Shown here one piece after another: positions 1-64,000 of a stretch of DNA of 64,000 nt. Position 1 is the stretch's first letter; every line of letters starts with the position of its first letter. This DNA is from Fibrobacter sp. UWP2. Its GTDB lineage: Bacteria; Fibrobacterota; Fibrobacteria; Fibrobacterales; Fibrobacteraceae. A program made the translations under genes and the position numbers. The DNA is taken from assembly GCF_900141705.1 (NCBI RefSeq), contig NZ_FQYM01000011.1, forward strand, positions 1 through 64,000. The letters run 5' to 3'. The notes below the pieces were generated by a model. The model did no database searches. It worked only from the letters and a program-made list of their open reading frames with translations, and was not told the DNA's origin.

Positions 1-107
1 GAAAAGAGCATGAAACTACTTGACAATGAAGCGCTAATAGCCTAGATTTACACCAGTTGGAGACCTGGATTTTCAACTAAAAAAGGGACAAATTCATAGA
101 TCCTGTT

Positions 108-1112
108 GTGGGACTCAATTATGTTTTATTGCCTCTTGCGGCGGAATTTTCGTTGCCCGGATACATTGTGTCTGTTGTTGGTAAAGGTGGTTATGGTACG
201 GAGTATAGCTTATTGTTGCTTGAAAAAAATAATGGCGAGTTTGCTGTTGGTCGGTTTGAGAGTGATTCAGATTGGCATTCTGAATACACGTTCATTTCTT
301 TGGATACGAAACGAAAGAAGGAAGGACGAAAAAGTTTGGTTACTCCAGCAGGGTGGAAAATTATAGAAAGTAGATCTATTTCTACAACAGACTTTGAACT
401 TGTAGGGAATAAAATGGGATTAGATATTTTTGTTCCTATTACTACGCAAAATCCATATTGGATTGGAAATGTTGAAATATGGGTTTCTGTGCCTTCTATA
501 AATAAAAGAATTCAACTTGGCTCGGGACAACAGATTCAATCGTATTTGGGAGGATGGTCAACATATGAATTTAGTGTTCCAAATTCCGTGAAACAGATTC
601 TTGAGGAGTCACATTCAGATGTTCAATTTCAGATACTTTTAAATACGGCTGATTCCCTTTGGATAGATAATCTTAGGTTTTCGGGAGATGTTTCCGAAAA
701 TCCGATAAAAAATTGGAGCCCAGAATGTCCTGATGATGAAGGATGTGAGGCTTTGAAGCCTTTAGTGCTGCATGTGAATGAGTCAAAAAGTGTGGAGGCA
801 GATAACGACGTATGGATAGAAATAGTTGGTTTTCCGGAAAATTGGACGCCTGCTATGTTGAGCCTTGGAGTGTCTGCTGTAGATGGATTGGCTCTGTCGG
901 GTTATGTTGCTTTTGAAGGAAGGAATTTCCCTTTGAGGGATTGGTATTCGGAGGTTTCGTTTGATTTTGATCGTGGAAAAAGGTTCCTGTTGAGATTTAG
1001 CAACATGAGTGGGCGCAATTTTAGGGTCAATGCGTGGCTTACGGGGCAAGTTATGGACGTCGCGAAGACTGATTCAAGGCCAAATGATAGCTACGTACTT
1101 AATTTTTGGTGA
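108..1112 (+). CDS. AT-rich surface-protein-like ORF, probably 5'-truncated
   Basis: About 334 residues if read from the GTG at 108; the frame is open from 81. I do not recognise a family. There is no signal peptide and no ribosome binding site. The first residues already look like the middle of a beta-rich domain, so the N-terminus may be missing through truncation or frameshift. Aromatic-rich strands such as WSTYEFSV and LWIDNLRFSGD resemble carbohydrate-binding-like domains. An acidic Cys pair (CPDDEGC, about residue 205) precedes a second beta domain ending in NFW. Base composition is clearly more AT-rich than the ribosomal genes that follow, which suggests foreign origin or relaxed selection. 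The frame is certain, the start is not. Confidence 0.5.
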   Translation: MGLNYVLLPLAAEFSLPGYIVSVVGKGGYGTEYSLLLLEKNNGEFAVGRFESDSDWHSEYTFISLDTKRKKEGRKSLVTPAGWKIIESRSISTTDFELVGNKMGLDIFVPITTQNPYWIGNVEIWVSVPSINKRIQLGSGQQIQSYLGGWSTYEFSVPNSVKQILEESHSDVQFQILLNTADSLWIDNLRFSGDVSENPIKNWSPECPDDEGCEALKPLVLHVNESKSVEADNDVWIEIVGFPENWTPAMLSLGVSAVDGLALSGYVAFEGRNFPLRDWYSEVSFDFDRGKRFLLRFSNMSGRNFRVNAWLTGQVMDVAKTDSRPNDSYVLNFW

Positions 1113-1195
1113 TGTAATTCTATTAATTAATACAATTGATAGAGTCTAAATCCTTTATTTTTAGGACTTTTTTATAAAAAATCGATTTTTTATCC

Positions 1196-1226
1196 TTGCA
1201 GGTTCCCGGAAAACCGTCTATATTTG
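1196..1226 (+). promoter_or_regulatory. Promoter of rplM-rpsI
   Basis: TTGCAG at 1196-1201 and TATATTTG at 1219-1226 are separated by 17 bp (counted to TATATT). This fits a sigma70-type -35 with a Bacteroidota-like TAnnTTTG -10. Predicted start of transcription is near 1231. Confidence 0.6.
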
Positions 1227-1262
1227 TTCCCACTTCACGGGGCGGGTTTGCCCCGGAACAAA
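1223..1262 (+). promoter_or_regulatory. Dyad in the rplM leader/promoter
   Basis: TTTGTTCC (1223-1230) is perfectly complementary to GGAACAAA (1255-1262) and encloses GGGGC/GCCCC (1239-1243 and 1250-1254). It could be a ribosomal-protein leader structure or an operator. The left arm overlaps the predicted -10, so the two readings compete. Confidence 0.4.
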
Positions 1263-1276
1263 TCTAAAGGATTTAC

Positions 1277-1705
1277 ATGAGAACCATTACAGTAAACCCC
1301 AAGACTGTCTCCCGCAAGTGGAAGCTTGTGGACGCAGCCGACAAGCCGATGGGTCGCGTTGCAAGTGAAGTTGCTCGCCTCCTCATGGGCAAGCACAAGG
1401 CTATCTTCTCTCCCAACGTGGACACGGGTGACTTCGTTGTCGTGATCAACGCCGACAAGGTTGTCGTTACCGGCAACAAGGAACTGCAGAAGCAGTACTT
1501 CCACCACACTGGCCACATCGCTGGCGAACGCTGGATCAACTTTGCCGATCTCAAGGCTAAGGACCCGACGGCTCCGCTGACTGCCGCTATCTGGGGCATG
1601 CTCCCGCACAGCGCTCTCGGCCACAAGATGGTCAAGAAACTCAAAATCTTTGCCGGCGCGGAACATCCGTACGCGGCTCAGAATCCCGAAGTCGTAGACC
1701 TTTAA
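1277..1705 (+). CDS. rplM: Large ribosomal subunit protein uL13
   Basis: 142 residues, the normal length for bacterial L13, starting MRTITVNPKTVSRKW. It contains the family core around GRVASEVARLLMGKHK and the C-terminal HPYAAQNPE stretch. L13 binds 23S rRNA early in 50S assembly. An AAAGGA ribosome binding site precedes the ATG. rpsI follows 21 bp downstream, the standard L13-S9 operon order. Codon use is strongly biased, as expected for high expression. Confidence 0.98.
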   Translation: MRTITVNPKTVSRKWKLVDAADKPMGRVASEVARLLMGKHKAIFSPNVDTGDFVVVINADKVVVTGNKELQKQYFHHTGHIAGERWINFADLKAKDPTAPLTAAIWGMLPHSALGHKMVKKLKIFAGAEHPYAAQNPEVVDL

Positions 1706-1726
1706 TTTAGAACGGAGATATAATCC

Positions 1727-2131
1727 ATGGCTACCGCAAAAAATAAGAAGATCTACCGCGGCACTGGTCGTCGCAAGAACGCCATCGCCGCCGTAATCCT
1801 GAAGCCGGGTTCCGGCAAGCGCACTATCAATGGTCGTGATTTTAAAGATTACTTCCACTCTGAAGTGCAGAACATGATTGCCAATCTTCCGTTCGCCATC
1901 CTTGGCAACGCCGAAGAATGGGACGTCGAAGTTACCGCTCGTGGCGGTGGCATCGCCGGCCAGATGGGCGCCGTCCGTCTCGGCATTTCCCGCGCACTGG
2001 TTGCAAACGACGCCGAAGTCAAGCCCGCCCTCAAGAAGGAAGGCCTCATGACTCGCGACTCTCGTGCCGTTGAACGTAAGAAGTTCGGCCGCAAGAAGGC
2101 TCGTAAGCACTTCCAGTTCAGCAAGCGCTAA
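1727..2131 (+). CDS. rpsI: Small ribosomal subunit protein uS9
   Basis: 134 residues with the family pattern: GTGRRKNAIAAV near the N-terminus, VRLGISRAL in the middle, and the basic tail GRKKARKHFQFSKR whose last residues reach the ribosomal P site in known structures. The bases AACGGAGATATAATCC before the ATG supply a GGAG ribosome binding site. It is second gene of the rplM operon and is followed by a strong terminator. Confidence 0.98.
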   Translation: MATAKNKKIYRGTGRRKNAIAAVILKPGSGKRTINGRDFKDYFHSEVQNMIANLPFAILGNAEEWDVEVTARGGGIAGQMGAVRLGISRALVANDAEVKPALKKEGLMTRDSRAVERKKFGRKKARKHFQFSKR

Positions 2132-2151
2132 TCTGCGAAATTGCTATTACA

Positions 2152-2182
2152 AAAAAACCCTGGCTCCGCGCCGGGGTTTTTC
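2152..2182 (+). terminator. Terminator of rplM-rpsI
   Basis: A-run, a CCC-GGC/GCC-GGG stem with a short loop, then T5. It lies between convergent rpsI and the MscS gene and can serve both strands. Confidence 0.85.
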
Positions 2183-2196
2183 TTTGAACTGCTCGA

Positions 2197-3096
2197 TCAA
2201 AAATTCGGTTGGCCTTGTTCGGAGGGCGTCGACATACCCGAGGCCTCCCTGGTATAGTTCGCCGTGTCGCTCGGGGCTCCCTTGATGGTCTCGTGAACGA
2301 TGTGCACGGTCCTTTGGGGGAAGGGGATGCCGATTCCCGCGGCGGTAAAACGTTCCTTGACGAGCGCCGTGTATTTCCACTTGGCGTCCCAGTAGTCGTT
2401 GGTCTTTATCCAGGCGCGGAAAGTCACGTTCACAGAACTGTCCTGGAGACTCGACACAAAGAACTGCGGTTCAGGTTCCTTGAAGAACAGCGGGTCGCCC
2501 TTGACGAGGTCCTGCAGTATGGCGATTGCCTTGTCGGCGGAGTCGGCGTAGTCGATCCCGGTGGTGATTTCGAGCCTGCGCAAATGGTTGCGGCTGAAGT
2601 TCACGATGGGCTCCTCCCAGAGCTTGCTGTTGGGCGCCGAGACAAAAAGCCCGTCGATGGTTTTGAGCGTGGTGTTGAACAGCCCCACGCCCAGGATGAT
2701 CCCCTTGATTTTGCCGCACTCGATGTAGTCCTTCGCCTTGAAGGGCTTGAGGAGCAAAAGCAGAATGCCTGCCGCGATGTTGCTGAGCATGTCCTTGATG
2801 GCAAGGCCCACGGCAAGGCTTGCTGCGCCTACCATGGTGACGATCCCTGCGGTGTTGACGTCGAGCGCCTTCAGTATGGCGAGGAGCGCGACGACGTAGA
2901 GGGCGTACGAGAAAAGCGAATAGACGAGCGGCTTCGCCGATTCGTCCATGCCCTTCTTTACGACATGGTTCAGGGTGAACTTGAGCAGCCGCAGGAGCCC
3001 GAAGGTTATGGCGATGATGGCAAAAATGGCGAAAAGCCGCTGCACGACGGCGTGCTGTGCGGCGAGCCAGTCAAAAAAGATGTTCAGGTGTTGCAT
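2197..3096 (-). CDS. mscS: MscS-family small-conductance mechanosensitive channel
   Basis: 299 residues, close to the 286 of E. coli MscS. An N-terminal hydrophobic segment (about 15-38) and a second one (about 58-80) precede the Gly/Ala-rich pore helix around VGAASLAVGLAIKDMLSNIAAG, then the cytoplasmic beta domain and cage. Such inner-membrane channels release solutes on osmotic downshock. The start is supported by a TATATT box (3104-3109, minus strand) that ends 7 nt before the ATG. There is no Shine-Dalgarno sequence, so the mRNA is probably leaderless. It is transcribed alone, divergently from rpsB. Confidence 0.93.
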   Translation of the reverse strand: MQHLNIFFDWLAAQHAVVQRLFAIFAIIAITFGLLRLLKFTLNHVVKKGMDESAKPLVYSLFSYALYVVALLAILKALDVNTAGIVTMVGAASLAVGLAIKDMLSNIAAGILLLLLKPFKAKDYIECGKIKGIILGVGLFNTTLKTIDGLFVSAPNSKLWEEPIVNFSRNHLRRLEITTGIDYADSADKAIAILQDLVKGDPLFFKEPEPQFFVSSLQDSSVNVTFRAWIKTNDYWDAKWKYTALVKERFTAAGIGIPFPQRTVHIVHETIKGAPSDTANYTREASGMSTPSEQGQPNF

Positions 3097-3103
3097 GGGC
3101 GGG

Positions 3104-3109
3104 AATATA
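3104..3109 (-). promoter_or_regulatory. -10 box of mscS (leaderless start)
   Basis: TATATT on the minus strand, with 7 nt (CCCGCCC) between it and the ATG at 3096. Confidence 0.55.
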
Positions 3110-3133
3110 TAAAAAAGCCCGGTGCAATGCCAG

Positions 3134-3170
3134 AAAACAACCCCTTGGAAGCCTCTGGGGGGTTGTTTTT
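3134..3170. terminator. Orphan terminator-like hairpin
   Basis: AAAACAACCCC (3134-3144) pairs perfectly over 11 bp with GGGGTTGTTTT (3159-3169). It sits in the divergent mscS/rpsB region, where no gene needs a terminator. It lies upstream of the predicted rpsB -10, so it is not an attenuator for that promoter. It may be a relic. Confidence 0.45.
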
Positions 3171-3190
3171 ATGGCTCTTATTTCTATATT
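3163..3190 (+). promoter_or_regulatory. Promoter of rpsB-tsf
   Basis: TTGTTT (3163-3168), a 16-bp spacer, and TATATT (3185-3190). The implied leader is about 150 nt and contains a perfect CCAGG-TTCG-CCTGG tetraloop hairpin at 3266-3279, possibly part of an S2 autoregulatory leader. Confidence 0.45.
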
Positions 3191-3346
3191 TTCGCCCGCT
3201 CGGAGCAATCTGGGCAATTCAATCACCGGTATGCGAGGGTCGCTTCGGTGGCGCGGTCCAAGACCCCAGGTTCGCCTGGATTTGAACTTCGCTCTGCGGC
3301 TTATTTGCTTGCCGGGTAGTACTAACCGATAAAAAAGGAAAACACA

Positions 3347-4087
3347 ATGGCTAATTTGCCTTCTGTTGAAGACCTGCTTGCTGCAGGCTCCCACTTTGGC
3401 CACCAGACCCAGCGCTGGAACCCGAAAATGAAACCCTACATCTTGGCCGAGAAGAACGGTATCTACGTTCTCAACCTCTCCAAGACTCGTGACCTCCTCG
3501 AAGAAGCCGCCAAGGCCGCTGCCAAGATCTCCGAATCTGGCAAGACCGTGCTCTTCGTCGGTACCAAGCCGACCGCCCGTCAGTGCGTCCTGGATGCAGC
3601 CGCTGCTTGCAACCAGTTCTCCGTGACCAACCGCTGGCTCGGTGGCATGCTCACGAACTTCCAGACCGTCCGCAAGTCCATCAAGAAGATCGACAAGATC
3701 GACACCATGGAACAGGATGGTACTTTCCAGGCTCTTTCCAAGAAGGAAGTGCTCGACAAGAACCGCGAACGCGCCAAGCTCCTTGACGTGTTCGGTGGCA
3801 TTCGCGAAATGGTGAACCTCCCGGGTCTTTTGGTCGTGACCGACCTCGCCCACGAAAAGATCGCCGTCGCCGAAGCCCGTCGCCTGCACATTCCTATCAT
3901 TGGCATTTGCGACACGAACGTCGACCCGACTCTCGTGGATTACCCGATTCCGGCCAACGATGACGCCGTGAAGTCCCTCAAGCTCATTGTGGACTACATT
4001 GCCGCCAACGTCAAGTCCCGTACTGTTGACAAGAAGGAATCCAAGGAAGAACCGAAGAAGTTCGACAACGGCGAGGAAGAAAAGTAA
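3347..4087 (+). CDS. rpsB: Small ribosomal subunit protein uS2
   Basis: 246 residues, typical for S2. Signature blocks are MANLPSVEDLLAAGSHFGHQTQRWNPKM at the start (S2 signature 1) and PGLLVVTDLAHEKIAVAEARRLHIPIIGICDTNVDP near residue 170-205. The last 20 residues are a Lys/Glu-rich tail. AAAAAAGGAAAACACA before the ATG gives a ribosome binding site. It is paired with tsf one nucleotide downstream, as in most bacteria. Confidence 0.98.
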   Translation: MANLPSVEDLLAAGSHFGHQTQRWNPKMKPYILAEKNGIYVLNLSKTRDLLEEAAKAAAKISESGKTVLFVGTKPTARQCVLDAAAACNQFSVTNRWLGGMLTNFQTVRKSIKKIDKIDTMEQDGTFQALSKKEVLDKNRERAKLLDVFGGIREMVNLPGLLVVTDLAHEKIAVAEARRLHIPIIGICDTNVDPTLVDYPIPANDDAVKSLKLIVDYIAANVKSRTVDKKESKEEPKKFDNGEEEK

Positions 4088-4088
4088 T

Positions 4089-4982
4089 ATGCAGATAACC
4101 GCTTCTCTCGTTAACGAACTTCGCCAAAAGACCGGCGTGGGCATGATGCAGTGCAAGAAGGTCCTCGTCGAAACCGATGGCGACATGGACAAAGCTGTGG
4201 AACTCCTCCGCAAGCAGGGTGCCGCCGTCGCCGCCAAGCGTGCCGACAAGGCCGCTGCCGAAGGCCGCATTTACCTGGTCGAGACCGCCGACAGGGCTGC
4301 CGCGTTCGAACTCTCTTGCGAGACCGAACCGGTGTCCAACAACGACGACTTCGTGGCTCTCGCGAATCTCGCCGTCAAGGCCGTTGAAACCCAGGACATC
4401 TCTTCTGTCGACGCCCTCAAGAACGCTGTCGTCGACGGCGTGAAGATTGCCGACCGTCTCGCTGACGTGCTCGTGAAGATTCAGGAGAACATTGACTTCC
4501 GCAAGTTCGCCGAAATCAAGAAGGCTCCGAATTCCGTGTTCGGCATCTACAGCCACATGAAGGGCAAGATCGGCGTGATTACCGAACTCGCCTTCGAAGG
4601 CTCCGCCGACGAGGCCGCTCTCAAGGCTGCCGCCAAGGACATCGCCATGCAGGCCGCCGCTTTTGCTCCGGTCGCCCTGAATGACGCTTCCGTTCCTGCC
4701 GAGACCATCGAAAAGGAAAAGGAAATCGCCAAGGCCCAGATCGAGAACGCCGCCAAGGAATCCGGCAAGGTTACCAAGCCGGAATTCGTGCAGCGCCAGA
4801 TCGATGGCCGTGTCGCGAAGGTCCTCAAGGAAATCGTGCTCGAAGATCAGGAATTCTTCATGGCTGAAAAGAACCCGAAGAAGCTCTCTGTCAAGGACTA
4901 CCTCCAGGAAGTCGTGGCAAAGCAGCTTGGCCTCTCCAGCTTGAAGGTCGTGAACTTCGTCCGCTTTGAACGCGGCAAGTAA
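4089..4982 (+). CDS. tsf: Translation elongation factor Ts
   Basis: 297 residues from the ATG at 4089, one base after the rpsB stop. The frame continues upstream inside rpsB, but homology begins here with MQITASLVNELRQKTGVGMMQCKKVL. That segment has the N-terminal UBA-like helices and the TGxGxMxCKKAL signature. FELSCETEPVSNND follows, the usual ETDFV region with a substitution. EF-Ts recycles EF-Tu by nucleotide exchange. Tight coupling to rpsB is expected, and a terminator follows. Confidence 0.97.
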   Translation: MQITASLVNELRQKTGVGMMQCKKVLVETDGDMDKAVELLRKQGAAVAAKRADKAAAEGRIYLVETADRAAAFELSCETEPVSNNDDFVALANLAVKAVETQDISSVDALKNAVVDGVKIADRLADVLVKIQENIDFRKFAEIKKAPNSVFGIYSHMKGKIGVITELAFEGSADEAALKAAAKDIAMQAAAFAPVALNDASVPAETIEKEKEIAKAQIENAAKESGKVTKPEFVQRQIDGRVAKVLKEIVLEDQEFFMAEKNPKKLSVKDYLQEVVAKQLGLSSLKVVNFVRFERGK

Positions 4983-5005
4983 TTTTTGTCTAAACGCAAG
5001 AATTA

Positions 5006-5037
5006 AAAAGGTCGTCCCGTGAGGGGCGACTTTTTTT
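5006..5037 (+). terminator. Terminator of rpsB-tsf
   Basis: GTCGTCCC-GTGA-GGGGCGAC (one G-T pair) flanked by an A-run and T7. Confidence 0.9.
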
Positions 5038-5048
5038 GTTGTTTTTTC

Positions 5049-5054
5049 TATATT
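5049..5054 (+). promoter_or_regulatory. -10 box of the pyrH operon
   Basis: TATATT 23 nt before the pyrH ATG, directly downstream of the tsf terminator. No good -35 is visible. Confidence 0.4.
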
Positions 5055-5077
5055 AAGATGAAACACGGAGTTTACAT

Positions 5078-5785
5078 ATGGCAAAGTTTAAGAGAATTTT
5101 GCTCAAGCTCAGTGGCGAGGCCTTGGCCGGCGCCGCGGGGCATGGAATCGATAACGTTATTTTGAGCGACATGGCGGGTGAGATTGCCTCCATTGTCCGC
5201 CAGGGTGTCCAGGTCGCCTTGGTCATTGGCGGTGGTAACCTGGTTCGCGGCATTTCGGCGTCGGCGGGCGGCATGAACCGCGCCCAGGGCGATGCCATGG
5301 GGATGCTCGGGACCGTGATGAATGGACTGGCTATGCAGGACGCCCTCGACAAGCAGGGAATCGACAGCGTGGTGATGAGCGCCATCCGCATGGAACCCGT
5401 CTGCGAGTTCTTTGACCGTCGCAAGGCGCTCAAGCTGCTCTCGGCCGGCTCTGTGGTGATTTTCTCCGCCGGCACCGGCAACCCGTTCTTTACGACCGAT
5501 AGCTGCGCGGCGCTGCGCGCCATCGAAAGCGAATGCAACGTCATTATGAAGGCCACCAAGGTGGACGGCATCTACACCGCCGACCCGGTTAAGGATCCGA
5601 GCGCCACACGTTTTGACGACATCAGCTACCAGGAAGTCATCAGTCGCGGGCTCAAGGTGATGGACACCGCGGCGGTTGCCCTCTGCATGGAAAACAATAT
5701 GCCCATTTTCGTGTTCAAGATGGAAAAGGGCAACTTGACGAAGGCTGCCGTTGAAGGTAATTTAGGAACATTGGTACACACTTAG
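5078..5785 (+). CDS. pyrH: UMP kinase
   Basis: 235 residues, standard for bacterial PyrH, an amino-acid-kinase-fold enzyme making UDP from UMP and ATP. Visible family blocks are [12 protein letters not shown] at the N-terminus, [10 protein letters not shown] (about 50), [13 protein letters not shown] (about 80), [20 protein letters not shown] (about 130), [14 protein letters not shown] (about 155) and the C-terminal [19 protein letters not shown]. The ATG is preceded by GGAG. It heads the run pyrH-frr-uppS-cdsA. Confidence 0.97.
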
Positions 5786-5798
5786 TTATAGGTTTATT

Positions 5799-6335
5799 AT
5801 GGCTGCAGAATACGAACAGAAAATGGACAAGGCTATCGAGGCCACCGAACGTGAATTCTCCAAGATTCGCGCAGGGCAGGCTAGCCCCGCTATTTTGAAC
5901 GATGTGCGCGTGGATTACTACGGCACCCCGACCCCGATTTCGCAGGTGGCGAAGATCTCGGTCCCGGAACCGCGCATGCTGCTGGTCTCCCCGTGGGAAA
6001 AGACCTTGGTGGACCCGATTGACAAGGCCATCCTCGCCGCGAACATCGGCGTGACCCCCATGAAGGACGGCAACTGCATCCGCGTGACGCTCCCGATCCT
6101 TACGCAGGAACGCCGCCAGGAACTTGCCAAGGTCGTGCGCAAGCATGCCGAAGAAGGCCGTGTGGCTATCCGCAACATCCGTCGCGACGCGAACGACGCC
6201 CTCAAGAAGAACAAGGACCTGCCCGAAGACGAAGTCAAAAAACAGCAGGACGAAATCCAGAAGACGACCGACAAGTACATCGCGAAGATTGACGCCCTCC
6301 TCGCCGAGAAGGAAGCGGACCTCCTCAAAGTCTAG
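5799..6335 (+). CDS. frr: Ribosome recycling factor
   Basis: 178 residues, slightly shorter than the usual 185. Features include the N-terminal helix ending FSKIRAGQASPAIL, the hinge region DYYGTPTPISQVAKISVPEPRML, the PWEK motif, and the long C-terminal helix rich in KNKDLPEDEVKKQQDEIQK. RRF and EF-G split post-termination ribosomes. It lies 13 bp after pyrH, the widespread pyrH-frr order. Confidence 0.98.
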   Translation: MAAEYEQKMDKAIEATEREFSKIRAGQASPAILNDVRVDYYGTPTPISQVAKISVPEPRMLLVSPWEKTLVDPIDKAILAANIGVTPMKDGNCIRVTLPILTQERRQELAKVVRKHAEEGRVAIRNIRRDANDALKKNKDLPEDEVKKQQDEIQKTTDKYIAKIDALLAEKEADLLKV

Positions 6336-6347
6336 TTCAGCTTGACC

Positions 6348-7058
6348 ATGGCAAATCAGCTGCGACACATCGCCATCATTATGGACGGCAACGGGCGCTG
6401 GGCCAGGAACCGCGGCCTGGAGCGCTTTTTGGGTCACCGCAAGGGGACCCAGGCGACCATCGATGCCGTCGAGGTGGGGGTGAACCTCAAGCTTGAACAC
6501 ATGACGCTCTATGTGTTCAGTTCCGAGAACTGGGGCCGCCCCTCCAAGGAAGTGGACTACCTCATGGGCCTTCTCATCGAGATGGTCATCAAGGAAATCC
6601 CGGACCTCATGGAAAAGAACGTGAAGCTCATCGTGATTGGCGACATGAATCGCATTCCCGAGAAGCCCCGCGCCAAGCTCCAGGAGGCCATCGACGTTAC
6701 GGCGAACAATACCGGTATGCAGTTGAACCTAGCCATTTCGTATGGCGCGCGTCAAGAGATTGTCCATGCAGTCAAGGCCATTGCCGCCGATGTGGCCGCG
6801 GGCAAAATCAAGGTGGACGACATTGACGAGAATGTGTTCGCGAGGAACCTCTACCTCAAGGGAGCGCCTGATCCGGATCTCATCATTCGCACGGGCGGCG
6901 AATTCAGACTCTCGAACTACCTGCTGTGGCAGGCTGCCTACAGCGAGTTCTATGTGACCGATACGCTGTGGCCCGACTTTACCAAGGAAGAATTTATGAA
7001 GGCGGTGGAGTTCTACAAGACTCGTCAACGCCGTTTTGGGAAGGTGCTCGATGAATAA
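6348..7058 (+). CDS. uppS: Undecaprenyl diphosphate synthase
   Basis: 236 residues from the ATG at 6348; an in-frame TTG at 6342 would add two. The catalytic block HIAIIMDGNGRWA places the essential Asp at residue 13. The signature PDLIIRTGGEFRLSNYLLWQAAYSEF is near the C-terminus. The enzyme is a cis-prenyltransferase making the C55 lipid carrier for peptidoglycan and O-antigen. Its stop overlaps the cdsA start. Confidence 0.96.
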   Translation: MANQLRHIAIIMDGNGRWARNRGLERFLGHRKGTQATIDAVEVGVNLKLEHMTLYVFSSENWGRPSKEVDYLMGLLIEMVIKEIPDLMEKNVKLIVIGDMNRIPEKPRAKLQEAIDVTANNTGMQLNLAISYGARQEIVHAVKAIAADVAAGKIKVDDIDENVFARNLYLKGAPDPDLIIRTGGEFRLSNYLLWQAAYSEFYVTDTLWPDFTKEEFMKAVEFYKTRQRRFGKVLDE

Positions 7059-7932
7059 TTTGACGCAACGCATTTTGACCGCGGTGATCGCGATTCCGCT
7101 GGTATTTTTCCTGCTTTGGTTCTGCGACTACAGCCGTATTGGCCTCATGTGCTTTCTTGCGGGCGTTGCTGCCTGGGAATGGGCCAAGATGGCTTCCAAG
7201 ATGTACAAGGGCCCTGACGTGCGGTTCCTTTCGTTTGCCTCCGCTTTTGCACTCACGCTTGCGTGGACTCTTTCGAAGGGCGGCTACTTCGAGCTGCCCG
7301 CGGTGCCGTATGTGGTGGGCATGACGTTCCTCGTGATTTTTGCAGTCTATATCGCTGCGGCCTACAAGAAGGTGGAAATTGACCACTTGTTCCCGTGGCT
7401 CGTGATGCAGCTTGGTGCCCCGCTCTATATCGGGCTCTGGGGTGGCATGAACGTGCTCATGATGGGCAACGGCCAGGGTTTTGAACACTGCTATCCGTTT
7501 ATCCTCGTGATGACATCCATGTGGCTCTGTGACACGGTGGCGTATTTCTTCGGAAAGTTTGCGGCAGGCAAGGGCCCCTTCGGGAGGCACCCGTTTGCCC
7601 CGAGCATCAGCCCCAAGAAGACTTGGGAAGGCAGCATCGCGGGTTCCATCGCGACTATCGCGTGGGTGGCCTACTGGGTCAAGTGCAGTGCGGCTCTCTC
7701 CAGCTTCAATATCAATTTCAACTGGGGTGTAGCCATTGCAATCGGCGTGCTGCTCACTGTCGCGGGCCAGGCGGGCGACCTTTTGATGAGCGCCCTTAAG
7801 CGTTGGAGCGGCACGAAGGATTCCGGTAACTTGTTCGTGGGTCACGGAGGCGTGCTTGACCGCTGCGATTCCTTCTACCTCGCGGCTCCCGCACTCTACC
7901 TGGTGCTCGATTTCCTCAAACAGATCGCATAA
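7051..7932 (+). CDS. cdsA: Phosphatidate cytidylyltransferase
   Basis: 293 residues from the ATG at 7051, which overlaps the uppS stop by 8 bp and indicates translational coupling. It is a polytopic membrane protein with about seven hydrophobic segments. It carries PFAPSISPKKTWEGSIAGS and the CDP-DAG synthase signature ALKRWSGTKDSGNLFVGHGGVLDRCDS near residues 245-272, with the metal-binding Asp residues. It makes CDP-diacylglycerol for phospholipid synthesis. Order uppS-cdsA is common; dxr and rseP, often next, lie 3 kb and 9 kb further on here. Confidence 0.96.
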   Translation: MNNLTQRILTAVIAIPLVFFLLWFCDYSRIGLMCFLAGVAAWEWAKMASKMYKGPDVRFLSFASAFALTLAWTLSKGGYFELPAVPYVVGMTFLVIFAVYIAAAYKKVEIDHLFPWLVMQLGAPLYIGLWGGMNVLMMGNGQGFEHCYPFILVMTSMWLCDTVAYFFGKFAAGKGPFGRHPFAPSISPKKTWEGSIAGSIATIAWVAYWVKCSAALSSFNINFNWGVAIAIGVLLTVAGQAGDLLMSALKRWSGTKDSGNLFVGHGGVLDRCDSFYLAAPALYLVLDFLKQIA

Positions 7933-7941
7933 CGCGACTGC

Positions 7942-9039
7942 TTATTTCTTGTAACCGCCGTAACCGTGTTCCGCCATGTAGATGGCGAGATAGTCGATAA
8001 CTCCTGAATCCGCGCCTTTTACAGGAACGTACCGCAGGTTGTTTTGACCGTCAATGATGACGGCGAGCCCTGCGATATAGTTGATCCAGTGATAGTCCTC
8101 GTAGTACTTGAGCGCGACCTTGCCTTCGGAACCGAACACGGCCAAGGGCATCACGAAAATATCGTGCGACACCATGATGCTCACGCGTTTCCACTTGGGC
8201 AGGTTCTTGAGAATTACGGACTGCATGAACTCCTGCGCGCGTGGCTCAAGTTCGTAAAGTGCGTCGGGGTAGGGATCGCCGTACGCCCAATGGGCCATGA
8301 GTTCTACGGAACTTCCCTGCATGCCAAGATTTGTCGCGTACTGTGCCAGTTCGTCTGCAGAGATTTTCAGGAACCAGTTGCCGGTGATGTCGTAGTTTGT
8401 GATGAGCTTCGGGAGGCTCGCTTCGCCGCGCCCTTTCGATATGTTGTTCGCGGTCTCGTTCGTGCGCACGAATCCCGAGGTGATGTAGCTGAATTCCTCG
8501 TCGCTCTTGAGCGTTGCGCCCAAGTCTTGCGCCATCTTCACGCCATTTGCGGTGAGTTCCGTCTCAATGGTCACGGCGTCTTCGCGTTCGGAGTGACGTA
8601 TGACGAACACGGCTTTTTCGTCGGGAGCGAGGCTCTTGTAAACGTCAGCGACCGTCGCGAAGCCGTCCTTGTCGAGCGGGATTTCTGCGGCTACGTGTGG
8701 CGCGGAACTCGAAGAACCTGCGAAACTCGAGGATTCCGGAAGGAGCTCCTCCGATGAAGAGGATTCTGCCACCGGGTCAGAATACGAAGAATAAGCGGGA
8801 GAGGAATGCCCGCTGGAAGAAGAAACCGGAAGGGAGGAAGACGACATGGCGGCCGACGACCCTTCCGGTGAATCTTGCGCAGATGACCCCCCAAACAATT
8901 TATCGGAGTCAGAAATGTCAAGGTCGGCTGCGCTTGATTCAATTTCGGCTTGTATAACATCGGTAGACGACGAGCCCGAATCGTTGCAGGCGATGAGTGC
9001 GCCTGCAGTGAAGATGGCAAGAGTGGAGGCTCGCATCAT
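7942..9039 (-). CDS. Lipoprotein with histidine-phosphatase domain
   Basis: 365 residues from the ATG at 9039, chosen because it overlaps the upstream gene's TGA as ATGA. A signal peptide leads to a lipobox Cys (ALIAC, about residue 18). A Ser-rich linker to about residue 110 follows, then a histidine-phosphatase (phosphoglycerate-mutase-like) domain. Catalytic elements are visible as FVIRHSERED and the second His in MVSHDIF. The location is probably the cell surface or periplasm. The substrate is unknown. Ser-rich linkers like this are typical of Fibrobacter secreted proteins. Confidence 0.85.
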   Translation of the reverse strand: MMRASTLAIFTAGALIACNDSGSSSTDVIQAEIESSAADLDISDSDKLFGGSSAQDSPEGSSAAMSSSSLPVSSSSGHSSPAYSSYSDPVAESSSSEELLPESSSFAGSSSSAPHVAAEIPLDKDGFATVADVYKSLAPDEKAVFVIRHSEREDAVTIETELTANGVKMAQDLGATLKSDEEFSYITSGFVRTNETANNISKGRGEASLPKLITNYDITGNWFLKISADELAQYATNLGMQGSSVELMAHWAYGDPYPDALYELEPRAQEFMQSVILKNLPKWKRVSIMVSHDIFVMPLAVFGSEGKVALKYYEDYHWINYIAGLAVIIDGQNNLRYVPVKGADSGVIDYLAIYMAEHGYGGYKK

Positions 9040-10991
9040 GAACCCCACTGGTATTCGCCCGCTTCGTACACCGGGTTTTCTCCGTTGAATCCGCGTGGGC
9101 GCTTGATATTGTCATCGAATACGGTCTTGTTGAAAATGCGGAAGTCGCCGCGTTCGTAACTCTGGAACGAGATGTGGCAGAAGATGGGCCCTGCCGGCAT
9201 GTACTCGCTGTAGCTCATGGTGCGTTCGCCCGCGGTGTAGAGGTAATTGAAATATTTGCCGTTCAGTACGATGTGGAGCCCGATGTTCCCGACGGTGAAC
9301 CAGCGGCCCTTCGCGAGTATGTTCTCGTGATGCGTGTCGTCGTAGTCCATCACCACGAATTCGGCGTCACCGCTCTTGTCCAAGTGGAAACGGTACTTGT
9401 GGTTGCCCCCGCAGCAGCGGCCGTCAAAAAACCAGGTGTATCCGCTAGCGGCGGCGATGCGCGGGTCGCGTACGCTCGTGTCGGGGTGGGCGAGCTGCTC
9501 GTCGGTTACGAGGCGTTCGGGTTCTACCGCGGCGATCAATTCGGCCAGCGTTTTCGGGTTACTTACGGACGTGAGCGTGACCTTGTTTTTCGCCTCGCTC
9601 ATGGAGCGGCGGTACAGGCGGTACGGAATGCCGTCGTCGCTGATCATGGTCATTTCGTCTTGGCTGAATATGTAGTAGGCGTATGTCTTGGTGCCTGTTT
9701 TGGTAACGACATTGAAACTGCGGTTGTTGAGCGTGTACCACTGCCCCGACACGTTCGGGAATCCCGATACTGCAGCGTTGCCGTCTTCACCGATGACGAC
9801 GGTATAGTCATCGCTTATCCAGGCCTCGTCGGCTGCGGTAATCAGGCGGCAGTCGCGATTCTTGTCGCCCTCGCAGGCGGCTGCCGAGGGGTTCGCTGCT
9901 TCGCAGGGGCTGAGCATTCCCGGCGGGAGTTCTGTTGATGCGCCTAGACGGAATCCCATATCGGCGGCGCCATCGCGGCTGCGGATGGCGCGACGGCTCA
10001 CCCGCGCGAATTCCGCCGGTTCGCCGTAACTCCCGCCGCGGCGCGTCTTGTTCCCGCTACCCGTGAGTTGCACCGGATTCACCTTTTCGCCCGCGGTATA
10101 GCCTACGAGCCAGTCGTAGACCCATTCCCACGAGTTGCCGCTCATGTCGTAGAGCCCGAGTTTGTTCGGCTTCTTGGTCGCTACGTCGTGCGCCTTGCCG
10201 CCGCTGTTCTCGGAATACCATGCCACGTCATCGACGCTGTTGCTGCCGGAGAACTTGAAATTGTCGGCAACGCCGTCTTTGCCGCCGCGTGCCGCGAATT
10301 CCCATTCGGCATCGGTCAAAAGTCGGTACTGGTGGCCGGTCAGTTGCCCCAGCTTGCAGGCGAAACTGTTTGCGTCGAACCAGCTCACGCCGATTTTGGG
10401 AGCCTTGTCCGATTCCCAGGCGTTCTTCTTGCCGCCCATTACCGCGTTCCATTGCGCGATGGTGACCTCGGTATTCGCAATGTGGTAGGCATCTACGGTT
10501 ACTTTGTGCGAAGGAGCCTCGTAAATCCTGTCTTGATCGGGGCAGTTGTCGCATCCGCGCGTGTACGTGCCGCCCGTGACATACACCATGCTGAATACCG
10601 CGCCGTTTACGGTGTCGGAGAAGGTGGCCGGTGCAACGTAGGTAAATTCAGAACCCGCGCCGGTGCTGCTTGAACTGCCGGGCCCGAAACCGCCCGAACT
10701 GCCGGGAACGTTCCCGCTCGAGCCTGCAATGTTCGTGCTCGAGCTGGGCGCCGAGCCTGCGCTTGTCGGCTCCGCGCCCGATGAGGTCGCGGGCAGTTCT
10801 CCCGAAGAAACTGCGGGCATCCCTCCCGAGGACAGTTCGTCTCCCGGATTACTGCCTGTATCGCCTGCAAATGAATTGGAAGAGAGTTCACCCTCTGGAA
10901 CAGAAACGCCGTCGGAAGATTCCGAGCAGCTCCAGAACACCCCAGCGGCGATTATCGACGCCGCTAAAACACCCGAAAAGCGCATGCGCAT
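9036..10991 (-). CDS. Lipoprotein with SUMF1/formylglycine-generating-type domain
   Basis: 651 residues; an SD (GGAGG) precedes the ATG. The signal peptide has a lipobox (GVFWSC, about residue 22), and a Ser/Gly/Pro linker runs to about residue 115. The SUMF1 fold spans about 128-350, with GGTYTRGC, EVTIAQWNAVMG, RLLTDAEWEFAARGG, NVGLYDMSGNSWEWV-like and RRGGSYG/ GFRLG blocks. Members of this fold are C-type-lectin-like, and many have no sulfatase-activating role. The C-terminal 290 residues, with several Cys, are not recognised. It is coupled to the histidine-phosphatase lipoprotein downstream. Confidence 0.85.
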   Translation of the reverse strand: MRMRFSGVLAASIIAAGVFWSCSESSDGVSVPEGELSSNSFAGDTGSNPGDELSSGGMPAVSSGELPATSSGAEPTSAGSAPSSSTNIAGSSGNVPGSSGGFGPGSSSSTGAGSEFTYVAPATFSDTVNGAVFSMVYVTGGTYTRGCDNCPDQDRIYEAPSHKVTVDAYHIANTEVTIAQWNAVMGGKKNAWESDKAPKIGVSWFDANSFACKLGQLTGHQYRLLTDAEWEFAARGGKDGVADNFKFSGSNSVDDVAWYSENSGGKAHDVATKKPNKLGLYDMSGNSWEWVYDWLVGYTAGEKVNPVQLTGSGNKTRRGGSYGEPAEFARVSRRAIRSRDGAADMGFRLGASTELPPGMLSPCEAANPSAAACEGDKNRDCRLITAADEAWISDDYTVVIGEDGNAAVSGFPNVSGQWYTLNNRSFNVVTKTGTKTYAYYIFSQDEMTMISDDGIPYRLYRRSMSEAKNKVTLTSVSNPKTLAELIAAVEPERLVTDEQLAHPDTSVRDPRIAAASGYTWFFDGRCCGGNHKYRFHLDKSGDAEFVVMDYDDTHHENILAKGRWFTVGNIGLHIVLNGKYFNYLYTAGERTMSYSEYMPAGPIFCHISFQSYERGDFRIFNKTVFDDNIKRPRGFNGENPVYEAGEYQWGS

Positions 10992-11152
10992 AGCGCACCT
11001 CCTTCGAGTCCATAACCATTACCCGTTTTTAAAATAATCTAAAAATGTCGAATGCGTCTGTAAATTTTAGTAGATGTGTGGACAATTGCCGAATCCACGT
11101 GGAAAGCCCAAATATTAATTTCTATTTTTTGAAAAAACAAAAGAGGCATTTT

Positions 11153-12301
11153 ATGAAAAACGTCGTCCTTCTCGGTGCCACAGGCTCCATCGGTACGTCC
11201 AGCGTCGATGTCATCCTGCAACATTCCGACATTTTTAACTTGTATGCGGTCGCCGCGAACAGTAGCGTGCAGAAGGTTGCCGAAATCGTGCGCAAGTACA
11301 AGGTGGAACGCGTGTGCATGTTCGACCCGAACGCCGCGAAGGAACTTGAAGGGATTCTCGGCATGAAGGTCCTCGCCGGCATGGAAGGCCTGTGCGAACT
11401 CGCCGCCGACCCGAAGGCCGATATCATCATCAACGCGCTCATGGGTGCGGTGGGCTGCCTCCCGACCATTACCGCCATTGAACACGGCAAGCACGTGGCC
11501 CTCGCGAACAAAGAGACGATGGTCATGGCGGGTCCCGTCATTTGGGACAAGCTTGCAGAAAACCCGAAGTCGTTCATTACGCCAATCGATTCCGAACACA
11601 GCGCCATCTTCCAGTGCCTCGAAGGCGGCAAGCGCGAAAGCGAAGTTGAATTTTTGGAAATCACCGCTTCTGGAGGCCCCTTCCGCGAATGGCCCATCGA
11701 AAAATTCGAGGGCATTACCGTTGCCGACGCCCTGAATCACCCGGTGTGGAGCATGGGCAAGAAGATTACGATCGATTCCGCGTCCATGATGAACAAGGGT
11801 CTTGAGGTTTTGGAAGCTCACTTCCTGTTCCACATTCCCTATGAACAAATTAAGGTTGTCGTGCACCCGCAGTCGATGGTGCATTCGTTGGTGCAGTTCC
11901 GCGATGGTTCCCTCATGGCACAACTCGGCGCGCCCGATATGCGCATCCCCATCCAGGTGGCGCTCACGTGGCCCGACCGACTGCCGCTCGAGACCAAGCG
12001 CCTCGACCTCCCGACGCTTGCAAAGCTCACGTTCTTTGAACCGGACTTTAACAAGTTCCGCTGCCTTGCGCTTGCCTTTGAGGCGGGTCGCCGTGGCGGT
12101 ATCGTGCCTTCCATGATGAACGCCGCGAACGAGGTGCTCGTGGACCGCTTTCTCAAGGGGAACCTCAAGTTCACCGACATCCCCAAGTATGTGGAGATGG
12201 TCATGCAGAAGGCCCCGACTGTGACGGGCCGCTTGACGCTTGATCAGGTTCTCGAAGCCGACGCCGAAGCCCGCCGTATGACGGAAGGCTTTTTGAAGTA
12301 A
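11153..12301 (+). CDS. dxr: 1-deoxy-D-xylulose 5-phosphate reductoisomerase
   Basis: 382 residues from the ATG at 11153, preceded by AAGAGG; the frame is open upstream but homology starts at MKNVVLLGATGSIG, the NADPH-binding glycine motif. Further family blocks are ALANKETMVMAG, PIDSEHSAIFQCL (metal-binding Asp and Glu region), ITASGGPFREWP and the HPVWSMGKKITIDSASMMNKGLE block. It commits the non-mevalonate isoprenoid pathway, feeding ispH, uppS and the prenyl synthase elsewhere in the window. It appears monocistronic. Confidence 0.97.
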   Translation: MKNVVLLGATGSIGTSSVDVILQHSDIFNLYAVAANSSVQKVAEIVRKYKVERVCMFDPNAAKELEGILGMKVLAGMEGLCELAADPKADIIINALMGAVGCLPTITAIEHGKHVALANKETMVMAGPVIWDKLAENPKSFITPIDSEHSAIFQCLEGGKRESEVEFLEITASGGPFREWPIEKFEGITVADALNHPVWSMGKKITIDSASMMNKGLEVLEAHFLFHIPYEQIKVVVHPQSMVHSLVQFRDGSLMAQLGAPDMRIPIQVALTWPDRLPLETKRLDLPTLAKLTFFEPDFNKFRCLALAFEAGRRGGIVPSMMNAANEVLVDRFLKGNLKFTDIPKYVEMVMQKAPTVTGRLTLDQVLEADAEARRMTEGFLK

Positions 12302-12382
12302 GCCGAAATCGTTTTTTTTGCGAAAACTCCCTGTGCTGGGCCTCGTTAGGCTGGTGGAGCGTTTTGGGGATTGTATCCCGTA

Positions 12383-12414
12383 TTGACAGCGTTGCTGGCG
12401 GTAATATATATTTA
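12383..12414 (+). promoter_or_regulatory. Promoter of the giant secreted protein
   Basis: TTGACA (12383-12388), an 18-bp spacer, and TATATTTA (12407-12414). The start of transcription near 12419 leaves a short leader with an AAGGAG site before the ATG at 12443. Confidence 0.65.
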
Positions 12415-12442
12415 CAAAGACTTTTTTCGGAAGGAGAAGTCT

Positions 12443-15400
12443 ATGTCTTTTTCAATGGCAAAGATCCTTAAATGCTGCCTTTGGGTGACGACGCTTGCCA
12501 CTAGCGTTTTTGCCGAACAGTACACTATTGAGTCGGATGGTGTATACTATACGTATAAAAAAGAAAACAATTCCGTTTGTGTTGACGGCGAGTGCGTGTC
12601 GCCAAAGGATGTTCTTTTTGACGGAGGCGCGTTCAACCTGAACTTTTACCCCCCGAAAACTTTGGCGATGTATACTAACGACTCCCGCGGCATATTATTC
12701 CAATTGGTTTATGACCTTTATGGGGTGGACGAGACCACCACTTTTTATAGTAAGGCTATGACGACGCCATTCGGTTACCCCTTGAATGGTTGCGAAACGA
12801 ATGATTACGGGCATTTTAAAAAAACTGAGGGGACACACAGTGAGTCGACCAAGTTGATGGAGTCTACAATTGACTTTAGAGTCGTTGGCGAACCATTAAA
12901 AAGAGTAGATATGTCGGCCCTGCTCAAGGAATGGTATGAGGCGGCTCGTGATGCAGGATTTAAAAAAGTCCGTTTGGCTCTCTTGGATTATAGGGCGGAT
13001 AATCAAACTCATCCCAATGTTGAAACTGCAGAAACAAATTACTGCAAGCGGAATATCCTCTACAATAATTATTTTGATATCGAGTTCCCTTTTGTTATAT
13101 CGGCAGAATTTGGAGTAAATGATACAGCAACTACCTTGGGGCTGCAAAACTTTATAACAGGGGACTCCATTACACTCCATGTCGATTTTGCAGGCAATCC
13201 GAACGATGTAATCCTGGAACGTCGTTCGCATACAATAGGGGGAGGCTGGTCAAGTTGGAGCGCGTATCGGCAAATGACTGCCATGCAAAACGATGTCAAA
13301 ATAATAGTTGATGACTTTGTTGGTTCAGATTCCGCCCAGTTGCGTCTCTCCTTAAAATACGGGACAAACGATATACGGTACATTAATTATGACAAACGCC
13401 CTGTTCTCTACCGAATCGCGGTGCCTAATAATGTGTTGCTTACCTATGGGGATGTTGTATTTGGAACTTCAAGGACGCTTAATGGAATGCCTGCGGCGGT
13501 GGTACTGCCCGACGTAAATAAACAAATATCTGCGCTGGCCATTGTTCCTCCGGGAATGAAGCTTGATTGCTGGAAATCTATCTCGACAGGTAATTGCTTG
13601 TCGAATAATGCGACGTATTATCTGTCGCGTTTTTCAAGTTCGCTGAAGGATATAAGTATAGACAGAATACCTTATTTTACAAAGGTGAACAATAATTACA
13701 ATGCGTACTTGTATGTTCACAAATTCACTCACGGCGAAACAACTACAACGTACGATTCCTCTACTACTAATTTGCCGGGCCTCCTAGAATATAATGAGGG
13801 TGATACTGCTCCATATCTGCATCTTGGTGGAGGTAATTATGGAGATACTGTCGCTGCCGGTTGTGGTACTGCCAGTAACACATCGTGCAAGGTCAAGCTG
13901 TATGTGCAAAGTGATGAAGGTGCATGGAGTCTTTCAAAAACTGTGACTATAAAACCAGATGCCATAATAAGTGCTTCTGTTGCCGCTCCCCGCCCGGGTC
14001 GGGTAAACCGCTATAAGGCTTGGCTTGTACGCTCAAAAACGAAAGATTCTTTGGACATAGGTGAGATTGTGCTACTGAAGAATGCAAGTATTTCTTTAAT
14101 GGGGCAGCATTTGATTAATCGTTATGGTTACTCCAACATGGTTGAAGGTTTTGTAGGAGGCGCTCGTATAGAAGATTCCCAAGGGGTCCAGTACCTCGTT
14201 ACTAAAAAATACCAACAGGTATATGTACCCCACGGGTCGACTGTGAAGGCGTTGCCAATGCTTGTTGATACAAGTTCTTGTCGCTTTGACTCGGTCTTGG
14301 TTTGCGATGGATCCAACAAATGCAACTATGAAAAATCAACCGATACCTTGTTTTCGATTGCAGTGAATGCCACAAGAAGGTTGGATTTTTATTATACCGA
14401 TGTTCCAAGATCATATGAACTAATCTATCAGGTTAAATTTTTAGATACGAATGGCGTTACATCATTACTCCCTTACAACGCGAGTGATTGGTATTATCCT
14501 ACAGGAGTCACGCCTAAAGCACCTGTGAAAGAAGAGAATGGGCGCCGGTACGTATATGAGTGGAATAATCCCTTGGTTCCTGTAGTGGCGAACAAAACTT
14601 ATAAGGCTACTGAAGCAATTGAGGTCGCTCGCGAGGTAAATATTACCCTGCCAAGCGACCTGGAGGGCATTGCCGCCTCAACGTCGGTTGGTGCACCTTC
14701 TCCCTGTGTGAATGCAATATTCAAGCATATTGTTGACGACTCTTTTGTGCCGAACGTGGAGTATACCGAGGACGATTTAGTCGACTTCGTGTTCCAAGGA
14801 GGGCATACCTACTGGGCGACGTTGGACGTCTCTGTGGACACGGCGAACTCCTCCTGTGCGCAAGACCTGTATGTTCTCGCTGCCAAGTACGGCCTGGAGA
14901 CCCCTGTGTTTTTTAACGGTAATCCCGCCTACGCCGTAATGTTGGGCGCGCGTCCTGCTGAGTTGAAAGTTCATTTTGCAACTACCAGCGTGGTGACGTT
15001 CCTTGACCACGAAGGCAACCTGATTGAAGAACAAAGAATTCCTGGTGGCACAGTGCCGACGGACCCCGTAATTATTCCCGACAATTCCATGTACCGTTAC
15101 GTAAATCACTGGGATAACGAGATTGTTGCTGCGATAGGCAATCCGACGTACCGCATTGCGTCCATTGACACTTTGGTTCAGTATCTTGACGTTGGGGTTT
15201 TAGACGGAGCCGAAGATATGGGCGTCTCCTCGTTGATGATTACCACGCCCTCTCCGTGCGTGTCGGCAACGGTTGTCCACATAAAGGATCTCTTTGCCTC
15301 GACGGACTACGACGACTTTACAAATTTTGCTTTTTTACATGCCCGCAACTACCAGGTTACACTGCGTGTTTCTGTAGATGACGATAATGCTGCTTGCACA

Positions 15401-17089
15401 GATGACATTTATGCGAGAACGTCCCGGTCCGGGCTTCCCTTCCCAGTTTACGTTAATGGCGCTTTTGCAGAGGATGCGATTGTGAACGGCGTCGCCAATA
15501 ATGTGACTGTGAATGTTGGGGTGGGGTATCAAGTTACGTTCCTCGATGCCGACAACTCCGTTATCAATGTACAACACGTCCAGCCCGGTTCCATGCCGGT
15601 AGAGCCCGTTTTTGAGGCTACAGATACTGTGTACCACTATGTGCCGCATTGGAACCGCATTATTGTTGCTGCCAACGGTACTGCGTCGTACCGACTTGTT
15701 TCTGTGGATACCCTTTTGAACGATCCTACCATCCGCGTGGTTGTTGATGGAGTCTTTGCAGATGCCGGTTTTTCCGACGTTACGCTCGCCGCTCCGTCGC
15801 CATGCGTCGCGGTCTCTGTTCGCGCGGTGCGCGACAATGCCACCTACACGTCCTATTTTGACGACATTCCGCCGTACGCGGACCTGGCCGACCTGGAATT
15901 CACTTTGTCTACCGAGTACCGCTTCGTTTTAAAAATGACTCTGCGCACCGATAAATCGTGTACAAGGGATGTTTACGCGCAGACCGCCGTGGACCTTGGT
16001 TCCGTTCCGGTCCAGGTCAATGGAAAGGATGCGGGTAACTTGATCAGCGAAAATAATTTTAGCAGTCAAAACATCGCTGTGAATCTTATTGCGGTTCCTT
16101 CCGTAAAGCTTGACTGGACCCTTGCAAGCGATGTGCTCCACCTCTCCGACTACGATATGGACGACAATACCGTGGTGAGAGTCGCTCCTGGAAAGCAACT
16201 GTATTCCCAAGGCAAAATCTATTCGGGAACTTTGAATAGTTCCGATATTACGGCTATTGGCACGGGCGCGTTGTACCCGGTTAGCGGACTCGCCCTCAAT
16301 GGCTCTGCCGCCACGCTTGATGGCGGCTCCTCCTCGGTGATTATCCCGACCGAAATTCCTGTGAGCTCGGTCTCGTTTAACCGTGAGTTCTCTGCGAAAG
16401 TGTTTGCCACGGCCATATTCCCGTTTAGCGTGAAGGTTGGCGATGTTTCTGGTGCGGCGTTCTACCGCTTCCGCGGCGTCAGCCGCAATGCCACGACCGG
16501 CGTTTGGGAGGCAGATATGTTGCCCCTTGCTGCTGGCGACATGATTGCTGCGAACACGCCATATTTGCTGAACCCTGCCGCTGACGGTCAGCTTGCCTTT
16601 GCAAATGTCTCGAGCCTTGTCCCCAACACGGAATCGACGTATGGCTTTGCTTCGGATGGCTGGAACTTTATTGGCACTTATGGTTTCCGGGATTGGCAGG
16701 ATGACGATGCTGGCTTGGGCTTGACATACGGATTTGCGGCGTCGCCAGCACCCGGTGTCAAGGCAGGGCAGTTTGTGCGGGTCGAAGCCGGCGCCTCGAT
16801 AGCCCCGATGCGAGCGTACTTGGAACGCATTCAGGCTCCCGCTCGTGCGTCGGCACGCCCTGCCCCAGCGAACTCCGTGGATGGAACTCTCCCAGAACGC
16901 ATCGTGGTCCGCATTTTGGACGGTGACGGGAGTACGATGGTCATTGGCACGCTTGATACCCGCACCGGTTCCATTGGCAGGTTTGCTAACGGCAAGTGGT
17001 ATAGCGTTGACGGTCGCCTGCTTGGCACTACCAAGCCTTCTGCCAAGGGCGTCTACTACCACGACGGCCAAAGAGTCATTATCAAATAA
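12443..17089 (+). CDS. Giant secreted repeat protein with T9SS-like C-terminus
   Basis: 1548 residues from the ATG at 12443; an in-frame ATG at 12371 lies upstream of the promoter and is rejected. A signal peptide ends near VFA (residue 24). The first 650 residues are AT-rich and not recognised. Three diverged repeats of about 180 residues follow, each with V(T/K)FLD opening a Listeria-Bacteroides-type (InlB B-like) fold and each with a PSPCV motif (GAPSPCV, TTPSPCV, LAAPSPCV). The last 45 residues end in VDGRLLG, GVYYHDGQRVIIK, resembling type IX secretion sorting domains. Probably a surface adhesin. It is followed closely by a 47-aa peptide gene. Confidence 0.85.
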   Translation: MSFSMAKILKCCLWVTTLATSVFAEQYTIESDGVYYTYKKENNSVCVDGECVSPKDVLFDGGAFNLNFYPPKTLAMYTNDSRGILFQLVYDLYGVDETTTFYSKAMTTPFGYPLNGCETNDYGHFKKTEGTHSESTKLMESTIDFRVVGEPLKRVDMSALLKEWYEAARDAGFKKVRLALLDYRADNQTHPNVETAETNYCKRNILYNNYFDIEFPFVISAEFGVNDTATTLGLQNFITGDSITLHVDFAGNPNDVILERRSHTIGGGWSSWSAYRQMTAMQNDVKIIVDDFVGSDSAQLRLSLKYGTNDIRYINYDKRPVLYRIAVPNNVLLTYGDVVFGTSRTLNGMPAAVVLPDVNKQISALAIVPPGMKLDCWKSISTGNCLSNNATYYLSRFSSSLKDISIDRIPYFTKVNNNYNAYLYVHKFTHGETTTTYDSSTTNLPGLLEYNEGDTAPYLHLGGGNYGDTVAAGCGTASNTSCKVKLYVQSDEGAWSLSKTVTIKPDAIISASVAAPRPGRVNRYKAWLVRSKTKDSLDIGEIVLLKNASISLMGQHLINRYGYSNMVEGFVGGARIEDSQGVQYLVTKKYQQVYVPHGSTVKALPMLVDTSSCRFDSVLVCDGSNKCNYEKSTDTLFSIAVNATRRLDFYYTDVPRSYELIYQVKFLDTNGVTSLLPYNASDWYYPTGVTPKAPVKEENGRRYVYEWNNPLVPVVANKTYKATEAIEVAREVNITLPSDLEGIAASTSVGAPSPCVNAIFKHIVDDSFVPNVEYTEDDLVDFVFQGGHTYWATLDVSVDTANSSCAQDLYVLAAKYGLETPVFFNGNPAYAVMLGARPAELKVHFATTSVVTFLDHEGNLIEEQRIPGGTVPTDPVIIPDNSMYRYVNHWDNEIVAAIGNPTYRIASIDTLVQYLDVGVLDGAEDMGVSSLMITTPSPCVSATVVHIKDLFASTDYDDFTNFAFLHARNYQVTLRVSVDDDNAACTDDIYARTSRSGLPFPVYVNGAFAEDAIVNGVANNVTVNVGVGYQVTFLDADNSVINVQHVQPGSMPVEPVFEATDTVYHYVPHWNRIIVAANGTASYRLVSVDTLLNDPTIRVVVDGVFADAGFSDVTLAAPSPCVAVSVRAVRDNATYTSYFDDIPPYADLADLEFTLSTEYRFVLKMTLRTDKSCTRDVYAQTAVDLGSVPVQVNGKDAGNLISENNFSSQNIAVNLIAVPSVKLDWTLASDVLHLSDYDMDDNTVVRVAPGKQLYSQGKIYSGTLNSSDITAIGTGALYPVSGLALNGSAATLDGGSSSVIIPTEIPVSSVSFNREFSAKVFATAIFPFSVKVGDVSGAAFYRFRGVSRNATTGVWEADMLPLAAGDMIAANTPYLLNPAADGQLAFANVSSLVPNTESTYGFASDGWNFIGTYGFRDWQDDDAGLGLTYGFAASPAPGVKAGQFVRVEAGASIAPMRAYLERIQAPARASARPAPANSVDGTLPERIVVRILDGDGSTMVIGTLDTRTGSIGRFANGKWYSVDGRLLGTTKPSAKGVYYHDGQRVIIK
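14432..16100 (+). repeat. Three in-frame protein repeats, about 540-560 bp each
   Basis: The VxFLD units start at about 14432, 14993 and 15533, spacing 561 and 540 bp. Each unit carries a V(T/K)FLD strand, a WN or HW turn, a PSPCV motif and a late Cys before D(L/I)YV. Divergence is too high for recent duplication. Confidence 0.7.
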
Positions 17090-17102
17090 AAAGGACAAGA
17101 AT

Positions 17103-17246
17103 ATGGACAAGAAAAAGTACACCGCTCCGCGTATGGAATCCGTGAAACTCCGCCACCATGCGAACCTGCTCCAGGCAAGTAGTACCCCTGGTCACTCAGG
17201 CCCATTGGGTTTTAACTTCATGCCTACACAACCCCCCGAGGCATAA
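17103..17246 (+). CDS. 47-aa peptide, possible precursor or accessory peptide
   Basis: Starts 13 bp after the giant gene's stop, with AAGGACAAGAAT as ribosome binding site. The product begins MDKKKYTAPRMESVKLRHH, continues ANLLQASS, and ends with a Gly/Pro/His-rich tail finishing PPEA. The layout, a basic start with (K)KYxxPxMExVxL followed by a LLxxSS turn and a variable tail, resembles short peptides common in Bacteroidota next to surface-protein or peptide-export genes; that resemblance is from memory. It has no Cys and no membrane segment. Translation is probably coupled to the giant protein. Function unknown. Confidence 0.65.
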   Translation: MDKKKYTAPRMESVKLRHHANLLQASSTPGHSGPLGFNFMPTQPPEA

Positions 17247-17277
17247 CGGTCAATCATTTTTCTAATTTGCCAATACG

Positions 17278-18657
17278 ATGGAAACTATTTTGGACAATGC
17301 TTTGATGTTCATTCTCGGCCTCTTGGCGCTCAGCTTTTTGGTGACTATCCATGAACTTGGTCACTTCCTGGTCGCCAAGTGGAATAACGTCAAGGTGAAC
17401 ACCTTCAGCATTGGCTTTGGTAAAAAACTGTTCCGCTTTAGGAAGGGCGAAACAGAGTATTGTATCTCTGCAATCCCGTTTGGTGGCTACGTGGCGATGG
17501 CGGGCGAGAACCCCGACACTATCGAAGAGGGGGAACTGCCGTCGGACCGCGATTTTGTGGGCAAGTCCGTTGGCGCCCGGGCGGCGATTGCATTTGCGGG
17601 CCCGTTTGTAAATATCGCCTTCGCGTTTGTACTACTGGTTGTCTTGTACATGGTCGGGGTGCAGGAGCCCTCGACAAAGAATTTGATTGTCGGCTTTGTG
17701 GCGAGTGAATCCTCTGCTGAGGTCGCAGGCATTTTACCGGGCGATACCATTACCGCCATGAACGGAGAGCCGACGCAGGGCTGGGACGATTTCCGCGAAA
17801 AGATTGGCGTGAGTCTGGGAGCCGAGGTCGTGCTCGAAGTCCATCGCGGCGGCGAACCGATCTCCATTACGGTAGTCCCGCAAGAGCTGGTGGTGCCGGC
17901 GCAGGATTCCAGTGGCAACCCCATCAAGATGGGCATTGGCGATATCGGTATTTACCCACGTAACCGCGTGATTGTGCGTCAGTCTCCGGTGGAAGGCTCT
18001 GCGGCTGCTGCGGCGGGCATTGCCGAGGGCGACACCATTTTCGAGATCAACGGTGAACACATCTCCCGCTACGAAGAGGTGGTGCGGCAAATTGACGGTT
18101 CCGAAGGGGCTGAGGTGAAGGTGACCGTGATTCGCGGTGGCGATACGCTCTCCATGGGCCTGACCCCCTCTTACAATGAAGAGTACAAGCGCTACATGAT
18201 TGGCATCCAGATGGGCTACGTGCTGTTCCGCGAAACGCACCTGGTCAAGCGCAGTTTTGTGGAGGCGCTCGAAAAAACGTGCTCCACCAGCCTAAAGATG
18301 ACCACGAGTATTTTCCGCTATTTCAAACGCATGTTCCAAGGGCACGTGAAGGTTGACGCCTTTAGCGGTCCGGTTTCCATCGTCGCCGTAATGGGGAATG
18401 TGTGGATGAGCGGCTTCCAGGATTTCCTGATGCTCCTTGCGCTCATCAGCATCAACCTGGGCGTAATGAACCTGCTTCCGCTCGCGATTACCGACGGTGG
18501 CCTGCTCATGTTCCTCGGAATCGAGAAGTTGCGCGGCAAGCCCTTGAGCATAAAGACGCAGTCGATTATCCAGAACGTGGCGTCGGCGTTCTTCATCAGT
18601 TTCTTCGTGTTCATCACGATTCTTGATTTTGGCAAGCTTTCGCTGTTCTTGAAATGA
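17278..18657 (+). CDS. rseP: Site-2 intramembrane metalloprotease RseP
   Basis: 459 residues, normal for RseP. The zinc site H25-E26-L-G-H29 lies in the first membrane segment. Two PDZ domains follow, at about 130-210 and 225-300. The second metal motif is NLLPLAITDGG (about 400), where most homologues have LDGGH; here it reads TDGGL. RseP cleaves anti-sigma factors and remnant signal peptides in the membrane. No SD is visible, and a TAATTT box (17263-17268) ends 9 nt before the ATG, so the leader is very short or absent. The stop codon lies in a palindrome. Confidence 0.95.
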   Translation: METILDNALMFILGLLALSFLVTIHELGHFLVAKWNNVKVNTFSIGFGKKLFRFRKGETEYCISAIPFGGYVAMAGENPDTIEEGELPSDRDFVGKSVGARAAIAFAGPFVNIAFAFVLLVVLYMVGVQEPSTKNLIVGFVASESSAEVAGILPGDTITAMNGEPTQGWDDFREKIGVSLGAEVVLEVHRGGEPISITVVPQELVVPAQDSSGNPIKMGIGDIGIYPRNRVIVRQSPVEGSAAAAAGIAEGDTIFEINGEHISRYEEVVRQIDGSEGAEVKVTVIRGGDTLSMGLTPSYNEEYKRYMIGIQMGYVLFRETHLVKRSFVEALEKTCSTSLKMTTSIFRYFKRMFQGHVKVDAFSGPVSIVAVMGNVWMSGFQDFLMLLALISINLGVMNLLPLAITDGGLLMFLGIEKLRGKPLSIKTQSIIQNVASAFFISFFVFITILDFGKLSLFLK

Positions 18658-18699
18658 CAACGAAGTTGTCATCCTGAGCACGCGTAGCGTGCGAAGGAT
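18655..18699. repeat. Tandem REP-like palindromes between convergent genes
   Basis: Two hairpins in a row: TGACAAC-GAA-GTTGTCA (18655-18671), whose first TGA is the rseP stop, and ATCCT-GA-GCACGC-GTA-GCGTGC-GA-AGGAT (18671-18699), which ends next to the MATE stop codon. The ATCCTGAG...GAAGGAT frame is a dispersed intergenic repeat type seen in many bacteria. It probably doubles as a bidirectional terminator. Confidence 0.75.
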
Positions 18700-20040
18700 C
18701 TATTTTAGCCGTTTAATGTTGTAGAAATATATCCCCACGATGACTGCAATCGTGATGACCCAGCTGACGGGGTAGACGACCATCAGCGAGGCGAACGAGT
18801 TGTACTTGGGGAATACGAAAATTACCCAGAGGATGCGGATGCCGCAGACGCCAACCATGCAGGTGAGCGCCGGCGGTAGGGACTTGCCCATTCCCGAAAG
18901 CGCGCCCGAAAATACGTCCAAGAAGACGTTGATGGCCAAGAGCCCCACCACCACGTACATACGGATGGATGCGATTTCGATGATCTCGGTATTGGACGTG
19001 AACACGCTCAGCATGGGCCTTGCGAAAATGCAGCAGAGAGCGCTCAATACGATGGTGGTGGAGCAGCCGAGCAGGAGTGTCCAGCGGACCGTGCGGCGGC
19101 AGCGTTCCATGTTCTTTGCGCCGAAGTTTTGTCCCACGAAGGTCACGCAGGCCTGCGAGAACGAACTCAGCCAGTAATACACCACGAATTCGTAGTTGAG
19201 CGCGATGGACGAGGCCGCCACTGTCGCAGAACCGAGGCTGTTGATGGCCGATTGCAGGCACACGTTGCTGAACGAGAATACGACGCCGCGAAGCCCCGTC
19301 GGCAGCCCCACGCGCAAGATGCGGCTCAAGAAGAAGGGCGTCACGCGCAATTTCCAGAACTCTAGTTTGAAAGGCCCCACCTCGTGCAGGAGCATGTAGA
19401 ACAAGATAATCCCGCTGATGACGTTGGCGATGACCGTCGCAATCGCAACGCCCGATACACCCATGCCAAAGCCCGCTACAAGAATCAGGTTCAATGCCAC
19501 ATTGACGGCTCCCGCCACCATGAGCACATAAAGCGGCCGCTTTGTATCGCCCTTGCTGCGCAGGATGGCGGCGATGAAGTTGTAAATCATCACGAAGGGC
19601 ATGCCGGCAAAGTAGATTTGCAGGTAAAGTACCGCCATGTCCAAAACATCTTCGGGCGTTGAAATCAGTTCAAGAATCGGCCTTGCAAAAAAGATTCCCA
19701 CGAACGAGAGGAATATCCCGCTGAAGAACGCCACCATCACCGACGTGTGGACGCTGCGGGTCACGGAGCGGTAGCTGCGCGCGCCGATGGAATTGGCCAC
19801 CACCACGTTCGCACCCACGGAAATTCCGACGAACAGGTTGATGAGCATGTTGATGACGAACGTGTTCGCTCCCACGGCTGCCAACGCCTTGTCGCCCGCG
19901 AACTGCCCCACCACGGCGACGTCCGCCAGGTTGAACATCTGCTGGAAAATGCTGCTCAAGGCAATAGGGATGGCAAACCTCAGGATTTTTCTCCCGAGGG
20001 GCCCGTTCAGCATATCGATGTTTGTCTTTGAAACGCCCAT
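18700..20040 (-). CDS. MATE family efflux transporter
   Basis: 446 residues with about 12 hydrophobic segments in two similar halves, as in the MATE family of Na+- or H+-coupled drug and metabolite exporters. The N-terminus KILRFAIPIALSSIFQQMFNLADVAVVGQFAGDKALAAVG is the classic family opening. The start is ATG with AAGGTAAT just before it. A TAAATTTA box lies about 25 nt upstream. Substrate cannot be predicted. Confidence 0.92.
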   Translation of the reverse strand: MGVSKTNIDMLNGPLGRKILRFAIPIALSSIFQQMFNLADVAVVGQFAGDKALAAVGANTFVINMLINLFVGISVGANVVVANSIGARSYRSVTRSVHTSVMVAFFSGIFLSFVGIFFARPILELISTPEDVLDMAVLYLQIYFAGMPFVMIYNFIAAILRSKGDTKRPLYVLMVAGAVNVALNLILVAGFGMGVSGVAIATVIANVISGIILFYMLLHEVGPFKLEFWKLRVTPFFLSRILRVGLPTGLRGVVFSFSNVCLQSAINSLGSATVAASSIALNYEFVVYYWLSSFSQACVTFVGQNFGAKNMERCRRTVRWTLLLGCSTTIVLSALCCIFARPMLSVFTSNTEIIEIASIRMYVVVGLLAINVFLDVFSGALSGMGKSLPPALTCMVGVCGIRILWVIFVFPKYNSFASLMVVYPVSWVITIAVIVGIYFYNIKRLK

Positions 20041-20079
20041 GTATTACCTTGAAAACGGGCGTAAATTTAGTTTTTTAAA

Positions 20080-20158
20080 TACCCTCATCGCCACCTATGG
20101 CAAGCAAGTGGACTTCGTGAATTTTGATACCCTGAAACCGATTGTGAAGGCGCTGTAA
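20080..20158 (+). pseudogene. Possible 3' remnant of a lost gene
   Basis: The in-frame tail LIATYGKQVDFVNFDTLKPIVKAL ends at a TAA at 20158. Codon choice is like the neighbouring genes, although the stretch lies in the MATE upstream region and has no start of its own. It may be the C-terminus of a truncated gene. Family not recognised. Confidence 0.3.
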
Positions 20159-20173
20159 AAAAACAGTTTGGGC

Positions 20174-20204
20174 TTGACAGAGTCGCTAGAATGGTGTACA
20201 TTTG
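20174..20204 (+). promoter_or_regulatory. Strong promoter of the zinc-ribbon gene
   Basis: Perfect TTGACA (20174-20179), a 17-bp spacer, then TACATTTG (20197-20204). Confidence 0.75.
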
Positions 20205-20230
20205 TGTATGTATTAAATAAAGGAGAACCT

Positions 20231-20497
20231 ATGGAAATGAAATTTTGTCAGAGCTGCGGAATGCCGCTCACGCCGGAAATATTGGGCACAAACGCCGACG
20301 GCAGCAAGAACGAGGAATATTGCATCTACTGCTATAAAGACGGCGCCTTCACCGGCGACTTCAACATGGAACAGATGGTCGAATTCTGCTCGCAGTTCGT
20401 CGATGAATTCAACAAGAATACAGGCAAAAGCCTGACCCGCGAAGAATACAAGGCGGAGCTTCGCAAGTACTTCCCGACGCTCAAGCGCTGGCGCTGA
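20231..20497 (+). CDS. Small zinc-ribbon domain protein
   Basis: 88 residues from the ATG at 20231, preceded by AAAGGAGAACCT. It starts MEMKFCQSCGMPLTPE, then EYCIYCYKDGAFTGDF. The two Cys pairs (CQSC, CIYC) fit the putative zinc-ribbon family PF12674, known mostly as short uncharacterised proteins. The C-terminal half is helical and ends LRKYFPTLKRWR. It is monocistronic behind a strong promoter. Molecular role unknown. Confidence 0.88.
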   Translation: MEMKFCQSCGMPLTPEILGTNADGSKNEEYCIYCYKDGAFTGDFNMEQMVEFCSQFVDEFNKNTGKSLTREEYKAELRKYFPTLKRWR

Positions 20498-20533
20498 AAT
20501 CGTCATATTCAAGAAACGGTAATGTTTAAGACA

Positions 20534-20779
20534 TTACGCTTCTTTCCCGAGGACGGCGCGGGCGAGCTGGTCGGCGCACGAAGTCGGCTTCCCGCCACAG
20601 GTGTTGCCCAAGAGCTTTGCCGCGATATCTTCGGCGCTCATGCCTTCGCAGAGCTTTGCAATCGCCTTCAAGTTCCCGTTGCATCCGCCCGTAAAGCGGA
20701 TGTTGCGTATCTTGTCGCCATCGCGCGTAAACTGGATCGTCGTAGCGCAAACGCCTTTAGTCTTGAAAGTCTCTTCCAT
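20534..20779 (-). CDS. TSCPD domain protein (TIGR03905-like)
   Basis: 81 residues from the ATG at 20779; a TTG at 20809 in the same frame would overlap the promoter box. It begins MEETFKTKGVCATTIQF and has the NIRFTGGCNGNLKAIAKLCEGM and GNTCGGKPTSCADQLARA segments, with conserved Cys at the positions typical of the TSCPD domain. The same domain is found at the C-terminus of some ribonucleotide reductases, where it is proposed to bind metal. Function of the free-standing form is unknown. Confidence 0.85.
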   Translation of the reverse strand: MEETFKTKGVCATTIQFTRDGDKIRNIRFTGGCNGNLKAIAKLCEGMSAEDIAAKLLGNTCGGKPTSCADQLARAVLGKEA

Positions 20780-20806
20780 ACGTGTCTCGGGGTTGAAAGT
20801 TCGCGT

Positions 20807-20814
20807 CAAATATA
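20807..20814 (-). promoter_or_regulatory. -10 box of the TSCPD gene
   Basis: TATATTTG on the minus strand, about 28 nt before the chosen ATG. Confidence 0.5.
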
Positions 20815-20945
20815 GAATGTTGACTGCTAAACTAGGTATTTCGAAAACGCAGCCTCGTGGATATTTGTGGAAAAGAGCTGGAACCCCAAATTTTGGATGA
20901 GGCTTTTTTCTAAATTATCCCCCGTACAAGTATAAGGACTCGCTT

Positions 20946-22238
20946 ATGAATATTCTCGTCGTTGGTAGCGGTGGTCGCGAACATGCCATCGCTCTTGCAG
21001 TCAAGAAGTCGCCGCTGTGCGACACTCTCGTGTGCGCTCCGGGCAACCCGGGCATGGCTAACCTCGGCAAGTGCGTGCCGGTCGACGTGGCCGACCCGAA
21101 GGCGATCGCTGACCTCGCGGTTGCCGAAAAGATTGACCTCGCGGTCATCGGCCCCGAAATTCCGCTGGTCGCGGGCGTGGTGGACGAATTCCGTCGTCGC
21201 GGGCTGCGTGCTTTCGGCCCGACTGCGGCTGCTGCCGCGCTCGAAGGCTCCAAGGCCTTCAGCAAGGATATCATGAAGAAGTACAACGTGCCGACGGCCG
21301 CCTTCGAGACCTTCACCGATCTCGCCGCCGCCAAGAAGTTCCTCGCCGAACACCCGGCTCCGATCGTGGTGAAGGCATCGGGCCTCGCTGCGGGCAAGGG
21401 CGCCATCGTCTGCATGACCGACAAAGAAGCGAACGACGCTGTCGAGGAAATGCTCGGCGACAAGGCCGTGTTCGGCGAATCCGGCAAGACGGTCGTGATT
21501 GAAGAATTCATGGACGGTGAAGAAGCCTCCATCTTCGTGGTTTGCGACGGCAAGGACTATGTGATTCTCTCTTCTGCTCAGGACCACAAGCGCGTCTTTG
21601 ATGACGACAAGGGCCCGAACACGGGTGGCATGGGCGCCTACAGCCCGGCTCCGGTGGTGACCGACGCACTCCTCGACGAAGTGAAGAAGACGATTATCGA
21701 ACCGACCCTCAAGGGCATGGCCGCCGAAGGCAAGCCCTACACGGGCGTGCTCTACGTGGGCATCATGGTGACGGCAAAGGGTCCGAAGGTCGTGGAATAC
21801 AACTGCCGCTTGGGCGACCCCGAATGCCAGATTGTGCTCCCGCTCTACGACGGCGATGTGCTCGCGTTGTTCGATGCTGCCGAAAAGGGCGAACTCGCAA
21901 AGCTCGGTGCCCCGAAGGCTCCGAAGGGCTCTGCAGCCATTGTCGTGCTTGCGAGCAAGGGTTATCCCGGCCATTACGAAAAGGGGAAAGTTGTCACGGG
22001 CATTGAAGAAGCCGAAAAGAACGGCGCCCAGGTGCTCCACGCCGGTACCAAGATGGCCGACGGCAAGCTGGTCACGAACGGTGGCCGCGTGTTCGGTGTG
22101 GTGGGCCATGGCGAAACGCTCCAGTCCGCTTTGAACATGGCGTATGCCGCTTGCGAGAAGGTCCAGTTCGAAGGCAAGTTCTACCGCAAGGACATCGGCA
22201 AGAAGGGTTTGGCCCGTCTCGCTAAGATGGGTAAATAA
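20946..22238 (+). CDS. purD: Phosphoribosylamine-glycine ligase
   Basis: 430 residues, normal for PurD, an ATP-grasp enzyme making GAR in purine synthesis. Blocks visible are MNILVVGSGGREHAIA, the NPGMANLGKC region, PIVVKASGLAAGKGAIV (ATP binding), GEEASIFVVCDGKDY, DHKRVFDDDKGPNTGGMGAYSP and the NCRLGDPECQ metal site. A TAAGGA site precedes the ATG. A TAAATT box lies near 20913. It is first gene of purD-purE-DUF3108. Confidence 0.97.
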   Translation: MNILVVGSGGREHAIALAVKKSPLCDTLVCAPGNPGMANLGKCVPVDVADPKAIADLAVAEKIDLAVIGPEIPLVAGVVDEFRRRGLRAFGPTAAAAALEGSKAFSKDIMKKYNVPTAAFETFTDLAAAKKFLAEHPAPIVVKASGLAAGKGAIVCMTDKEANDAVEEMLGDKAVFGESGKTVVIEEFMDGEEASIFVVCDGKDYVILSSAQDHKRVFDDDKGPNTGGMGAYSPAPVVTDALLDEVKKTIIEPTLKGMAAEGKPYTGVLYVGIMVTAKGPKVVEYNCRLGDPECQIVLPLYDGDVLALFDAAEKGELAKLGAPKAPKGSAAIVVLASKGYPGHYEKGKVVTGIEEAEKNGAQVLHAGTKMADGKLVTNGGRVFGVVGHGETLQSALNMAYAACEKVQFEGKFYRKDIGKKGLARLAKMGK

Positions 22239-22249
22239 GAGGTAATAAA

Positions 22250-22723
22250 ATGGATTTGAAAGAAAATGCAAAGGTCGGTATCGTTGCGGGTAGCAAGTCC
22301 GACCAGGAAACTGTAGACAAGATCACCGCGGTGCTCGACAGTTTTGGCATCGTGTGGGAATACAACATCCTTTCCGCACACCGCACCCCGAACGCCACCG
22401 CGAAGTATGCTCGCGAAGCCGCCGGGCGAGGCCTCCAGGTCCTCATCGGTGTCGCAGGCCTCGCTGCAGCCCTCCCGGGCGTGCTCGCAGGGCACACCAT
22501 CCTTCCCGTTATCGGCCTGCCCTGCGCCGGCGGCCCGCTCAACGGCGTCGATGCCCTGCACTCCATCGTGCAGATGCCCCCGGGAATCCCGGTGGCCACG
22601 GTCGGCATCGGCAACGGCAAGAATGCCGGTTACCTCGCCGCCCACATCGTCGCCCTCTCTGATGCAAGCGTCCGCGAGAAGCTCGTCGCCTACCGCAAGG
22701 GCCTCGGGGATATTGAGGGATAG
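22250..22723 (+). CDS. purE: N5-carboxyaminoimidazole ribonucleotide mutase
   Basis: 157 residues. Features are VGIVAGSKSDQETVDK, the SAHRTPNATAKYA motif with the catalytic His, GVAGLAAALPGVLAGHT, and GLPCAGGPLNGVDALHSIVQMPPGIPVATVGIG. It lies 11 bp after purD. The short loop and the AGLAAALPG form could indicate either class I mutase or class II AIR carboxylase. No purK is in the window, so the class is open. Confidence 0.94.
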   Translation: MDLKENAKVGIVAGSKSDQETVDKITAVLDSFGIVWEYNILSAHRTPNATAKYAREAAGRGLQVLIGVAGLAAALPGVLAGHTILPVIGLPCAGGPLNGVDALHSIVQMPPGIPVATVGIGNGKNAGYLAAHIVALSDASVREKLVAYRKGLGDIEG

Positions 22724-22725
22724 CG

Positions 22726-23493
22726 GTGCTCTTTCGTCTTTTTTCCGCGCTGCTCCTTGCGCTGTCTTTCGCCTATGCCGGTGAACCGAACTTGCCGGAA
22801 GTCCAAGCCCCGTGGATGAAGGGCGAACGCCTGGAATTTGACTTGTGCTGGGGCCCGATTACTGCGGGATCCGCTTCGCTCGAGGTCAAACCCGCCAAGG
22901 ACGGCAAGACGGAATTTTTGACGTTTGCGACCGGTAACAAGACCATCAACAAAATCTATCCGGTCAACGACACCATCTACACCCGTGTGCGCAACAAGGG
23001 TCTTATGACCGAGGTGTTCCGCAAGTCGCTCCATGAGGGGAGCTTCCATAACAAGTCGATTATCCGTTTCGACCGCAAGGGCGAAAAGGCGTGGCTCTCC
23101 GACACGGTCTTCAAGGACCCGGTGAAACATATCGTTAAGCGTTCCGCCGATACGGCGGTCGCCATCCAGGGACTGGAGCACAGTATCATGTCGGCGTTCT
23201 ACCTGGTCAGGACCATGCCGCTCACCGTGGGTGACACTTCCCGTTTCTCAGCGGTCAGCGGCAAAAAAAGATACGAACTAAAGGTGCTGGTCCACGGTCG
23301 CGAAAAGATGAAGACCGCCCTCGGTTCGTTCAATACGGTCAAGGTGGAACCAGTGCTCGACGGCGACGGAATCTTCAACTCCAAGGGCAGGATCTTTATC
23401 TGGTTCACCGATGACGACAAACGGATCCCGGTCCTCATGCAGTGCGAGATAGCCCTGGGCTCCATCAAGGCCAAGTTGGTGAAGGTGGAATAA
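22726..23493 (+). CDS. DUF3108 periplasmic protein
   Basis: 255 residues beginning at a GTG two bases after the purE stop. A signal peptide ends near SFAYAG. The mature part starts with WMKGERLEFDLCWGPITAGSASLEV, the typical DUF3108 opening, and continues as a beta-strand-rich protein with IRFDRKGEKAWLSDT and the late RIFIWFTDDDKRIPV. DUF3108 proteins are uncharacterised and probably envelope-associated. Tight spacing suggests co-transcription with the pur genes, although no purine role is known. Confidence 0.85.
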   Translation: MLFRLFSALLLALSFAYAGEPNLPEVQAPWMKGERLEFDLCWGPITAGSASLEVKPAKDGKTEFLTFATGNKTINKIYPVNDTIYTRVRNKGLMTEVFRKSLHEGSFHNKSIIRFDRKGEKAWLSDTVFKDPVKHIVKRSADTAVAIQGLEHSIMSAFYLVRTMPLTVGDTSRFSAVSGKKRYELKVLVHGREKMKTALGSFNTVKVEPVLDGDGIFNSKGRIFIWFTDDDKRIPVLMQCEIALGSIKAKLVKVE

Positions 23494-23567
23494 CGGGCGA
23501 AAAAGGTTGCTTTTTCCCAAAAATGGCGGTTTTTAGGCTAGATAAATCAACTTTTACATCACAAATT

Positions 23568-23597
23568 TTGGATAAAAACCGGATAATAAGTTATATT
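23568..23597 (+). promoter_or_regulatory. Possible promoter of the 23628 gene
   Basis: TTGGAT (23568-23573), an 18-bp spacer, TATATT (23592-23597). A TATAAT-like stretch is also present at about 23609. Confidence 0.35.
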
Positions 23598-23627
23598 CCT
23601 AAACGACTATATAATTAGAGGCTTTTA

Positions 23628-24578
23628 ATGTTTAAAAAACTGTGTTTGGTTCTTTGCATGTCGGCGTTCCTCGCTTGGGCTCAAGACGACGATGAGTTTG
23701 ATGAAAGCGGCTTTGTGGATGCCAATTCTGCTCCGGCTGCCCAGGAATCCGATGATGAAGGCTCCAGTGGTGCTTCGATGGCGACCGCTGACGACGCTGA
23801 TGAGTTTGCCGATGCCGAAGATGCTGGCATGACCCGCGCTCAAAAAGAGGACATGCTTAGCCGTAAAAAGTTTGAAGAAGAACAGCGTGCCGATGAATAC
23901 GCGAACTCGGAACGCCGTCGTGACTGGCTCAAGGACCGCTTGATTCTCGAAATCGGTCTCGGCTCCCGTATGCCGTTCATGGGCGAGACGGGTATGGGCA
24001 TGGGCTTTGGCGCCGGTGCCGAGTACATTACCCGCTGGCATGTGGGCTTGTTCGGTTCATTCGGATTCCTCCCCAAGGGCACCGATACGGAATTTGAATA
24101 CTGGGACTTGGAGGGCGGTACGGGCTACAAGGTCGGTATCAACTATTACCTGTTCCCCAAGAACCCCATGCACTTGGGCTTCTCCGCCTCCTACGGTACA
24201 GTCTACTTCGATCACGACATTACTCCTGATAACGACGGTCTTCGTAAGATTATCATCGTGAATGGCTTCCAGTTCGACCTCCTCATTGCCTACATGACCA
24301 ACGAGTGGTATTATCTGCAGTTCTCCGTGGGTATGTACTATGCTCCCGATTTGGGCAAGTCCGAGGATGCCCGTCCCGACTATGCTGAAACGGAAGACTC
24401 CAGGACCTCTCAAGAAAAGGTCTATGCGTCCCGAGTCGAGAACAAGGACGGCATGAGCAAGACGGGTATTGTCTTTGGCGTGACCATCGGTTATTCCCTG
24501 CCTGAATTCTTCCCGGACGATACCGAAAAGCGCCGTCGTGAACGAGAGAAGGCCCGCAAGCGCGCCGACCGCGATTAG
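23628..24578 (+). CDS. Probable outer-membrane beta-barrel protein with acidic N-terminus
   Basis: 316 residues. A signal peptide ends at AWA (about 18). An acidic Asp/Glu/Ser-rich stretch runs to about 65 and a charged helix to about 105. From there amphipathic strands alternate with turns (LILEIGLGSRMPF, GVGINYYLFPKNPMHLGFSASYGTVYF-like, WYYLQFSVGMYYAPDLG). The end is an Arg/Lys-rich helix rather than a terminal aromatic, unusual for a classic barrel. Gene stands alone, followed by a terminator. No family recognised. Confidence 0.75.
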   Translation: MFKKLCLVLCMSAFLAWAQDDDEFDESGFVDANSAPAAQESDDEGSSGASMATADDADEFADAEDAGMTRAQKEDMLSRKKFEEEQRADEYANSERRRDWLKDRLILEIGLGSRMPFMGETGMGMGFGAGAEYITRWHVGLFGSFGFLPKGTDTEFEYWDLEGGTGYKVGINYYLFPKNPMHLGFSASYGTVYFDHDITPDNDGLRKIIIVNGFQFDLLIAYMTNEWYYLQFSVGMYYAPDLGKSEDARPDYAETEDSRTSQEKVYASRVENKDGMSKTGIVFGVTIGYSLPEFFPDDTEKRRREREKARKRADRD

Positions 24579-24601
24579 TGCCGACACTAACGACTTTGAA
24601 T

Positions 24602-24627
24602 GCCGCCGGTTTCCACCGGCGGTTTTT
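24602..24627 (+). terminator. Terminator before glgE
   Basis: GCCGCCGGT-TTCC-ACCGGCGG followed by T5. Confidence 0.9.
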
Positions 24628-24647
24628 CTTTCTAATTTTTATACCGT

Positions 24648-26378
24648 ATGGCTATTATTCCAACTCTTAAAGAAAATCTCGTTATCGAGAACATTCGCCC
24701 GAACATCGAGGGCGGCCGATTCATGATCAAGCGCGAGCCTGGCGACACCGTGACGCTCCAGGCCGACATTTTCCGCCACAGCCACGAAAAGTACGATGCC
24801 GCCATTTTCTACAGGCACGTCTCCAAAAAGAAGTGGGAGAAGGCTCCCATGCACTTTGTGGATAACGACCTTTGGGAAGGCTCGTTCACCGTGGGCAACA
24901 TTGGCTATTACGAATACAAGATTTGCGCCTGGACCAAGGAGCCCAAGGATGTGCCGACGGAGAGCCCGGTGATGCGCCTCCGTGTGGACCCTGTATACAG
25001 CCGCGTGGGCACCTGGTACGAGATGTGGCCCAAGAGCCAGGGGACCGACCCCAAGAAGAGCGCCACCTGGAAGGATTGCGAACGTCAGCTCGACTACATC
25101 GCCGACCTCGGATTCGATACCGTGTACCTGGTGCCCATCCACCCGATTGGTGTTACCAACCGCAAGGGTGCAAACAACGCCCTGCACGCCAAGACCGACA
25201 AGAAGGGCAAGCCGTTGGAACCGGGTTGCCCCTATGCCGTGGGTAACAAGAACGGCGGCCACTACGACGTGGACCCCGAACTCGGGACCATGAAGGACTT
25301 TGAACATTTTGCCAAGACGGCCCGTGCCAAGGGACTCCGCCTGGCTTTGGACATCGCCCTCAACTGCAGCCCGGACCACCCGTATGTGAAGTCGCACCCG
25401 GAATGGTTCTACCACGAACCCGATGGCAGCATCAAGTTCGCCGAGAACCCGCCGAAGAAGTACGAGGACATCTACCCGTTCGACTACTACAACGACAACT
25501 ACAAGGCTCTTTGGCAGGAAATCGAGAACATTATTTTGTTCTGGGCCGACAAGGGAATTGAAATCTTCCGTATCGACAACCCGCACACCAAGCCTTTCCC
25601 GTTCTGGGAATGGCTCATCGCCGACGTGAAGGAAAAGCGCCCGGAACTCGTGTTCCTCGCCGAGGCGTTCACTCGCCCGAAGATGATGCACCGTTTGGCC
25701 AAGAGCGGTTTCGACATGAGCTACACGTACTTTGCCTGGCGTAGCGCCAAGTGGGAATTCGAGCAGTACCTCAAGGAACTCACGCAGAGCGATGCCAAGG
25801 AATACATGCGCGGCATCTTCTTCCCGACGACACCCGACATTTTCCCCAAGTACCTGGCCTACAAGGGACCGAACGCCTTCAAGCAGCGTTACTTCCTTGC
25901 GGCGACGCTCTCGAGCCTCACCGGCATGTACAACGGCTTTGAACTGTGCGAGAACATCCCGAGCCCAGTCAAGGAAGAACTTGCCGATAGCGAAAAGTAC
26001 CAGTACAAGGTCCATAATTGGACGGGCCCCGGCATCCAGGACTTCGTGCGCCGTGTGAATACAGCCCGCCAGGAACATGTCGCCATGCAGGAATACGACA
26101 ACCTCGAATTCCACTACGCGCAAAACGATCAGCTGATGGTCTACTCCAAAAAGTCGGGCGAGGACATTATCCTTTGCGTGTGCAACATGGACATGGACAA
26201 CGTGCAGGAGGGCTTTGTCGAAATCAACATGTCAAAGCTCGGCCTTGCCGAGGACGCCTTCTACTTTTTGAAGGATGTTATCACCGACGACAGCTTTGTG
26301 TGGCGCGGCAGCAAGAACTTTGTGCGCCTGGACCCGGCAAGGGCCCCTGGCCATATGTTCGTGCTCAAGAAAATCTAG
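24648..26378 (+). CDS. glgE: Alpha-1,4-glucan:maltose-1-phosphate maltosyltransferase
   Basis: 576 residues, shorter than the about 660-700 of actinobacterial GlgE, mostly in the N-terminal region. An N-terminal beta-sandwich (1-110) opens with VIENIRPNIEGGRF. The GH13 barrel has GFDTVYLVPIHPIG, ALDIALNCSPDHPYVKSHPEWF, the nucleophile Asp in EIFRIDNPHTKP (about 309) and the acid/base Glu in FLAEAFTRP (about 338). The last is the GlgE-specific form. It extends alpha-glucans from maltose-1-phosphate. A TAATTT box ends 9 nt before the ATG and there is no SD. Partner genes treS, pep2 or glgC are not in the window. Confidence 0.9.
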   Translation: MAIIPTLKENLVIENIRPNIEGGRFMIKREPGDTVTLQADIFRHSHEKYDAAIFYRHVSKKKWEKAPMHFVDNDLWEGSFTVGNIGYYEYKICAWTKEPKDVPTESPVMRLRVDPVYSRVGTWYEMWPKSQGTDPKKSATWKDCERQLDYIADLGFDTVYLVPIHPIGVTNRKGANNALHAKTDKKGKPLEPGCPYAVGNKNGGHYDVDPELGTMKDFEHFAKTARAKGLRLALDIALNCSPDHPYVKSHPEWFYHEPDGSIKFAENPPKKYEDIYPFDYYNDNYKALWQEIENIILFWADKGIEIFRIDNPHTKPFPFWEWLIADVKEKRPELVFLAEAFTRPKMMHRLAKSGFDMSYTYFAWRSAKWEFEQYLKELTQSDAKEYMRGIFFPTTPDIFPKYLAYKGPNAFKQRYFLAATLSSLTGMYNGFELCENIPSPVKEELADSEKYQYKVHNWTGPGIQDFVRRVNTARQEHVAMQEYDNLEFHYAQNDQLMVYSKKSGEDIILCVCNMDMDNVQEGFVEINMSKLGLAEDAFYFLKDVITDDSFVWRGSKNFVRLDPARAPGHMFVLKKI

Positions 26379-26395
26379 CCCGAAAGCCTGTAGTT

Positions 26396-26430
26396 GAAAA
26401 AAGCAAGCCATGAAGGCTTGCTTTTTCTTT
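26396..26430. terminator. Bidirectional terminator
   Basis: GAAAAAAGCAAGCC-ATGA-GGCTTGCTTTTTC lies between convergent glgE and the 26431 gene. Confidence 0.9.
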
Positions 26431-27228
26431 TTAGAAGGAGAATGTCTTGCCTATGAAGACCTCCGCCCCTTTGAGCGAGGCGAGCGTCACGCCGCCACGG
26501 AAACCGGTGGGGTGGAAGTACGAGAACGTAATGGGAATGTACGTGGTGTTGGCTTCGTCGTTGATGTCCTCCTTGGTCCAGTCGAACTGGAACGAAAGCC
26601 CGCCGTATTTCCCGTTTTGCCCAATGTAGCTGCCCAGCCAAAGCGACACGACGGGGGAGAACCCGTAACCGTCGTCGTAGTTCTTGACGTGCATTTGGTT
26701 GTCCTCGAGTTCGCTTCTCCGGTCGTCAAAATCGCCGCCACCCTGGAAGGCCCTCATGCCTCCGCCAAAGCCTAAGAATACGTTGAACGGATGGAACTCG
26801 GCGCCGACCGTCAGCTGTTCCTGTAATGCCCAAAAGCTGTGGCTTTTCTCGTCGCCGCCATTGCTGAGCCAGTAACTGTAATTGTCGGCGCAGTTCTCTT
26901 TTTTGTCGCAGGCGAAGTTCAGCTTGCCGCCAAACCCGCCAACGTGGGTGCTGATGAACAGGGGGGACGCGATTCCGCCGAAATGGAACGAGCCTCCCAC
27001 AATGCCGCCGCCACCGTATATCTGGTCGGTGTTGAACCAGGACTCGTGTAACAGACCGACGCCGTCTACAGAAAGCTGAAATTCGGCTTGCTTGGAATCG
27101 GGTGCCGATCTGGCTTGGTGGACGATGGGTGTCGGCAGGCTTCCCATGGATCGGAAAGATGTGCTGACGCAACCGCTAAGGGCGATGCAGGAACCGCAAG
27201 TTAATACGGAAAGAATAGATCTTTTCAT
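26431..27228 (-). CDS. Predicted lipoprotein, Gly/aromatic-rich barrel-like
   Basis: 265 residues from the ATG at 27228, where TTTGGAGA supplies an SD; the frame is open further upstream but lacks signals. The signal peptide has the lipobox IALSGC (about residue 20). The mature part has repeated Gly-rich aromatic strands (GGGGIVGGSFHFGG, FNVFLGFGGGMRAF) and ends IGKTFSF, a terminal Phe as in outer-membrane barrels. A lipid anchor plus barrel-like strands is an odd mix. Family not recognised. Confidence 0.75.
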   Translation of the reverse strand: MKRSILSVLTCGSCIALSGCVSTSFRSMGSLPTPIVHQARSAPDSKQAEFQLSVDGVGLLHESWFNTDQIYGGGGIVGGSFHFGGIASPLFISTHVGGFGGKLNFACDKKENCADNYSYWLSNGGDEKSHSFWALQEQLTVGAEFHPFNVFLGFGGGMRAFQGGGDFDDRRSELEDNQMHVKNYDDGYGFSPVVSLWLGSYIGQNGKYGGLSFQFDWTKEDINDEANTTYIPITFSYFHPTGFRGGVTLASLKGAEVFIGKTFSF

Positions 27229-27299
27229 TTTTTTTCTCCAAATAAACCACATACAACAAAAAGAATATACGATATTTTGTACAAATTTAAAACCCCGCT

Positions 27300-29813
27300 C
27301 TATAGCAAAGAAATGGACTTTATGGAGCACTTTTCATTTGAGTGCAACGACTGCAATGTCAAGCGGGAAGCGGAAAGCGAGCCGTTTGGCGTTACCAGGG
27401 TGTTGACGATTTCAGACAAAGGTAAAATTTTAGACACGAAGTCATTTTGCAAACGATTGTTGCCTAAATTGGCGGATCCTACGGGTTTTGTGTCAAAATA
27501 GACGGTTGTGTTCTCGCAGGTCCCGGGGACGAATTCCACGAAGAGGCTTTTGAATTTGTCCATGGACCGTATTTCGCCTAGGCTGATGTGTACGCCGTCG
27601 TAGCGGTTGCCAAAGGCGATGTCGAGGACGTTTTTTCCGTTGAACTGCGATTCCGCAATTTGAACGGTGTTGGACCAGGGGGTGATGGCGTATTCGCTGT
27701 TCGGGTAGATTTTGTCGCTGGTGACTGCGCTTGGTGCTGGCTCCAAGGCTCGTGTATTCGTGATGATGCGTGGCTCTGAGAGCGTGACCTTGGCTCCATT
27801 GGAATTCAGGATCAAGCGGAACCAGCGATGCTTTTCCAATGCTTCCGTGTTGGCGGGCAGTTGCCAGCGGAGGGTGTGCTCGGATCCGTCTTGGGTCACG
27901 TTTTGCTCTGTGAGCTGGACTTGCCCTCCGCCATTTTTGACATAGGTGAGCAAAAGTTCCGCCTTCATCCAGTTGCTTTTGGGCGAATCCACCTTGATCT
28001 TGATTTCAAAAGAACTCCCCGAAGGAGGAACGGTGGCACTTTGGAATGTGGCCACTTTTTGCCAACCGGCGGGCAGTTGGAATTCTACGGTGTTCTCGGA
28101 TTCGCTGGCGCCTTTGTTATAGTCGTAGCGTGCGTAAGCGAGGTCTTGTGTTTGTAAGACACCGCCGTTTTTGATGATGTCGGGCATGGCGGTTTGGTCC
28201 ATGCAGCTGGCGCTTGGCGCAAAGAATCCGTTGAGCATGGGGTTCCTGAACGTCTTGGCGTCGTAATCGTAGTCCTGCTTGGCGACCTCGCAAAGGACCC
28301 TCCAAATGTCGGTCTGCATGCCAGCGAGAACCTGCGGGTCTATAGTGCCGTCCTTGACGGGCGATTCAATATGCCTGCCGCTTATGGCTTCGCCGTATCT
28401 CGGGTGCGTGGGGTCGATCCCGTAAGCCGCCTTCGCTGTGGAACGACCTTCGGGATTTTCGAATTTTATGTCCTTATCGGTAATAGTATGGGCGCAATCC
28501 GAACGCATTGAGAGCTCGCCGTTGCACTTGAGGTCCAAGGCACTAGCCGTCGGGATGAATGTGCTGACGGCTTGGTTTAACTTGTCTGTTTCCCACTCGG
28601 TATTGAGTTCCACGTCGATGCCAAAGGAGTCGAAGCCGACTCTGTAATACATGGTGCCGGGAATGGCCTCCATCATGCCTTCGCGCAAACTTTCGTACAT
28701 GGTTTGGGGGAAGGGGTAGGTGCTGCCCTGCACAAAATCGAGCCTCGAAATTCCGTAAGCCGTTTTGCTCTCGTCTTCGGATGCGGTCCTGTACTTGCGA
28801 TTGTAGGCGAACGTTGTCAGAGGTGTTAAAGAGTACCCAAAGTGGCTGCTCGCCCTCCCCAGGACCTTGCCCGCCAAGCTGGCGAAACGGTTCAGGTCGT
28901 AGTAGGTGTTGGCATGGCTAGGATCTTTGCCTTTGAGTTGCCCCTGCGCCACCAGCACGGCGGGGAACCCCTTGTAATTGGCCGCTTTACGGTATTCGCC
29001 AAATAAAAACCGACTTTCGGCGGTACTGGAGTCATGCCTTTCGGTATCGGTTTGATATAGCAGTAGGTCGCGTGCGCCAGGTCCCTTGATGAGGTCGTTG
29101 AACGCTTCCGCCGAGGCGACACCGCCCTCGGTCGCCCAGAAGTCGATAGTCGAAATCAGCCCTCGCGGCATGACTGCTCCCTGGTGCGGCGAATCCAACG
29201 ATGCGTAGAGGCGGATGGGGGCTTCGGTTTTGCTGCGCGTTATATCGTAGCGGTAGGCGGCATAGCGCCCGATGATGCCTCCCTGGCTAATGCCGAGTGC
29301 AATAAAGCCGTCTTCTGCCCTGTTGGGGAAGGGAAGCTGACTGTTGGAATTCAGGTAGTGCATCAGGTTGACCAGGGATTCTGCGTTGCTTGTGAGCGAC
29401 CTTCGCACCGTTTGCGAAAACTGCACTAGAACAGGCGTGTATCCCAGGGACTTGAGCATCGCCGGGATGCCGAATTCGCGGGTGTCCTGCTCGAATTGGT
29501 CGAGTGTTCTCTGTTCGTCGGTGCTCAAGTGGATCCCGTCGATAATCAAAAACGGGCGTTCCAGGTATATCCCGAATTCGCCGGCGTCGCTTTCGGGGGC
29601 GTCAATAATACGGATGCGTACTTTGTGAATGTAACTATTGAAGAAACTTTTTAAAGAAGTCGCTGCGGTGTCGCTGGCGCAGCGCATGAACTGTTTTGCA
29701 AGGCAGGGGGAAACCCCGTTGCTGAGTTCAAAAAAATAAAGGTCCGTACTTTTGGCAAATGGGAGGCCCACGAGCGCAAGCAGCAATGCCATTGTTTTTA
29801 TGGTAAATTTCAT
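27300..29813 (-). CDS. Secreted alpha/beta-hydrolase (lipase-like) with binding module
   Basis: 837 residues. A signal peptide ends near FAKS (about 21). Residues 90-330 look like an alpha/beta hydrolase: IALGISQGGIIGRYAA holds the GxSxG nucleophile elbow and LYASLDSPHQGA the following strand, as in lipase and PGAP1-like folds. The region after 560 has two beta-sandwich modules reminiscent of carbohydrate-binding domains. Its ATG overlaps the upstream gene's TAA (TAATG), so the two are translationally coupled. Substrate unknown; ester or glycan-linked acyl hydrolysis is plausible. Confidence 0.8.
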   Translation of the reverse strand: MKFTIKTMALLLALVGLPFAKSTDLYFFELSNGVSPCLAKQFMRCASDTAATSLKSFFNSYIHKVRIRIIDAPESDAGEFGIYLERPFLIIDGIHLSTDEQRTLDQFEQDTREFGIPAMLKSLGYTPVLVQFSQTVRRSLTSNAESLVNLMHYLNSNSQLPFPNRAEDGFIALGISQGGIIGRYAAYRYDITRSKTEAPIRLYASLDSPHQGAVMPRGLISTIDFWATEGGVASAEAFNDLIKGPGARDLLLYQTDTERHDSSTAESRFLFGEYRKAANYKGFPAVLVAQGQLKGKDPSHANTYYDLNRFASLAGKVLGRASSHFGYSLTPLTTFAYNRKYRTASEDESKTAYGISRLDFVQGSTYPFPQTMYESLREGMMEAIPGTMYYRVGFDSFGIDVELNTEWETDKLNQAVSTFIPTASALDLKCNGELSMRSDCAHTITDKDIKFENPEGRSTAKAAYGIDPTHPRYGEAISGRHIESPVKDGTIDPQVLAGMQTDIWRVLCEVAKQDYDYDAKTFRNPMLNGFFAPSASCMDQTAMPDIIKNGGVLQTQDLAYARYDYNKGASESENTVEFQLPAGWQKVATFQSATVPPSGSSFEIKIKVDSPKSNWMKAELLLTYVKNGGGQVQLTEQNVTQDGSEHTLRWQLPANTEALEKHRWFRLILNSNGAKVTLSEPRIITNTRALEPAPSAVTSDKIYPNSEYAITPWSNTVQIAESQFNGKNVLDIAFGNRYDGVHISLGEIRSMDKFKSLFVEFVPGTCENTTVYFDTKPVGSANLGNNRLQNDFVSKILPLSEIVNTLVTPNGSLSASRLTLQSLHSNEKCSIKSISLL

Positions 29814-31087
29814 TACTTTACCTCCAGGGAAAATTTTTGTTGAGAGACCGTTACGCCGTCATTCAATTTGATGCGGATTTGTTGAACGCCCGCCGAAGGG
29901 AACTCCAAGTTGACCTGGTTCATGGGGGCGAGGACTTCGCATTTTGCCGAGGTGCAGATTTCTGCCTCTGGCATTTTCCCGCTTGTAGAAATCACAAAGG
30001 ACGGGTCGTAAACGAAGGTGACTTTTGACGTGCCGGTGTACGATGTCGGGATGCCCGCCACGAGCAAGTGGTAATCGTTGAGCTTGGTGCTGTTGCAAAG
30101 CGTATCTTGGCAAGTGGCGTAACTATAGTCTAGGCTCGCGACCAGCAAGGGGATGGTTTTCATTTCGTAGGCGGCTGCGGTGCTGCCCGCGTCCAGGTAA
30201 AGCTGCTTGGGATTTGCAATGACGCTGTCCCTAATTCGGTTGCGGTCGACAAGGTAGAGACTCTTGTACCACCCGTCACGCGATTCCTTGGGGCTGAGGC
30301 TGTCGCTTTTCAAGAACCTTGAAATTTGCCGGTGTTCTCCCTCGGAGAGCACAAAGCTGGAGGCGGTTTGCGCTTGCCATGCTGCGCGTTTCTGGACGTC
30401 GTAGTGAGCCGATGTGGCTGGGATGGGCTCGTCGCCCCACAGGTCTGCGCGCACAGTCGAACTGGGGTCCACATTTGCAAACGGGTAAGTGTTTTCTTTG
30501 GAGTCCTGAATTGTGAAGGTAGCCTTTGTTCCCGAGGGCGCCCCCCTTTGAGTGCAACTTAAAACAATGTCGTCTACAAAAAGGGTTGTGTACTGGTAGC
30601 CTTTCACGTTAAAGAGTCCAATCCATATTTTTTGCAGTTCGAGCTTGCTGCCTGCGGCAAGTTCTGTTACGGAGATTTTCAAGGAGCTCGTCTTGTTGGC
30701 GGCAAGGTCTGCAAAATGCACTTGGCCGGTTCCAAAGTCGCCCTCTATCCACACGCCGAATTTGACGTTTTGTGTGGCGCGCGCCTTTAGGGAGAGCGTC
30801 CCTCCGTTGACTTTTACGGGCATGGCGTTAAACACGAGAGCCCCTTTCCAGTCGGCAGTTTCGCTATTTTGGCCCGAAAGGCGGATGTAGGGGAATTTCA
30901 TGTTCTCGAAGTCGCCCCAGTTGGCATTCCATTCGGGGAATTCGGGGAAGGTCGCCCCGGCTTGTTCCATGTGGCCGGGGGTATTGTTGCCGTTGTACAG
31001 GATTGTCTCTTCGCAAACCTGCGCATGATTGACCGTGGCAAGGACAACGCCTGCCAAGGCTATTGATTTGAACAACCTACTTTTCAT
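29813..31087 (-). CDS. Secreted beta-sandwich protein, first gene of the hydrolase operon
   Basis: 424 residues. GGAGGACACCT gives the SD. A signal peptide ends near NHA (about 22). Residues 25-185 resemble a carbohydrate-binding-like module (WKGALVFNAMPVKV, VKFGVWIEGDFGTGQVHF, YTTLFVDDIVLSC). The second half has LYLVDRNRIRD and Cys pairs and is not recognised. Probably acts outside the cell together with the coupled hydrolase. Confidence 0.75.
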   Translation of the reverse strand: MKSRLFKSIALAGVVLATVNHAQVCEETILYNGNNTPGHMEQAGATFPEFPEWNANWGDFENMKFPYIRLSGQNSETADWKGALVFNAMPVKVNGGTLSLKARATQNVKFGVWIEGDFGTGQVHFADLAANKTSSLKISVTELAAGSKLELQKIWIGLFNVKGYQYTTLFVDDIVLSCTQRGAPSGTKATFTIQDSKENTYPFANVDPSSTVRADLWGDEPIPATSAHYDVQKRAAWQAQTASSFVLSEGEHRQISRFLKSDSLSPKESRDGWYKSLYLVDRNRIRDSVIANPKQLYLDAGSTAAAYEMKTIPLLVASLDYSYATCQDTLCNSTKLNDYHLLVAGIPTSYTGTSKVTFVYDPSFVISTSGKMPEAEICTSAKCEVLAPMNQVNLEFPSAGVQQIRIKLNDGVTVSQQKFSLEVK

Positions 31088-31119
31088 AGGTGTCCTCCAA
31101 AATGTTGGGATATATCAAG

Positions 31120-31162
31120 GACGGCTGCTTTAGCCGTGCAAAAAGATTCTTTGGCGAATCTT
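31120..31162. repeat. Two adjacent hairpins upstream of the hydrolase operon
   Basis: ACGGCT-GCTTT-AGCCGT and AAGATTC-TTTGGC-GAATCTT lie back to back in the presumed promoter region (minus strand gene). They may be operator sites. No convincing -10 was found. Confidence 0.35.
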
Positions 31163-31173
31163 GCCGGGAATTA

Positions 31174-31214
31174 TAAAAAAAGAAATTGCGCCGTAAAGGG
31201 GGTGGGCGCAATTT
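31174..31214 (-). terminator. Terminator of the LytS-type kinase gene
   Basis: Stem AAATTGCGCC/GGCGCAATTT, with a T7 run on the minus strand. Confidence 0.85.
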
Positions 31215-31245
31215 TGATTATTTTGCAAACAACTGTAGACAGCCT

Positions 31246-32460
31246 TTAGTTACTACTAGAATCTAGTAGTAATTTGAGGTATGTGCAGTAGGTGTCGCCG
31301 ACGACCTCTGCCTTGTATTCGTATTTGTCGGGGTAAAGGAGTTCCAGTCTTTTTTTGAAGGTGGTGAGTCCAAGGCCGCTCGATTTGGAATTCGATTTTC
31401 GCGGACGGTTTGAATTCTCGGCGGTAAACTGCAAGGTGTTGCCGCTTTGTACTATGGAGATGTGGGCAAAGTTGTTTCCCTCGGTGCTGCTGCTGTGCTT
31501 CATGGCGTTTTCCATGAGCGGCATGGCTACGAGCGGGGCGACTTGGATGTTCGGGTCTTCAAGCTTGGTCTCGAACTTGAAATCGAACGATTCGTCAAGC
31601 CTCAATTTTTCGAGTTCGGCATACTTTTCTAATATGTCGACATCGTCTTTGAGGGCGATGGTCTTGTCGGAGGTCTGGTAGAGCATCACGCGCAAAAGCT
31701 TGGAGAGTTTTGCCATGGAGTTCTCGGCCCGCTTGGGGTCAATTTGGATGAGCGCCGAGATGTTGTTCAGCGTGTTGAACAAAAAGTGCGGGCTGAGTTG
31801 GTTCTTTAAAAAGTCCAGCTCGTACTGGAGTTCCGAACGCTTTTGCTCGCGGGCAAAAAAGAGTTGCACGACCTGCCTGACAATGAGGTTGTAAAATACG
31901 GAGATGACACACACGAGAACGACAAGTAAAATGAACGAGATGATAGTCCAGACGCTTAGATGCCCCTTGACAAACGAGAAACAGTACGTACTGAAAAAGT
32001 ACCCGACGCCTTCGCCTGGAGTACGGTCTAGTAAAAAGAATACAATTTCGCGCAGGAACAGGGCAAGAAAGATTAATAGAGAATTGTATACAAAGTAAGA
32101 TAAGTAGTGCTTTTTGAAAATGCAGCGGGGCACAAGGAATTTTTGGTTTGCCGAGAAAATCACGACCGTCATGATGAGCGGAGTGTAGTAGGCGACAAAG
32201 TTACGGGGATTGATGGAACTTTGGGTGTAATAGTTCGGGTCCAGCAAAAGAACGATCGGGAACAGCAAAAAGAACGCCCATAATAAGAAGTTCGCCACAA
32301 ATGGCGGAACGGGGTATTTGAGGCTGACATTTTCGTCTTCCAGTACTTTGCGGAGGCGTTTTTCGTTGCGTTCCAGGTCTAGGTCCTGGAGGTTTTGGAA
32401 TATGCCTCGCTGGTTCTCGAAGAAGTGCGTAATGACATTTTTGGGTTGTTTTTCACTCAT
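31246..32460 (-). CDS. LytS/YehU-type sensor histidine kinase, orphan
   Basis: 404 residues. About four membrane segments lie between 55 and 200. A coiled segment is followed by the His_kinase domain: phospho-acceptor in QLSPHFLFNTLNNISALI (His near 221), N-box VAMPLMENAMKHSS and G-box SSGLGLTTFKKRLELLY. Such kinases normally pair with a LytTR response regulator, and none is adjacent. A TAATTT box ends 7 nt before the ATG and no SD is present, so the mRNA is probably leaderless. The divergent neighbour is the sigma factor. Confidence 0.9.
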   Translation of the reverse strand: MSEKQPKNVITHFFENQRGIFQNLQDLDLERNEKRLRKVLEDENVSLKYPVPPFVANFLLWAFFLLFPIVLLLDPNYYTQSSINPRNFVAYYTPLIMTVVIFSANQKFLVPRCIFKKHYLSYFVYNSLLIFLALFLREIVFFLLDRTPGEGVGYFFSTYCFSFVKGHLSVWTIISFILLVVLVCVISVFYNLIVRQVVQLFFAREQKRSELQYELDFLKNQLSPHFLFNTLNNISALIQIDPKRAENSMAKLSKLLRVMLYQTSDKTIALKDDVDILEKYAELEKLRLDESFDFKFETKLEDPNIQVAPLVAMPLMENAMKHSSSTEGNNFAHISIVQSGNTLQFTAENSNRPRKSNSKSSGLGLTTFKKRLELLYPDKYEYKAEVVGDTYCTYLKLLLDSSSN

Positions 32461-32467
32461 AATGGTA

Positions 32468-32473
32468 AAATTA
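32468..32473 (-). promoter_or_regulatory. -10 box of the kinase gene (leaderless start)
   Basis: TAATTT on the minus strand, 7 nt before the ATG at 32460. Confidence 0.45.
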
Positions 32474-32509
32474 GGTCAAAAATTCGCTTTTTGCACCCCC
32501 AAAATGACA

Positions 32510-32591
32510 TTTTCGTGACGAAAACACCATTTTTCAAGACAAAAAAACAATTTAACTTTTGCGAACGGCATTCCCGATAGTGACACTGTCA
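32510..32591. promoter_or_regulatory. Palindromes between kinase and sigma genes
   Basis: TTTTCGT-G-ACGAAAA (32510-32524) and TGACA-C-TGTCA (32581-32591) are both perfect, odd-centred dyads in the divergent control region. They could be operators. Confidence 0.4.
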
Positions 32592-32646
32592 TTTGGTTGC
32601 GGAGGTAAATTTCTACCTGTAAACAACTTAAACTACAGAGGTCACT

Positions 32647-33501
32647 ATGAATTCGAATGCACGTACAAGAGATGAAAGGGATATTTACTTTCAGTACTTG
32701 AGCGAGATTTCCAAGTATCCTCTGCTTACCAAGGAACAGGAAAAGGTTCTCCTCAAAAAAATCAAGGAAGGCAGCCGCGCCGCCCTGGATTTGCTCGTCA
32801 AGTCCAACCTGCGTTTTGTGGTGAATATTGCCAACCTTTACAAGGGCCAGGGCCTCGAAGTGGGCGAACTCATTAGCGAAGGCAATATGGGCCTTATTGA
32901 AGCCGCCCGCCGTTTTGACCCGAACCAAAAAATCAAGTTTATTAGCTACGCCGTCTGGTGGGTTCGCCAGAACATCACCCGCGCCATTGCCGAGAAGGGA
33001 CGCATGGTCCGCATTAGCGCCGAAAAGGAACTGGTGCTCCGCCGCTTTAGCAAAAAGGGCGGCAAGCTCCGCCAGGTCGTGGGTGGCGGCTACGTGCTGG
33101 ATCCCGACAGCCTCGTGGGCGTTTCCAAGTACAAGGCCGACTCCATCGAGAAGATTTTGATGATGGGTTGCCGCACCGCTTCCCTCGAAGCCCCGGTTGG
33201 CGAAGACGGCGACTCCACCTTGGGCGAATGCCTCGCTGCCGAGGACGTGCGCTCTGACGAGGTTGCCGAGAAGATCGACCGTAGCGAAGTCTTTGAAAAG
33301 GTGATGTCGCAGAACCTTTCCGCCCAAGAGAAGGACATAATCAAGCTTTACTTTGGTTTCAACATGGATGCCGACTTGAATCTCAAGGAAATTGCCCCGA
33401 TGGTGGGACTCTCCAAGGAACGCGTGCGCCAGCTCAAGGAAACCGCTTTGGCAAAGCTCCGCAACGACCAGATTGAACGTTTGCTGAATGAAGCCGCCTA
33501 A
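32647..33501 (+). CDS. rpoD: RpoD-type RNA polymerase sigma factor, short form
   Basis: 284 residues. No region 1.1 and only a short region 1.2 (DIYFQYLSEISKYPLLT). Region 2 has LVKSNLRFVVNIANLYKGQGLEVGELISEGNMGLIEAARRFDP and the -10 recognition helix FISYAVWWVRQNI. Region 3 follows, then region 4 with LKEIAPMVGLSKERVRQLKETALAKLR. Length and layout match the primary sigma of Bacteroidota, which reads TAnnTTTG. That fits the -10 boxes seen here. An AGAGG site precedes the ATG. A second, longer sigma elsewhere cannot be excluded. Confidence 0.9.
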   Translation: MNSNARTRDERDIYFQYLSEISKYPLLTKEQEKVLLKKIKEGSRAALDLLVKSNLRFVVNIANLYKGQGLEVGELISEGNMGLIEAARRFDPNQKIKFISYAVWWVRQNITRAIAEKGRMVRISAEKELVLRRFSKKGGKLRQVVGGGYVLDPDSLVGVSKYKADSIEKILMMGCRTASLEAPVGEDGDSTLGECLAAEDVRSDEVAEKIDRSEVFEKVMSQNLSAQEKDIIKLYFGFNMDADLNLKEIAPMVGLSKERVRQLKETALAKLRNDQIERLLNEAA

Positions 33502-33529
33502 CTTTTCTCTTATTCTCTCTCTTTCCTTT

Positions 33530-33557
33530 AAAAACCGGTCTTTTAGACCGGTTTTTT
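33530..33557 (+). terminator. Terminator of rpoD
   Basis: AAAAACCGGTCT-TTT-AGACCGGTTTTTT. Confidence 0.92.
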
Positions 33558-33590
33558 CCGTTTTTCTCCCCCGCGGAGCGTTGGAAATTG

Positions 33591-33596
33591 TATTTT
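33591..33596 (+). promoter_or_regulatory. -10 box of the S41 protease gene (leaderless start)
   Basis: TATTTT, exactly 6 nt before the ATG at 33603. It lies in a T-run, so the match is weaker evidence than the others. Confidence 0.35.
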
Positions 33597-33602
33597 TTTG
33601 CT

Positions 33603-35405
33603 ATGAATTTTGGTATACTGAATTTCCGCAACTTTTTTGTTGCCTCCCTTTCTGCCTTGTGCCTTGCCAATGCCGCAACCGACAAGCAGACCCCTCCCGG
33701 TGATTTTTACGACGAAGTCTCCCGACTCAACAAAGTCCTCTCCGAGGTGAACCGCAAGTACGTTGAGGACGTGAACCCCACGGAACTGACCGATGCCGCG
33801 CTGAACGGCATCCGCAACATTTTGGACCCGCATACCACGGTGTTTACCCCCAAGGACTACGAAGGCCTCAAGGTCTCCATGGAGGGCAAGTTCGGTGGCG
33901 TGGGCATTACCATTAGCCTTCGCGACAACATTTTGACGGTGATTTCCCCGCTTTCGGGAACGCCCGCCTTTAGGCTAGGCATCCGTGCCGGCGACCGCAT
34001 CCGCAAAATTGACGGCAAGGACACCAAGGGACTCTCCCTGGACGACGCCGTGAGCAAGCTTCGCGGTAAGATCGGCACCGACGTGACGGTTTCCATTGAA
34101 CGCGAGGGCGTGCCCGACCTCATGGACTTCACCATTACCCGTGCCGAGATCATTGTTCACGCGGTGCCCTACTACGGCATGGTCACAAGCGACATTGGCT
34201 ACATCAAGCTGGCGACCTTTAGCGACAAGACGACGAGCGATGTGGAAAACGCCATCAAGAACCTGCAAAAGCAGGGGATGAAGAAGATTATCCTCGACAT
34301 GCGCTACAACCCGGGTGGCCTTTTGAACCAGGCCATCGAGATTAGCGAACTCTTCCTCAAGAAGGGCAACGTGATTGTGAGTACCCGCGGTCGCACGCAG
34401 CGCACCGAAAGCCGCGCCCGTCGTGATGGCATGGTCAAGGCGGACATGCCGATGGTCGTGCTTGTGAACCAGGGGTCTGCGAGTGCTGCCGAGATTGTGT
34501 CGGGTGCCTTGCAGGATTGGGACCGCGCCCTCATTGTGGGCAAGACCTCCTTTGGTAAGGGCTCGGTGCAGACGATTTTCCCGCTCGACAACCAGGGTAA
34601 CGCCCTCAAGTTGACGACCGCCTTCTACTACCTCCCGTTCGGTCGCTGCATCAACAAGCCCGAGAACGGCATCAAGGGACTTTCCCTGCAAGACGAGGAA
34701 GAGGCCGAAGAAGAAGGGGCCGAGGTCAAGGATACGGCCAAGGCCGATACCGCGAAGCGCGATACGTTCTATACCAACAATGGCCGCATGATGTTTGGCG
34801 GCGGCGGCATTACGCCCGACGTGGACGTGGAACTCTCCCCGATGCCCTGGGTGATGCAGGTTCAGGAACGCATGGCCATGTACTTCAAGTTTGCCGTGAA
34901 GGCGCGTCCGGGCCTGGATGCGAGTGGCGTGAAGATTGACGCCAACTGGAACGTGCCCGATTCCCTCTACAAGCAGTTCAAGGAATACTGCATGAAGGAC
35001 ACGAACTTTATGAAGGTCAAGAGCAACGCTCTTGTGGGCGTGGACCAGCTCGAAAAGAGCATTATCCGCGAACAGAACTATATGGGCGACAGCTCCAAGA
35101 CGGTGTCGGACTCTGTTTTGGCAACGCGCATCTCCGAAATGCGCAAGGCCTTGGAAGCCAATCGCGACGCCCAGTTCGACGAGAACAAGGAGTACATCAA
35201 GGACGGCATCAAGCGCGAACTCTTGACCGCCATGGTGAACGATTCTGTGAGCACGGCGTTCTCCCTCAAGCGCGACGAGCAACTGAAGGAAGCCATCAAG
35301 TACCTGAGCGACATGAACCTCTACAAGAAGGCGATTAGCGCTCCCGATAAAAAGGCCGCCAAAAAGAACGACAAGGCCAAGAAAAGCGACAAGGCCAAAA
35401 AGTAG
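33603..35405 (+). CDS. C-terminal processing (S41) peptidase
   Basis: 600 residues from the ATG at 33603. A signal peptide ends near LANAA (about 25). A PDZ domain lies at about 85-165 (GKFGGVGITISLRDN, GIRAGDRIRKIDGKDT). The S41 core has the catalytic Ser in LVNQGSASAAEIVSGAL (about 293) and the Lys in GKTSFGKGSVQ (about 318). The C-terminal 200 residues are helical and end in a Lys/Ala repeat tail. Such proteases trim periplasmic and outer-membrane proteins. The following gene is 30 bp on. No SD is visible. Confidence 0.93.
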   Translation: MNFGILNFRNFFVASLSALCLANAATDKQTPPGDFYDEVSRLNKVLSEVNRKYVEDVNPTELTDAALNGIRNILDPHTTVFTPKDYEGLKVSMEGKFGGVGITISLRDNILTVISPLSGTPAFRLGIRAGDRIRKIDGKDTKGLSLDDAVSKLRGKIGTDVTVSIEREGVPDLMDFTITRAEIIVHAVPYYGMVTSDIGYIKLATFSDKTTSDVENAIKNLQKQGMKKIILDMRYNPGGLLNQAIEISELFLKKGNVIVSTRGRTQRTESRARRDGMVKADMPMVVLVNQGSASAAEIVSGALQDWDRALIVGKTSFGKGSVQTIFPLDNQGNALKLTTAFYYLPFGRCINKPENGIKGLSLQDEEEAEEEGAEVKDTAKADTAKRDTFYTNNGRMMFGGGGITPDVDVELSPMPWVMQVQERMAMYFKFAVKARPGLDASGVKIDANWNVPDSLYKQFKEYCMKDTNFMKVKSNALVGVDQLEKSIIREQNYMGDSSKTVSDSVLATRISEMRKALEANRDAQFDENKEYIKDGIKRELLTAMVNDSVSTAFSLKRDEQLKEAIKYLSDMNLYKKAISAPDKKAAKKNDKAKKSDKAKK

Positions 35406-35435
35406 CAGGTCCCATTGATTTTGATTCTCAACAGC

Positions 35436-36200
35436 ATGGCAGAAGCTCTCGGACGGTTTGTCCGGAGGTTTTTGCGCACGGTGGTGAACTACCTGTTGTT
35501 TGTGTGCGAACTCTTTAAGAATGTGCCGGGCGCCTTTACGAACTTCCACACGACAGTGGGACAAATGCAGGTGGTCGGCATTTCGAGCATCCCCGTGGTG
35601 ATCGCGGCTTCGCTCGCTACGGGTGCAGTGATGTCGTGGCAGCTGGCCTACCAGTTCGGCGACATGATTCCCATGATGTTCCTCGGCATGGCGGTAGGCA
35701 AGTCGGTGATGGTGGAACTTTGCCCGATTTTGACCGCCATGGTGCTTGCCGGGCGTATTGGCGCCTCCATGTGCTCGGAACTCGGTACTATGGCCGTGAC
35801 CGAACAGCTGGACGCCTACAAGGTCCTGGGGTTGAACCCCTACAAGTTTTTGCTGGCGCCACGCCTTATTGCGACGGTGATCATGCTCCCGGTGCTTACT
35901 GTATTGAGTATCTTCATTGGCATTGTGGGCGGCTACGAGGTGGCTCACCTTTACAAGGAAGTCTCGTTCTCGGTGTTCTTTTACGGTGTCCGCATGTTTT
36001 ACCATGACTGGGACCTGGTGGTGGGCCTTATCAAGGCGACGCTTTACGGCTACTTTATTGCGAGCTATGCCTGCTTCTTTGGCTTTACCACCCACAGTGG
36101 CGCCGAGGGCGTGGGCAAGAGCACCAAGGCCACCGTGGTGGCCGGTATGACGAGCATTTTGATTGGCGGATTCACGCTCTCCAAGCTTTTGCTGGTGTAA
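35436..36200 (+). CDS. mlaE: MlaE-family ABC transporter permease
   Basis: 254 residues from the ATG at 35436; an in-frame TTG at 35415 would add seven. About five membrane segments, with GISSIPVVIAASLATGAVMSWQ, the MlaE hallmark LCPILTAMVLAGRIGASMCSELGTMAVTEQLDAYKVLG, and HSGAEGVGKSTKATVV near the C-terminus. Mla systems move phospholipids between the membranes. The usual ATPase (mlaF) and MCE protein (mlaD) are not next to it here. Confidence 0.9.
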   Translation: MAEALGRFVRRFLRTVVNYLLFVCELFKNVPGAFTNFHTTVGQMQVVGISSIPVVIAASLATGAVMSWQLAYQFGDMIPMMFLGMAVGKSVMVELCPILTAMVLAGRIGASMCSELGTMAVTEQLDAYKVLGLNPYKFLLAPRLIATVIMLPVLTVLSIFIGIVGGYEVAHLYKEVSFSVFFYGVRMFYHDWDLVVGLIKATLYGYFIASYACFFGFTTHSGAEGVGKSTKATVVAGMTSILIGGFTLSKLLLV

Positions 36201-36205
36201 CTCGG

Positions 36206-36535
36206 ATGGCTTTTGAAACAAAGAGAAAGTCGGGTGTGAACGGAACGACTGGCGGGCGCGTTATGGACATCAGCGTGCTTTTGGAACGCGTTCTCGACAA
36301 GAACAACATCTCCCAAGACATGAACTTCCAGGTGTTGTCGGAACGCTTTTCGGAGGTGGTTGGAGAGACGGTGCTACCCCACGTAAAACTCGTGAAAATC
36401 GAGGGCCGCACATTGGTGCTCAAGGCCGCTACTTCGGCTTGGAAACAGGAATTGTTTTTGCAAAAAAATGCTATTATTACCAAGTGCAATAGCGTGCTCG
36501 GGAAGCCCTTTGTTCAAGCGATTCGGTTCGTTTAG
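36206..36535 (+). CDS. DciA-like DUF721 protein
   Basis: About 109 residues. The core ISVLLERVLDKNNISQDMNFQVLSERFSEVVGETVLPHVKLVKIEGRTLVLKAATSAWKQELFLQKNAIITKCN is the DUF721 pattern, ending in an AIRFV strand. DUF721 proteins include DciA, the ancestral replicative-helicase loader of bacteria lacking DnaC or DnaI. Position directly before gyrB is the usual DUF721 context. An internal ATG at 36263 (MDISVLLE) is an alternative start. Confidence 0.8.
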   Translation: MAFETKRKSGVNGTTGGRVMDISVLLERVLDKNNISQDMNFQVLSERFSEVVGETVLPHVKLVKIEGRTLVLKAATSAWKQELFLQKNAIITKCNSVLGKPFVQAIRFV

Positions 36536-38533
<1,998 letters not shown>

Positions 38534-38535
38534 CG

Positions 38536-39540
38536 ATGTCTTCGACGAAAGCTGACTTCCAGGTGGTTTTGGGACAAGCCAGGGCGCTTGTCCAGGACCA
38601 ACTCGCCATGGCCGAGAAGGTCATTTTGCAAGTGGCCGAAGCCGCTCCGGCTGGTATTAGCGATCGTCTGGTTTCCCTGTTTGGTCGCAAGGGAAAGCGC
38701 ATCCGTTCGACGCTCCTTTGCCTGATTTCAAATTGCGGAAAGCTGCCCCCTGACTCTAACCGAGTGGCGCAGGCGTGCGCCAGCGTAGAACTGCTGCACT
38801 TGGCGAGCCTGGTGCACGACGACATTATTGACGGCACGGAACTCCGCCGCGGCCAGATTACCGCCCACAAGGAATGGGGTACCCAGGTGGCCGTGCTTAT
38901 TGGGGACTACGTGCTTTCGCAATCCATGCGCTGCGTAATTGACGAGGAAGTTCACGACGTGCCGGTCATTATTTCGGATGCGGCGGATAAACTCATTGTG
39001 GGCGAAATCATGGAACTGGACCACACGGGCGAAATGACGCTCTCCAGGGCCACGTATAACGAAATTATTGACGGAAAGACGGCCGCCCTTATCGAGGCTG
39101 CTGCCCGCATTGGCGGCATCATGGCGTGCTTTGACCAGCCGCTTGTAGATGACTGTGCCAAGATGGGCGCCCATTTTGGCATTGCCTTCCAGATTATTGA
39201 CGACCTGTTGGATTACGGCTACGGTTCCAAGAACCTTGACAAGGCGAAGTTCACGGACCTCTCCAACGGTCTCATTACGCTCCCGTTGCTGTATTACTTT
39301 GAGGACTGCTCTGCCGAGGAACGTTCCGAGATGGAGACCCTCATCAAGTCAGCGCAAGAAGACGGCGTCGCTGAAAAGATCCTTGCCAAGCTGAACGAGA
39401 AAAAGTCGTTTGACAAGGCGAAGGCCGAAGCCCAGGACCATCTGGAAAAGGCTTTGCAGATAGCCGAAAAGTTCCCCAGGAACAATTTTACCGAAGAAAT
39501 CATCGCCATGTTCGCCTCGATGAGCGAACGCGGAAACTGA
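38536..39540 (+). CDS. Polyprenyl diphosphate synthase (trans-type)
   Basis: 334 residues. Two Asp-rich motifs: LVHDDIIDGTELRRG (about 95) and FQIIDDLLDYGYG (about 222). FGRKGKRIRSTLL and ELLHLASLVHDD place it in the IspB/HepT-like long-chain group that makes quinone side chains. Chain length cannot be read from sequence; small residues before the first motif suggest a long product. Immediately after gyrB. Confidence 0.92.
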   Translation: MSSTKADFQVVLGQARALVQDQLAMAEKVILQVAEAAPAGISDRLVSLFGRKGKRIRSTLLCLISNCGKLPPDSNRVAQACASVELLHLASLVHDDIIDGTELRRGQITAHKEWGTQVAVLIGDYVLSQSMRCVIDEEVHDVPVIISDAADKLIVGEIMELDHTGEMTLSRATYNEIIDGKTAALIEAAARIGGIMACFDQPLVDDCAKMGAHFGIAFQIIDDLLDYGYGSKNLDKAKFTDLSNGLITLPLLYYFEDCSAEERSEMETLIKSAQEDGVAEKILAKLNEKKSFDKAKAEAQDHLEKALQIAEKFPRNNFTEEIIAMFASMSERGN

Positions 39541-39555
39541 ACTGGATCCTTCGCG

Positions 39556-40488
39556 TCACTTCCTCCGCATCCAGATGCTCAGGAATGCCACCACCGACAA
39601 GATACACACCGCGATGATGCCCCAGAAGGCCATGCCCGAGCCGGTGAGCGCGTCGCCGTTCATGCCAAAGGGAAGCTTCACGTTCATGCCGAACAAACTC
39701 GCGAAGAACGTCGGGAGCGATATGGAAATCGTCACGATGGTGAGGTTCTTCATGAGCTGGTTCACGTTGTTGTTGATGACGCTTGCGCGGGCGTCCATCA
39801 TGGATGTCAAAATGTTGGCGTAAATGTTGGCCTGTTGCAGGCTCTGCCCGTTCTCAATTTGGAGGTCTTCTAGCAGTTCGCGTTCGGCCTCCGTCCAATT
39901 GAGGCTGCGGCCCATCTGCAGTTTTTTGAGCAGCGTGTCGTTGCTGTTGAGGGCACTCACGTAGTAAATCAAGCCCTTGTTCAAGCTGAACATGCTCAAA
40001 AGGTACTTGTTCTCCATGGAGGTGTTCAACCGCTGTTCCAAGTCGTCGTTGATGCGGTTGATGATTTTCAAGTGCTCGTTGAAGTGGTTGATAGCGAAGC
40101 TCAAGACCTTAAGCACGAAGGTGTTCAGGCTGTCGATTTTAGAAAAACGCTTTTCGTCTTGGACGGGGATGTCGCTGTCGGTAAGGAGCAGGACCCAGTC
40201 CTTGAAAATGAAGATGCCGAAGGATTCGACGCGGAACTGGAAATTGTCTTCGGCGGAATAGTTCTTGGGCTTTTTGAACACGATGGTTGTGAAGTCGTCG
40301 TCGTATTCAATACGGGAAAGTTCGTCGGAGTCGAATGCGGAAGCAATGGTGTGTTCTGTGATTTCGTATTCCTTGACCAGGACGCTGCGCTGTTCCTGAC
40401 TGAGGGAACCCATCATGACGATGTCCGCAGCTTCTTCGTTCGGAGCCACTGCGAGACGACCGGATTCGATTTTGTAATACTTGAGCAT
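39556..40488 (-). CDS. corA: CorA-family magnesium transporter
   Basis: 310 residues from the ATG at 40488, chosen because AAAGGGGG precedes it; the frame also allows 40518. Long acidic and helical cytoplasmic domain, then two C-terminal membrane segments with the GMN filter in LFGMNVKLPFGMNG. The sequence ends in IWMRRK. CorA proteins are pentameric Mg2+ (or Co2+/Ni2+) channels. A TATCTTTG box is on the minus strand at 40516-40523. Confidence 0.93.
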   Translation of the reverse strand: MLKYYKIESGRLAVAPNEEAADIVMMGSLSQEQRSVLVKEYEITEHTIASAFDSDELSRIEYDDDFTTIVFKKPKNYSAEDNFQFRVESFGIFIFKDWVLLLTDSDIPVQDEKRFSKIDSLNTFVLKVLSFAINHFNEHLKIINRINDDLEQRLNTSMENKYLLSMFSLNKGLIYYVSALNSNDTLLKKLQMGRSLNWTEAERELLEDLQIENGQSLQQANIYANILTSMMDARASVINNNVNQLMKNLTIVTISISLPTFFASLFGMNVKLPFGMNGDALTGSGMAFWGIIAVCILSVVAFLSIWMRRK

Positions 40489-40515
40489 GCGAGCCCCCTT
40501 TGATCGAACTGGGGA

Positions 40516-40523
40516 CAAAGATA
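40516..40523 (-). promoter_or_regulatory. -10 box of corA
   Basis: TATCTTTG on the minus strand fits TAnnTTTG, 27 nt before the ATG. Confidence 0.4.
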
Positions 40524-40544
40524 GAAATAAATTCTGTCAGAAAT

Positions 40545-40574
40545 AAAAAAGAGCCTAGAAAAATCTAGGCTCTT
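40545..40574 (-). terminator. Terminator of secDF
   Basis: AAGAGCCTAGA-AAAA-TCTAGGCTCTT with a T6 run on the minus strand. Confidence 0.9.
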
Positions 40575-40599
40575 GTAAAATTCTTAGCGTTAAGTAGGA

Positions 40600-43281
40600 T
40601 TACACACCCTTCTTGAACTTCTTGCTCCACCAGAGGACGATCGGAGAACAGACACACACAGAGGAGTAAGTACCGATAAGGATGCCGAAGCACTGCACCA
40701 AGCCGAAGTCACGGATGGAGGAACCGCCCATGACAGAGAGGATGATACAGACGAAGAGGGTCGTCGCCGAAGTGATGATCGTACGGCTGAAGCACTGGTT
40801 CAAGGCGGTGTTGATGGTCTGGCCAAAGTTCGCCGAACCGAACAGGTTGGTGTTTTCACGAATGCGGTCAAAGTTCACGATGGTGTCGTTCACAGAGTAA
40901 CCGATCATTGTAAGGAGCGAAGCAATCAAGGCGCCGTCGAACGAAAGACCGAAGGCGGAAATGAAGCCGAGCGTGATGATGGTATCGTGAATAAGCCCGA
41001 GCACGGCGGACACGCCGAAGCCAAGACCGAGCTTGCCGAATCGGAACCACACGTAGAGAGCGATGCCGATCCAGGCGAGAATCACAGACAAAATAGCGTT
41101 GAAGCGGAGTTCCTTACCGATGGTCGGACCCACGCTGTCCTTGGCGACGATTTCGACCTTCTGGTTTGCCTTTTCGAAGGCCTGTGCCATGGAGGCTTCA
41201 AACTGGGCCACGTTGTCGGAGGATTTGACACTGATCTGGTAGGAGTTGGCCGAAGTACCGCCGAGTGTGCGGACTTTGGCGCCACTGATGCCGGCAGCCG
41301 AGAGTGCCTTGGAGAGGTCAAGCTCGTGCTTTTCGCTATCCTGGTACTGCACGGTGTAGACCTGGCCACCCGTGAAGTCGATGCTGAAGTCGAATCCCTT
41401 GACGGCGATGCAGGCGATGCTTGCCACAATGAGAATGCAGGAAAAGAAACCGAACTTGCGGCTGTTCTCAACAATCGTGAGCTTGGCTTCGTTGATGGCT
41501 TTGAAACCGTTACCGAGGCTGAGCGTGGTGCGGTCGGCCTTGAACAGACGCCAGTCGATGATGGCGCGGGTGACGGTGATGGCGCAGAAGAGAGAAGTGA
41601 GGATACCGATGGTAAGAGTAAGACCGAAACCCTTCACGGAGCCGGTACCAATCTTGTAAAGGATAAGGCCGGTAAGAACGGTCGTCAAGTTGGAGTCCAA
41701 GATGGCGCTGAAGGCGCGTTCGTAACCCTTGGCGACTGCCGCGCGGGCGGTAAGGCCGTTCTTGAGTTCTTCGCGGATACGTTCGTAAATAATCACGTTG
41801 GCGTCAGTTGACATACCGATAACGAGGATGAAGCCCGCAATACCGGGGAGGGTGAGGGTCGCGTTGAACACGCTCATGACGGCAGCCGTCACGAGGGCGT
41901 TGATGACGACGCCCACACCGGCAATGAAGCCACCGAGACGGTAGTAGCCGATGAGGAAGAGGATGCTGATGAAGAGGCCCACGGCACCGGAGCCGAAGCC
42001 CTGCACAATGTTTTCTTCACCGAGGGTGGCACCCACGCTGCGGCTTTCGATGATGTTCATCGGGGCTTTGAGGGCGCCGGCACGGAGCACGACGGCGAGG
42101 CGGTTGGCCTCGGCCATGTCGTCCAGGCCGGTGATCTGGGCTTCGCCGTTCGGGATGCGGTCACGGATGACCGGGGCACTAATCACTTGGTTGTCGAGCA
42201 CGATAGCCATCTGCTTGCCGATGTTGGCTGCAGTCACGGCAGAGAACTTTTTGGGACCGATGCCACCGAACTTGAGGCTCACGGCCACTTCGCCGGCGTT
42301 GGTACCATCGCTAACGCGGTACGGACGGGCGTCGGTGATGTCGTCACCGCCCATTTCGGCGCGGCGGCGGAGGAGGTAGAGGCGCTTGGCCTTGATTTGG
42401 GAGTCGCGCTGCATCTTTTCGAGGCCGCTGCCAAAGGCGAAGGCGACGTCGCGCGGGATGAGCTTTTGCACTTCTTCGAGGGCGAGGAGCTTCTTGACCT
42501 TTTCAACATTGTCTTCGGAGATGAAGCCGCCGTTGCCAAAGGAGAGGTAGTAGGCGCTGAGGGCCATTCCAACCTCGGCTGCCGGTGCGGCTTCCTCGGG
42601 CTTGGTTTCGGTCGAAGGATCCTTGGCGCTGTCGGCGGCCTGGGCCACTTCGGTTGCAGGAGCCTTGCCACCGAGAAGTTCTTCGTCGGAGAGCTGCTTC
42701 GTGGTGTCCTTGGCGGAAGCGACGGCGCTATCCTTGGTGGCGGCGCTGTCCTTGACCGTGGAGTCGGCGGCTGCCGTGGAATCGGCGGTGACGTCGGTGG
42801 TCTGGCGGGTCAAGTACTGGTCAATGAGTGTCACGACCTGGGTGAACTTGTCGGATTCCGCAAGGATCTTGAATTCAAGCTTGGCAGTGGAACCCACGAG
42901 GGCCTTGGCGGTAGAGTCGTCTACGCCGGCCAGTTCAACCACAATGCGGTCGTCACCGGACGGGGAGATTTGCGGTTCAGAAAGGCCGTACTGGTCAACA
43001 CGGTTACGGACGATTTCCAGGGACTGTTCTTGGATGTCCTTGATGTCGTCCTTGGGACCGAGGCCGGACTTGTCGATTTCGAGGGTGATGCTCGTACCAC
43101 CGGCAAGGTCCAAGCCGAAGTTGATGGACTTGTTGGCCACCTTCGGATTTTCCTTGAGGAAGGCTTGCTTTTCTTCACCCTTTTTGGTGTGAACCTGGAT
43201 AGAGGGCCATACAGTGTAGGCCGAGAGAGCAATGACGAGGAGAATGATGAATTCTCGCATGCCGAATTTGTTTTTGTTCAT
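40600..43281 (-). CDS. secDF: SecDF fusion protein-export membrane protein
   Basis: 893 residues from the ATG at 43281 (AAGGGA before it). SecD half: TM1, then FGLDLAGGTSITLE (about 47), DQYGLSEPQISPSGDDRIVVELAG, and the membrane motif FILVIGMSTDANVIIYERIREEL. SecF half from about 610: FSIDFTGGQVYTVQYQ, DSVGPTIGKEL, LIHDTIITLGF and the motif GYSVNDTIVNFDRIREN. Twelve membrane segments are expected. It uses the proton gradient to complete protein export. Odd: a low-complexity Ala/Asp/Ser/Thr/Lys insertion at about 160-240 in the first periplasmic domain. Confidence 0.95.
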   Translation of the reverse strand: MNKNKFGMREFIILLVIALSAYTVWPSIQVHTKKGEEKQAFLKENPKVANKSINFGLDLAGGTSITLEIDKSGLGPKDDIKDIQEQSLEIVRNRVDQYGLSEPQISPSGDDRIVVELAGVDDSTAKALVGSTAKLEFKILAESDKFTQVVTLIDQYLTRQTTDVTADSTAAADSTVKDSAATKDSAVASAKDTTKQLSDEELLGGKAPATEVAQAADSAKDPSTETKPEEAAPAAEVGMALSAYYLSFGNGGFISEDNVEKVKKLLALEEVQKLIPRDVAFAFGSGLEKMQRDSQIKAKRLYLLRRRAEMGGDDITDARPYRVSDGTNAGEVAVSLKFGGIGPKKFSAVTAANIGKQMAIVLDNQVISAPVIRDRIPNGEAQITGLDDMAEANRLAVVLRAGALKAPMNIIESRSVGATLGEENIVQGFGSGAVGLFISILFLIGYYRLGGFIAGVGVVINALVTAAVMSVFNATLTLPGIAGFILVIGMSTDANVIIYERIREELKNGLTARAAVAKGYERAFSAILDSNLTTVLTGLILYKIGTGSVKGFGLTLTIGILTSLFCAITVTRAIIDWRLFKADRTTLSLGNGFKAINEAKLTIVENSRKFGFFSCILIVASIACIAVKGFDFSIDFTGGQVYTVQYQDSEKHELDLSKALSAAGISGAKVRTLGGTSANSYQISVKSSDNVAQFEASMAQAFEKANQKVEIVAKDSVGPTIGKELRFNAILSVILAWIGIALYVWFRFGKLGLGFGVSAVLGLIHDTIITLGFISAFGLSFDGALIASLLTMIGYSVNDTIVNFDRIRENTNLFGSANFGQTINTALNQCFSRTIITSATTLFVCIILSVMGGSSIRDFGLVQCFGILIGTYSSVCVCSPIVLWWSKKFKKGV

Positions 43282-43363
43282 TTGTAATCCCTTAAAAGGC
43301 ATTAAACGCTAAGTAAAGCGCATTTTTGTAAAATACACTTGCGCGCGCAAATCTAGAAAAATT

Positions 43364-44635
43364 CTAGCCCTTTGTAATGGTGTAACCTGTTTGCTGGTCG
43401 GCATTTCCGTCAAAAATGGAAAGCTTGAGCGAACTGCCCTTGAATGAGCGGATTATGGACAATTGACGACCCTCGAGGCTGATTTGGAGGGAGCCCCTCC
43501 TGAGGGCGGGTTCCTTGTTCCGGAGCCCTACAAGAGCCCTTAAATGGGCAAAAATGGGGTGTTTCTTGGCTTCGGGGAGGGCGTCCCACGGGAAGGTGCG
43601 GCGGTTGTCGGGGTCTTTGCCCCCTTTCATGAAGATTTCGTCCCCGTAATAGAGGCTGACTGCCCCCGGGAGGAAGAAGAGGAGGGCGAGGGCTAGCTTG
43701 ACCCGGCTCACGCTGCTCTTGGGAAGGCTTGCAAGGCGGGTGACGTCATGGCTCCCCAGCAGGTTCATGGGCACGCCGAATTGATCCGCCGGGAACGCCT
43801 TTTGGAGCCGCTCCGCAAACTCTCCGATGGAGATGGGGTGCTCGTCAAAGAGGTAGGCGGTCACGGCCTTGCGGAACGGGTAGTTCATGACCCCGTCGAA
43901 CTGGTCTCCCTGCAGCCAGCGGCCGGGCTCGTCCCAGATTTCGCCCACGATGTAGGCGTCCTTGTTGATTTTTTTGACGCGGCGGCGGAACTCTTGCCAA
44001 AAGCTGTCGTCGTTGATTTCGTTGGGGACGTCGAGTCGCCAACCGTCGATACCGCGGCGCATCCAGTACTCTGCCACGCTAAAGAGGAACGCCCTCACGT
44101 CGGGGTTACTTGTGTTGAACTTGGGGAGGGCGGGGAACCCCCACCAGCATTCGTAATTGGGTTTGCCCGAGTAGGCGTGGATGGGCCAGCTGTGAACGTG
44201 AAACCAGTCCACGTAGGGAGAATTCTCGCCCAGTTCCATGAGGCTGTTGAACTGGAAGAACCCGCGGGAGCAGTGGTTGAACACGCCGTCCAATATAATG
44301 CGGAGCCCCAGTTCGTGGGCCTTTTGGACCAGTTTGTCAAAATCCTCGAGCGTCCCCAACACGGGGTCGATTTCGAAGTAATCCACCGTGTGGTAGCGGT
44401 GGTTCGAATTGCTCTTGAAAATCGGGCATAGGTAAAGGGCATTTGCCCCGAGGTTCTTGATATATTTTAATTTATCTGTAATGCCCGCGAGATTCCCGCC
44501 GAACATGTTCTCGCGGGTGGGCTTGGTTTCCCACGGCACGAACTTGCCCACGGCATGGTAACGCTCCGAACGGCAGAACCGGTCGGGGAATATCTGGTAG
44601 AAGATGGCGTCTTTAACCCAGTCGGGGGCGTTCAT
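43364..44635 (-). CDS. GH13 alpha-amylase family enzyme (neopullulanase-like)
   Basis: About 423 residues from the ATG at 44635; the frame allows 44677, but that stretch reads as intergenic CA/CT-rich repeat. Barrel motifs: GVFNHCSRG, the nucleophile Asp in DGWRLDVPNEI, the Glu in YIVGEIWDEP, and LLGSHDVTRLAS. The catalytic block matches cyclomaltodextrinase/neopullulanase enzymes, but the N-terminal CBM34 domain is missing. No signal peptide, so it acts in the cytoplasm. Directly downstream of malQ, suggesting maltodextrin or glycogen breakdown. Confidence 0.88.
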   Translation of the reverse strand: MNAPDWVKDAIFYQIFPDRFCRSERYHAVGKFVPWETKPTRENMFGGNLAGITDKLKYIKNLGANALYLCPIFKSNSNHRYHTVDYFEIDPVLGTLEDFDKLVQKAHELGLRIILDGVFNHCSRGFFQFNSLMELGENSPYVDWFHVHSWPIHAYSGKPNYECWWGFPALPKFNTSNPDVRAFLFSVAEYWMRRGIDGWRLDVPNEINDDSFWQEFRRRVKKINKDAYIVGEIWDEPGRWLQGDQFDGVMNYPFRKAVTAYLFDEHPISIGEFAERLQKAFPADQFGVPMNLLGSHDVTRLASLPKSSVSRVKLALALLFFLPGAVSLYYGDEIFMKGGKDPDNRRTFPWDALPEAKKHPIFAHLRALVGLRNKEPALRRGSLQISLEGRQLSIIRSFKGSSLKLSIFDGNADQQTGYTITKG

Positions 44636-44702
44636 ATGTGATGTGTAGTGTGAGGTGAAAAAATGTTCATTACTCATTTCACATCCTACATTTCACATTG
44701 AA

Positions 44703-46676
44703 CTAAATCTTCCACATAGGGCGGCGTTTGCGCACGTCGACCAGCTTGCGAATCTCAGAGGCGAGGCTCGCGTTGTCAAGGAGTTCCTCGACGGAGCAGG
44801 GCATGCGGTAACTCCAGTTGGCGCCCCCGACGGTGCCCGGGATGTTCACGCGTTCCTTGTCGGCGGGGACTTCGGACAAAGTCGACGACAGCGCGAAGTA
44901 GTCTTGGACGGGCAAGATGCAGAAAAGGCTGTTGCTGCTAAAGACATGCGCCAAAATATTGCGTACGGTAGGCGGGGTGAGCTCCTCGGGGGCTTGGCCC
45001 GACAGGTGCGCGTGACTCCAGTACAAGTTCTTGTCAAAGTCCGGTTCCTGCCACAGACCGCGGAGGGTCGAAGTGTCATGGCAGCTGGTGGTGCAAACCG
45101 AGAGACGCGGGTATTCGGCCATGTCGTAGTACGGGGAATACGGGGCGTCCCAGTTTCTTGCCCAGCGTTCAATGCGCAGCGAAAGGATGTTGAGACTCTT
45201 GAGGACCTTGGGCACGCAACGCGGCACGGCGCCGAGGTCTTCGGCACAGACCAGCATGTCGGTCTCCTTGGCGAGTACGGAGAGCAGCTTGGTGGCATTC
45301 TGTTCCCACAGGAGTTCCTGGGATTTCTCGTTCTGGTTGATGAGCTCGCGCAGTTTTTGCTGTTCATTCTCGGGGAGCGTAAAGAGCACCGGCTGGTTGT
45401 ACCAATACCAGAACGGGTAGAAGGTGTTCTCGTCCCCGGCGGGGATGAAAACGCGGTTCCAGTAGACCTTGAGCAGTACGTCCTTGACGTTCTGCGGCTC
45501 GTCGAGGGTCGTGATAGACTTTTCGCTGTAGAATTCGGGCTTGAACACAAAACGGCTCTGCTCGTTCGGCAAATTCTCGAAGTAGAGGGAAATCAGCCTG
45601 TCGGTTTCTTCGCCGAGGAATTCGCGGAGCTGGTCTACAGAGTAGTTGGGGCGGCGCAGGTATTCGAGCGTCTCACGGCAAAAACCACCGTTGTTCAATA
45701 CACTCCAGGTCAAGGGAATGCACGGGTTAAAACGCCCGAGAATGCCGGTGACTTCGGTTTGCGGGATGCTCCAGATGCGGAAGAATCCGAGCACGTGGTC
45801 AATGCGGTAGGCATGGTAGAACTTGCTCGCCTGGTGCAGGCGTTCTTTCCACCAGCTAAAGCCGTCGCGTTCCAGGTTGTCCCAGCGGTAGGTGGGGAAT
45901 CCCCAGTTCTGCCCGCTGTAGCTGAACATGTCGGGAGGGGCGCCGGCGCGGTCTTCCATGGAGAAGTAGTTGCGGTTGGCCCAGGCGTCGGCACTGTCTT
46001 CGTTGATGAGGATGGGGATGTCGCCCTTGATGCGGACGTTCATCTTGGAGACTTCGGCGACGGCCGTCGTGAACTGCATCTCGGCGACGCCCTGGATCCA
46101 GGCTTGGAACAGGCAGTCCTTGAGGTACTTGTTCCAAAGTTTCTCGATGTCTTTTTCGGTCGGGTTCTGGTAGTGCTTCCAGTCCTTCCAGCTGGCTTCG
46201 TTGTTTTGCTCTTTTAAGGTGCAGTAGACGCAATAGGGCTTTGCCCAGGTGTTCTTGTCAATCCAGGCGGCCAGGGTCTTGTCTTTTTTGAGCTGGTCGT
46301 AGCGGTTGTCAAAGATCTTGCGGAGAATGAAGCGCTTCCAAGTCGAAATCTTGTAATAGTCGATTTTTTCGAGCGCGTCGAATTTTTCTTTGGCGTTTTC
46401 AATTTCGTCTTCGAATTCGCTGGAACCGACCACGGCCTGGATGTTGATGAACACCGGGTTCAGGGCGAAGGCGCTCCTTGCGCTGTAGGGGCTGGATTCG
46501 GAACCGGTGTCGTTGACTGGCAAAAGCTGGATAATATTGAAGTTGCAGAGCTCGCACCAGCGGGCAAAGGGGATGAGGTCGAGGAATTCGCCGATGCCGA
46601 TGCTCGTTTTGCTGTGCAGACTAAAGAGGGGGACGGCTACGCCGCTTTGGAATGTTGAAATATCACCGTAACGCAT
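44703..46676 (-). CDS. malQ: 4-alpha-glucanotransferase
   Basis: 657 residues, GH77. Starts directly with VAVPLFSLHSKTSIGIGEFLDLIPFARWC and LLPVNDTGSESSPYSARSAFALNP. Catalytic elements: nucleophile Asp in YRIDHVLGFFRIW (about 290), Glu in VCAEDLGAVP, and Asp in CHDTSTLRGLW. It transfers maltosyl units between glucans. A TATATT box (46683-46688, minus) ends exactly 6 nt before the ATG with no SD, so it is probably leaderless. It heads the malQ-GH13 pair. Confidence 0.95.
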   Translation of the reverse strand: MRYGDISTFQSGVAVPLFSLHSKTSIGIGEFLDLIPFARWCELCNFNIIQLLPVNDTGSESSPYSARSAFALNPVFINIQAVVGSSEFEDEIENAKEKFDALEKIDYYKISTWKRFILRKIFDNRYDQLKKDKTLAAWIDKNTWAKPYCVYCTLKEQNNEASWKDWKHYQNPTEKDIEKLWNKYLKDCLFQAWIQGVAEMQFTTAVAEVSKMNVRIKGDIPILINEDSADAWANRNYFSMEDRAGAPPDMFSYSGQNWGFPTYRWDNLERDGFSWWKERLHQASKFYHAYRIDHVLGFFRIWSIPQTEVTGILGRFNPCIPLTWSVLNNGGFCRETLEYLRRPNYSVDQLREFLGEETDRLISLYFENLPNEQSRFVFKPEFYSEKSITTLDEPQNVKDVLLKVYWNRVFIPAGDENTFYPFWYWYNQPVLFTLPENEQQKLRELINQNEKSQELLWEQNATKLLSVLAKETDMLVCAEDLGAVPRCVPKVLKSLNILSLRIERWARNWDAPYSPYYDMAEYPRLSVCTTSCHDTSTLRGLWQEPDFDKNLYWSHAHLSGQAPEELTPPTVRNILAHVFSSNSLFCILPVQDYFALSSTLSEVPADKERVNIPGTVGGANWSYRMPCSVEELLDNASLASEIRKLVDVRKRRPMWKI

Positions 46677-46682
46677 GGCTTA

Positions 46683-46688
46683 AATATA
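46683..46688 (-). promoter_or_regulatory. -10 box of malQ (leaderless start)
   Basis: TATATT followed by TA on the minus strand, 6 nt before the start codon. Confidence 0.5.
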
Positions 46689-46768
46689 ATAAATGAACAA
46701 TTAATAATGAATGATGGGTAATTTCGCACTACACATGAATCTCTCACACCTCACACCCTAAAATAATA

Positions 46769-46774
46769 TATATT
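46769..46774 (+). promoter_or_regulatory. -10 box of the four-Cys gene (leaderless start)
   Basis: TATATT followed by GC, 7 nt before the ATG at 46782. Confidence 0.5.
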
Positions 46775-46781
46775 GCTTTTT

Positions 46782-46931
46782 ATGAGTTGGGAATGCCGTT
46801 TTTTACAAGAGACGTATTGCAATAAACGTAAACAGGAGTGCAACCCCGGCGCCAAGGGCTGCGTCTTGGAGGGGCGTTTTTCATTCCCTCTGAAGGAAGA
46901 CTATCCCCCCGCCAAAAAGAAGGCAAAATAA
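46782..46931 (+). CDS. 49-aa four-cysteine protein
   Basis: Short gene with its own -10 box and its own terminator. Product opens MSWECRFLQETYC, continues with QECNPGAKGCVLEGRF, and ends in a Lys-rich tail. Cys at 5, 13, 20 and 27 are spaced x7, x6, x6, which could hold one zinc or Fe-S site. The CxxxxxGCVL turn is reminiscent of small uncharacterised proteins in other phyla; I cannot name a family. No membrane segment. Real by its cysteine pattern, codon use and isolated transcription signals. Confidence 0.7.
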   Translation: MSWECRFLQETYCNKRKQECNPGAKGCVLEGRFSFPLKEDYPPAKKKAK

Positions 46932-46958
46932 AAAAAGGAGGCGTGAGCCTCCCTTTTT
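46932..46958 (+). terminator. Terminator of the four-Cys gene
   Basis: AAAAAGGAGGC-GTGA-GCCTCCCTTTTT. Confidence 0.85.
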
Positions 46959-46982
46959 GTTATAATAGTACCGCTGTCGCCG

Positions 46983-47645
46983 TTAAATGAGACGCAGGAT
47001 TTCTTGCGTGGTCTGCTCGGCGAAGGTGTTGTCTTGCACAAAGCGGCGGACTTCCGTCGGGTTGATGCGGGCGTACTCGGAGAGCGCGCGGCCGATGCCG
47101 TTACGGATGTAGTAGTCGTCGTCCTTGGCGCAGGTCAGGCAGAACTGGCGGAGCAGCGGCCAGTCAGTGCGGTCCTTGTATTGAATCTGGAAAATGATGG
47201 CGCTGCGGCGCACCCAGATGTTGGGGTCGCGGATCCAAGCGGCAATCTTGCTGCGCAGGGCGGGGAGTCTCCAGGCGAGGTCGCCCAGGATGCAGGCGGC
47301 GAGCGTGTCGACGGTATCGCGCCAGGCGCGGGTCTTGATGAGCTTTTTTAAGAAATTGAGGTGCTGCCCACCGAGCATATCTTTGTGGCGGAACAGGTAA
47401 TCGCAGGCGGCGTACTGTATTTCGCGGTAAGGTTGCGACCACATGTCCTCTACGCGGGCGACTAACTCGGCATCGTCCTTGGGCGGGTACTTGTCAAAGA
47501 TGGGGTAGGTAACTTCGCGACGCGGCACGAGCCTTATTCCCAGGAAGTCAAACTGCTCACGAGCCTTCTTGGACATCTCGTGTGATTCTTCTTCATTGGA
47601 AATTGCGCGGAGTGCGAGCAGAATTTCTTGAGTAAACCTTAACAT
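46983..47645 (-). CDS. AlkD-like DNA alkylation repair (HEAT-repeat) protein
   Basis: 220 residues from the ATG at 47645. All-helical HEAT-like repeats. The stretch AAWIRDPNIWVRRSAIIFQIQYK matches the AlkD family motif, with Asp and Arg where the alkylbase-excising enzymes have catalytic residues. QPYREIQYAACDYLFRH fits the preceding helices. Family members remove N3- and N7-alkylpurines, but several homologues are inactive. TATTTTTG lies 8 nt before the ATG. Confidence 0.85.
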   Translation of the reverse strand: MLRFTQEILLALRAISNEEESHEMSKKAREQFDFLGIRLVPRREVTYPIFDKYPPKDDAELVARVEDMWSQPYREIQYAACDYLFRHKDMLGGQHLNFLKKLIKTRAWRDTVDTLAACILGDLAWRLPALRSKIAAWIRDPNIWVRRSAIIFQIQYKDRTDWPLLRQFCLTCAKDDDYYIRNGIGRALSEYARINPTEVRRFVQDNTFAEQTTQEILRLI

Positions 47646-47798
47646 TATGTGAACAAAAATAGTCCAGAACACAAATAATTTCTAGGTCTTGACAAGCACT
47701 TTTTTAAAAAAAATTTCTAGTGGGGGCGATTTTTTTGCAAAAAAAGTGCAAAAAAAGACTTGACAAGCGTTTTTTTTTATAAAATCGGCGTGAAAATC

Positions 47799-47828
47799 AA
47801 AAAGACCTCCCCTTGGGGAGGTCTTTTA
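47799..47828 (-). terminator. Terminator of tRNA-Cys
   Basis: AAAAGACCTCCCC-AA-GGGGAGGTCTTTTT on the minus strand. It is also symmetric for plus-strand transcription. Confidence 0.92.
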
Positions 47829-47829
47829 G

Positions 47830-47902
47830 AGGCAACGATCAGACTCGAACTGATGAATAAGGCTTTTGCAGAGCCGCCCCTTACCAACTTGGGTACGTCG
47901 CC
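47830..47902 (-). tRNA. tRNA-Cys (GCA)
   Basis: 73 nt. The acceptor GGCGACG/CGTTGCC has one G-U pair and the discriminator is U, as expected for Cys. The anticodon loop CTGCAAA reads GCA. The T loop is TTCGAGT. No encoded CCA. A terminator follows. Confidence 0.93.
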
Positions 47903-47915
47903 ATTTGTGGAGCAC

Positions 47916-47944
47916 AATATAGGTAATGATGGTCGTTTTGCCAA
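47916..47944 (-). promoter_or_regulatory. Promoter of tRNA-Cys
   Basis: TTGGCA (47944-47939), a 17-bp spacer, TATATT (47921-47916), followed by GTG. Confidence 0.7.
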
Positions 47945-47964
47945 GGGCAAGGTGGCAAAAAAGC

Positions 47965-47972
47965 TAAATTTG
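47965..47972 (+). promoter_or_regulatory. -10 box of the DUF374 gene (leaderless start)
   Basis: TAAATTTG. The hexamer TAAATT ends exactly 6 nt before the ATG at 47977. Confidence 0.55.
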
Positions 47973-47976
47973 GGGC

Positions 47977-48510
47977 ATGTTTGGCTCATTTAAGTTGAAA
48001 TTGGCCGCTTTTCTGGGCACCCTTTGGATTAGAAGCCTCCGGGTGCGAACAACCGCCCCCAAGGACTACAGGTCGGGCGTTATCGGGGTCTGGCATCAGG
48101 ATCTGCTGGCCTGCGCCGCCGCCTTTAAGGACAAAAACGTGCACGCCTTTGTTTCGGAGTCAAACGACGGCGAACTTTTTGCCCGCGTTACGGAGCGCTT
48201 GGGGTACCGTGTGACCCGCGGTTCCGATACGCACGGGGCGCTGAATGTGCGGTATTTGCTTAAAACATTGAGGGAGAACGGCTTTGTGGGAATGGCGCTC
48301 GACGGCCCCCGCGGTCCGGCACACGAAGTCAAGCCGGGATCGCTCTGGCTTGCCGAATCCGCCGGTTGTCCCCTGTGGCTTGTGCACGTGCGGTACGGCA
48401 GGCATTTTAGGCTTGGGGGATGGGATAATTTTATTGTTCCGCTGCCTCTGACAACAATTGAAGTTGAAATTAAGTATTATTTAGGAGCCAACGAACAAAC
48501 CACAAGATAG
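47977..48510 (+). CDS. DUF374 lysophospholipid acyltransferase-like protein
   Basis: 177 residues. VIGVWHQDLLAC holds the HxD-like catalytic His of the acyltransferase fold. FVSESNDGELFARVTERLGYRVTRGSDTHG and FVGMALDGPRGPAHEVKPGSLWLAESAGCPLWLVHVRYGRHF are the DUF374 signature. Related enzymes acylate lipid A or lysophospholipids at the inner membrane. The leaderless-type start is described with its promoter box. The exonuclease gene follows after 12 bp. Confidence 0.9.
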   Translation: MFGSFKLKLAAFLGTLWIRSLRVRTTAPKDYRSGVIGVWHQDLLACAAAFKDKNVHAFVSESNDGELFARVTERLGYRVTRGSDTHGALNVRYLLKTLRENGFVGMALDGPRGPAHEVKPGSLWLAESAGCPLWLVHVRYGRHFRLGGWDNFIVPLPLTTIEVEIKYYLGANEQTTR

Positions 48511-48522
48511 GGAAATACAGCC

Positions 48523-49173
48523 GTGATAGCATTACCTCCAAAATTTGTCGCATTCGACTTGGAAACGACTGGTCTTATTAATCAAAAGGACGAGATCATT
48601 GAAATAGGTGCGGTGAAGTTCACCGTAGTTACAGACGAAAAGGGACGCGTGGTGCCCAAGAACCTGGGCGAGTTCAACACCCTGGTGAAGCCGAACATGC
48701 TGATTCCGGCCGAGGCCAGCAATGTGAACCACATTACCAACGACATGGTCGAGAACGCGCCTCCCATTGCCGATTGCCTAAGGAAATTCACGGCGTTCTG
48801 CGGCCAGGGGACCATCCTGCTTGCCCACAACGCGAATTTCGACGCGAGCTTTTTGAGGGTGGCCTACGCCAAGAACCCGCAGCTCGTGCCCGGGAACCCG
48901 GTGGTCGACAGCCTCGCCATCAGCAAGGCGATTTTGCCTGAGCTTCCCAACCACAAGCTCGGTTACATGGCGGAACAGTTCATGAGGCGCCGCGAGTTCG
49001 CCATGAAGATCGATCCCGAAAAAATGCACCGCGCCGTCTACGACTGCGAAATGCTCATGGAAGTGTTCGTGGCGCTCCTCCGCCGTAGGCTCAAGGAGAA
49101 GGACTGGGAGATGGGGAACATCATGGCCGCCATGGCGAAGTACAAGGGTGTCCCGCAGTTCATCAACAAGTAG
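48523..49173 (+). CDS. DEDDh 3'-5' exonuclease (DNA polymerase III epsilon-like)
   Basis: 216 residues from a GTG. Exo motifs: FVAFDLETTGL (Asp/Glu, about 10), LLAHNANFDASFLR (about 103) and the late HRAVYDCEML with His and Asp. No C-terminal polymerase-binding extension is evident beyond a short helical tail. It could be a free-standing proofreading or repair exonuclease such as a DnaQ-like or RNase T relative. Co-transcribed with DUF374 and followed by a terminator. Confidence 0.9.
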   Translation: MIALPPKFVAFDLETTGLINQKDEIIEIGAVKFTVVTDEKGRVVPKNLGEFNTLVKPNMLIPAEASNVNHITNDMVENAPPIADCLRKFTAFCGQGTILLAHNANFDASFLRVAYAKNPQLVPGNPVVDSLAISKAILPELPNHKLGYMAEQFMRRREFAMKIDPEKMHRAVYDCEMLMEVFVALLRRRLKEKDWEMGNIMAAMAKYKGVPQFINK

Positions 49174-49205
49174 CGAACGTCCCCGACCTGCACATTTAAA
49201 AACAA

Positions 49206-49236
49206 CCCGTAGCTTTTGGCTGCGGGCTTTTTTTTT
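49206..49236 (+). terminator. Terminator of the exonuclease gene
   Basis: CCCGTAGC-TTTTG-GCTGCGGG, then a C and T9. Confidence 0.9.
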
Positions 49237-49270
49237 GATTGAGCCCCCAAAAAGGGGATTCTCATAAAAC

Positions 49271-49306
49271 ACAAAATACCGCCGGGGCGGAAGCCTAGCG
49301 GTTTTG
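49271..49306 (-). terminator. Probable terminator of rpmB
   Basis: ACCGC/GCGGT arms on the minus strand, followed by ATTTTGTGTTTT. Weaker than the other terminators in the window. Confidence 0.5.
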
Positions 49307-49327
49307 CGTTAATTCCTTAGAGGAGAA

Positions 49328-49549
49328 TTAGATGCCGAGTTCCTGAGCGACGGCTTGGATGCCGAGCTTGTTGATGGTGCGCAGACCAGCAGCACTAACG
49401 CGGAGGGTGACCCAGCGATCTTCTTCGGGGATGTAGAAACGCTTCTTCTGGAGGTTCGGAAGCTGCTTCATCAACTTCTTACGGTTAGAGTGGGAAACCA
49501 TGTTGCCCACGAGGCCGGCCTTGCCGGTAACTTCACAAATGCGGCTCAT
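49328..49549 (-). CDS. rpmB: Large ribosomal subunit protein bL28
   Basis: 73 residues. Starts MSRICEVTGKAGLVGNMVSHSNRKKLMKQLPNLQKKRF, the L28 signature, with VTLRVSAAGLRTINKLG at the C-terminus. Most L28 proteins have 61-78 residues. GGAG lies before the ATG. It has its own strong promoter and is not joined here to rpmG. Confidence 0.97.
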   Translation of the reverse strand: MSRICEVTGKAGLVGNMVSHSNRKKLMKQLPNLQKKRFYIPEEDRWVTLRVSAAGLRTINKLGIQAVAQELGI

Positions 49550-49579
49550 AATAAACTCCGTTGTTTTTTACGGACACCA

Positions 49580-49608
49580 ATTTTAACTAAAAAATGCCCG
49601 CTTGTCAA
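49580..49608 (-). promoter_or_regulatory. Promoter of rpmB
   Basis: TTGACA (49608-49603), a 17-bp spacer, TAAAAT (49585-49580), then TGG. It starts close behind the ispH stop. Confidence 0.8.
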
Positions 49609-49617
49609 GGCTAAAGT

Positions 49618-50550
49618 TTAGTCTTGTAGGGATCCTGGCAGCTTAAATTTCGTGTTTTCGACCAATTTTACAAGATTTTCGACTTCTAGCCCTTTATTTT
49701 TTTCCTTCAGGAACTCTACGACGCCCTGGACCAGGACCTCGGGTGCGCTAGCCCCGCTCGAGAGTCCGACGGTATTGACTCCCTCGAACCAGGTCGGGTC
49801 CAGGTCGTGCACGTCGGCGATGAGGTGGCTCGGGATGCCCTGCTCGAGCCCGAGTTCCATGAGTCGGGAGGAGTTGGAGGAGTTCTTGGCGCCCACGACC
49901 AAAAGCATCTCCACGTGTTGGCAGAGCTCCAGGACGGCGGCCTGGCGGTTGCCCGTCGCGTAGCAGAGGTCCCCGGCGTCGGGACCGATGATGTTTGGGA
50001 AGCGTTTTTTGAGGGCTTCGATGATTTTGCGGGTTTCGGCCACCGATAGGGTGGTCTGCGTAATGTAGGCGAGTTCCTTGCTCTCGGGGACTTGGACGGT
50101 GTCGACGTCGGCTTCGTTCCCGATGAGGGAGATGGCGCCTTCGGGCAGCTGGCCCAGGGTGCCGACGACCTCGGCGTGACCGGCATGGCCAATCAGGATG
50201 ATGTGGCGACCGGCGTCGTAGTGGCGTTTGGCACTAAAGTGAACCTTGAGCACCAGCGGGCAACTGGCGTCGAGCACCCGCAGGTGGCGAGCCTCGGCGT
50301 CAGAGTAGATTTGCTCGGCAACACCATGGGCCGAGAATATGACGACGGACCCTTCGGGGATTTCGCTTACTTCGTCTACAAAGATGACGCCCTTCGCCTT
50401 GAGGGTCTCGACCACGAACTTGTTGTGCACAATCTCGTGGCGCACGTAAATGGGGGTCCCGAATTTTTCGATGGCCTTCTCCACCACGTGGATGGCGCGG
50501 TCCACACCGGCGCAGAATCCGCGGGGGGTGGCAAGAACGAGTTTCTTCAT
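49618..50550 (-). CDS. ispH: 4-hydroxy-3-methylbut-2-enyl diphosphate reductase
   Basis: 310 residues. The three iron-sulfur ligands are visible as C13 (LATPRGFCAGVDRAI), C97 (LDASCPLV) and C196 (AGDLCYATGNRQAAV). Substrate-binding segments include RHEIVHNKFVVETL, FSAHGV, and GAKNSSNSSRL. It catalyses the last step of the non-mevalonate pathway, giving IPP and DMAPP. 15 bp after waaA. Unlike some relatives it is not fused to ribosomal protein S1. Confidence 0.97.
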   Translation of the reverse strand: MKKLVLATPRGFCAGVDRAIHVVEKAIEKFGTPIYVRHEIVHNKFVVETLKAKGVIFVDEVSEIPEGSVVIFSAHGVAEQIYSDAEARHLRVLDASCPLVLKVHFSAKRHYDAGRHIILIGHAGHAEVVGTLGQLPEGAISLIGNEADVDTVQVPESKELAYITQTTLSVAETRKIIEALKKRFPNIIGPDAGDLCYATGNRQAAVLELCQHVEMLLVVGAKNSSNSSRLMELGLEQGIPSHLIADVHDLDPTWFEGVNTVGLSSGASAPEVLVQGVVEFLKEKNKGLEVENLVKLVENTKFKLPGSLQD

Positions 50551-50565
50551 GGCTGTTTTTGAACC

Positions 50566-51744
50566 TTACTTGTATAAATCGCCGAGGAACTCGACGAGCT
50601 GTTCGTACGAGTCCTGGATCTTGGTACGTTCGTTGGTGAGGTAGGTACTTACCACGCGGGCGTCGGGGATGTTCCTCTTGGCAAAGCCTGCGGTGGACTG
50701 CAACTGGGCGATGACGCCTGCGTTGACAAGGCTGGCCACGGCTTCTTTTTGACCGGTGGCGAAGGGGCCGACGCAGGTGGCGACACCGGCCTGCAAAGGT
50801 TCCCAAAAGTCGTGGACGCCGATGCCACGGCTAAATGACCCGCCGACGACTGCCGTTTTGGCGGTGGCGAGCACTTCCTTGGTCTGTCCGTACTTGCTCA
50901 CGAGGGAAACCGCCCCCTTTTGCACGAGCGGCCATTCCACCACGGTGAGTTCCTGGTCGCTGAGCGCCTTGCGGAAGGCGTTGACCTCGGTGAGGCGTCT
51001 TGGGATGAGGACCACGGATTCCTGGCGCTTGATTGAGGAGACGACCATGCGGCAGAGGCTTGCCCATTCGGTCATGTGCATCGAAACGAAAACCGTGTCG
51101 ACGGTCGGGTTCTCGGGCGCCTTGACGTCCTCGCCCTTGCGGACCCACGGAAGCAGCTTCCAGTCGCCGCCGATCATCATTTTGCCGATGTTCGATTTGG
51201 CGGCGACGTTCAAGAAGCGGGAGAGGTCTCCTCCTGTTTGCATACTGGCAAAGCCGACTCCCGAGAAGTCTATGCCCGGGAGGGAGGCGCGGTAGCGCCC
51301 GGAGACAATGGCGATGGAGGGCTTGGCCGAAATCCTGCGCATCGAGGAAAGGTAGCCAGGCCACAGTTCGTTTTCGCCGAGGATGAGACCCAGGGGCTTC
51401 ACCTGCGAGATGAATTTTTTGAGGGCTATCGGGGAATCGGCCGGGGCGATTGCCGCTTCAATACCGGCATCCGATTCCTTGAGGAACTTGAGCACTTCCA
51501 CCTTTTGGGTGGTGATGAGAATCTTGGGGCAGTTCTCCAAGTCCTCTTGCAGGAACTTGGAGAGGTTCAGGAGCATCTTGCATTCGCCGAGGCTTGCTCC
51601 GTGCAGCCAGAGGAACGGTCCCTCGGGCCACGGACCGTCAAAACGGTCGTTGATGTGGAAGCGGTTGTCTACGGCTGGAACCTTGGCGGCGACCTTGGCG
51701 GCGGTGCCAATGGCGAGTCGGGCGATGTCAAAAACGTTAAGCAT
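50566..51744 (-). CDS. waaA: 3-deoxy-D-manno-octulosonic acid (Kdo) transferase
   Basis: 392 residues from the ATG at 51744, with GAAGGA as SD; the frame is open a little further upstream into the previous gene. LWLHGASLGECKMLLNL holds the family acceptor-side Glu region. LILGENELWPGYLSSM is a variant of the usual ETELWPN. VVGGSFSRGIGVHDFWEPLQAGVATCVGP is the sugar-nucleotide-binding part. It adds Kdo to lipid A precursor, so the organism builds an LPS core. Confidence 0.94.
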   Translation of the reverse strand: MLNVFDIARLAIGTAAKVAAKVPAVDNRFHINDRFDGPWPEGPFLWLHGASLGECKMLLNLSKFLQEDLENCPKILITTQKVEVLKFLKESDAGIEAAIAPADSPIALKKFISQVKPLGLILGENELWPGYLSSMRRISAKPSIAIVSGRYRASLPGIDFSGVGFASMQTGGDLSRFLNVAAKSNIGKMMIGGDWKLLPWVRKGEDVKAPENPTVDTVFVSMHMTEWASLCRMVVSSIKRQESVVLIPRRLTEVNAFRKALSDQELTVVEWPLVQKGAVSLVSKYGQTKEVLATAKTAVVGGSFSRGIGVHDFWEPLQAGVATCVGPFATGQKEAVASLVNAGVIAQLQSTAGFAKRNIPDARVVSTYLTNERTKIQDSYEQLVEFLGDLYK

Positions 51745-51758
51745 GGCGATTCCTTCGG

Positions 51759-52316
51759 TCAATAAAATTTCACTAGTACCAATATCAAATTATAAAATAT
51801 GAGCCACATCCAAGTAGAGGCGTCGGCGCAAAAGGCTTTTAAAAAGGAACGCTCCGGTTTTTGGACCGATTTGGGCTTGTTTCCCTTGGCCCAGCTTCTC
51901 CATTGGTCCCCAAACTTGTCTTCCAAAAATCGGTCTTCAATACGGGCGAGCGTAATTTCGAAAGCGACCACGGCGCAGGCGTATGCCATGGTGCATGGGG
52001 TCAAGCCCGCATGGAACAAGATGAAACCTAGGGCGACAATTGTGTTGGAAAGGTATAGAGGGTGCCTGGTGTAGGCGTACGGGCCACTGGTGACAAGGGT
52101 TTGCGCCTCGTGCCTGGAGCCCCGTGTGTGGTTCCCTATATATTGTCGGGTTCGAATCCGCAGTAGGGCTCCTGCCGACACAAAAAGGAGTGCCGCAATG
52201 CAAGCAGGCAGAGAGGGCGGGGTGGGCGGCAAGAGCAGGAGTGTTAGGGCCAACAGGCCAAGGATGTAGCCGCGAAAACGGTAGAGCGCCTTCGAAATGC
52301 CGTCGACCTTAGACAC
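51759..52316 (-). CDS. ICMT/PEMT-like membrane methyltransferase
   Basis: 185 residues with about four membrane segments. TLVTSGPYAYTRHPLYLSNTIVALGFIL is the family motif (GPYxxxRHPxY), followed by LARIEDRFLEDKFGDQWRSW, the E-x3-L-x4-F pattern. Such proteins methylate lipids or isoprenylcysteine-like groups with SAM; the bacterial substrates are mostly unknown. Overlaps the ABC gene's end by 8 bp, and ends 14 bp before waaA. Confidence 0.88.
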   Translation of the reverse strand: MSKVDGISKALYRFRGYILGLLALTLLLLPPTPPSLPACIAALLFVSAGALLRIRTRQYIGNHTRGSRHEAQTLVTSGPYAYTRHPLYLSNTIVALGFILFHAGLTPCTMAYACAVVAFEITLARIEDRFLEDKFGDQWRSWAKGNKPKSVQKPERSFLKAFCADASTWMWLIFYNLILVLVKFY

Positions 52317-53871
52317 GTTCCATCTCCATCACGTTGAACCTTTCGATGAGGGAATCGCTCATCACGTCATGGCTTGCGATCATAACCCACTTGTCGAGAG
52401 CCTGGGCGCAGTCGAGGAAGGTGTTCAATAGCGGTTCGCGTTCGGCGAGGGCGACCGCGGCGAACGGCTCGTCCAGCAAAAGGACTGAAGACTTGCTGGC
52501 TAGCGCCCAGGTGAGGGCGACTTTGGCTCGCTCGCCTCCCGAGAGCCCTTCCTTGCCGAGCAGGCGTTGCGCCTTTGCAGTTTCAATGAATTTTTCGACT
52601 TGCTCGTTGCGGTTGCGCTCCAACTGGGCGAGGAGCAGCTCGCGTGGGGGCAGTTCCAGGTCCTGCGCCACAAAGAATATGCCTGCCTTGCGGGACTTGG
52701 CGAGGAGCTCCATGGATCCGGATTCCCATTCCTCGAGCCCGGCGATAAGGCGGAGAAGTGTCGATTTCCCGGTGCCGTTGCGCCCCCGCAAAAGAACGGG
52801 CTTGCCTTCGTTGAAACAAATGCTGAGGTCGGAGTAAACCTTGGTCTCGGCGCCGGAGTAACCGAAGGTCCCAGCCTTGATTTTGAGGTCCGAGCCCCCC
52901 GCGGCGAGGGCGGTGGTCGCCTGTGCGGCTTCCTTTTTGGGGAGTTCCCCGAACTTGAGCAGAATGCGGAACGCGCTCATGGCGGATCGGAGCTGCGGCA
53001 TGACCCGTGTTCCCTCTTTGATGGGCTTGTAGCTCAAAAGGACCGCCGAGCAGAACAGGACCAGCCCTTCGTTGTCCATGAGGCCCTTGGAAATCAAGAT
53101 GGCGCAGAAGGCGAGGACCAGGATCATCGCGAGAACGGAAATCGTCTCGGTCGCAAGCGAGAGGGCGTTCTTTTTGATGCTCGATTTACGGGCCCGGTTG
53201 GTGAGCTCCCCCAGGTTTCTTTGCAACTGTTCAGTAACCATGTTCCTCTCGAAGTTGCAACTCCACTTGCGGTAGAGCCTGCGCGCCAAATTCAGGTCTG
53301 TGCGGAACTTGGAACGCGTGTACAGGAGAGACTCCTCTTCGGGACCTAGGGCATGGAGCCTGCGTTGCATGAAGGCGACCAACGGGACGACGATGACGAA
53401 CAGGAACAAGGTGAGCGGCCACGAAATGTATAGCAGCACCGGGAAGAATATGGCGAGCTGGAGGGTCGCCTGCAAGGCGAAGAAGAATACGCTCCCGTTG
53501 TTCTGCAACACCTGAGTCGATTCGTAGGCGGTCTCAACCAGGGCGTCTCCCTCGCTGTTGTGGAACAGGCGAGGAGAGAGATTGCGGAGCGTGCGCATAA
53601 ACCAGATTGTAATCTGGGCGCTCGTATTGTACAAGAATGATTCGGAAGACTTCGTTTTCCAAAACAGGCAGAGGAATCTCAACAGGGTGAGGAGGACCAT
53701 GAAAAGGATCCATTCCCATAGTTCAAACGGGCAATCGCCCGAGAGCAACTGCATGAAGGCACGAATTCCCCACAGCACGGCGGCATCGGCGAGGCTTGCC
53801 ACAAGAGCCAAGGGCAAATAGCGCAAAATCCCGTGCAAAAGGGATTTTTTCAACCATTTTTTGAGATTCAC
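52309..53871 (-). CDS. ABC exporter, fused permease and ATPase
   Basis: 520 residues, starting at GTG. Six membrane segments in 1-300. The nucleotide-binding domain has Walker A GRNGTGKST (about 360), Q-loop VAQDLELPP, signature LSGGERAKVAL, Walker B SVLLLDEPFA and H-loop IASHD. A TAAATT box (53883-53878, minus) ends exactly 6 nt before the GTG, which supports this unusual start and a leaderless mRNA. Resembles CydC-type half-transporters; a dimer is expected. It leads the cluster ABC-ICMT-waaA-ispH, so an envelope-lipid substrate is possible. Confidence 0.9.
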   Translation of the reverse strand: MNLKKWLKKSLLHGILRYLPLALVASLADAAVLWGIRAFMQLLSGDCPFELWEWILFMVLLTLLRFLCLFWKTKSSESFLYNTSAQITIWFMRTLRNLSPRLFHNSEGDALVETAYESTQVLQNNGSVFFFALQATLQLAIFFPVLLYISWPLTLFLFVIVVPLVAFMQRRLHALGPEEESLLYTRSKFRTDLNLARRLYRKWSCNFERNMVTEQLQRNLGELTNRARKSSIKKNALSLATETISVLAMILVLAFCAILISKGLMDNEGLVLFCSAVLLSYKPIKEGTRVMPQLRSAMSAFRILLKFGELPKKEAAQATTALAAGGSDLKIKAGTFGYSGAETKVYSDLSICFNEGKPVLLRGRNGTGKSTLLRLIAGLEEWESGSMELLAKSRKAGIFFVAQDLELPPRELLLAQLERNRNEQVEKFIETAKAQRLLGKEGLSGGERAKVALTWALASKSSVLLLDEPFAAVALAEREPLLNTFLDCAQALDKWVMIASHDVMSDSLIERFNVMEMERV

Positions 53872-53877
53872 AGGGAA

Positions 53878-53883
53878 AATTTA
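53878..53883 (-). promoter_or_regulatory. -10 box of the ABC exporter gene (leaderless start)
   Basis: TAAATT on the minus strand, 6 nt (TTCCCT) before the GTG at 53871. Confidence 0.5.
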
Positions 53884-53903
53884 AAAAAAAACGTCGGGCC
53901 CCC

Positions 53904-53933
53904 TTTACAAAATTGCCCTATTAACTATATTTG
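53904..53933 (+). promoter_or_regulatory. Promoter of tRNA-Glu
   Basis: TTTACA (53904-53909), a 16-bp spacer, TATATTTG (53926-53933). Confidence 0.7.
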
Positions 53934-53947
53934 GCCCTACATAAGAC

Positions 53948-54020
53948 GCCCCTATCGTCTAGTGGCCTAGGACTCGGGATTTTCATTCCCGCAACAGCGG
54001 TTCAAACCCGCTTGGGGGTA
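53948..54020 (+). tRNA. tRNA-Glu (TTC)
   Basis: 73 nt. Acceptor GCCCCTA/TGGGGGT including G1-U72 and U6-G67 pairs. Anticodon stem CGGGA/TCCCG with loop TTTTCAT, anticodon TTC. T arm AGCGG-TTCAAAC-CCGCT. Discriminator A, no encoded CCA. Confidence 0.93.
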
Positions 54021-54022
54021 TA

Positions 54023-54055
54023 AAAGAACCATTCGAAAGAATGGTTCTTTTATTT
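54023..54055 (+). terminator. Terminator of tRNA-Glu
   Basis: AAAGAACCATTC-GAAA-GAATGGTTCTTT, 12 perfect pairs, followed by a T-rich run. Confidence 0.92.
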
Positions 54056-54061
54056 TGTGGA

Positions 54062-54240
54062 TGGCCTTGGCGCGAAGCGGCGAGGCCAAACCCCCAAAGT
54101 ATAAAAAATCAACCATTCGGTTGAACCTCTTTTTTTAGGTTGGCCTTGGCGCGAAGCGGCGAGGCCCAACCCAAACAGGTACAAAAAGCTCTCGCTGAAA
54201 AGCGAGTTTTTTTTGTATACCCCCAAGGTTGGCCTCGTCC
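54062..54240. repeat. Decayed array of palindromes and terminators
   Basis: The 26-bp sequence at 54062-54087 recurs exactly at 54141-54166, 79 bp apart. Each copy can fold as GGCCTTGGCGC-GAA-GCGGCGAGGCC with one mismatch. A third, partial copy begins at 54228. Between them are terminator hairpins at 54109-54131 (TCAACC-ATTC-GGTTGA, T-rich run) and 54191-54214 (CTCGCT-GAAA-AGCGAG, T8). Each is preceded by GTATAAAA or GTACAAAA, as the tRNA-Glu terminator is. No gene is seen in 54021-54343. Confidence 0.7.
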
Positions 54241-54271
54241 ATGTCTCACGTTCTCTTATTTTAATTTGTAC

Positions 54272-54306
54272 AAAAAGGCCCCGGACGGATGTCCGAGGCT
54301 TTTTAA
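54272..54306 (-). terminator. Terminator of the carboxyltransferase gene
   Basis: AAAAAGCCTCGGAC-ATCC-GTCCGGGGCCTTTTT on the minus strand, with one bulge. Confidence 0.85.
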
Positions 54307-54343
54307 GTTCGCTATTGCCGACACCCTTGCGGGCGCGGTAAAC

Positions 54344-55921
54344 TTACTTGCTGAGCGTGCTGACCTGCACGTCCCAGCTCTGGTTGCCAAGGGCAATGCG
54401 GTAGGTGCTTGCGGCGCCGGCCTTCATGTTCTTGGTGTCCACGGCCGGAGCGGCGTTCGGGTCCTTCTTCGGCACGCCAATGTGGCGGTTGCCCTTGAGG
54501 AATTCGATACCCTTGTTGCCGGCCTTCGTCTGGAGGCAGCCCGTGATGAAGATGGTCTCGTCGGTAACCGGCAGGCCATTTTCTTCGAGGAGCTTCTTCG
54601 CAGCCGGGATGCCCGGTTCGAGGATTTCTTCGGCGCACTGGATGCCCGGATAGGCTTCCTTGAACGGCTTCATGTTGAACTGGTCGGCGGCAATCTTCAC
54701 GAGCTCCGGATCCGGTTCGCACGGGGTCTTGCCCTGGTAACCGAGGAGCATCTTGCCGTAGCCTTCCGTCATCTTGAACCACGTACCGCGGCCTGCGGCC
54801 TGGTTCAGGGTGTTCATGTAGGCCTGCTGGAAGTAGAACTGGGAAACCGGCGTCACAGAAGAGGCAAAGCCACCGCGGCGCACGCATTCACTCATGTTCT
54901 CGATAACCTTCGGGAACAGGTGGAAGGTCTTGGTTTCGCGCATCATGAGGGTGTTGGCGGTAAGAGCGCCACCCGGCATGGGGCTGAAGATCACGTCGGT
55001 CGTAATCTGACGGGCTTCAGGCGGGAAGTTATAGTCCTTGAGGCATTCAACGGCGACGTTGTTCGCTTCCATGAGTTCCGGAATGTGATCGTCGACGATG
55101 CTGTCTTCACCGAGGGCGAGTTTGTATTCCGTACCCTTGAGGGCGTGGAACATGGAGAACAGGTCGGGCTGAGCTGTACCGCCGGAGAGCGGCTTGCGGC
55201 CGAGGTCAACACCATCGGCGCCACCTTCGATAGCGGCCTTGTACTGGGCCACACCGGTACCGCAGGTGTCATGGCTGTGGATGCGGAGTTCCACCTTGTC
55301 GCCGAGGAGCTTACGAGCGCGCTTGAAGGTCTCGTACACCTTGGTCGGGTTCGTCGTACCGGAAGCGTCCTTGAAGCACACGGAAGCGAACGGAACACCG
55401 GCGTCCAAAATGTTGCGGAGGATGCGTTCGTAGAATTCCGGGTTGTGGGCGGCGTTGAGGTCGCATCCCGGAGGCAGTTCCATCATGGTCACGACGACTT
55501 CGTGTTCCAGACCGGCGTCGGTGATGCACTTGCCGGAGTAGATCAGGTTGTTCACGTCGTTGAGGGCGTCAAAGTTACGGATGCGGGTCATGCCGTGCTT
55601 CTTGAACATGTCGGCATGGAGCTTGATCATGTCGCGCGGCTGCGGGGCGAGGGCCACCACGTTGATACCGCGGGCGAGGGTCTGCAGGCGGACGTTCGGG
55701 CCCACGACGCGACGGAATTCGTCCATCATGTCGAAGGCGTCTTCGCCGCAGTTCTGGTAAAGGGCCTGGAAACGGGCGCCACCACCAGCTTCAAAGTGGG
55801 TGATGCCGGCCTTGCAGGCAGCTTCGACGGCGGGCATGAAGTCCTTCGCGAAGACACGGGCACCGAAAATAGACTGGAAACCATCGCGGAACGAGGTATC
55901 CTGGAACTTGATCTTTTTCAT
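54344..55921 (-). CDS. Carboxyltransferase subunit (OadA / pyruvate carboxylase B-like) without biotin domain
   Basis: 525 residues. N-terminal HMGL-like barrel: IKFQDTSFRDGFQSIFGAR (RDxxQS motif), VCFKDASGTTNP with the Lys that is carbamylated in transcarboxylase 5S, and LRIHSHDTCGTGVAQYKAAIEGGADGVD with the metal-binding His pair. The PYC/OADA conserved domain follows (FSPMPGGALTANT, GYGKMLLGYQGKTPCEPDPELV). No biotinyl domain or MKM motif is present, so a separate biotin carrier is expected. It fits decarboxylation or transcarboxylation of oxaloacetate in succinate and propionate chemistry. Very high codon bias suggests strong expression. Confidence 0.88.
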   Translation of the reverse strand: MKKIKFQDTSFRDGFQSIFGARVFAKDFMPAVEAACKAGITHFEAGGGARFQALYQNCGEDAFDMMDEFRRVVGPNVRLQTLARGINVVALAPQPRDMIKLHADMFKKHGMTRIRNFDALNDVNNLIYSGKCITDAGLEHEVVVTMMELPPGCDLNAAHNPEFYERILRNILDAGVPFASVCFKDASGTTNPTKVYETFKRARKLLGDKVELRIHSHDTCGTGVAQYKAAIEGGADGVDLGRKPLSGGTAQPDLFSMFHALKGTEYKLALGEDSIVDDHIPELMEANNVAVECLKDYNFPPEARQITTDVIFSPMPGGALTANTLMMRETKTFHLFPKVIENMSECVRRGGFASSVTPVSQFYFQQAYMNTLNQAAGRGTWFKMTEGYGKMLLGYQGKTPCEPDPELVKIAADQFNMKPFKEAYPGIQCAEEILEPGIPAAKKLLEENGLPVTDETIFITGCLQTKAGNKGIEFLKGNRHIGVPKKDPNAAPAVDTKNMKAGAASTYRIALGNQSWDVQVSTLSK

Positions 55922-55975
55922 AGTGTTTCCTTGTGGGATAAATCCCTTGTTTTACTGTACAATAAAATACGGGCG

Positions 55976-55983
55976 TAAATATA
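55976..55983 (-). promoter_or_regulatory. -10 box of the carboxyltransferase gene
   Basis: TATATTTA on the minus strand, about 55 nt before the ATG. The leader carries CAAGGAAAC as SD. Confidence 0.5.
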
Positions 55984-55991
55984 GGATTTTA

Positions 55992-56020
55992 GGTGGAAGA
56001 CGGAAGACGGAAGGTGGCAG
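55992..56020. repeat. Short GGAAGAC direct repeat
   Basis: Two exact copies of GGAAGAC and a degenerate third (GGAAGGT) at 7-bp spacing. Low-complexity intergenic DNA. Confidence 0.5.
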
Positions 56021-56080
56021 TTGGAGGGCTATGAAAGATGCAAAAAGACGTTTTTCAACGTCAAACTGCCTTTTTGCTCA

Positions 56081-56272
56081 TCAAATGAATTCCATGTCAA
56101 TAAGCCAGCGCCACATGCAGAACGCCGAGACCGCTAAAAGGAAAACGCACACGATGACGTACTGGACGGGGTGCTCCTTGAAACTATAGTCGGCGTTGCT
56201 GTACGAAAAATTGCCGCGAATGACGGCGCTCACGAACCACGAAAAAAAGAGGATAAAGAACAGCAGCGCCAC
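56081..56272 (-). CDS. Small two-helix membrane protein
   Basis: 63 residues from a GTG seven bases after the stop of the CnoX-like gene. Two hydrophobic helices (about 2-18 and 38-55) flank a short polar loop with SYSNADYSFKEH; the end is WRWLIDMEFI. Close spacing on the same strand suggests it is cotranscribed. Family not recognised. Confidence 0.6.
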   Translation of the reverse strand: MALLFFILFFSWFVSAVIRGNFSYSNADYSFKEHPVQYVIVCVFLLAVSAFCMWRWLIDMEFI

Positions 56273-56279
56273 AAAGCCC

Positions 56280-57104
56280 CTAAATGAACATCATCGTGTT
56301 GAGCTTGGCGCGGTACTTCCACGTGAGTTCGTGCTTGGAGCCGAGGACGCCGAACAGCGTGAGCATCGCCTTTTTGGCGGCGCCGTCGTTCCATTCGGGA
56401 GCCTCTACGAACAAGTTAAGGAATGCCTGGAGGGCGGCTTCGAAATCTTCGGCGCAGGCGAGTTTGCACGCCTCGTGGTATACGATGGCCTCCTTGCCCT
56501 GCACGTCCTTTTTGGCGGCCTCGGCGTGGAAGTCCAAAAGCTCCAAAAGCGATTTTGCTTCGCGGTACTGGTCGTCGGCCTCGGTGAACTTTTGGAGGAT
56601 TTCTTTTGCCTTGGCGGTGTCGCCCATGCCGATGTTCGCCTTCGCCCAAAGGAGCAACAGTTTTTTGTCGTCGGGAGCCATTTTCAGTGCCTCGTCCAGC
56701 ATGGGGAGGGCGCTTTCGAAGTCCTTGTTCGCGATGGCCTCTTCGAGGGCGTTCGCCTGGCGGGCCTCGTCACTCACATAGAACTTTTCCAGGCGTTTTT
56801 TGAGGTCGGCTTCGGGGAGCACCCCCTGGATGACGTCGGCGATTTCGCCTTTGCTTACCACGTGAACTTCGGGGACGCTCTGTACGCGGAAAGCCTGGAT
56901 AAGCCGCATGTTCTCGCGCTCGTCGCAGCTCACGACTCCCAAGGTGAAGTCTAAACTGGTAGAGAGGCTGCCCAACAGTTGGGAGTAGCCGGCGCAGTCC
57001 GGGTATTCGGCAGAGGAGAAAAGAACTGCGACGGCGCGGGACTCGGAAGCCTCAATGACTTCGGATTGGAAATTTTCGGAGGTGATCTGTACAACTTTAG
57101 CCAT
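56280..57104 (-). CDS. CnoX/YbbN-like thioredoxin-TPR chaperedoxin
   Basis: 274 residues. Thioredoxin-like domain to about residue 108; the active-site region reads SSAEYPDCAGY, so the CxxC is lost and one Cys remains. VQSVPEVHVVSKGEI carries the cis-Pro. The rest is TPR-like helices (ALEEAIANKDFESALPMLDEALKMAPDDKKLLLLWAKANIGMGD). This is the layout of CnoX, which protects substrates of GroEL and DnaK from oxidation. A TAAATT box (57116-57111, minus) ends 6 nt before the ATG; no SD. Confidence 0.88.
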   Translation of the reverse strand: MAKVVQITSENFQSEVIEASESRAVAVLFSSAEYPDCAGYSQLLGSLSTSLDFTLGVVSCDERENMRLIQAFRVQSVPEVHVVSKGEIADVIQGVLPEADLKKRLEKFYVSDEARQANALEEAIANKDFESALPMLDEALKMAPDDKKLLLLWAKANIGMGDTAKAKEILQKFTEADDQYREAKSLLELLDFHAEAAKKDVQGKEAIVYHEACKLACAEDFEAALQAFLNLFVEAPEWNDGAAKKAMLTLFGVLGSKHELTWKYRAKLNTMMFI

Positions 57105-57110
57105 GCGTTA

Positions 57111-57116
57111 AATTTA
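57111..57116 (-). promoter_or_regulatory. -10 box of the CnoX-like gene (leaderless start)
   Basis: TAAATT on the minus strand, 6 nt before the ATG at 57104. Confidence 0.5.
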
Positions 57117-57168
57117 GTTAATAGTTGCACACACCTTTGGTGCAGTTGGTAGTTGCTAGCGAAATTAC

Positions 57169-57174
57169 TATATT
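57169..57174 (+). promoter_or_regulatory. -10 box of the 57182 gene (leaderless start)
   Basis: TATATT, 7 nt (CCCCATC) before the ATG at 57182. Confidence 0.5.
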
Positions 57175-57181
57175 CCCCATC

Positions 57182-57685
57182 ATGAGTATATGTCCTTTTT
57201 GCAAGTCCGAAGTTGCCGAGATAAAAATCCACCACCTGGATTTACGGATATGCCCCAAGTGCTATTCCACGTTTTTCCCATGCGACCAGACTATGGCTTT
57301 TCGCGGTGACCTGACCGACAAGTCCCGGGAATTGTGGTACAAGGCGCTCCTTGCCAAGAACCCAGTGGACCCCGATACGTCGAACGCCTGCTGTATTGAT
57401 CACGGAGAACCTCTGGTCGAGGGCAAACTACCCGATTACGGGTACGACGGCAAGGTGACTACCTGTTGCAAAATGTTCCACTTGACGCCTTCGATGACGC
57501 TCGAGTTGCTGAAGCACACTCTGGATACGGGTTTCCAAAAACCGGAGGCAAAGGGGAAACATCACTTTTTCTTTATTCGTTGGTTGGATGCTTTGGTTTC
57601 TAAGTTGTTTGGAGAGAAAATGCCCGAGGACGATCCCTTGGACGCGATACAATACAATCTCTACATAAAGAAATACATTGAATAG
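57182..57685 (+). CDS. Zinc-ribbon protein
   Basis: 167 residues from the ATG at 57182. MSICPFCKSEVAEIKIHHLDLRICPKCYSTFFPC holds two Cys pairs of a zinc ribbon. A second set follows (NACCIDHGEPL, KVTTCCKMFHL), possibly another metal site. The C-terminus is helical (FIRWLDALVSKLFGEKMPEDDPLDAIQYNLYIKKYIE). No family named. First gene of a four-gene run with the two membrane sensor-like proteins and an AI-2E-type permease. Confidence 0.8.
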   Translation: MSICPFCKSEVAEIKIHHLDLRICPKCYSTFFPCDQTMAFRGDLTDKSRELWYKALLAKNPVDPDTSNACCIDHGEPLVEGKLPDYGYDGKVTTCCKMFHLTPSMTLELLKHTLDTGFQKPEAKGKHHFFFIRWLDALVSKLFGEKMPEDDPLDAIQYNLYIKKYIE

Positions 57686-57686
57686 C

Positions 57687-58415
57687 ATGAGAAAGACATA
57701 CGCCGTATTGGCTGCCGTTGCGGCCGTCATTTTAATCGTTTATTCGCTTTTGCCCGACAAGTTCTTTGAAGAAAGCGTTTTCCCGACACAGGAAAAAATT
57801 ACTGTCATTGAGTATGACGACGCTACAGACGGTGGCGAGTCTGTCGCCAAGATGACGCAAGGGGATTCCTCGCTCTCATTTGAATGCACGCTGGGCACAG
57901 ACACATCCAAGTTCGCCTGGTGTGGGCTCTTGTGGAACATGGATCCCGACAGTGCGATGGATTACCGCAACTGGACGTTTGTCGATACACTTGTTTTTGA
58001 CGTTGAAGCCCATGGTACGCAGGAAATTCTTGTGAAAGTGTGGGCGTACGACCCCGACGTGACCGACATCAGCAAGCCCAAGACTTTTCGCCTGCTGATG
58101 AAGGAAGTCCCCCTGAAGGAGGGGAGACAACGCGTGGCGCTCCCGATGGAACAGCTCTATACGCCCGACTTTTGGTACGACGATGGTCACGTTGACCGCG
58201 AACTCAAACAGCGCCATCAAGAGACGGTGGCTCGCTTAGAAATTGCCCCGGGTTGGAACCAGCCCCGTGGTCAGCGGTTTCAGTTGAAGTTCTTTGAAAT
58301 CAAGGCGACGGGAGTCAGCAACTTCTACTTTGGTATAGTTCTGTTCGCCTTCTTGGGAATCACCATTGTAGCCGTGGGCCGCCGTCACAAGTCAAAAAAC
58401 GATGTCGAAGATTAG
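57687..58415 (+). CDS. Membrane protein with extracytoplasmic beta-sandwich, HTH-less paralogue
   Basis: 242 residues from the ATG at 57687, one base after the previous stop. Membrane helix at about 7-25, an extracytoplasmic domain (about 35-210) with DYRNWTFVDTLVFDVEAHGTQEILVKVWAYDP, and a second helix at about 213-232, then a short basic tail. The same layout as the following protein, but without its cytoplasmic HTH. It overlaps that gene by 14 bp. Confidence 0.75.
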   Translation: MRKTYAVLAAVAAVILIVYSLLPDKFFEESVFPTQEKITVIEYDDATDGGESVAKMTQGDSSLSFECTLGTDTSKFAWCGLLWNMDPDSAMDYRNWTFVDTLVFDVEAHGTQEILVKVWAYDPDVTDISKPKTFRLLMKEVPLKEGRQRVALPMEQLYTPDFWYDDGHVDRELKQRHQETVARLEIAPGWNQPRGQRFQLKFFEIKATGVSNFYFGIVLFAFLGITIVAVGRRHKSKNDVED

Positions 58416-59313
58416 TAAAGTCATAGGCGTTGCCGCCTTCGCAGTGGCGTTTGGCGTTTGGGGCGTCGTGTTCTTGATGTTCAGGAACACCGCCTTGACG
58501 ATGTTCCCCGGGGGCGGTTACGAAGTTTACGCGCTTACCGATAATGCTGCGGGCGGGTATTCCACCTCGGATTTGACTGTGGGTGATTCCAGTATTGCCG
58601 CTCATATTAATGTGCGCAGTGGGAAGGCCTACCCCTATGCGGGGATAGGCTTCAATTTGATGTCTTTGAACCATCGTCCGTCGGGCTACTTCGATTTCTC
58701 CCGGTTTGATTCCGTTGCCGTCGTGGTGGCGGCCGGTCGTATGCGTACAGTGACGTTCCGCATCATGACCAACGACCCGGTGTATTCCAGGGCGGGCGCT
58801 TATTTGACCTACCGCCCCCTGGAGGTGCAACTACCGGTTGGCGCTTCGTTTGCCGAACTCAAAGCGTCACTTGTCGATTTCAAGAACAAGGAATGGTGGT
58901 TGGTGGCGCAAGGCCTCGATAAGGATGACGGCCTCTCGTATTTTTACAACTCTGCCGTGTTCGAAGTATTCAATGGCGAAAGCACATTGCGCGGCATCCC
59001 CGACGATATCGAACTCAAGTCCATTCGCATGTGGGGCGAAAATCGCGATTTCCAAAAGGGCATGTTCTTTGCGGCGGGCTTGCTTGTGTTTTTGCTTGCG
59101 GGCTTTGTGACTTTTTGGGTTCGCGCATCCAAGGCAAAACAAAATCCGTTGCAACCCAAAATGGAGATGGCAGCCAAGTTGCTAAAAACTACCGACAAGT
59201 CGGTGGCCGAAATCGCCATTGCGGTGGGTGAAAAGTCCCCGTCGCAGTTCGAAGGTGATTTCAAAAAAATCTACGGCAAAAAGCCGCTGGACTACAGGAG
59301 GGAGAATGTATAG
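58402..59313 (+). CDS. Membrane-anchored AraC-type regulator
   Basis: 303 residues. Membrane helix at about 7-27. An extracytoplasmic beta-sandwich (about 35-210), with GYFDFSRFDSVAVVVAAGRMRTVTFRIMTNDP, resembles CIA30/carbohydrate-binding folds. A second helix spans about 217-240. Then a cytoplasmic C-terminus (about 253-303) matches the second half of an AraC-family HTH: MAAKLLKTTDKSVAEIAIAVGEKSPSQFEGDFKKIYGKKPLDYRRE. It looks like a one-piece transmembrane regulator. Only one of the two usual HTH motifs is obvious. Overlaps neighbours on both sides. Confidence 0.8.
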   Translation: MSKISKVIGVAAFAVAFGVWGVVFLMFRNTALTMFPGGGYEVYALTDNAAGGYSTSDLTVGDSSIAAHINVRSGKAYPYAGIGFNLMSLNHRPSGYFDFSRFDSVAVVVAAGRMRTVTFRIMTNDPVYSRAGAYLTYRPLEVQLPVGASFAELKASLVDFKNKEWWLVAQGLDKDDGLSYFYNSAVFEVFNGESTLRGIPDDIELKSIRMWGENRDFQKGMFFAAGLLVFLLAGFVTFWVRASKAKQNPLQPKMEMAAKLLKTTDKSVAEIAIAVGEKSPSQFEGDFKKIYGKKPLDYRRENV

Positions 59314-60433
59314 ACGTTGGACCCTGGATAGGGTGATGCATTTTATTTTGATTTCCCTCGGCATCGTAATCGCCCTCCTGTTGGTTGATTACCTGCAAGG
59401 GGTGCTCTTCCCGTTCTTTGCTGCGTTTTTGCTCGCCTATATTGCTGACCCGTTGGTCAACAAGCTGCAGGTCAAAGTCAAGCACCGCATTATTGCCGTG
59501 CTCATTGTGTTGATTTCTGCGATTCTTATTGTGGCGGGGGCGCTTCGCATCTTTATCCCGATGGTAGTGAGCGAAGTGCGGAACCTCGGGGTTCTCATTT
59601 CTAAAATGTTCAACGATTCCGACTGGTCCGCTCGCATAGCCAACCTGATGCCGGGCGACCTGTACGAGACTGTTCGCGGGATGGTCTCGTGGGAACAGCT
59701 GGGCGCCGCCATGCAAAGCCTTGACTTTTGGAACGAAGTGCAGACCATTGCATCCAAAGTATTGCCGGGCGCCTGGGGCGTGCTTTCTTATACAAGTACC
59801 ATCGTGCTCTGGTTTTCCGGTGCCGCGATTATCTTTATGTACCTCGTGTTCATCATGCTCGATATGCCCAAGCTTCGTCGTGGCGTGTTGAGCTTGATTC
59901 CCAAGCGCTTTAAAAAGGAGGCGAGCTCCTTTGCTGCCGAAACAGACAAATTCATGGGAACGTATTTCCGTGCGCAATCTTTGGTCGCTTTGACGGTCGG
60001 TATTTTGTATGCAATCGGTTTTGGCGTGATGGGACTGCCTATGGGGGTCGCCTTTGGACTTTTCTCTGGTGCGCTCAACATGATTCCCTACATGCAGCTT
60101 ACGACGATCCCGCTCGCCTTGCTTTTGTCGGTGGTTTACTCGCTCAACACGGGCATGCCTTACTGGCAGGTTGCGCTGATTATTGCCGCCATCTATCTGG
60201 TGGTGCAGGTCTTGCAAGACTTTTTCTTGGTGCCGCACATCGTCGGGAAGTCCATGGATTTGCCGCCTGTAGGCATTTTGCTGAGTCTTTCAATATGGGG
60301 TAAGTTGTTGGGATTCTTAGGGTTACTCGTTGCCATCCCCTTTACCTGCCTGTGCCTGGTGTACATTCGCAAACTTCAAGAGCGAGCCGAGGAAGCACGA
60401 GGGAGTCAGGTCGGACCTCGCCCCGAGGCTTGA
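59306..60433 (+). CDS. AI-2E-family transporter (PF01594)
   Basis: 375 residues from the ATG at 59306, after GGAGGGAGA; it overlaps the regulator's stop by 8 bp. About eight hydrophobic segments. GVLFPFFAAFLLAYIADPLVNKL at the N-terminus, VFIMLDMPKLRRGVLSLIPKRFKKEASSFAAETDKFMGTYFRAQ in the middle, and GLPMGVAFGLFSGALNMIPYM, VGKSMDLPPVGILLSLSIWGKLLGFLGLLVAIP toward the end are the family pattern. Members include TqsA and Na+/H+ antiporters; the substrate here is unknown. Coupled to the AraC-type sensor. Confidence 0.9.
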   Translation: MYRRWTLDRVMHFILISLGIVIALLLVDYLQGVLFPFFAAFLLAYIADPLVNKLQVKVKHRIIAVLIVLISAILIVAGALRIFIPMVVSEVRNLGVLISKMFNDSDWSARIANLMPGDLYETVRGMVSWEQLGAAMQSLDFWNEVQTIASKVLPGAWGVLSYTSTIVLWFSGAAIIFMYLVFIMLDMPKLRRGVLSLIPKRFKKEASSFAAETDKFMGTYFRAQSLVALTVGILYAIGFGVMGLPMGVAFGLFSGALNMIPYMQLTTIPLALLLSVVYSLNTGMPYWQVALIIAAIYLVVQVLQDFFLVPHIVGKSMDLPPVGILLSLSIWGKLLGFLGLLVAIPFTCLCLVYIRKLQERAEEARGSQVGPRPEA

Positions 60434-60471
60434 TTTTATAGGCGTTTAAAGAAAAATTTTTCAAAAAAAGT

Positions 60472-60500
60472 TTTCCACATCGCTAAAAAAAAGGTATAAT
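60472..60500 (+). promoter_or_regulatory. Promoter of the HU gene
   Basis: TTTCCA (60472-60477), a 17-bp spacer, TATAAT (60495-60500). A canonical -10, unlike most others in the window. Confidence 0.65.
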
Positions 60501-60539
60501 ATCACCATACTTAATCTTAACCTCTCAAGGAGCTATAAA

Positions 60540-60842
60540 ATGAATAAACAAGATCTCATTGAAGCCGTTCTCGCCAACAAGGAAGCTGGCTTTGATTCCA
60601 AGGCTGCTGCTGCTCGTGCTGTTGATGCCGTTATCGACGGTATCGCTGCTGGCATCAAGAAGGACAGTGTTGTCCAGTTGATCGGCTTCGGCACTTTCAC
60701 TGTGAAGACTCGCGCTGCCCGTACTGGCCGCAATCCGCAGACTGGTGCCACCATCAAGATCAAGGCCTCCAAGACCGTCGGCTTCAAGGCCGGTGCTGCT
60801 CTCAAGGCTGACGCTGCCAAGGCCAAGGCTGGCAAGAAGTAA
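60540..60842 (+). CDS. hup: HU-family DNA-binding protein
   Basis: 100 residues. [35 protein letters not shown] forms the helical dimer part; [41 protein letters not shown] holds the GFGTF turn and the DNA-gripping RNPQTG arm. An Ala/Lys-rich tail of about 12 residues extends beyond the usual 90. AAGGAG lies before the ATG. Codon bias is extreme, as expected for an abundant nucleoid protein. Confidence 0.97.
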
Positions 60843-60863
60843 TTCTTCTTTGTAAGAGAATTA

Positions 60864-60898
60864 AAAAAAGGGTCGCTGCAAAGCGATCCTTTTTTTTG
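60864..60898 (+). terminator. Terminator of the HU gene
   Basis: A-run, AGGGTCGCT-GCAA-AGCGATCCT, then T7. Confidence 0.92.
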
Positions 60899-60931
60899 TG
60901 CGTTGGAACTCTTCTGTTGGAAAAGGATGGA

Positions 60932-60968
60932 GAAAAAAGAAAAGGCCTTGCACTTGCAAGACCTTTTC
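60932..60968 (-). terminator. Terminator of tRNA-Val
   Basis: GAAAAGGTCTTGCA-AG-TGCAAGGCCTTTTC, then a T-rich run on the minus strand. Confidence 0.9.
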
Positions 60969-60971
60969 GAG

Positions 60972-61045
60972 TGGACGGTACAGAACTCGAATCTGTGACC
61001 TCCACCATGTCAAGGTGGCGCTCTAACCAACTGAGCTAATCGTCC
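60972..61045 (-). tRNA. tRNA-Val (GAC)
   Basis: 74 nt. Anticodon stem CCACC/GGTGG with loop TTGACAT, anticodon GAC. T arm ACAGA-TTCGAGT-TCTGT. D arm GCTC/GAGC. Acceptor GGACGAT/ACCGTCC has one A-C mismatch at pair 6-67. Discriminator A, no encoded CCA. Confidence 0.9.
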
Positions 61046-61059
61046 ATTAAAGTAGCCCA

Positions 61060-61088
61060 ATAGTAGAAACTTGCTCTTTTTTTGTCAA
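61060..61088 (-). promoter_or_regulatory. Promoter of tRNA-Val
   Basis: TTGACA (61088-61083), a 17-bp spacer, TACTAT (61065-61060), then TGG. Confidence 0.8.
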
Positions 61089-61102
61089 GGGGTGGGCCGC
61101 AA

Positions 61103-61654
61103 TTATCGGTCTTCTTCGGGGATCCAGTAGCGAAAACGGCCTGTAATGTGCAGGCGGGGGAGTGTGTCGGAGCAGAACCCGCTTCGGCAATCCTGCGCGT
61201 AGAGGTCCAAATTGGCGGTCCAGGTGGAATCGCTGTCCATTTCGTCAAAATGGACAGTGCTCTGGTCTGTAAATATGATGCCATGGTCGGATTTTTCGGA
61301 ACTGAACCAGGAATACTGTTCTACCGTCGGGTTGTCCCCCAGGACGGGTCTGTTGACCATGATGTTGAAGGCGTCCCCTCGGTCGCTTTCCTCCACACGC
61401 GTCCTCACCAAAAAGTAATGGTGGCTGTTACGGATGAACGGTATTTCTACGTCCCTCGGCCCGAGTTCTATGGTGTAGTCCTCGGAGTCGTTGATTTTGT
61501 ATTTGATAAAGCCGCCGCCTTTGACTTCCCAGCTGTCGTTGATTTCGCTGCATGCCTGCAACGAAATCAACAGCGAAAAGCCCGTGGCGAGCGCCAGGGA
61601 CCATTTGGATAGGCGTTTTGTTGAAGTTGCCTCTTTAGTTGGGAACTTCTTCAT
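61103..61654 (-). CDS. Predicted lipoprotein (GldH-like appearance)
   Basis: 183 residues from the ATG at 61654. A basic N-region and hydrophobic core lead to a lipobox ISLQAC (about residue 35). The mature part has DYTIELGPRDVEIPFIRNSHHYFLVRTRVEE and a C-terminal RFRYWIPEEDR. Its size and beta-rich look recall gliding lipoprotein GldH, but I see no diagnostic motif. It overlaps the DUF6941 gene by 20 bp; no SD is visible. Confidence 0.65.
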   Translation of the reverse strand: MKKFPTKEATSTKRLSKWSLALATGFSLLISLQACSEINDSWEVKGGGFIKYKINDSEDYTIELGPRDVEIPFIRNSHHYFLVRTRVEESDRGDAFNIMVNRPVLGDNPTVEQYSWFSSEKSDHGIIFTDQSTVHFDEMDSDSTWTANLDLYAQDCRSGFCSDTLPRLHITGRFRYWIPEEDR

Positions 61655-62084
61655 TGGAGGCGGGAGGGGTGGCCGGCTTGTTGCGCGGGTCTTCCAGAAT
61701 GTACAGCGGGAGTGTCGCGATTTCTTCGTCGTCGACAAAGAGACGGACCATGTATTTGTCGGGGCGCTGGATTTGCAGACGTTGCATGTTGAGTACCATG
61801 TTGACGGCTGCGGTGTCAAAACCGGGGGCGACGGGCTCCAACGGGATGTTCGATTCCATGGGAGGCACGATGGCGTGCCCGCAAATGTCCTCGATGACGA
61901 GTTTGAGCTTGTGCATGCCCGCTTCGGCGCGCTGGTAGCGAATGCGGAAAGCCGCCGAACACTGCGGGATTACAAATGGGAATTGCGCAGGGAAAGCCCT
62001 GTCGAATGCTCCGAGAATGTTCAAACGTCCGCCGATGCCGTTTGCGGTCGCCGCGTCACAGATAGATGCGATTTCGATATTCAT
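61635..62084 (-). CDS. DUF6941-like protein
   Basis: 149 residues. IEIASICDAATANGIGGRLNILGAFDRAF is the opening typical of this small uncharacterised family. Next come AFRIRYQRAEAGMHKLKLVIEDICG and VNMVLNMQRLQIQRPDKYMVRLFVDDEEIATLPLYI, a beta-sandwich-like sequence. No signal peptide. Its ATG shares a base with the upstream gene's TAA, so translation is coupled. Confidence 0.75.
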   Translation of the reverse strand: MNIEIASICDAATANGIGGRLNILGAFDRAFPAQFPFVIPQCSAAFRIRYQRAEAGMHKLKLVIEDICGHAIVPPMESNIPLEPVAPGFDTAAVNMVLNMQRLQIQRPDKYMVRLFVDDEEIATLPLYILEDPRNKPATPPASNEEVPN

Positions 62085-64000
62085 TAATGTACCGTCCAGT
62101 TGTCAGCCACATATTTCATAACAATGGGGCCGAAGTATTTATCGTTGCCGCCTGCGTTTTCCCAGGCCAGCATGGAAATGTAGACTTTTTCGTCGTTCGA
62201 AATGGTGATGTCGGGCAAAGACCCGCGTAAGTAGTAGTTGTTATTGTTGTAGAACGTCACCTTGAAGTAGGGGAGTTCGTTTTCGCCGTGGATCTTCCAC
62301 TGGGTACCGTCAAGGTGGTACACGTGCGTCTGCGCCAGGCTTACCCTGTTCTTGTCGTCAATCATGGCGTAAAGCTTGCCGGACTTTGCCGCCACGCTAA
62401 CGTGGTAGGCAAGCAAGCCCTCGGCAATGGGATACTTGAACTGGTGGCTGTTGTCGAAGGCGATGCTGCTGCCGCTTACGGTGCCATGCTTGATGCAAGG
62501 ACCGTAATAGTCCAGCGAACGGTTCAAGAAACCAATGTAAAGGTTGTTGTTGTCCGAGGCCATGTCAATGACGCTCATGGCTGTATCTATGGCGGCGTCC
62601 TTCTTTTGGACCGAGAGGGAGCTGTTGTACAGCACGTAATAGCCGCGGTAATGGGATGTGGTGTCGACGTAGACCACCACGAGCTTGCCGTCGCTCATGT
62701 AGGTCGCCCTGGCCTCGCGGACCTTCATGGTTCCTGTCCCGGCTTTTACAGTTGGGACACTCTGGTTGTTCCATGCGGATCCGCTCCAACGACTAATGTT
62801 TGGTTTTTTGTTGGAGTCCACAAAGGTGACGACGGGCATTTGGTTTGCCGTACAGGAAATGTCAGCCGAAAGAGCATTTGTCGATATCGCCGATCCCAGA
62901 GTTGCCCAAGCCGAAGTGCCGCCGTTAGATTTATAGACTGTGAGCGATTTGCCGGAGGTCAAGACCGCCAAGTACAAATTGCTGCCGTCATTGGCGATTT
63001 GCAGGCTGGTAATGGAATCGGTTACCGAGATGGCTGCCGTGCTGAGGTCTTTCCAGACGGAGTCGCCTTCTAGGTATTTTGTCGCGACGGTGGTGCTGGT
63101 CTTTAGGTAGGCTTCCACAGGCTTGTTGTTCAGGGTCGTGAGCACTGGCGGTGTGGTCATTTTGCTCTTTTCCAAAACAGTATCGCTTGTGGCGAGGTTC
63201 TTCCATGCTTTGCGGAAATAGACCTTACGGCAGACTTCCTCGGCGCGGTGGCGCAGGTAGAAGGCTTCAGACGGGGTCGTGGTGTTGCTGTCGCGGTAAT
63301 CGAGGCAGATAGACATGGACGATTCGCGAGAACTGCGAACAAAAGCTTCGTTGAATTCGAGGGTGCTTGTGTCAAGGGTGCCGTCGCTGCGGCCTTCGTA
63401 GTAGCTGTCGTCGACGTTGGTGAATTTCCAGCGGAAACTCTGGTTGGTGGAGTCGCCGAGCGGTCCCATGGTCGAGTGCATTCCGCCCCATTCTTCGGTA
63501 TAGAAGTATACAGCATCATTAGAGACAGATTCGTCGCCGCTCCACAGGAATACGGTGTCGGCGGCAGAAATGACGCCGACAGGCGGAGTGACAATAATCT
63601 TCACTTGCGTAGTGTCGCTGAAGGTCGCGCCCGTGCTGGATTCCTCTGCGGTCACAACGCAGTAAATGTCCTTGCCCGCTTCGGTGTAGCTTCCGTCTTG
63701 GTGCTTAAAGAAGCGCCTTCCGTTTTCTTTGTAACCATACTTGGATTCTTCCTTGATGAGCGTTTTGGTTTCGGCATTGTAGCATTCCCACATGTACCAA
63801 CTCACGTTATCGTCGGTCCAAACTTCGTCGTTCTTGGTGGCGTTCAGGTCGAATTCCATTCCGGGGACAACGTATATGATTTCGTCGGTGACCGTGATGA
63901 CGGGGCTCTCTGTCGAGAACTGGATGGACATGGTGTCGCGAGCGGTATTGCCGTCGTCGTCGGTGACGCGGACAATGCACATAAAGTTGAGCGTAGGTGC
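62084..64000 (-). CDS. Large surface protein with Ig/PKD-like and propeller-like regions, partial at 5' end
   Basis: The frame stays open to the window edge at 64000, so the N-terminus is missing; at least 638 residues are present. The first part has VRVTDDDGNTARDTMSIQFS, the end of a PKD/Ig-like domain, then further beta domains with scattered Cys. From about residue 290 to the end, repeated strands such as DSITSLQIANDGSNLYLAVLTSGKSLTVYK and DGKLVVVYVDTTSHY recur at about 45-residue spacing, like a beta propeller. Secreted or surface location is inferred. Confidence 0.75.
   Translation of the reverse strand, partial: APTLNFMCIVRVTDDDGNTARDTMSIQFSTESPVITVTDEIIYVVPGMEFDLNATKNDEVWTDDNVSWYMWECYNAETKTLIKEESKYGYKENGRRFFKHQDGSYTEAGKDIYCVVTAEESSTGATFSDTTQVKIIVTPPVGVISAADTVFLWSGDESVSNDAVYFYTEEWGGMHSTMGPLGDSTNQSFRWKFTNVDDSYYEGRSDGTLDTSTLEFNEAFVRSSRESSMSICLDYRDSNTTTPSEAFYLRHRAEEVCRKVYFRKAWKNLATSDTVLEKSKMTTPPVLTTLNNKPVEAYLKTSTTVATKYLEGDSVWKDLSTAAISVTDSITSLQIANDGSNLYLAVLTSGKSLTVYKSNGGTSAWATLGSAISTNALSADISCTANQMPVVTFVDSNKKPNISRWSGSAWNNQSVPTVKAGTGTMKVREARATYMSDGKLVVVYVDTTSHYRGYYVLYNSSLSVQKKDAAIDTAMSVIDMASDNNNLYIGFLNRSLDYYGPCIKHGTVSGSSIAFDNSHQFKYPIAEGLLAYHVSVAAKSGKLYAMIDDKNRVSLAQTHVYHLDGTQWKIHGENELPYFKVTFYNNNNYYLRGSLPDITISNDEKVYISMLAWENAGGNDKYFGPIVMKYVADNWTVH

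Follow-up and report, generated by a model that had tools for sequence, protein, structure and literature searches.

A candidate glycan sensor/co-sensor pair with an optional single AraC helix-turn-helix in Fibrobacter

The operon and its genes

The window analyzed here, a stretch of 64,000 nt from Fibrobacter sp. UWP2 (contig NZ_FQYM01000011.1), includes two overlapping genes for small membrane proteins, only the second of which ends in a helix-turn-helix (HTH), followed by a permease gene. The question raised is whether they regulate that permease, as a preliminary description had proposed (a one-component membrane sensor with a co-sensor, reporting on sugar or envelope state and controlling an exporter), or have some other role. 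The reading developed below is that they belong to a CBM11-type family of transmembrane carbohydrate sensors and in Fibrobacter act together as glycan sensor and co-sensor, output through a single HTH being optional; the case for and against it seems evenly balanced. The features concerned are:

57182..57685, + strand: Z, opening gene of the operon, 167 aa with an N-terminal zinc ribbon (CxxC...CxxC), from the translation
57687..58415, + strand: A, 242 aa, transmembrane helix (TM), CBM11-like sandwich, TM, no HTH; paralogue of B
58402..59313, + strand: B, 303 aa, TM, CBM11-like sandwich, TM, single AraC HTH
58483..59043, + strand: periplasmic CBM11-like sandwich of B, residues 28-214 (Foldseek, VIA-align and CIA30 matches)
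59149..59310, + strand: AraC linker helix and second HTH of B, residues 250-303 (Pfam, model helices and structural match)
59296..59301, + strand: AGGAGG, codons R299-R300 of B and also the Shine-Dalgarno sequence of P, 4 nt 5' of the P ATG
59306..60433, + strand: P, permease of the AI-2E/UPF0118 family, 375 aa (PF01594, 160.8 bits)

All four genes are co-directional, with gaps near zero or overlapping reading frames (14 nt for A/B, 8 nt for B/P in the window). The genome (G000) comprises 3.23 Mb in 72 contigs, and the closest named record to B belongs to a MAG of Fibrobacter recovered from horse faeces (72% identity). The operon was found in all Fibrobacter genomes at least 85% complete (73 searched), and of 68 operons, drawn from 67 Fibrobacter genomes, 67 retain the order Z-A-B-P. 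In all 68, Z comes first and adjoins A, or B where A is absent. The A and B frames overlap by 4-20 nt in 32 of the 34 operons whose B has an HTH, and are abutting or near in one more; since both the A/B and the B/P frames overlap in most operons, coupled translation is suggested. The earlier statement that both genes overlap or abut the permease gene holds for B, but A overlaps B and abuts Z, a gene missing from that description, rather than P. No glycoside hydrolase genes adjoin the Fibrobacter operon.

Z matches Zn_ribbon_TFIIB (Pfam) under the cut-off (E 0.008), and also has a conserved aromatic stretch close to its C-terminus. The sole operon without A (L071:1970-4364, genome G006) has Z followed directly by B; this may be an assembly matter, the G006 genome being 4.9 Mb with 8% contamination.

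Sensor domains of A and B

AlphaFold2 models built with 49-50 natural homologues give both proteins the helix, beta-sandwich, helix layout first described from the sequence: TM 3-27, sandwich 29-213 and TM 215-245 in B (mean pLDDT 92.2), and TM 2-21, sandwich 26-210 and TM 213-241 in A (pLDDT 88.5). Comparison by hhalign shows the two to be homologous from TM1 through the sandwich to TM2 (probability 98.9, E 1.6e-17), which upholds the shared layout and disposes of the concern that the two sandwich domains might be unrelated.

A search of PDB sequences with A gave no match up to E 1. By structure, the B sandwich matches CtCBM11 (6r31) at E 3.8e-9 in Foldseek, and VIA-align superposes it on CBM11 1v0a with Z 16.0 and an rmsd of 3.6 over 162 residues; the A sandwich gives Z 16.2 with 1v0a. 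The complex I assembly factor CIA30/NDUFAF1 (7zkq), which has one common fold with CBM11, is equally near both (Z 16.2 and 16.8). CIA30 is also the sole Pfam family touched by most B sandwiches (36 of 49 at E <= 0.1, best E 5.1e-5), the B of the window reaching 17.3 bits against PF08547, under the cut-off of 24. Sugar sensing, as originally suggested, gains some ground, in that the CBM11-like fold and the cellulase-linked relatives described below make a carbohydrate ligand plausible for A and B; a sugar ligand may be supposed for these sandwiches, recognizing that a CBM11 fold alone proves no sugar binding.

The single AraC HTH of B

The tail of B (residues 253-303) reaches 35.1 bits for HTH_18 and 33.4 bits for HTH_AraC, above the respective cut-offs of 33.6 and 26.6, although covering only positions 32-79 of the former and 1-42 of the latter. 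Its helices in the AlphaFold2 model (250-263, 268-274, 280-291 and 295-302) superpose on the AraC DNA-binding domain of 3oio (Z 11.7, rmsd 0.8 over 56 residues) and on AdpA 3w6v (Z 10.0, rmsd 0.7 over 54), so that the lack of any HTH fold, which would have undone the earlier description, was not what was found. The tail corresponds to the linker helix and the second of the two AraC HTHs. The linker helix begins about 5 residues past the modelled TM2, and the first HTH is therefore gone. A has no HTH in any operon examined. The claim of an AraC-type HTH solely in B accordingly stands as to scores and fold, but for just one HTH of the usual two. Two HTH motifs are a defining feature of AraC/XylS regulators (PMC10766802); by this definition B is not one, although its HTH is AraC-type in both sequence and fold.

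Recognition helices were compared between 34 Fibrobacter HTHs and 13 full-length relatives from other families of the phylum, in which the AraC domain is complete. Position 284 is Glu in all 34 Fibrobacter sequences and Asn in 12 of the 13 relatives; position 277 is Glu, Ala or Val in Fibrobacter and Tyr or Phe in 13/13 relatives; and His at 282, found in 12/13 relatives, occurs in none of the 34. At position 285, 32/34 Fibrobacter HTHs carry Arg or Lys, and the B of the window has Gly285. Judged by these alignments, the recognition helix of Fibrobacter B is conserved but altered, in a pattern private to the genus. An NCBIfam search gave only weak HTH matches to named AraC regulators, far under their cut-offs, so that a regulon cannot be assigned in this way, and a promoter scan found three sites where 2.7 were expected, a chance level.

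Loss of the HTH within Fibrobacter

In 34 of the 68 operons B has no HTH, while the operon itself is retained. Mapping HTH presence onto a tree built with Z, A and P requires at least five changes, four of them demanded by well-supported branches alone. This count cannot itself separate gain from loss, but about five or six losses are favored, since the outgroup relatives have the full domain and since one case shows a deletion directly: relative to their sister G030, genomes G013 and G070 lack exactly 150 bp of B, in frame, comprising the HTH. The last seven codons are left, and with them AGGAGG and the overlap with the permease ATG. In a second lineage (G064, G045 and G032) a GAGG-containing tail has also been kept (GGAGG in G064). 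The tail is evidently spared because AGGAGG doubles as the ribosome binding site of the permease. In three genomes (G035, G053 and G011) TM2 of B has been lost as well.

Where present, the HTH is under constraint much like that of the sandwich, with dN/dS of 0.098 (bootstrap 0.055-0.153) and 0.089 (0.068-0.112), respectively, over 11 independent pairs; the sandwich of HTH-less B proteins is still constrained at 0.115. These values rule out a decaying pseudodomain. The HTH in B is useful, yet dispensable, as it is absent from half of the operons, and with the operon kept in all of these, transcriptional control cannot be the core function common to these operons. A replacement AraC protein was also considered for the HTH-less genomes, but several (G032, G035, G045) have none. 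Almost identical genomes that differ in whether B has an HTH, such as G030 versus G013 and G070, amount to a natural knock-out series for the output domain.

Full-length relatives and a GGDEF paralogue

A search for the fused architecture across Fibrobacterota, one of the checks proposed at the outset, located it, but in families other than that of Fibrobacter, and with glycoside hydrolases rather than an exporter as neighbors. There the TM, sandwich, TM arrangement is joined to a complete AraC domain, matching HTH_18 over its full length in all ten tested. Glycoside hydrolase genes are adjacent to the regulator, or just beyond it, in six of 12 full-length loci examined:

L044: neighbor GH5
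L082: neighbors GH5 and GH30
L083: neighbor GH2
L084: neighbor GH9
L086 (G096:C547): neighbors two GH9, the only GH9 genes in G096
L047: a secreted CBM-like gene just downstream, then GH94

The remaining six of these distant loci have no glycoside hydrolase neighbor. Each genome counted has no more than 6-20 GH9 and GH5 genes together, so chance neighborhood is unlikely, and the full-length relatives probably switch the neighboring cellulase and hemicellulase genes. They also provide named loci for testing. At another locus (L085:68-2318, G109) two TM-sandwich proteins are encoded in tandem by overlapping genes, reminiscent of A and B except that the AraC domain is complete in both; next to the pair is a gene for an ABC-2 transporter.

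A further paralogue of A and B, at L033:3841-5163 (G000:C3, about 97840-99163), has the order TM, CBM11-like sandwich, TM, GGDEF, and is widespread across the genus. From its domain order, it would couple an A/B-type sensor to a diguanylate cyclase. When the sensor domains are placed in a tree, A, B and the GGDEF proteins each form one clade among the full-length relatives (96-100% support), and the GGDEF clade adjoins one full-length relative (99/94); branches are long and the deep order is weakly supported. Recent duplication of A and B within the genus is disfavored by their separate clades, with the same caution as to deep branches. The simplest history is that a single sensor family lost its output in A, kept half of it in B and exchanged it in the GGDEF proteins. 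Overall, the Fibrobacter pair looks like an old cellulose-sensing regulator that has been dismantled and reused.

The permease and possible roles of the pair

P, the only AI-2E/UPF0118 member in its genome, matches PF01594 over its full length. No LuxS was found in this genome (100% complete), so AI-2 is unlikely as the substrate exported by P. Certain relatives are Na+(Li+)/H+ antiporters (PMC7221264, PMC9134010). P may act together with A and B.

One such link, and the one nearest to the preliminary description, is that B is an ordinary AraC-type one-component regulator controlling an adjacent exporter. The HTH score above the cut-off and the co-directional, overlapping genes are in its favor, but it has one HTH of two and a changed recognition helix, half of the genus has no HTH while the permease is unchanged, and without LuxS there would be no AI-2 to be exported; it is considered very improbable.

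In the mechanism put forward here instead, the periplasmic CBM11-like domains of A and B would bind a plant-wall or envelope glycan, the two proteins forming a membrane-anchored sensor/co-sensor pair in which A has no output domain. Both would descend from phylum-wide one-chain regulators with TM, CBM11-like domain, TM and complete AraC domain. In lineages with the HTH, B would relay the state of the periplasmic ligand through TM2 to its single HTH, and this HTH would act at a promoter, probably as a dimer. We infer that A pairs with B and that the single HTH binds DNA and has target genes. More broadly, and only tentatively, transmembrane CBM11-type one-component regulators with AraC or GGDEF outputs could serve the Fibrobacterota as polysaccharide sensors; the single HTH of Fibrobacter, present in one member of a pair of homologous sensors, would be a working minimal output, switched off in some lineages by in-frame deletion.

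The constraint on the tail could also be met without DNA binding, if the AraC HTH has turned into a protein-interaction module, docking for example on the permease or another cytoplasmic partner. This would suit a strongly constrained, lineage-specific pattern (invariant D265, S267, A269, E270 and E284, with K278 in 32/34), the loss of the aromatic (277) and His (282) conserved in the relatives, the replacement of Arg by Gly285 in the window, and the absence of the first HTH. With Arg or Lys at 285 in 32/34, a fold that is fully AraC-like and HTH_18 scores above the curated cut-off in most members, such a role, plausible given the altered helix, is nevertheless judged rather unlikely. Another possibility sees A and B as accessory subunits or assembly factors for the permease or the envelope, with the HTH as a tolerated leftover, repeatedly lost. 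It draws on the constancy of gene order (67/68) whether or not the HTH is present, on a B sandwich equally constrained in its absence (0.115 vs 0.096), on the additional loss of TM2 in three genomes and on several complete HTH-less genomes without any HTH_18 protein to replace it; the sandwich fold, moreover, is as near the assembly factor CIA30/NDUFAF1 as it is to CBM11. A dN/dS of 0.10 over many lineages is not expected of a leftover, however, and this possibility is considered unlikely.

Comparison with known systems

The sensor/co-sensor arrangement proposed for A and B is most easily compared with VtrA/VtrC and ToxR/ToxS, where two genes, likewise adjacent and overlapping, encode an HTH protein tethered to the membrane and a co-sensor in the periplasm that lacks an output (PMC9214523). 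In those systems the HTH is N-terminal and of VtrA/ToxR type, and the co-sensor, for bile or lipids, is lipocalin-like (PMC9214523), whereas the HTH of B is C-terminal and AraC-type, and A and B are both CBM11-like homologues. The full-length relatives recall RsgI of Clostridium thermocellum, where an extracytoplasmic carbohydrate-binding module is coupled through a TM to transcription of cellulase genes (PMC4711584). RsgI holds a sigma-I factor (PMC4711584), while here the AraC HTH is on the same chain; the cytoplasmic part of B has no anti-sigma (RsgI-N) domain, and the operon has no sigma gene. The A/B set would work like the co-component systems and its full-length relatives like RsgI, but since defining features of each were looked for and are absent, they are members of neither.

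The hybrid two-component systems of Bacteroidota also sense glycans in the periplasm and respond at polysaccharide genes through an AraC-type output (PMC10766802). A and B are small proteins with two TMs and no histidine kinase or receiver domain, which bears out the distinction from these systems drawn originally. A recent review lists hybrid two-component systems, ECF sigma/anti-sigma pairs and catabolite repression as the usual control of carbohydrate-enzyme genes (PMC10766802). The full-length relatives look like a further system, with a carbohydrate-binding module joined across the membrane directly to an AraC domain; if the broader proposal above is true, CBM11-type one-component sensing would take its place alongside the hybrid two-component and sigma/anti-sigma modes. 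Literature searches found no published account of plant-polymer sensing by Fibrobacter, and nothing relevant on membrane AraC regulators in the genus.

As to the sensor domain itself, it may be compared with CtCBM11 of Lic26A-Cel5E (PDB 1v0a, 6r31), the fold of which the A and B sandwiches have (Z about 16), but at 8-12% identity and in a membrane-anchored form outside any enzyme. Sandwiches related to that of B also occur in long proteins (L143, L144) from UBP3 and Auribacterota that, judged by eye, resemble glycoside hydrolases.
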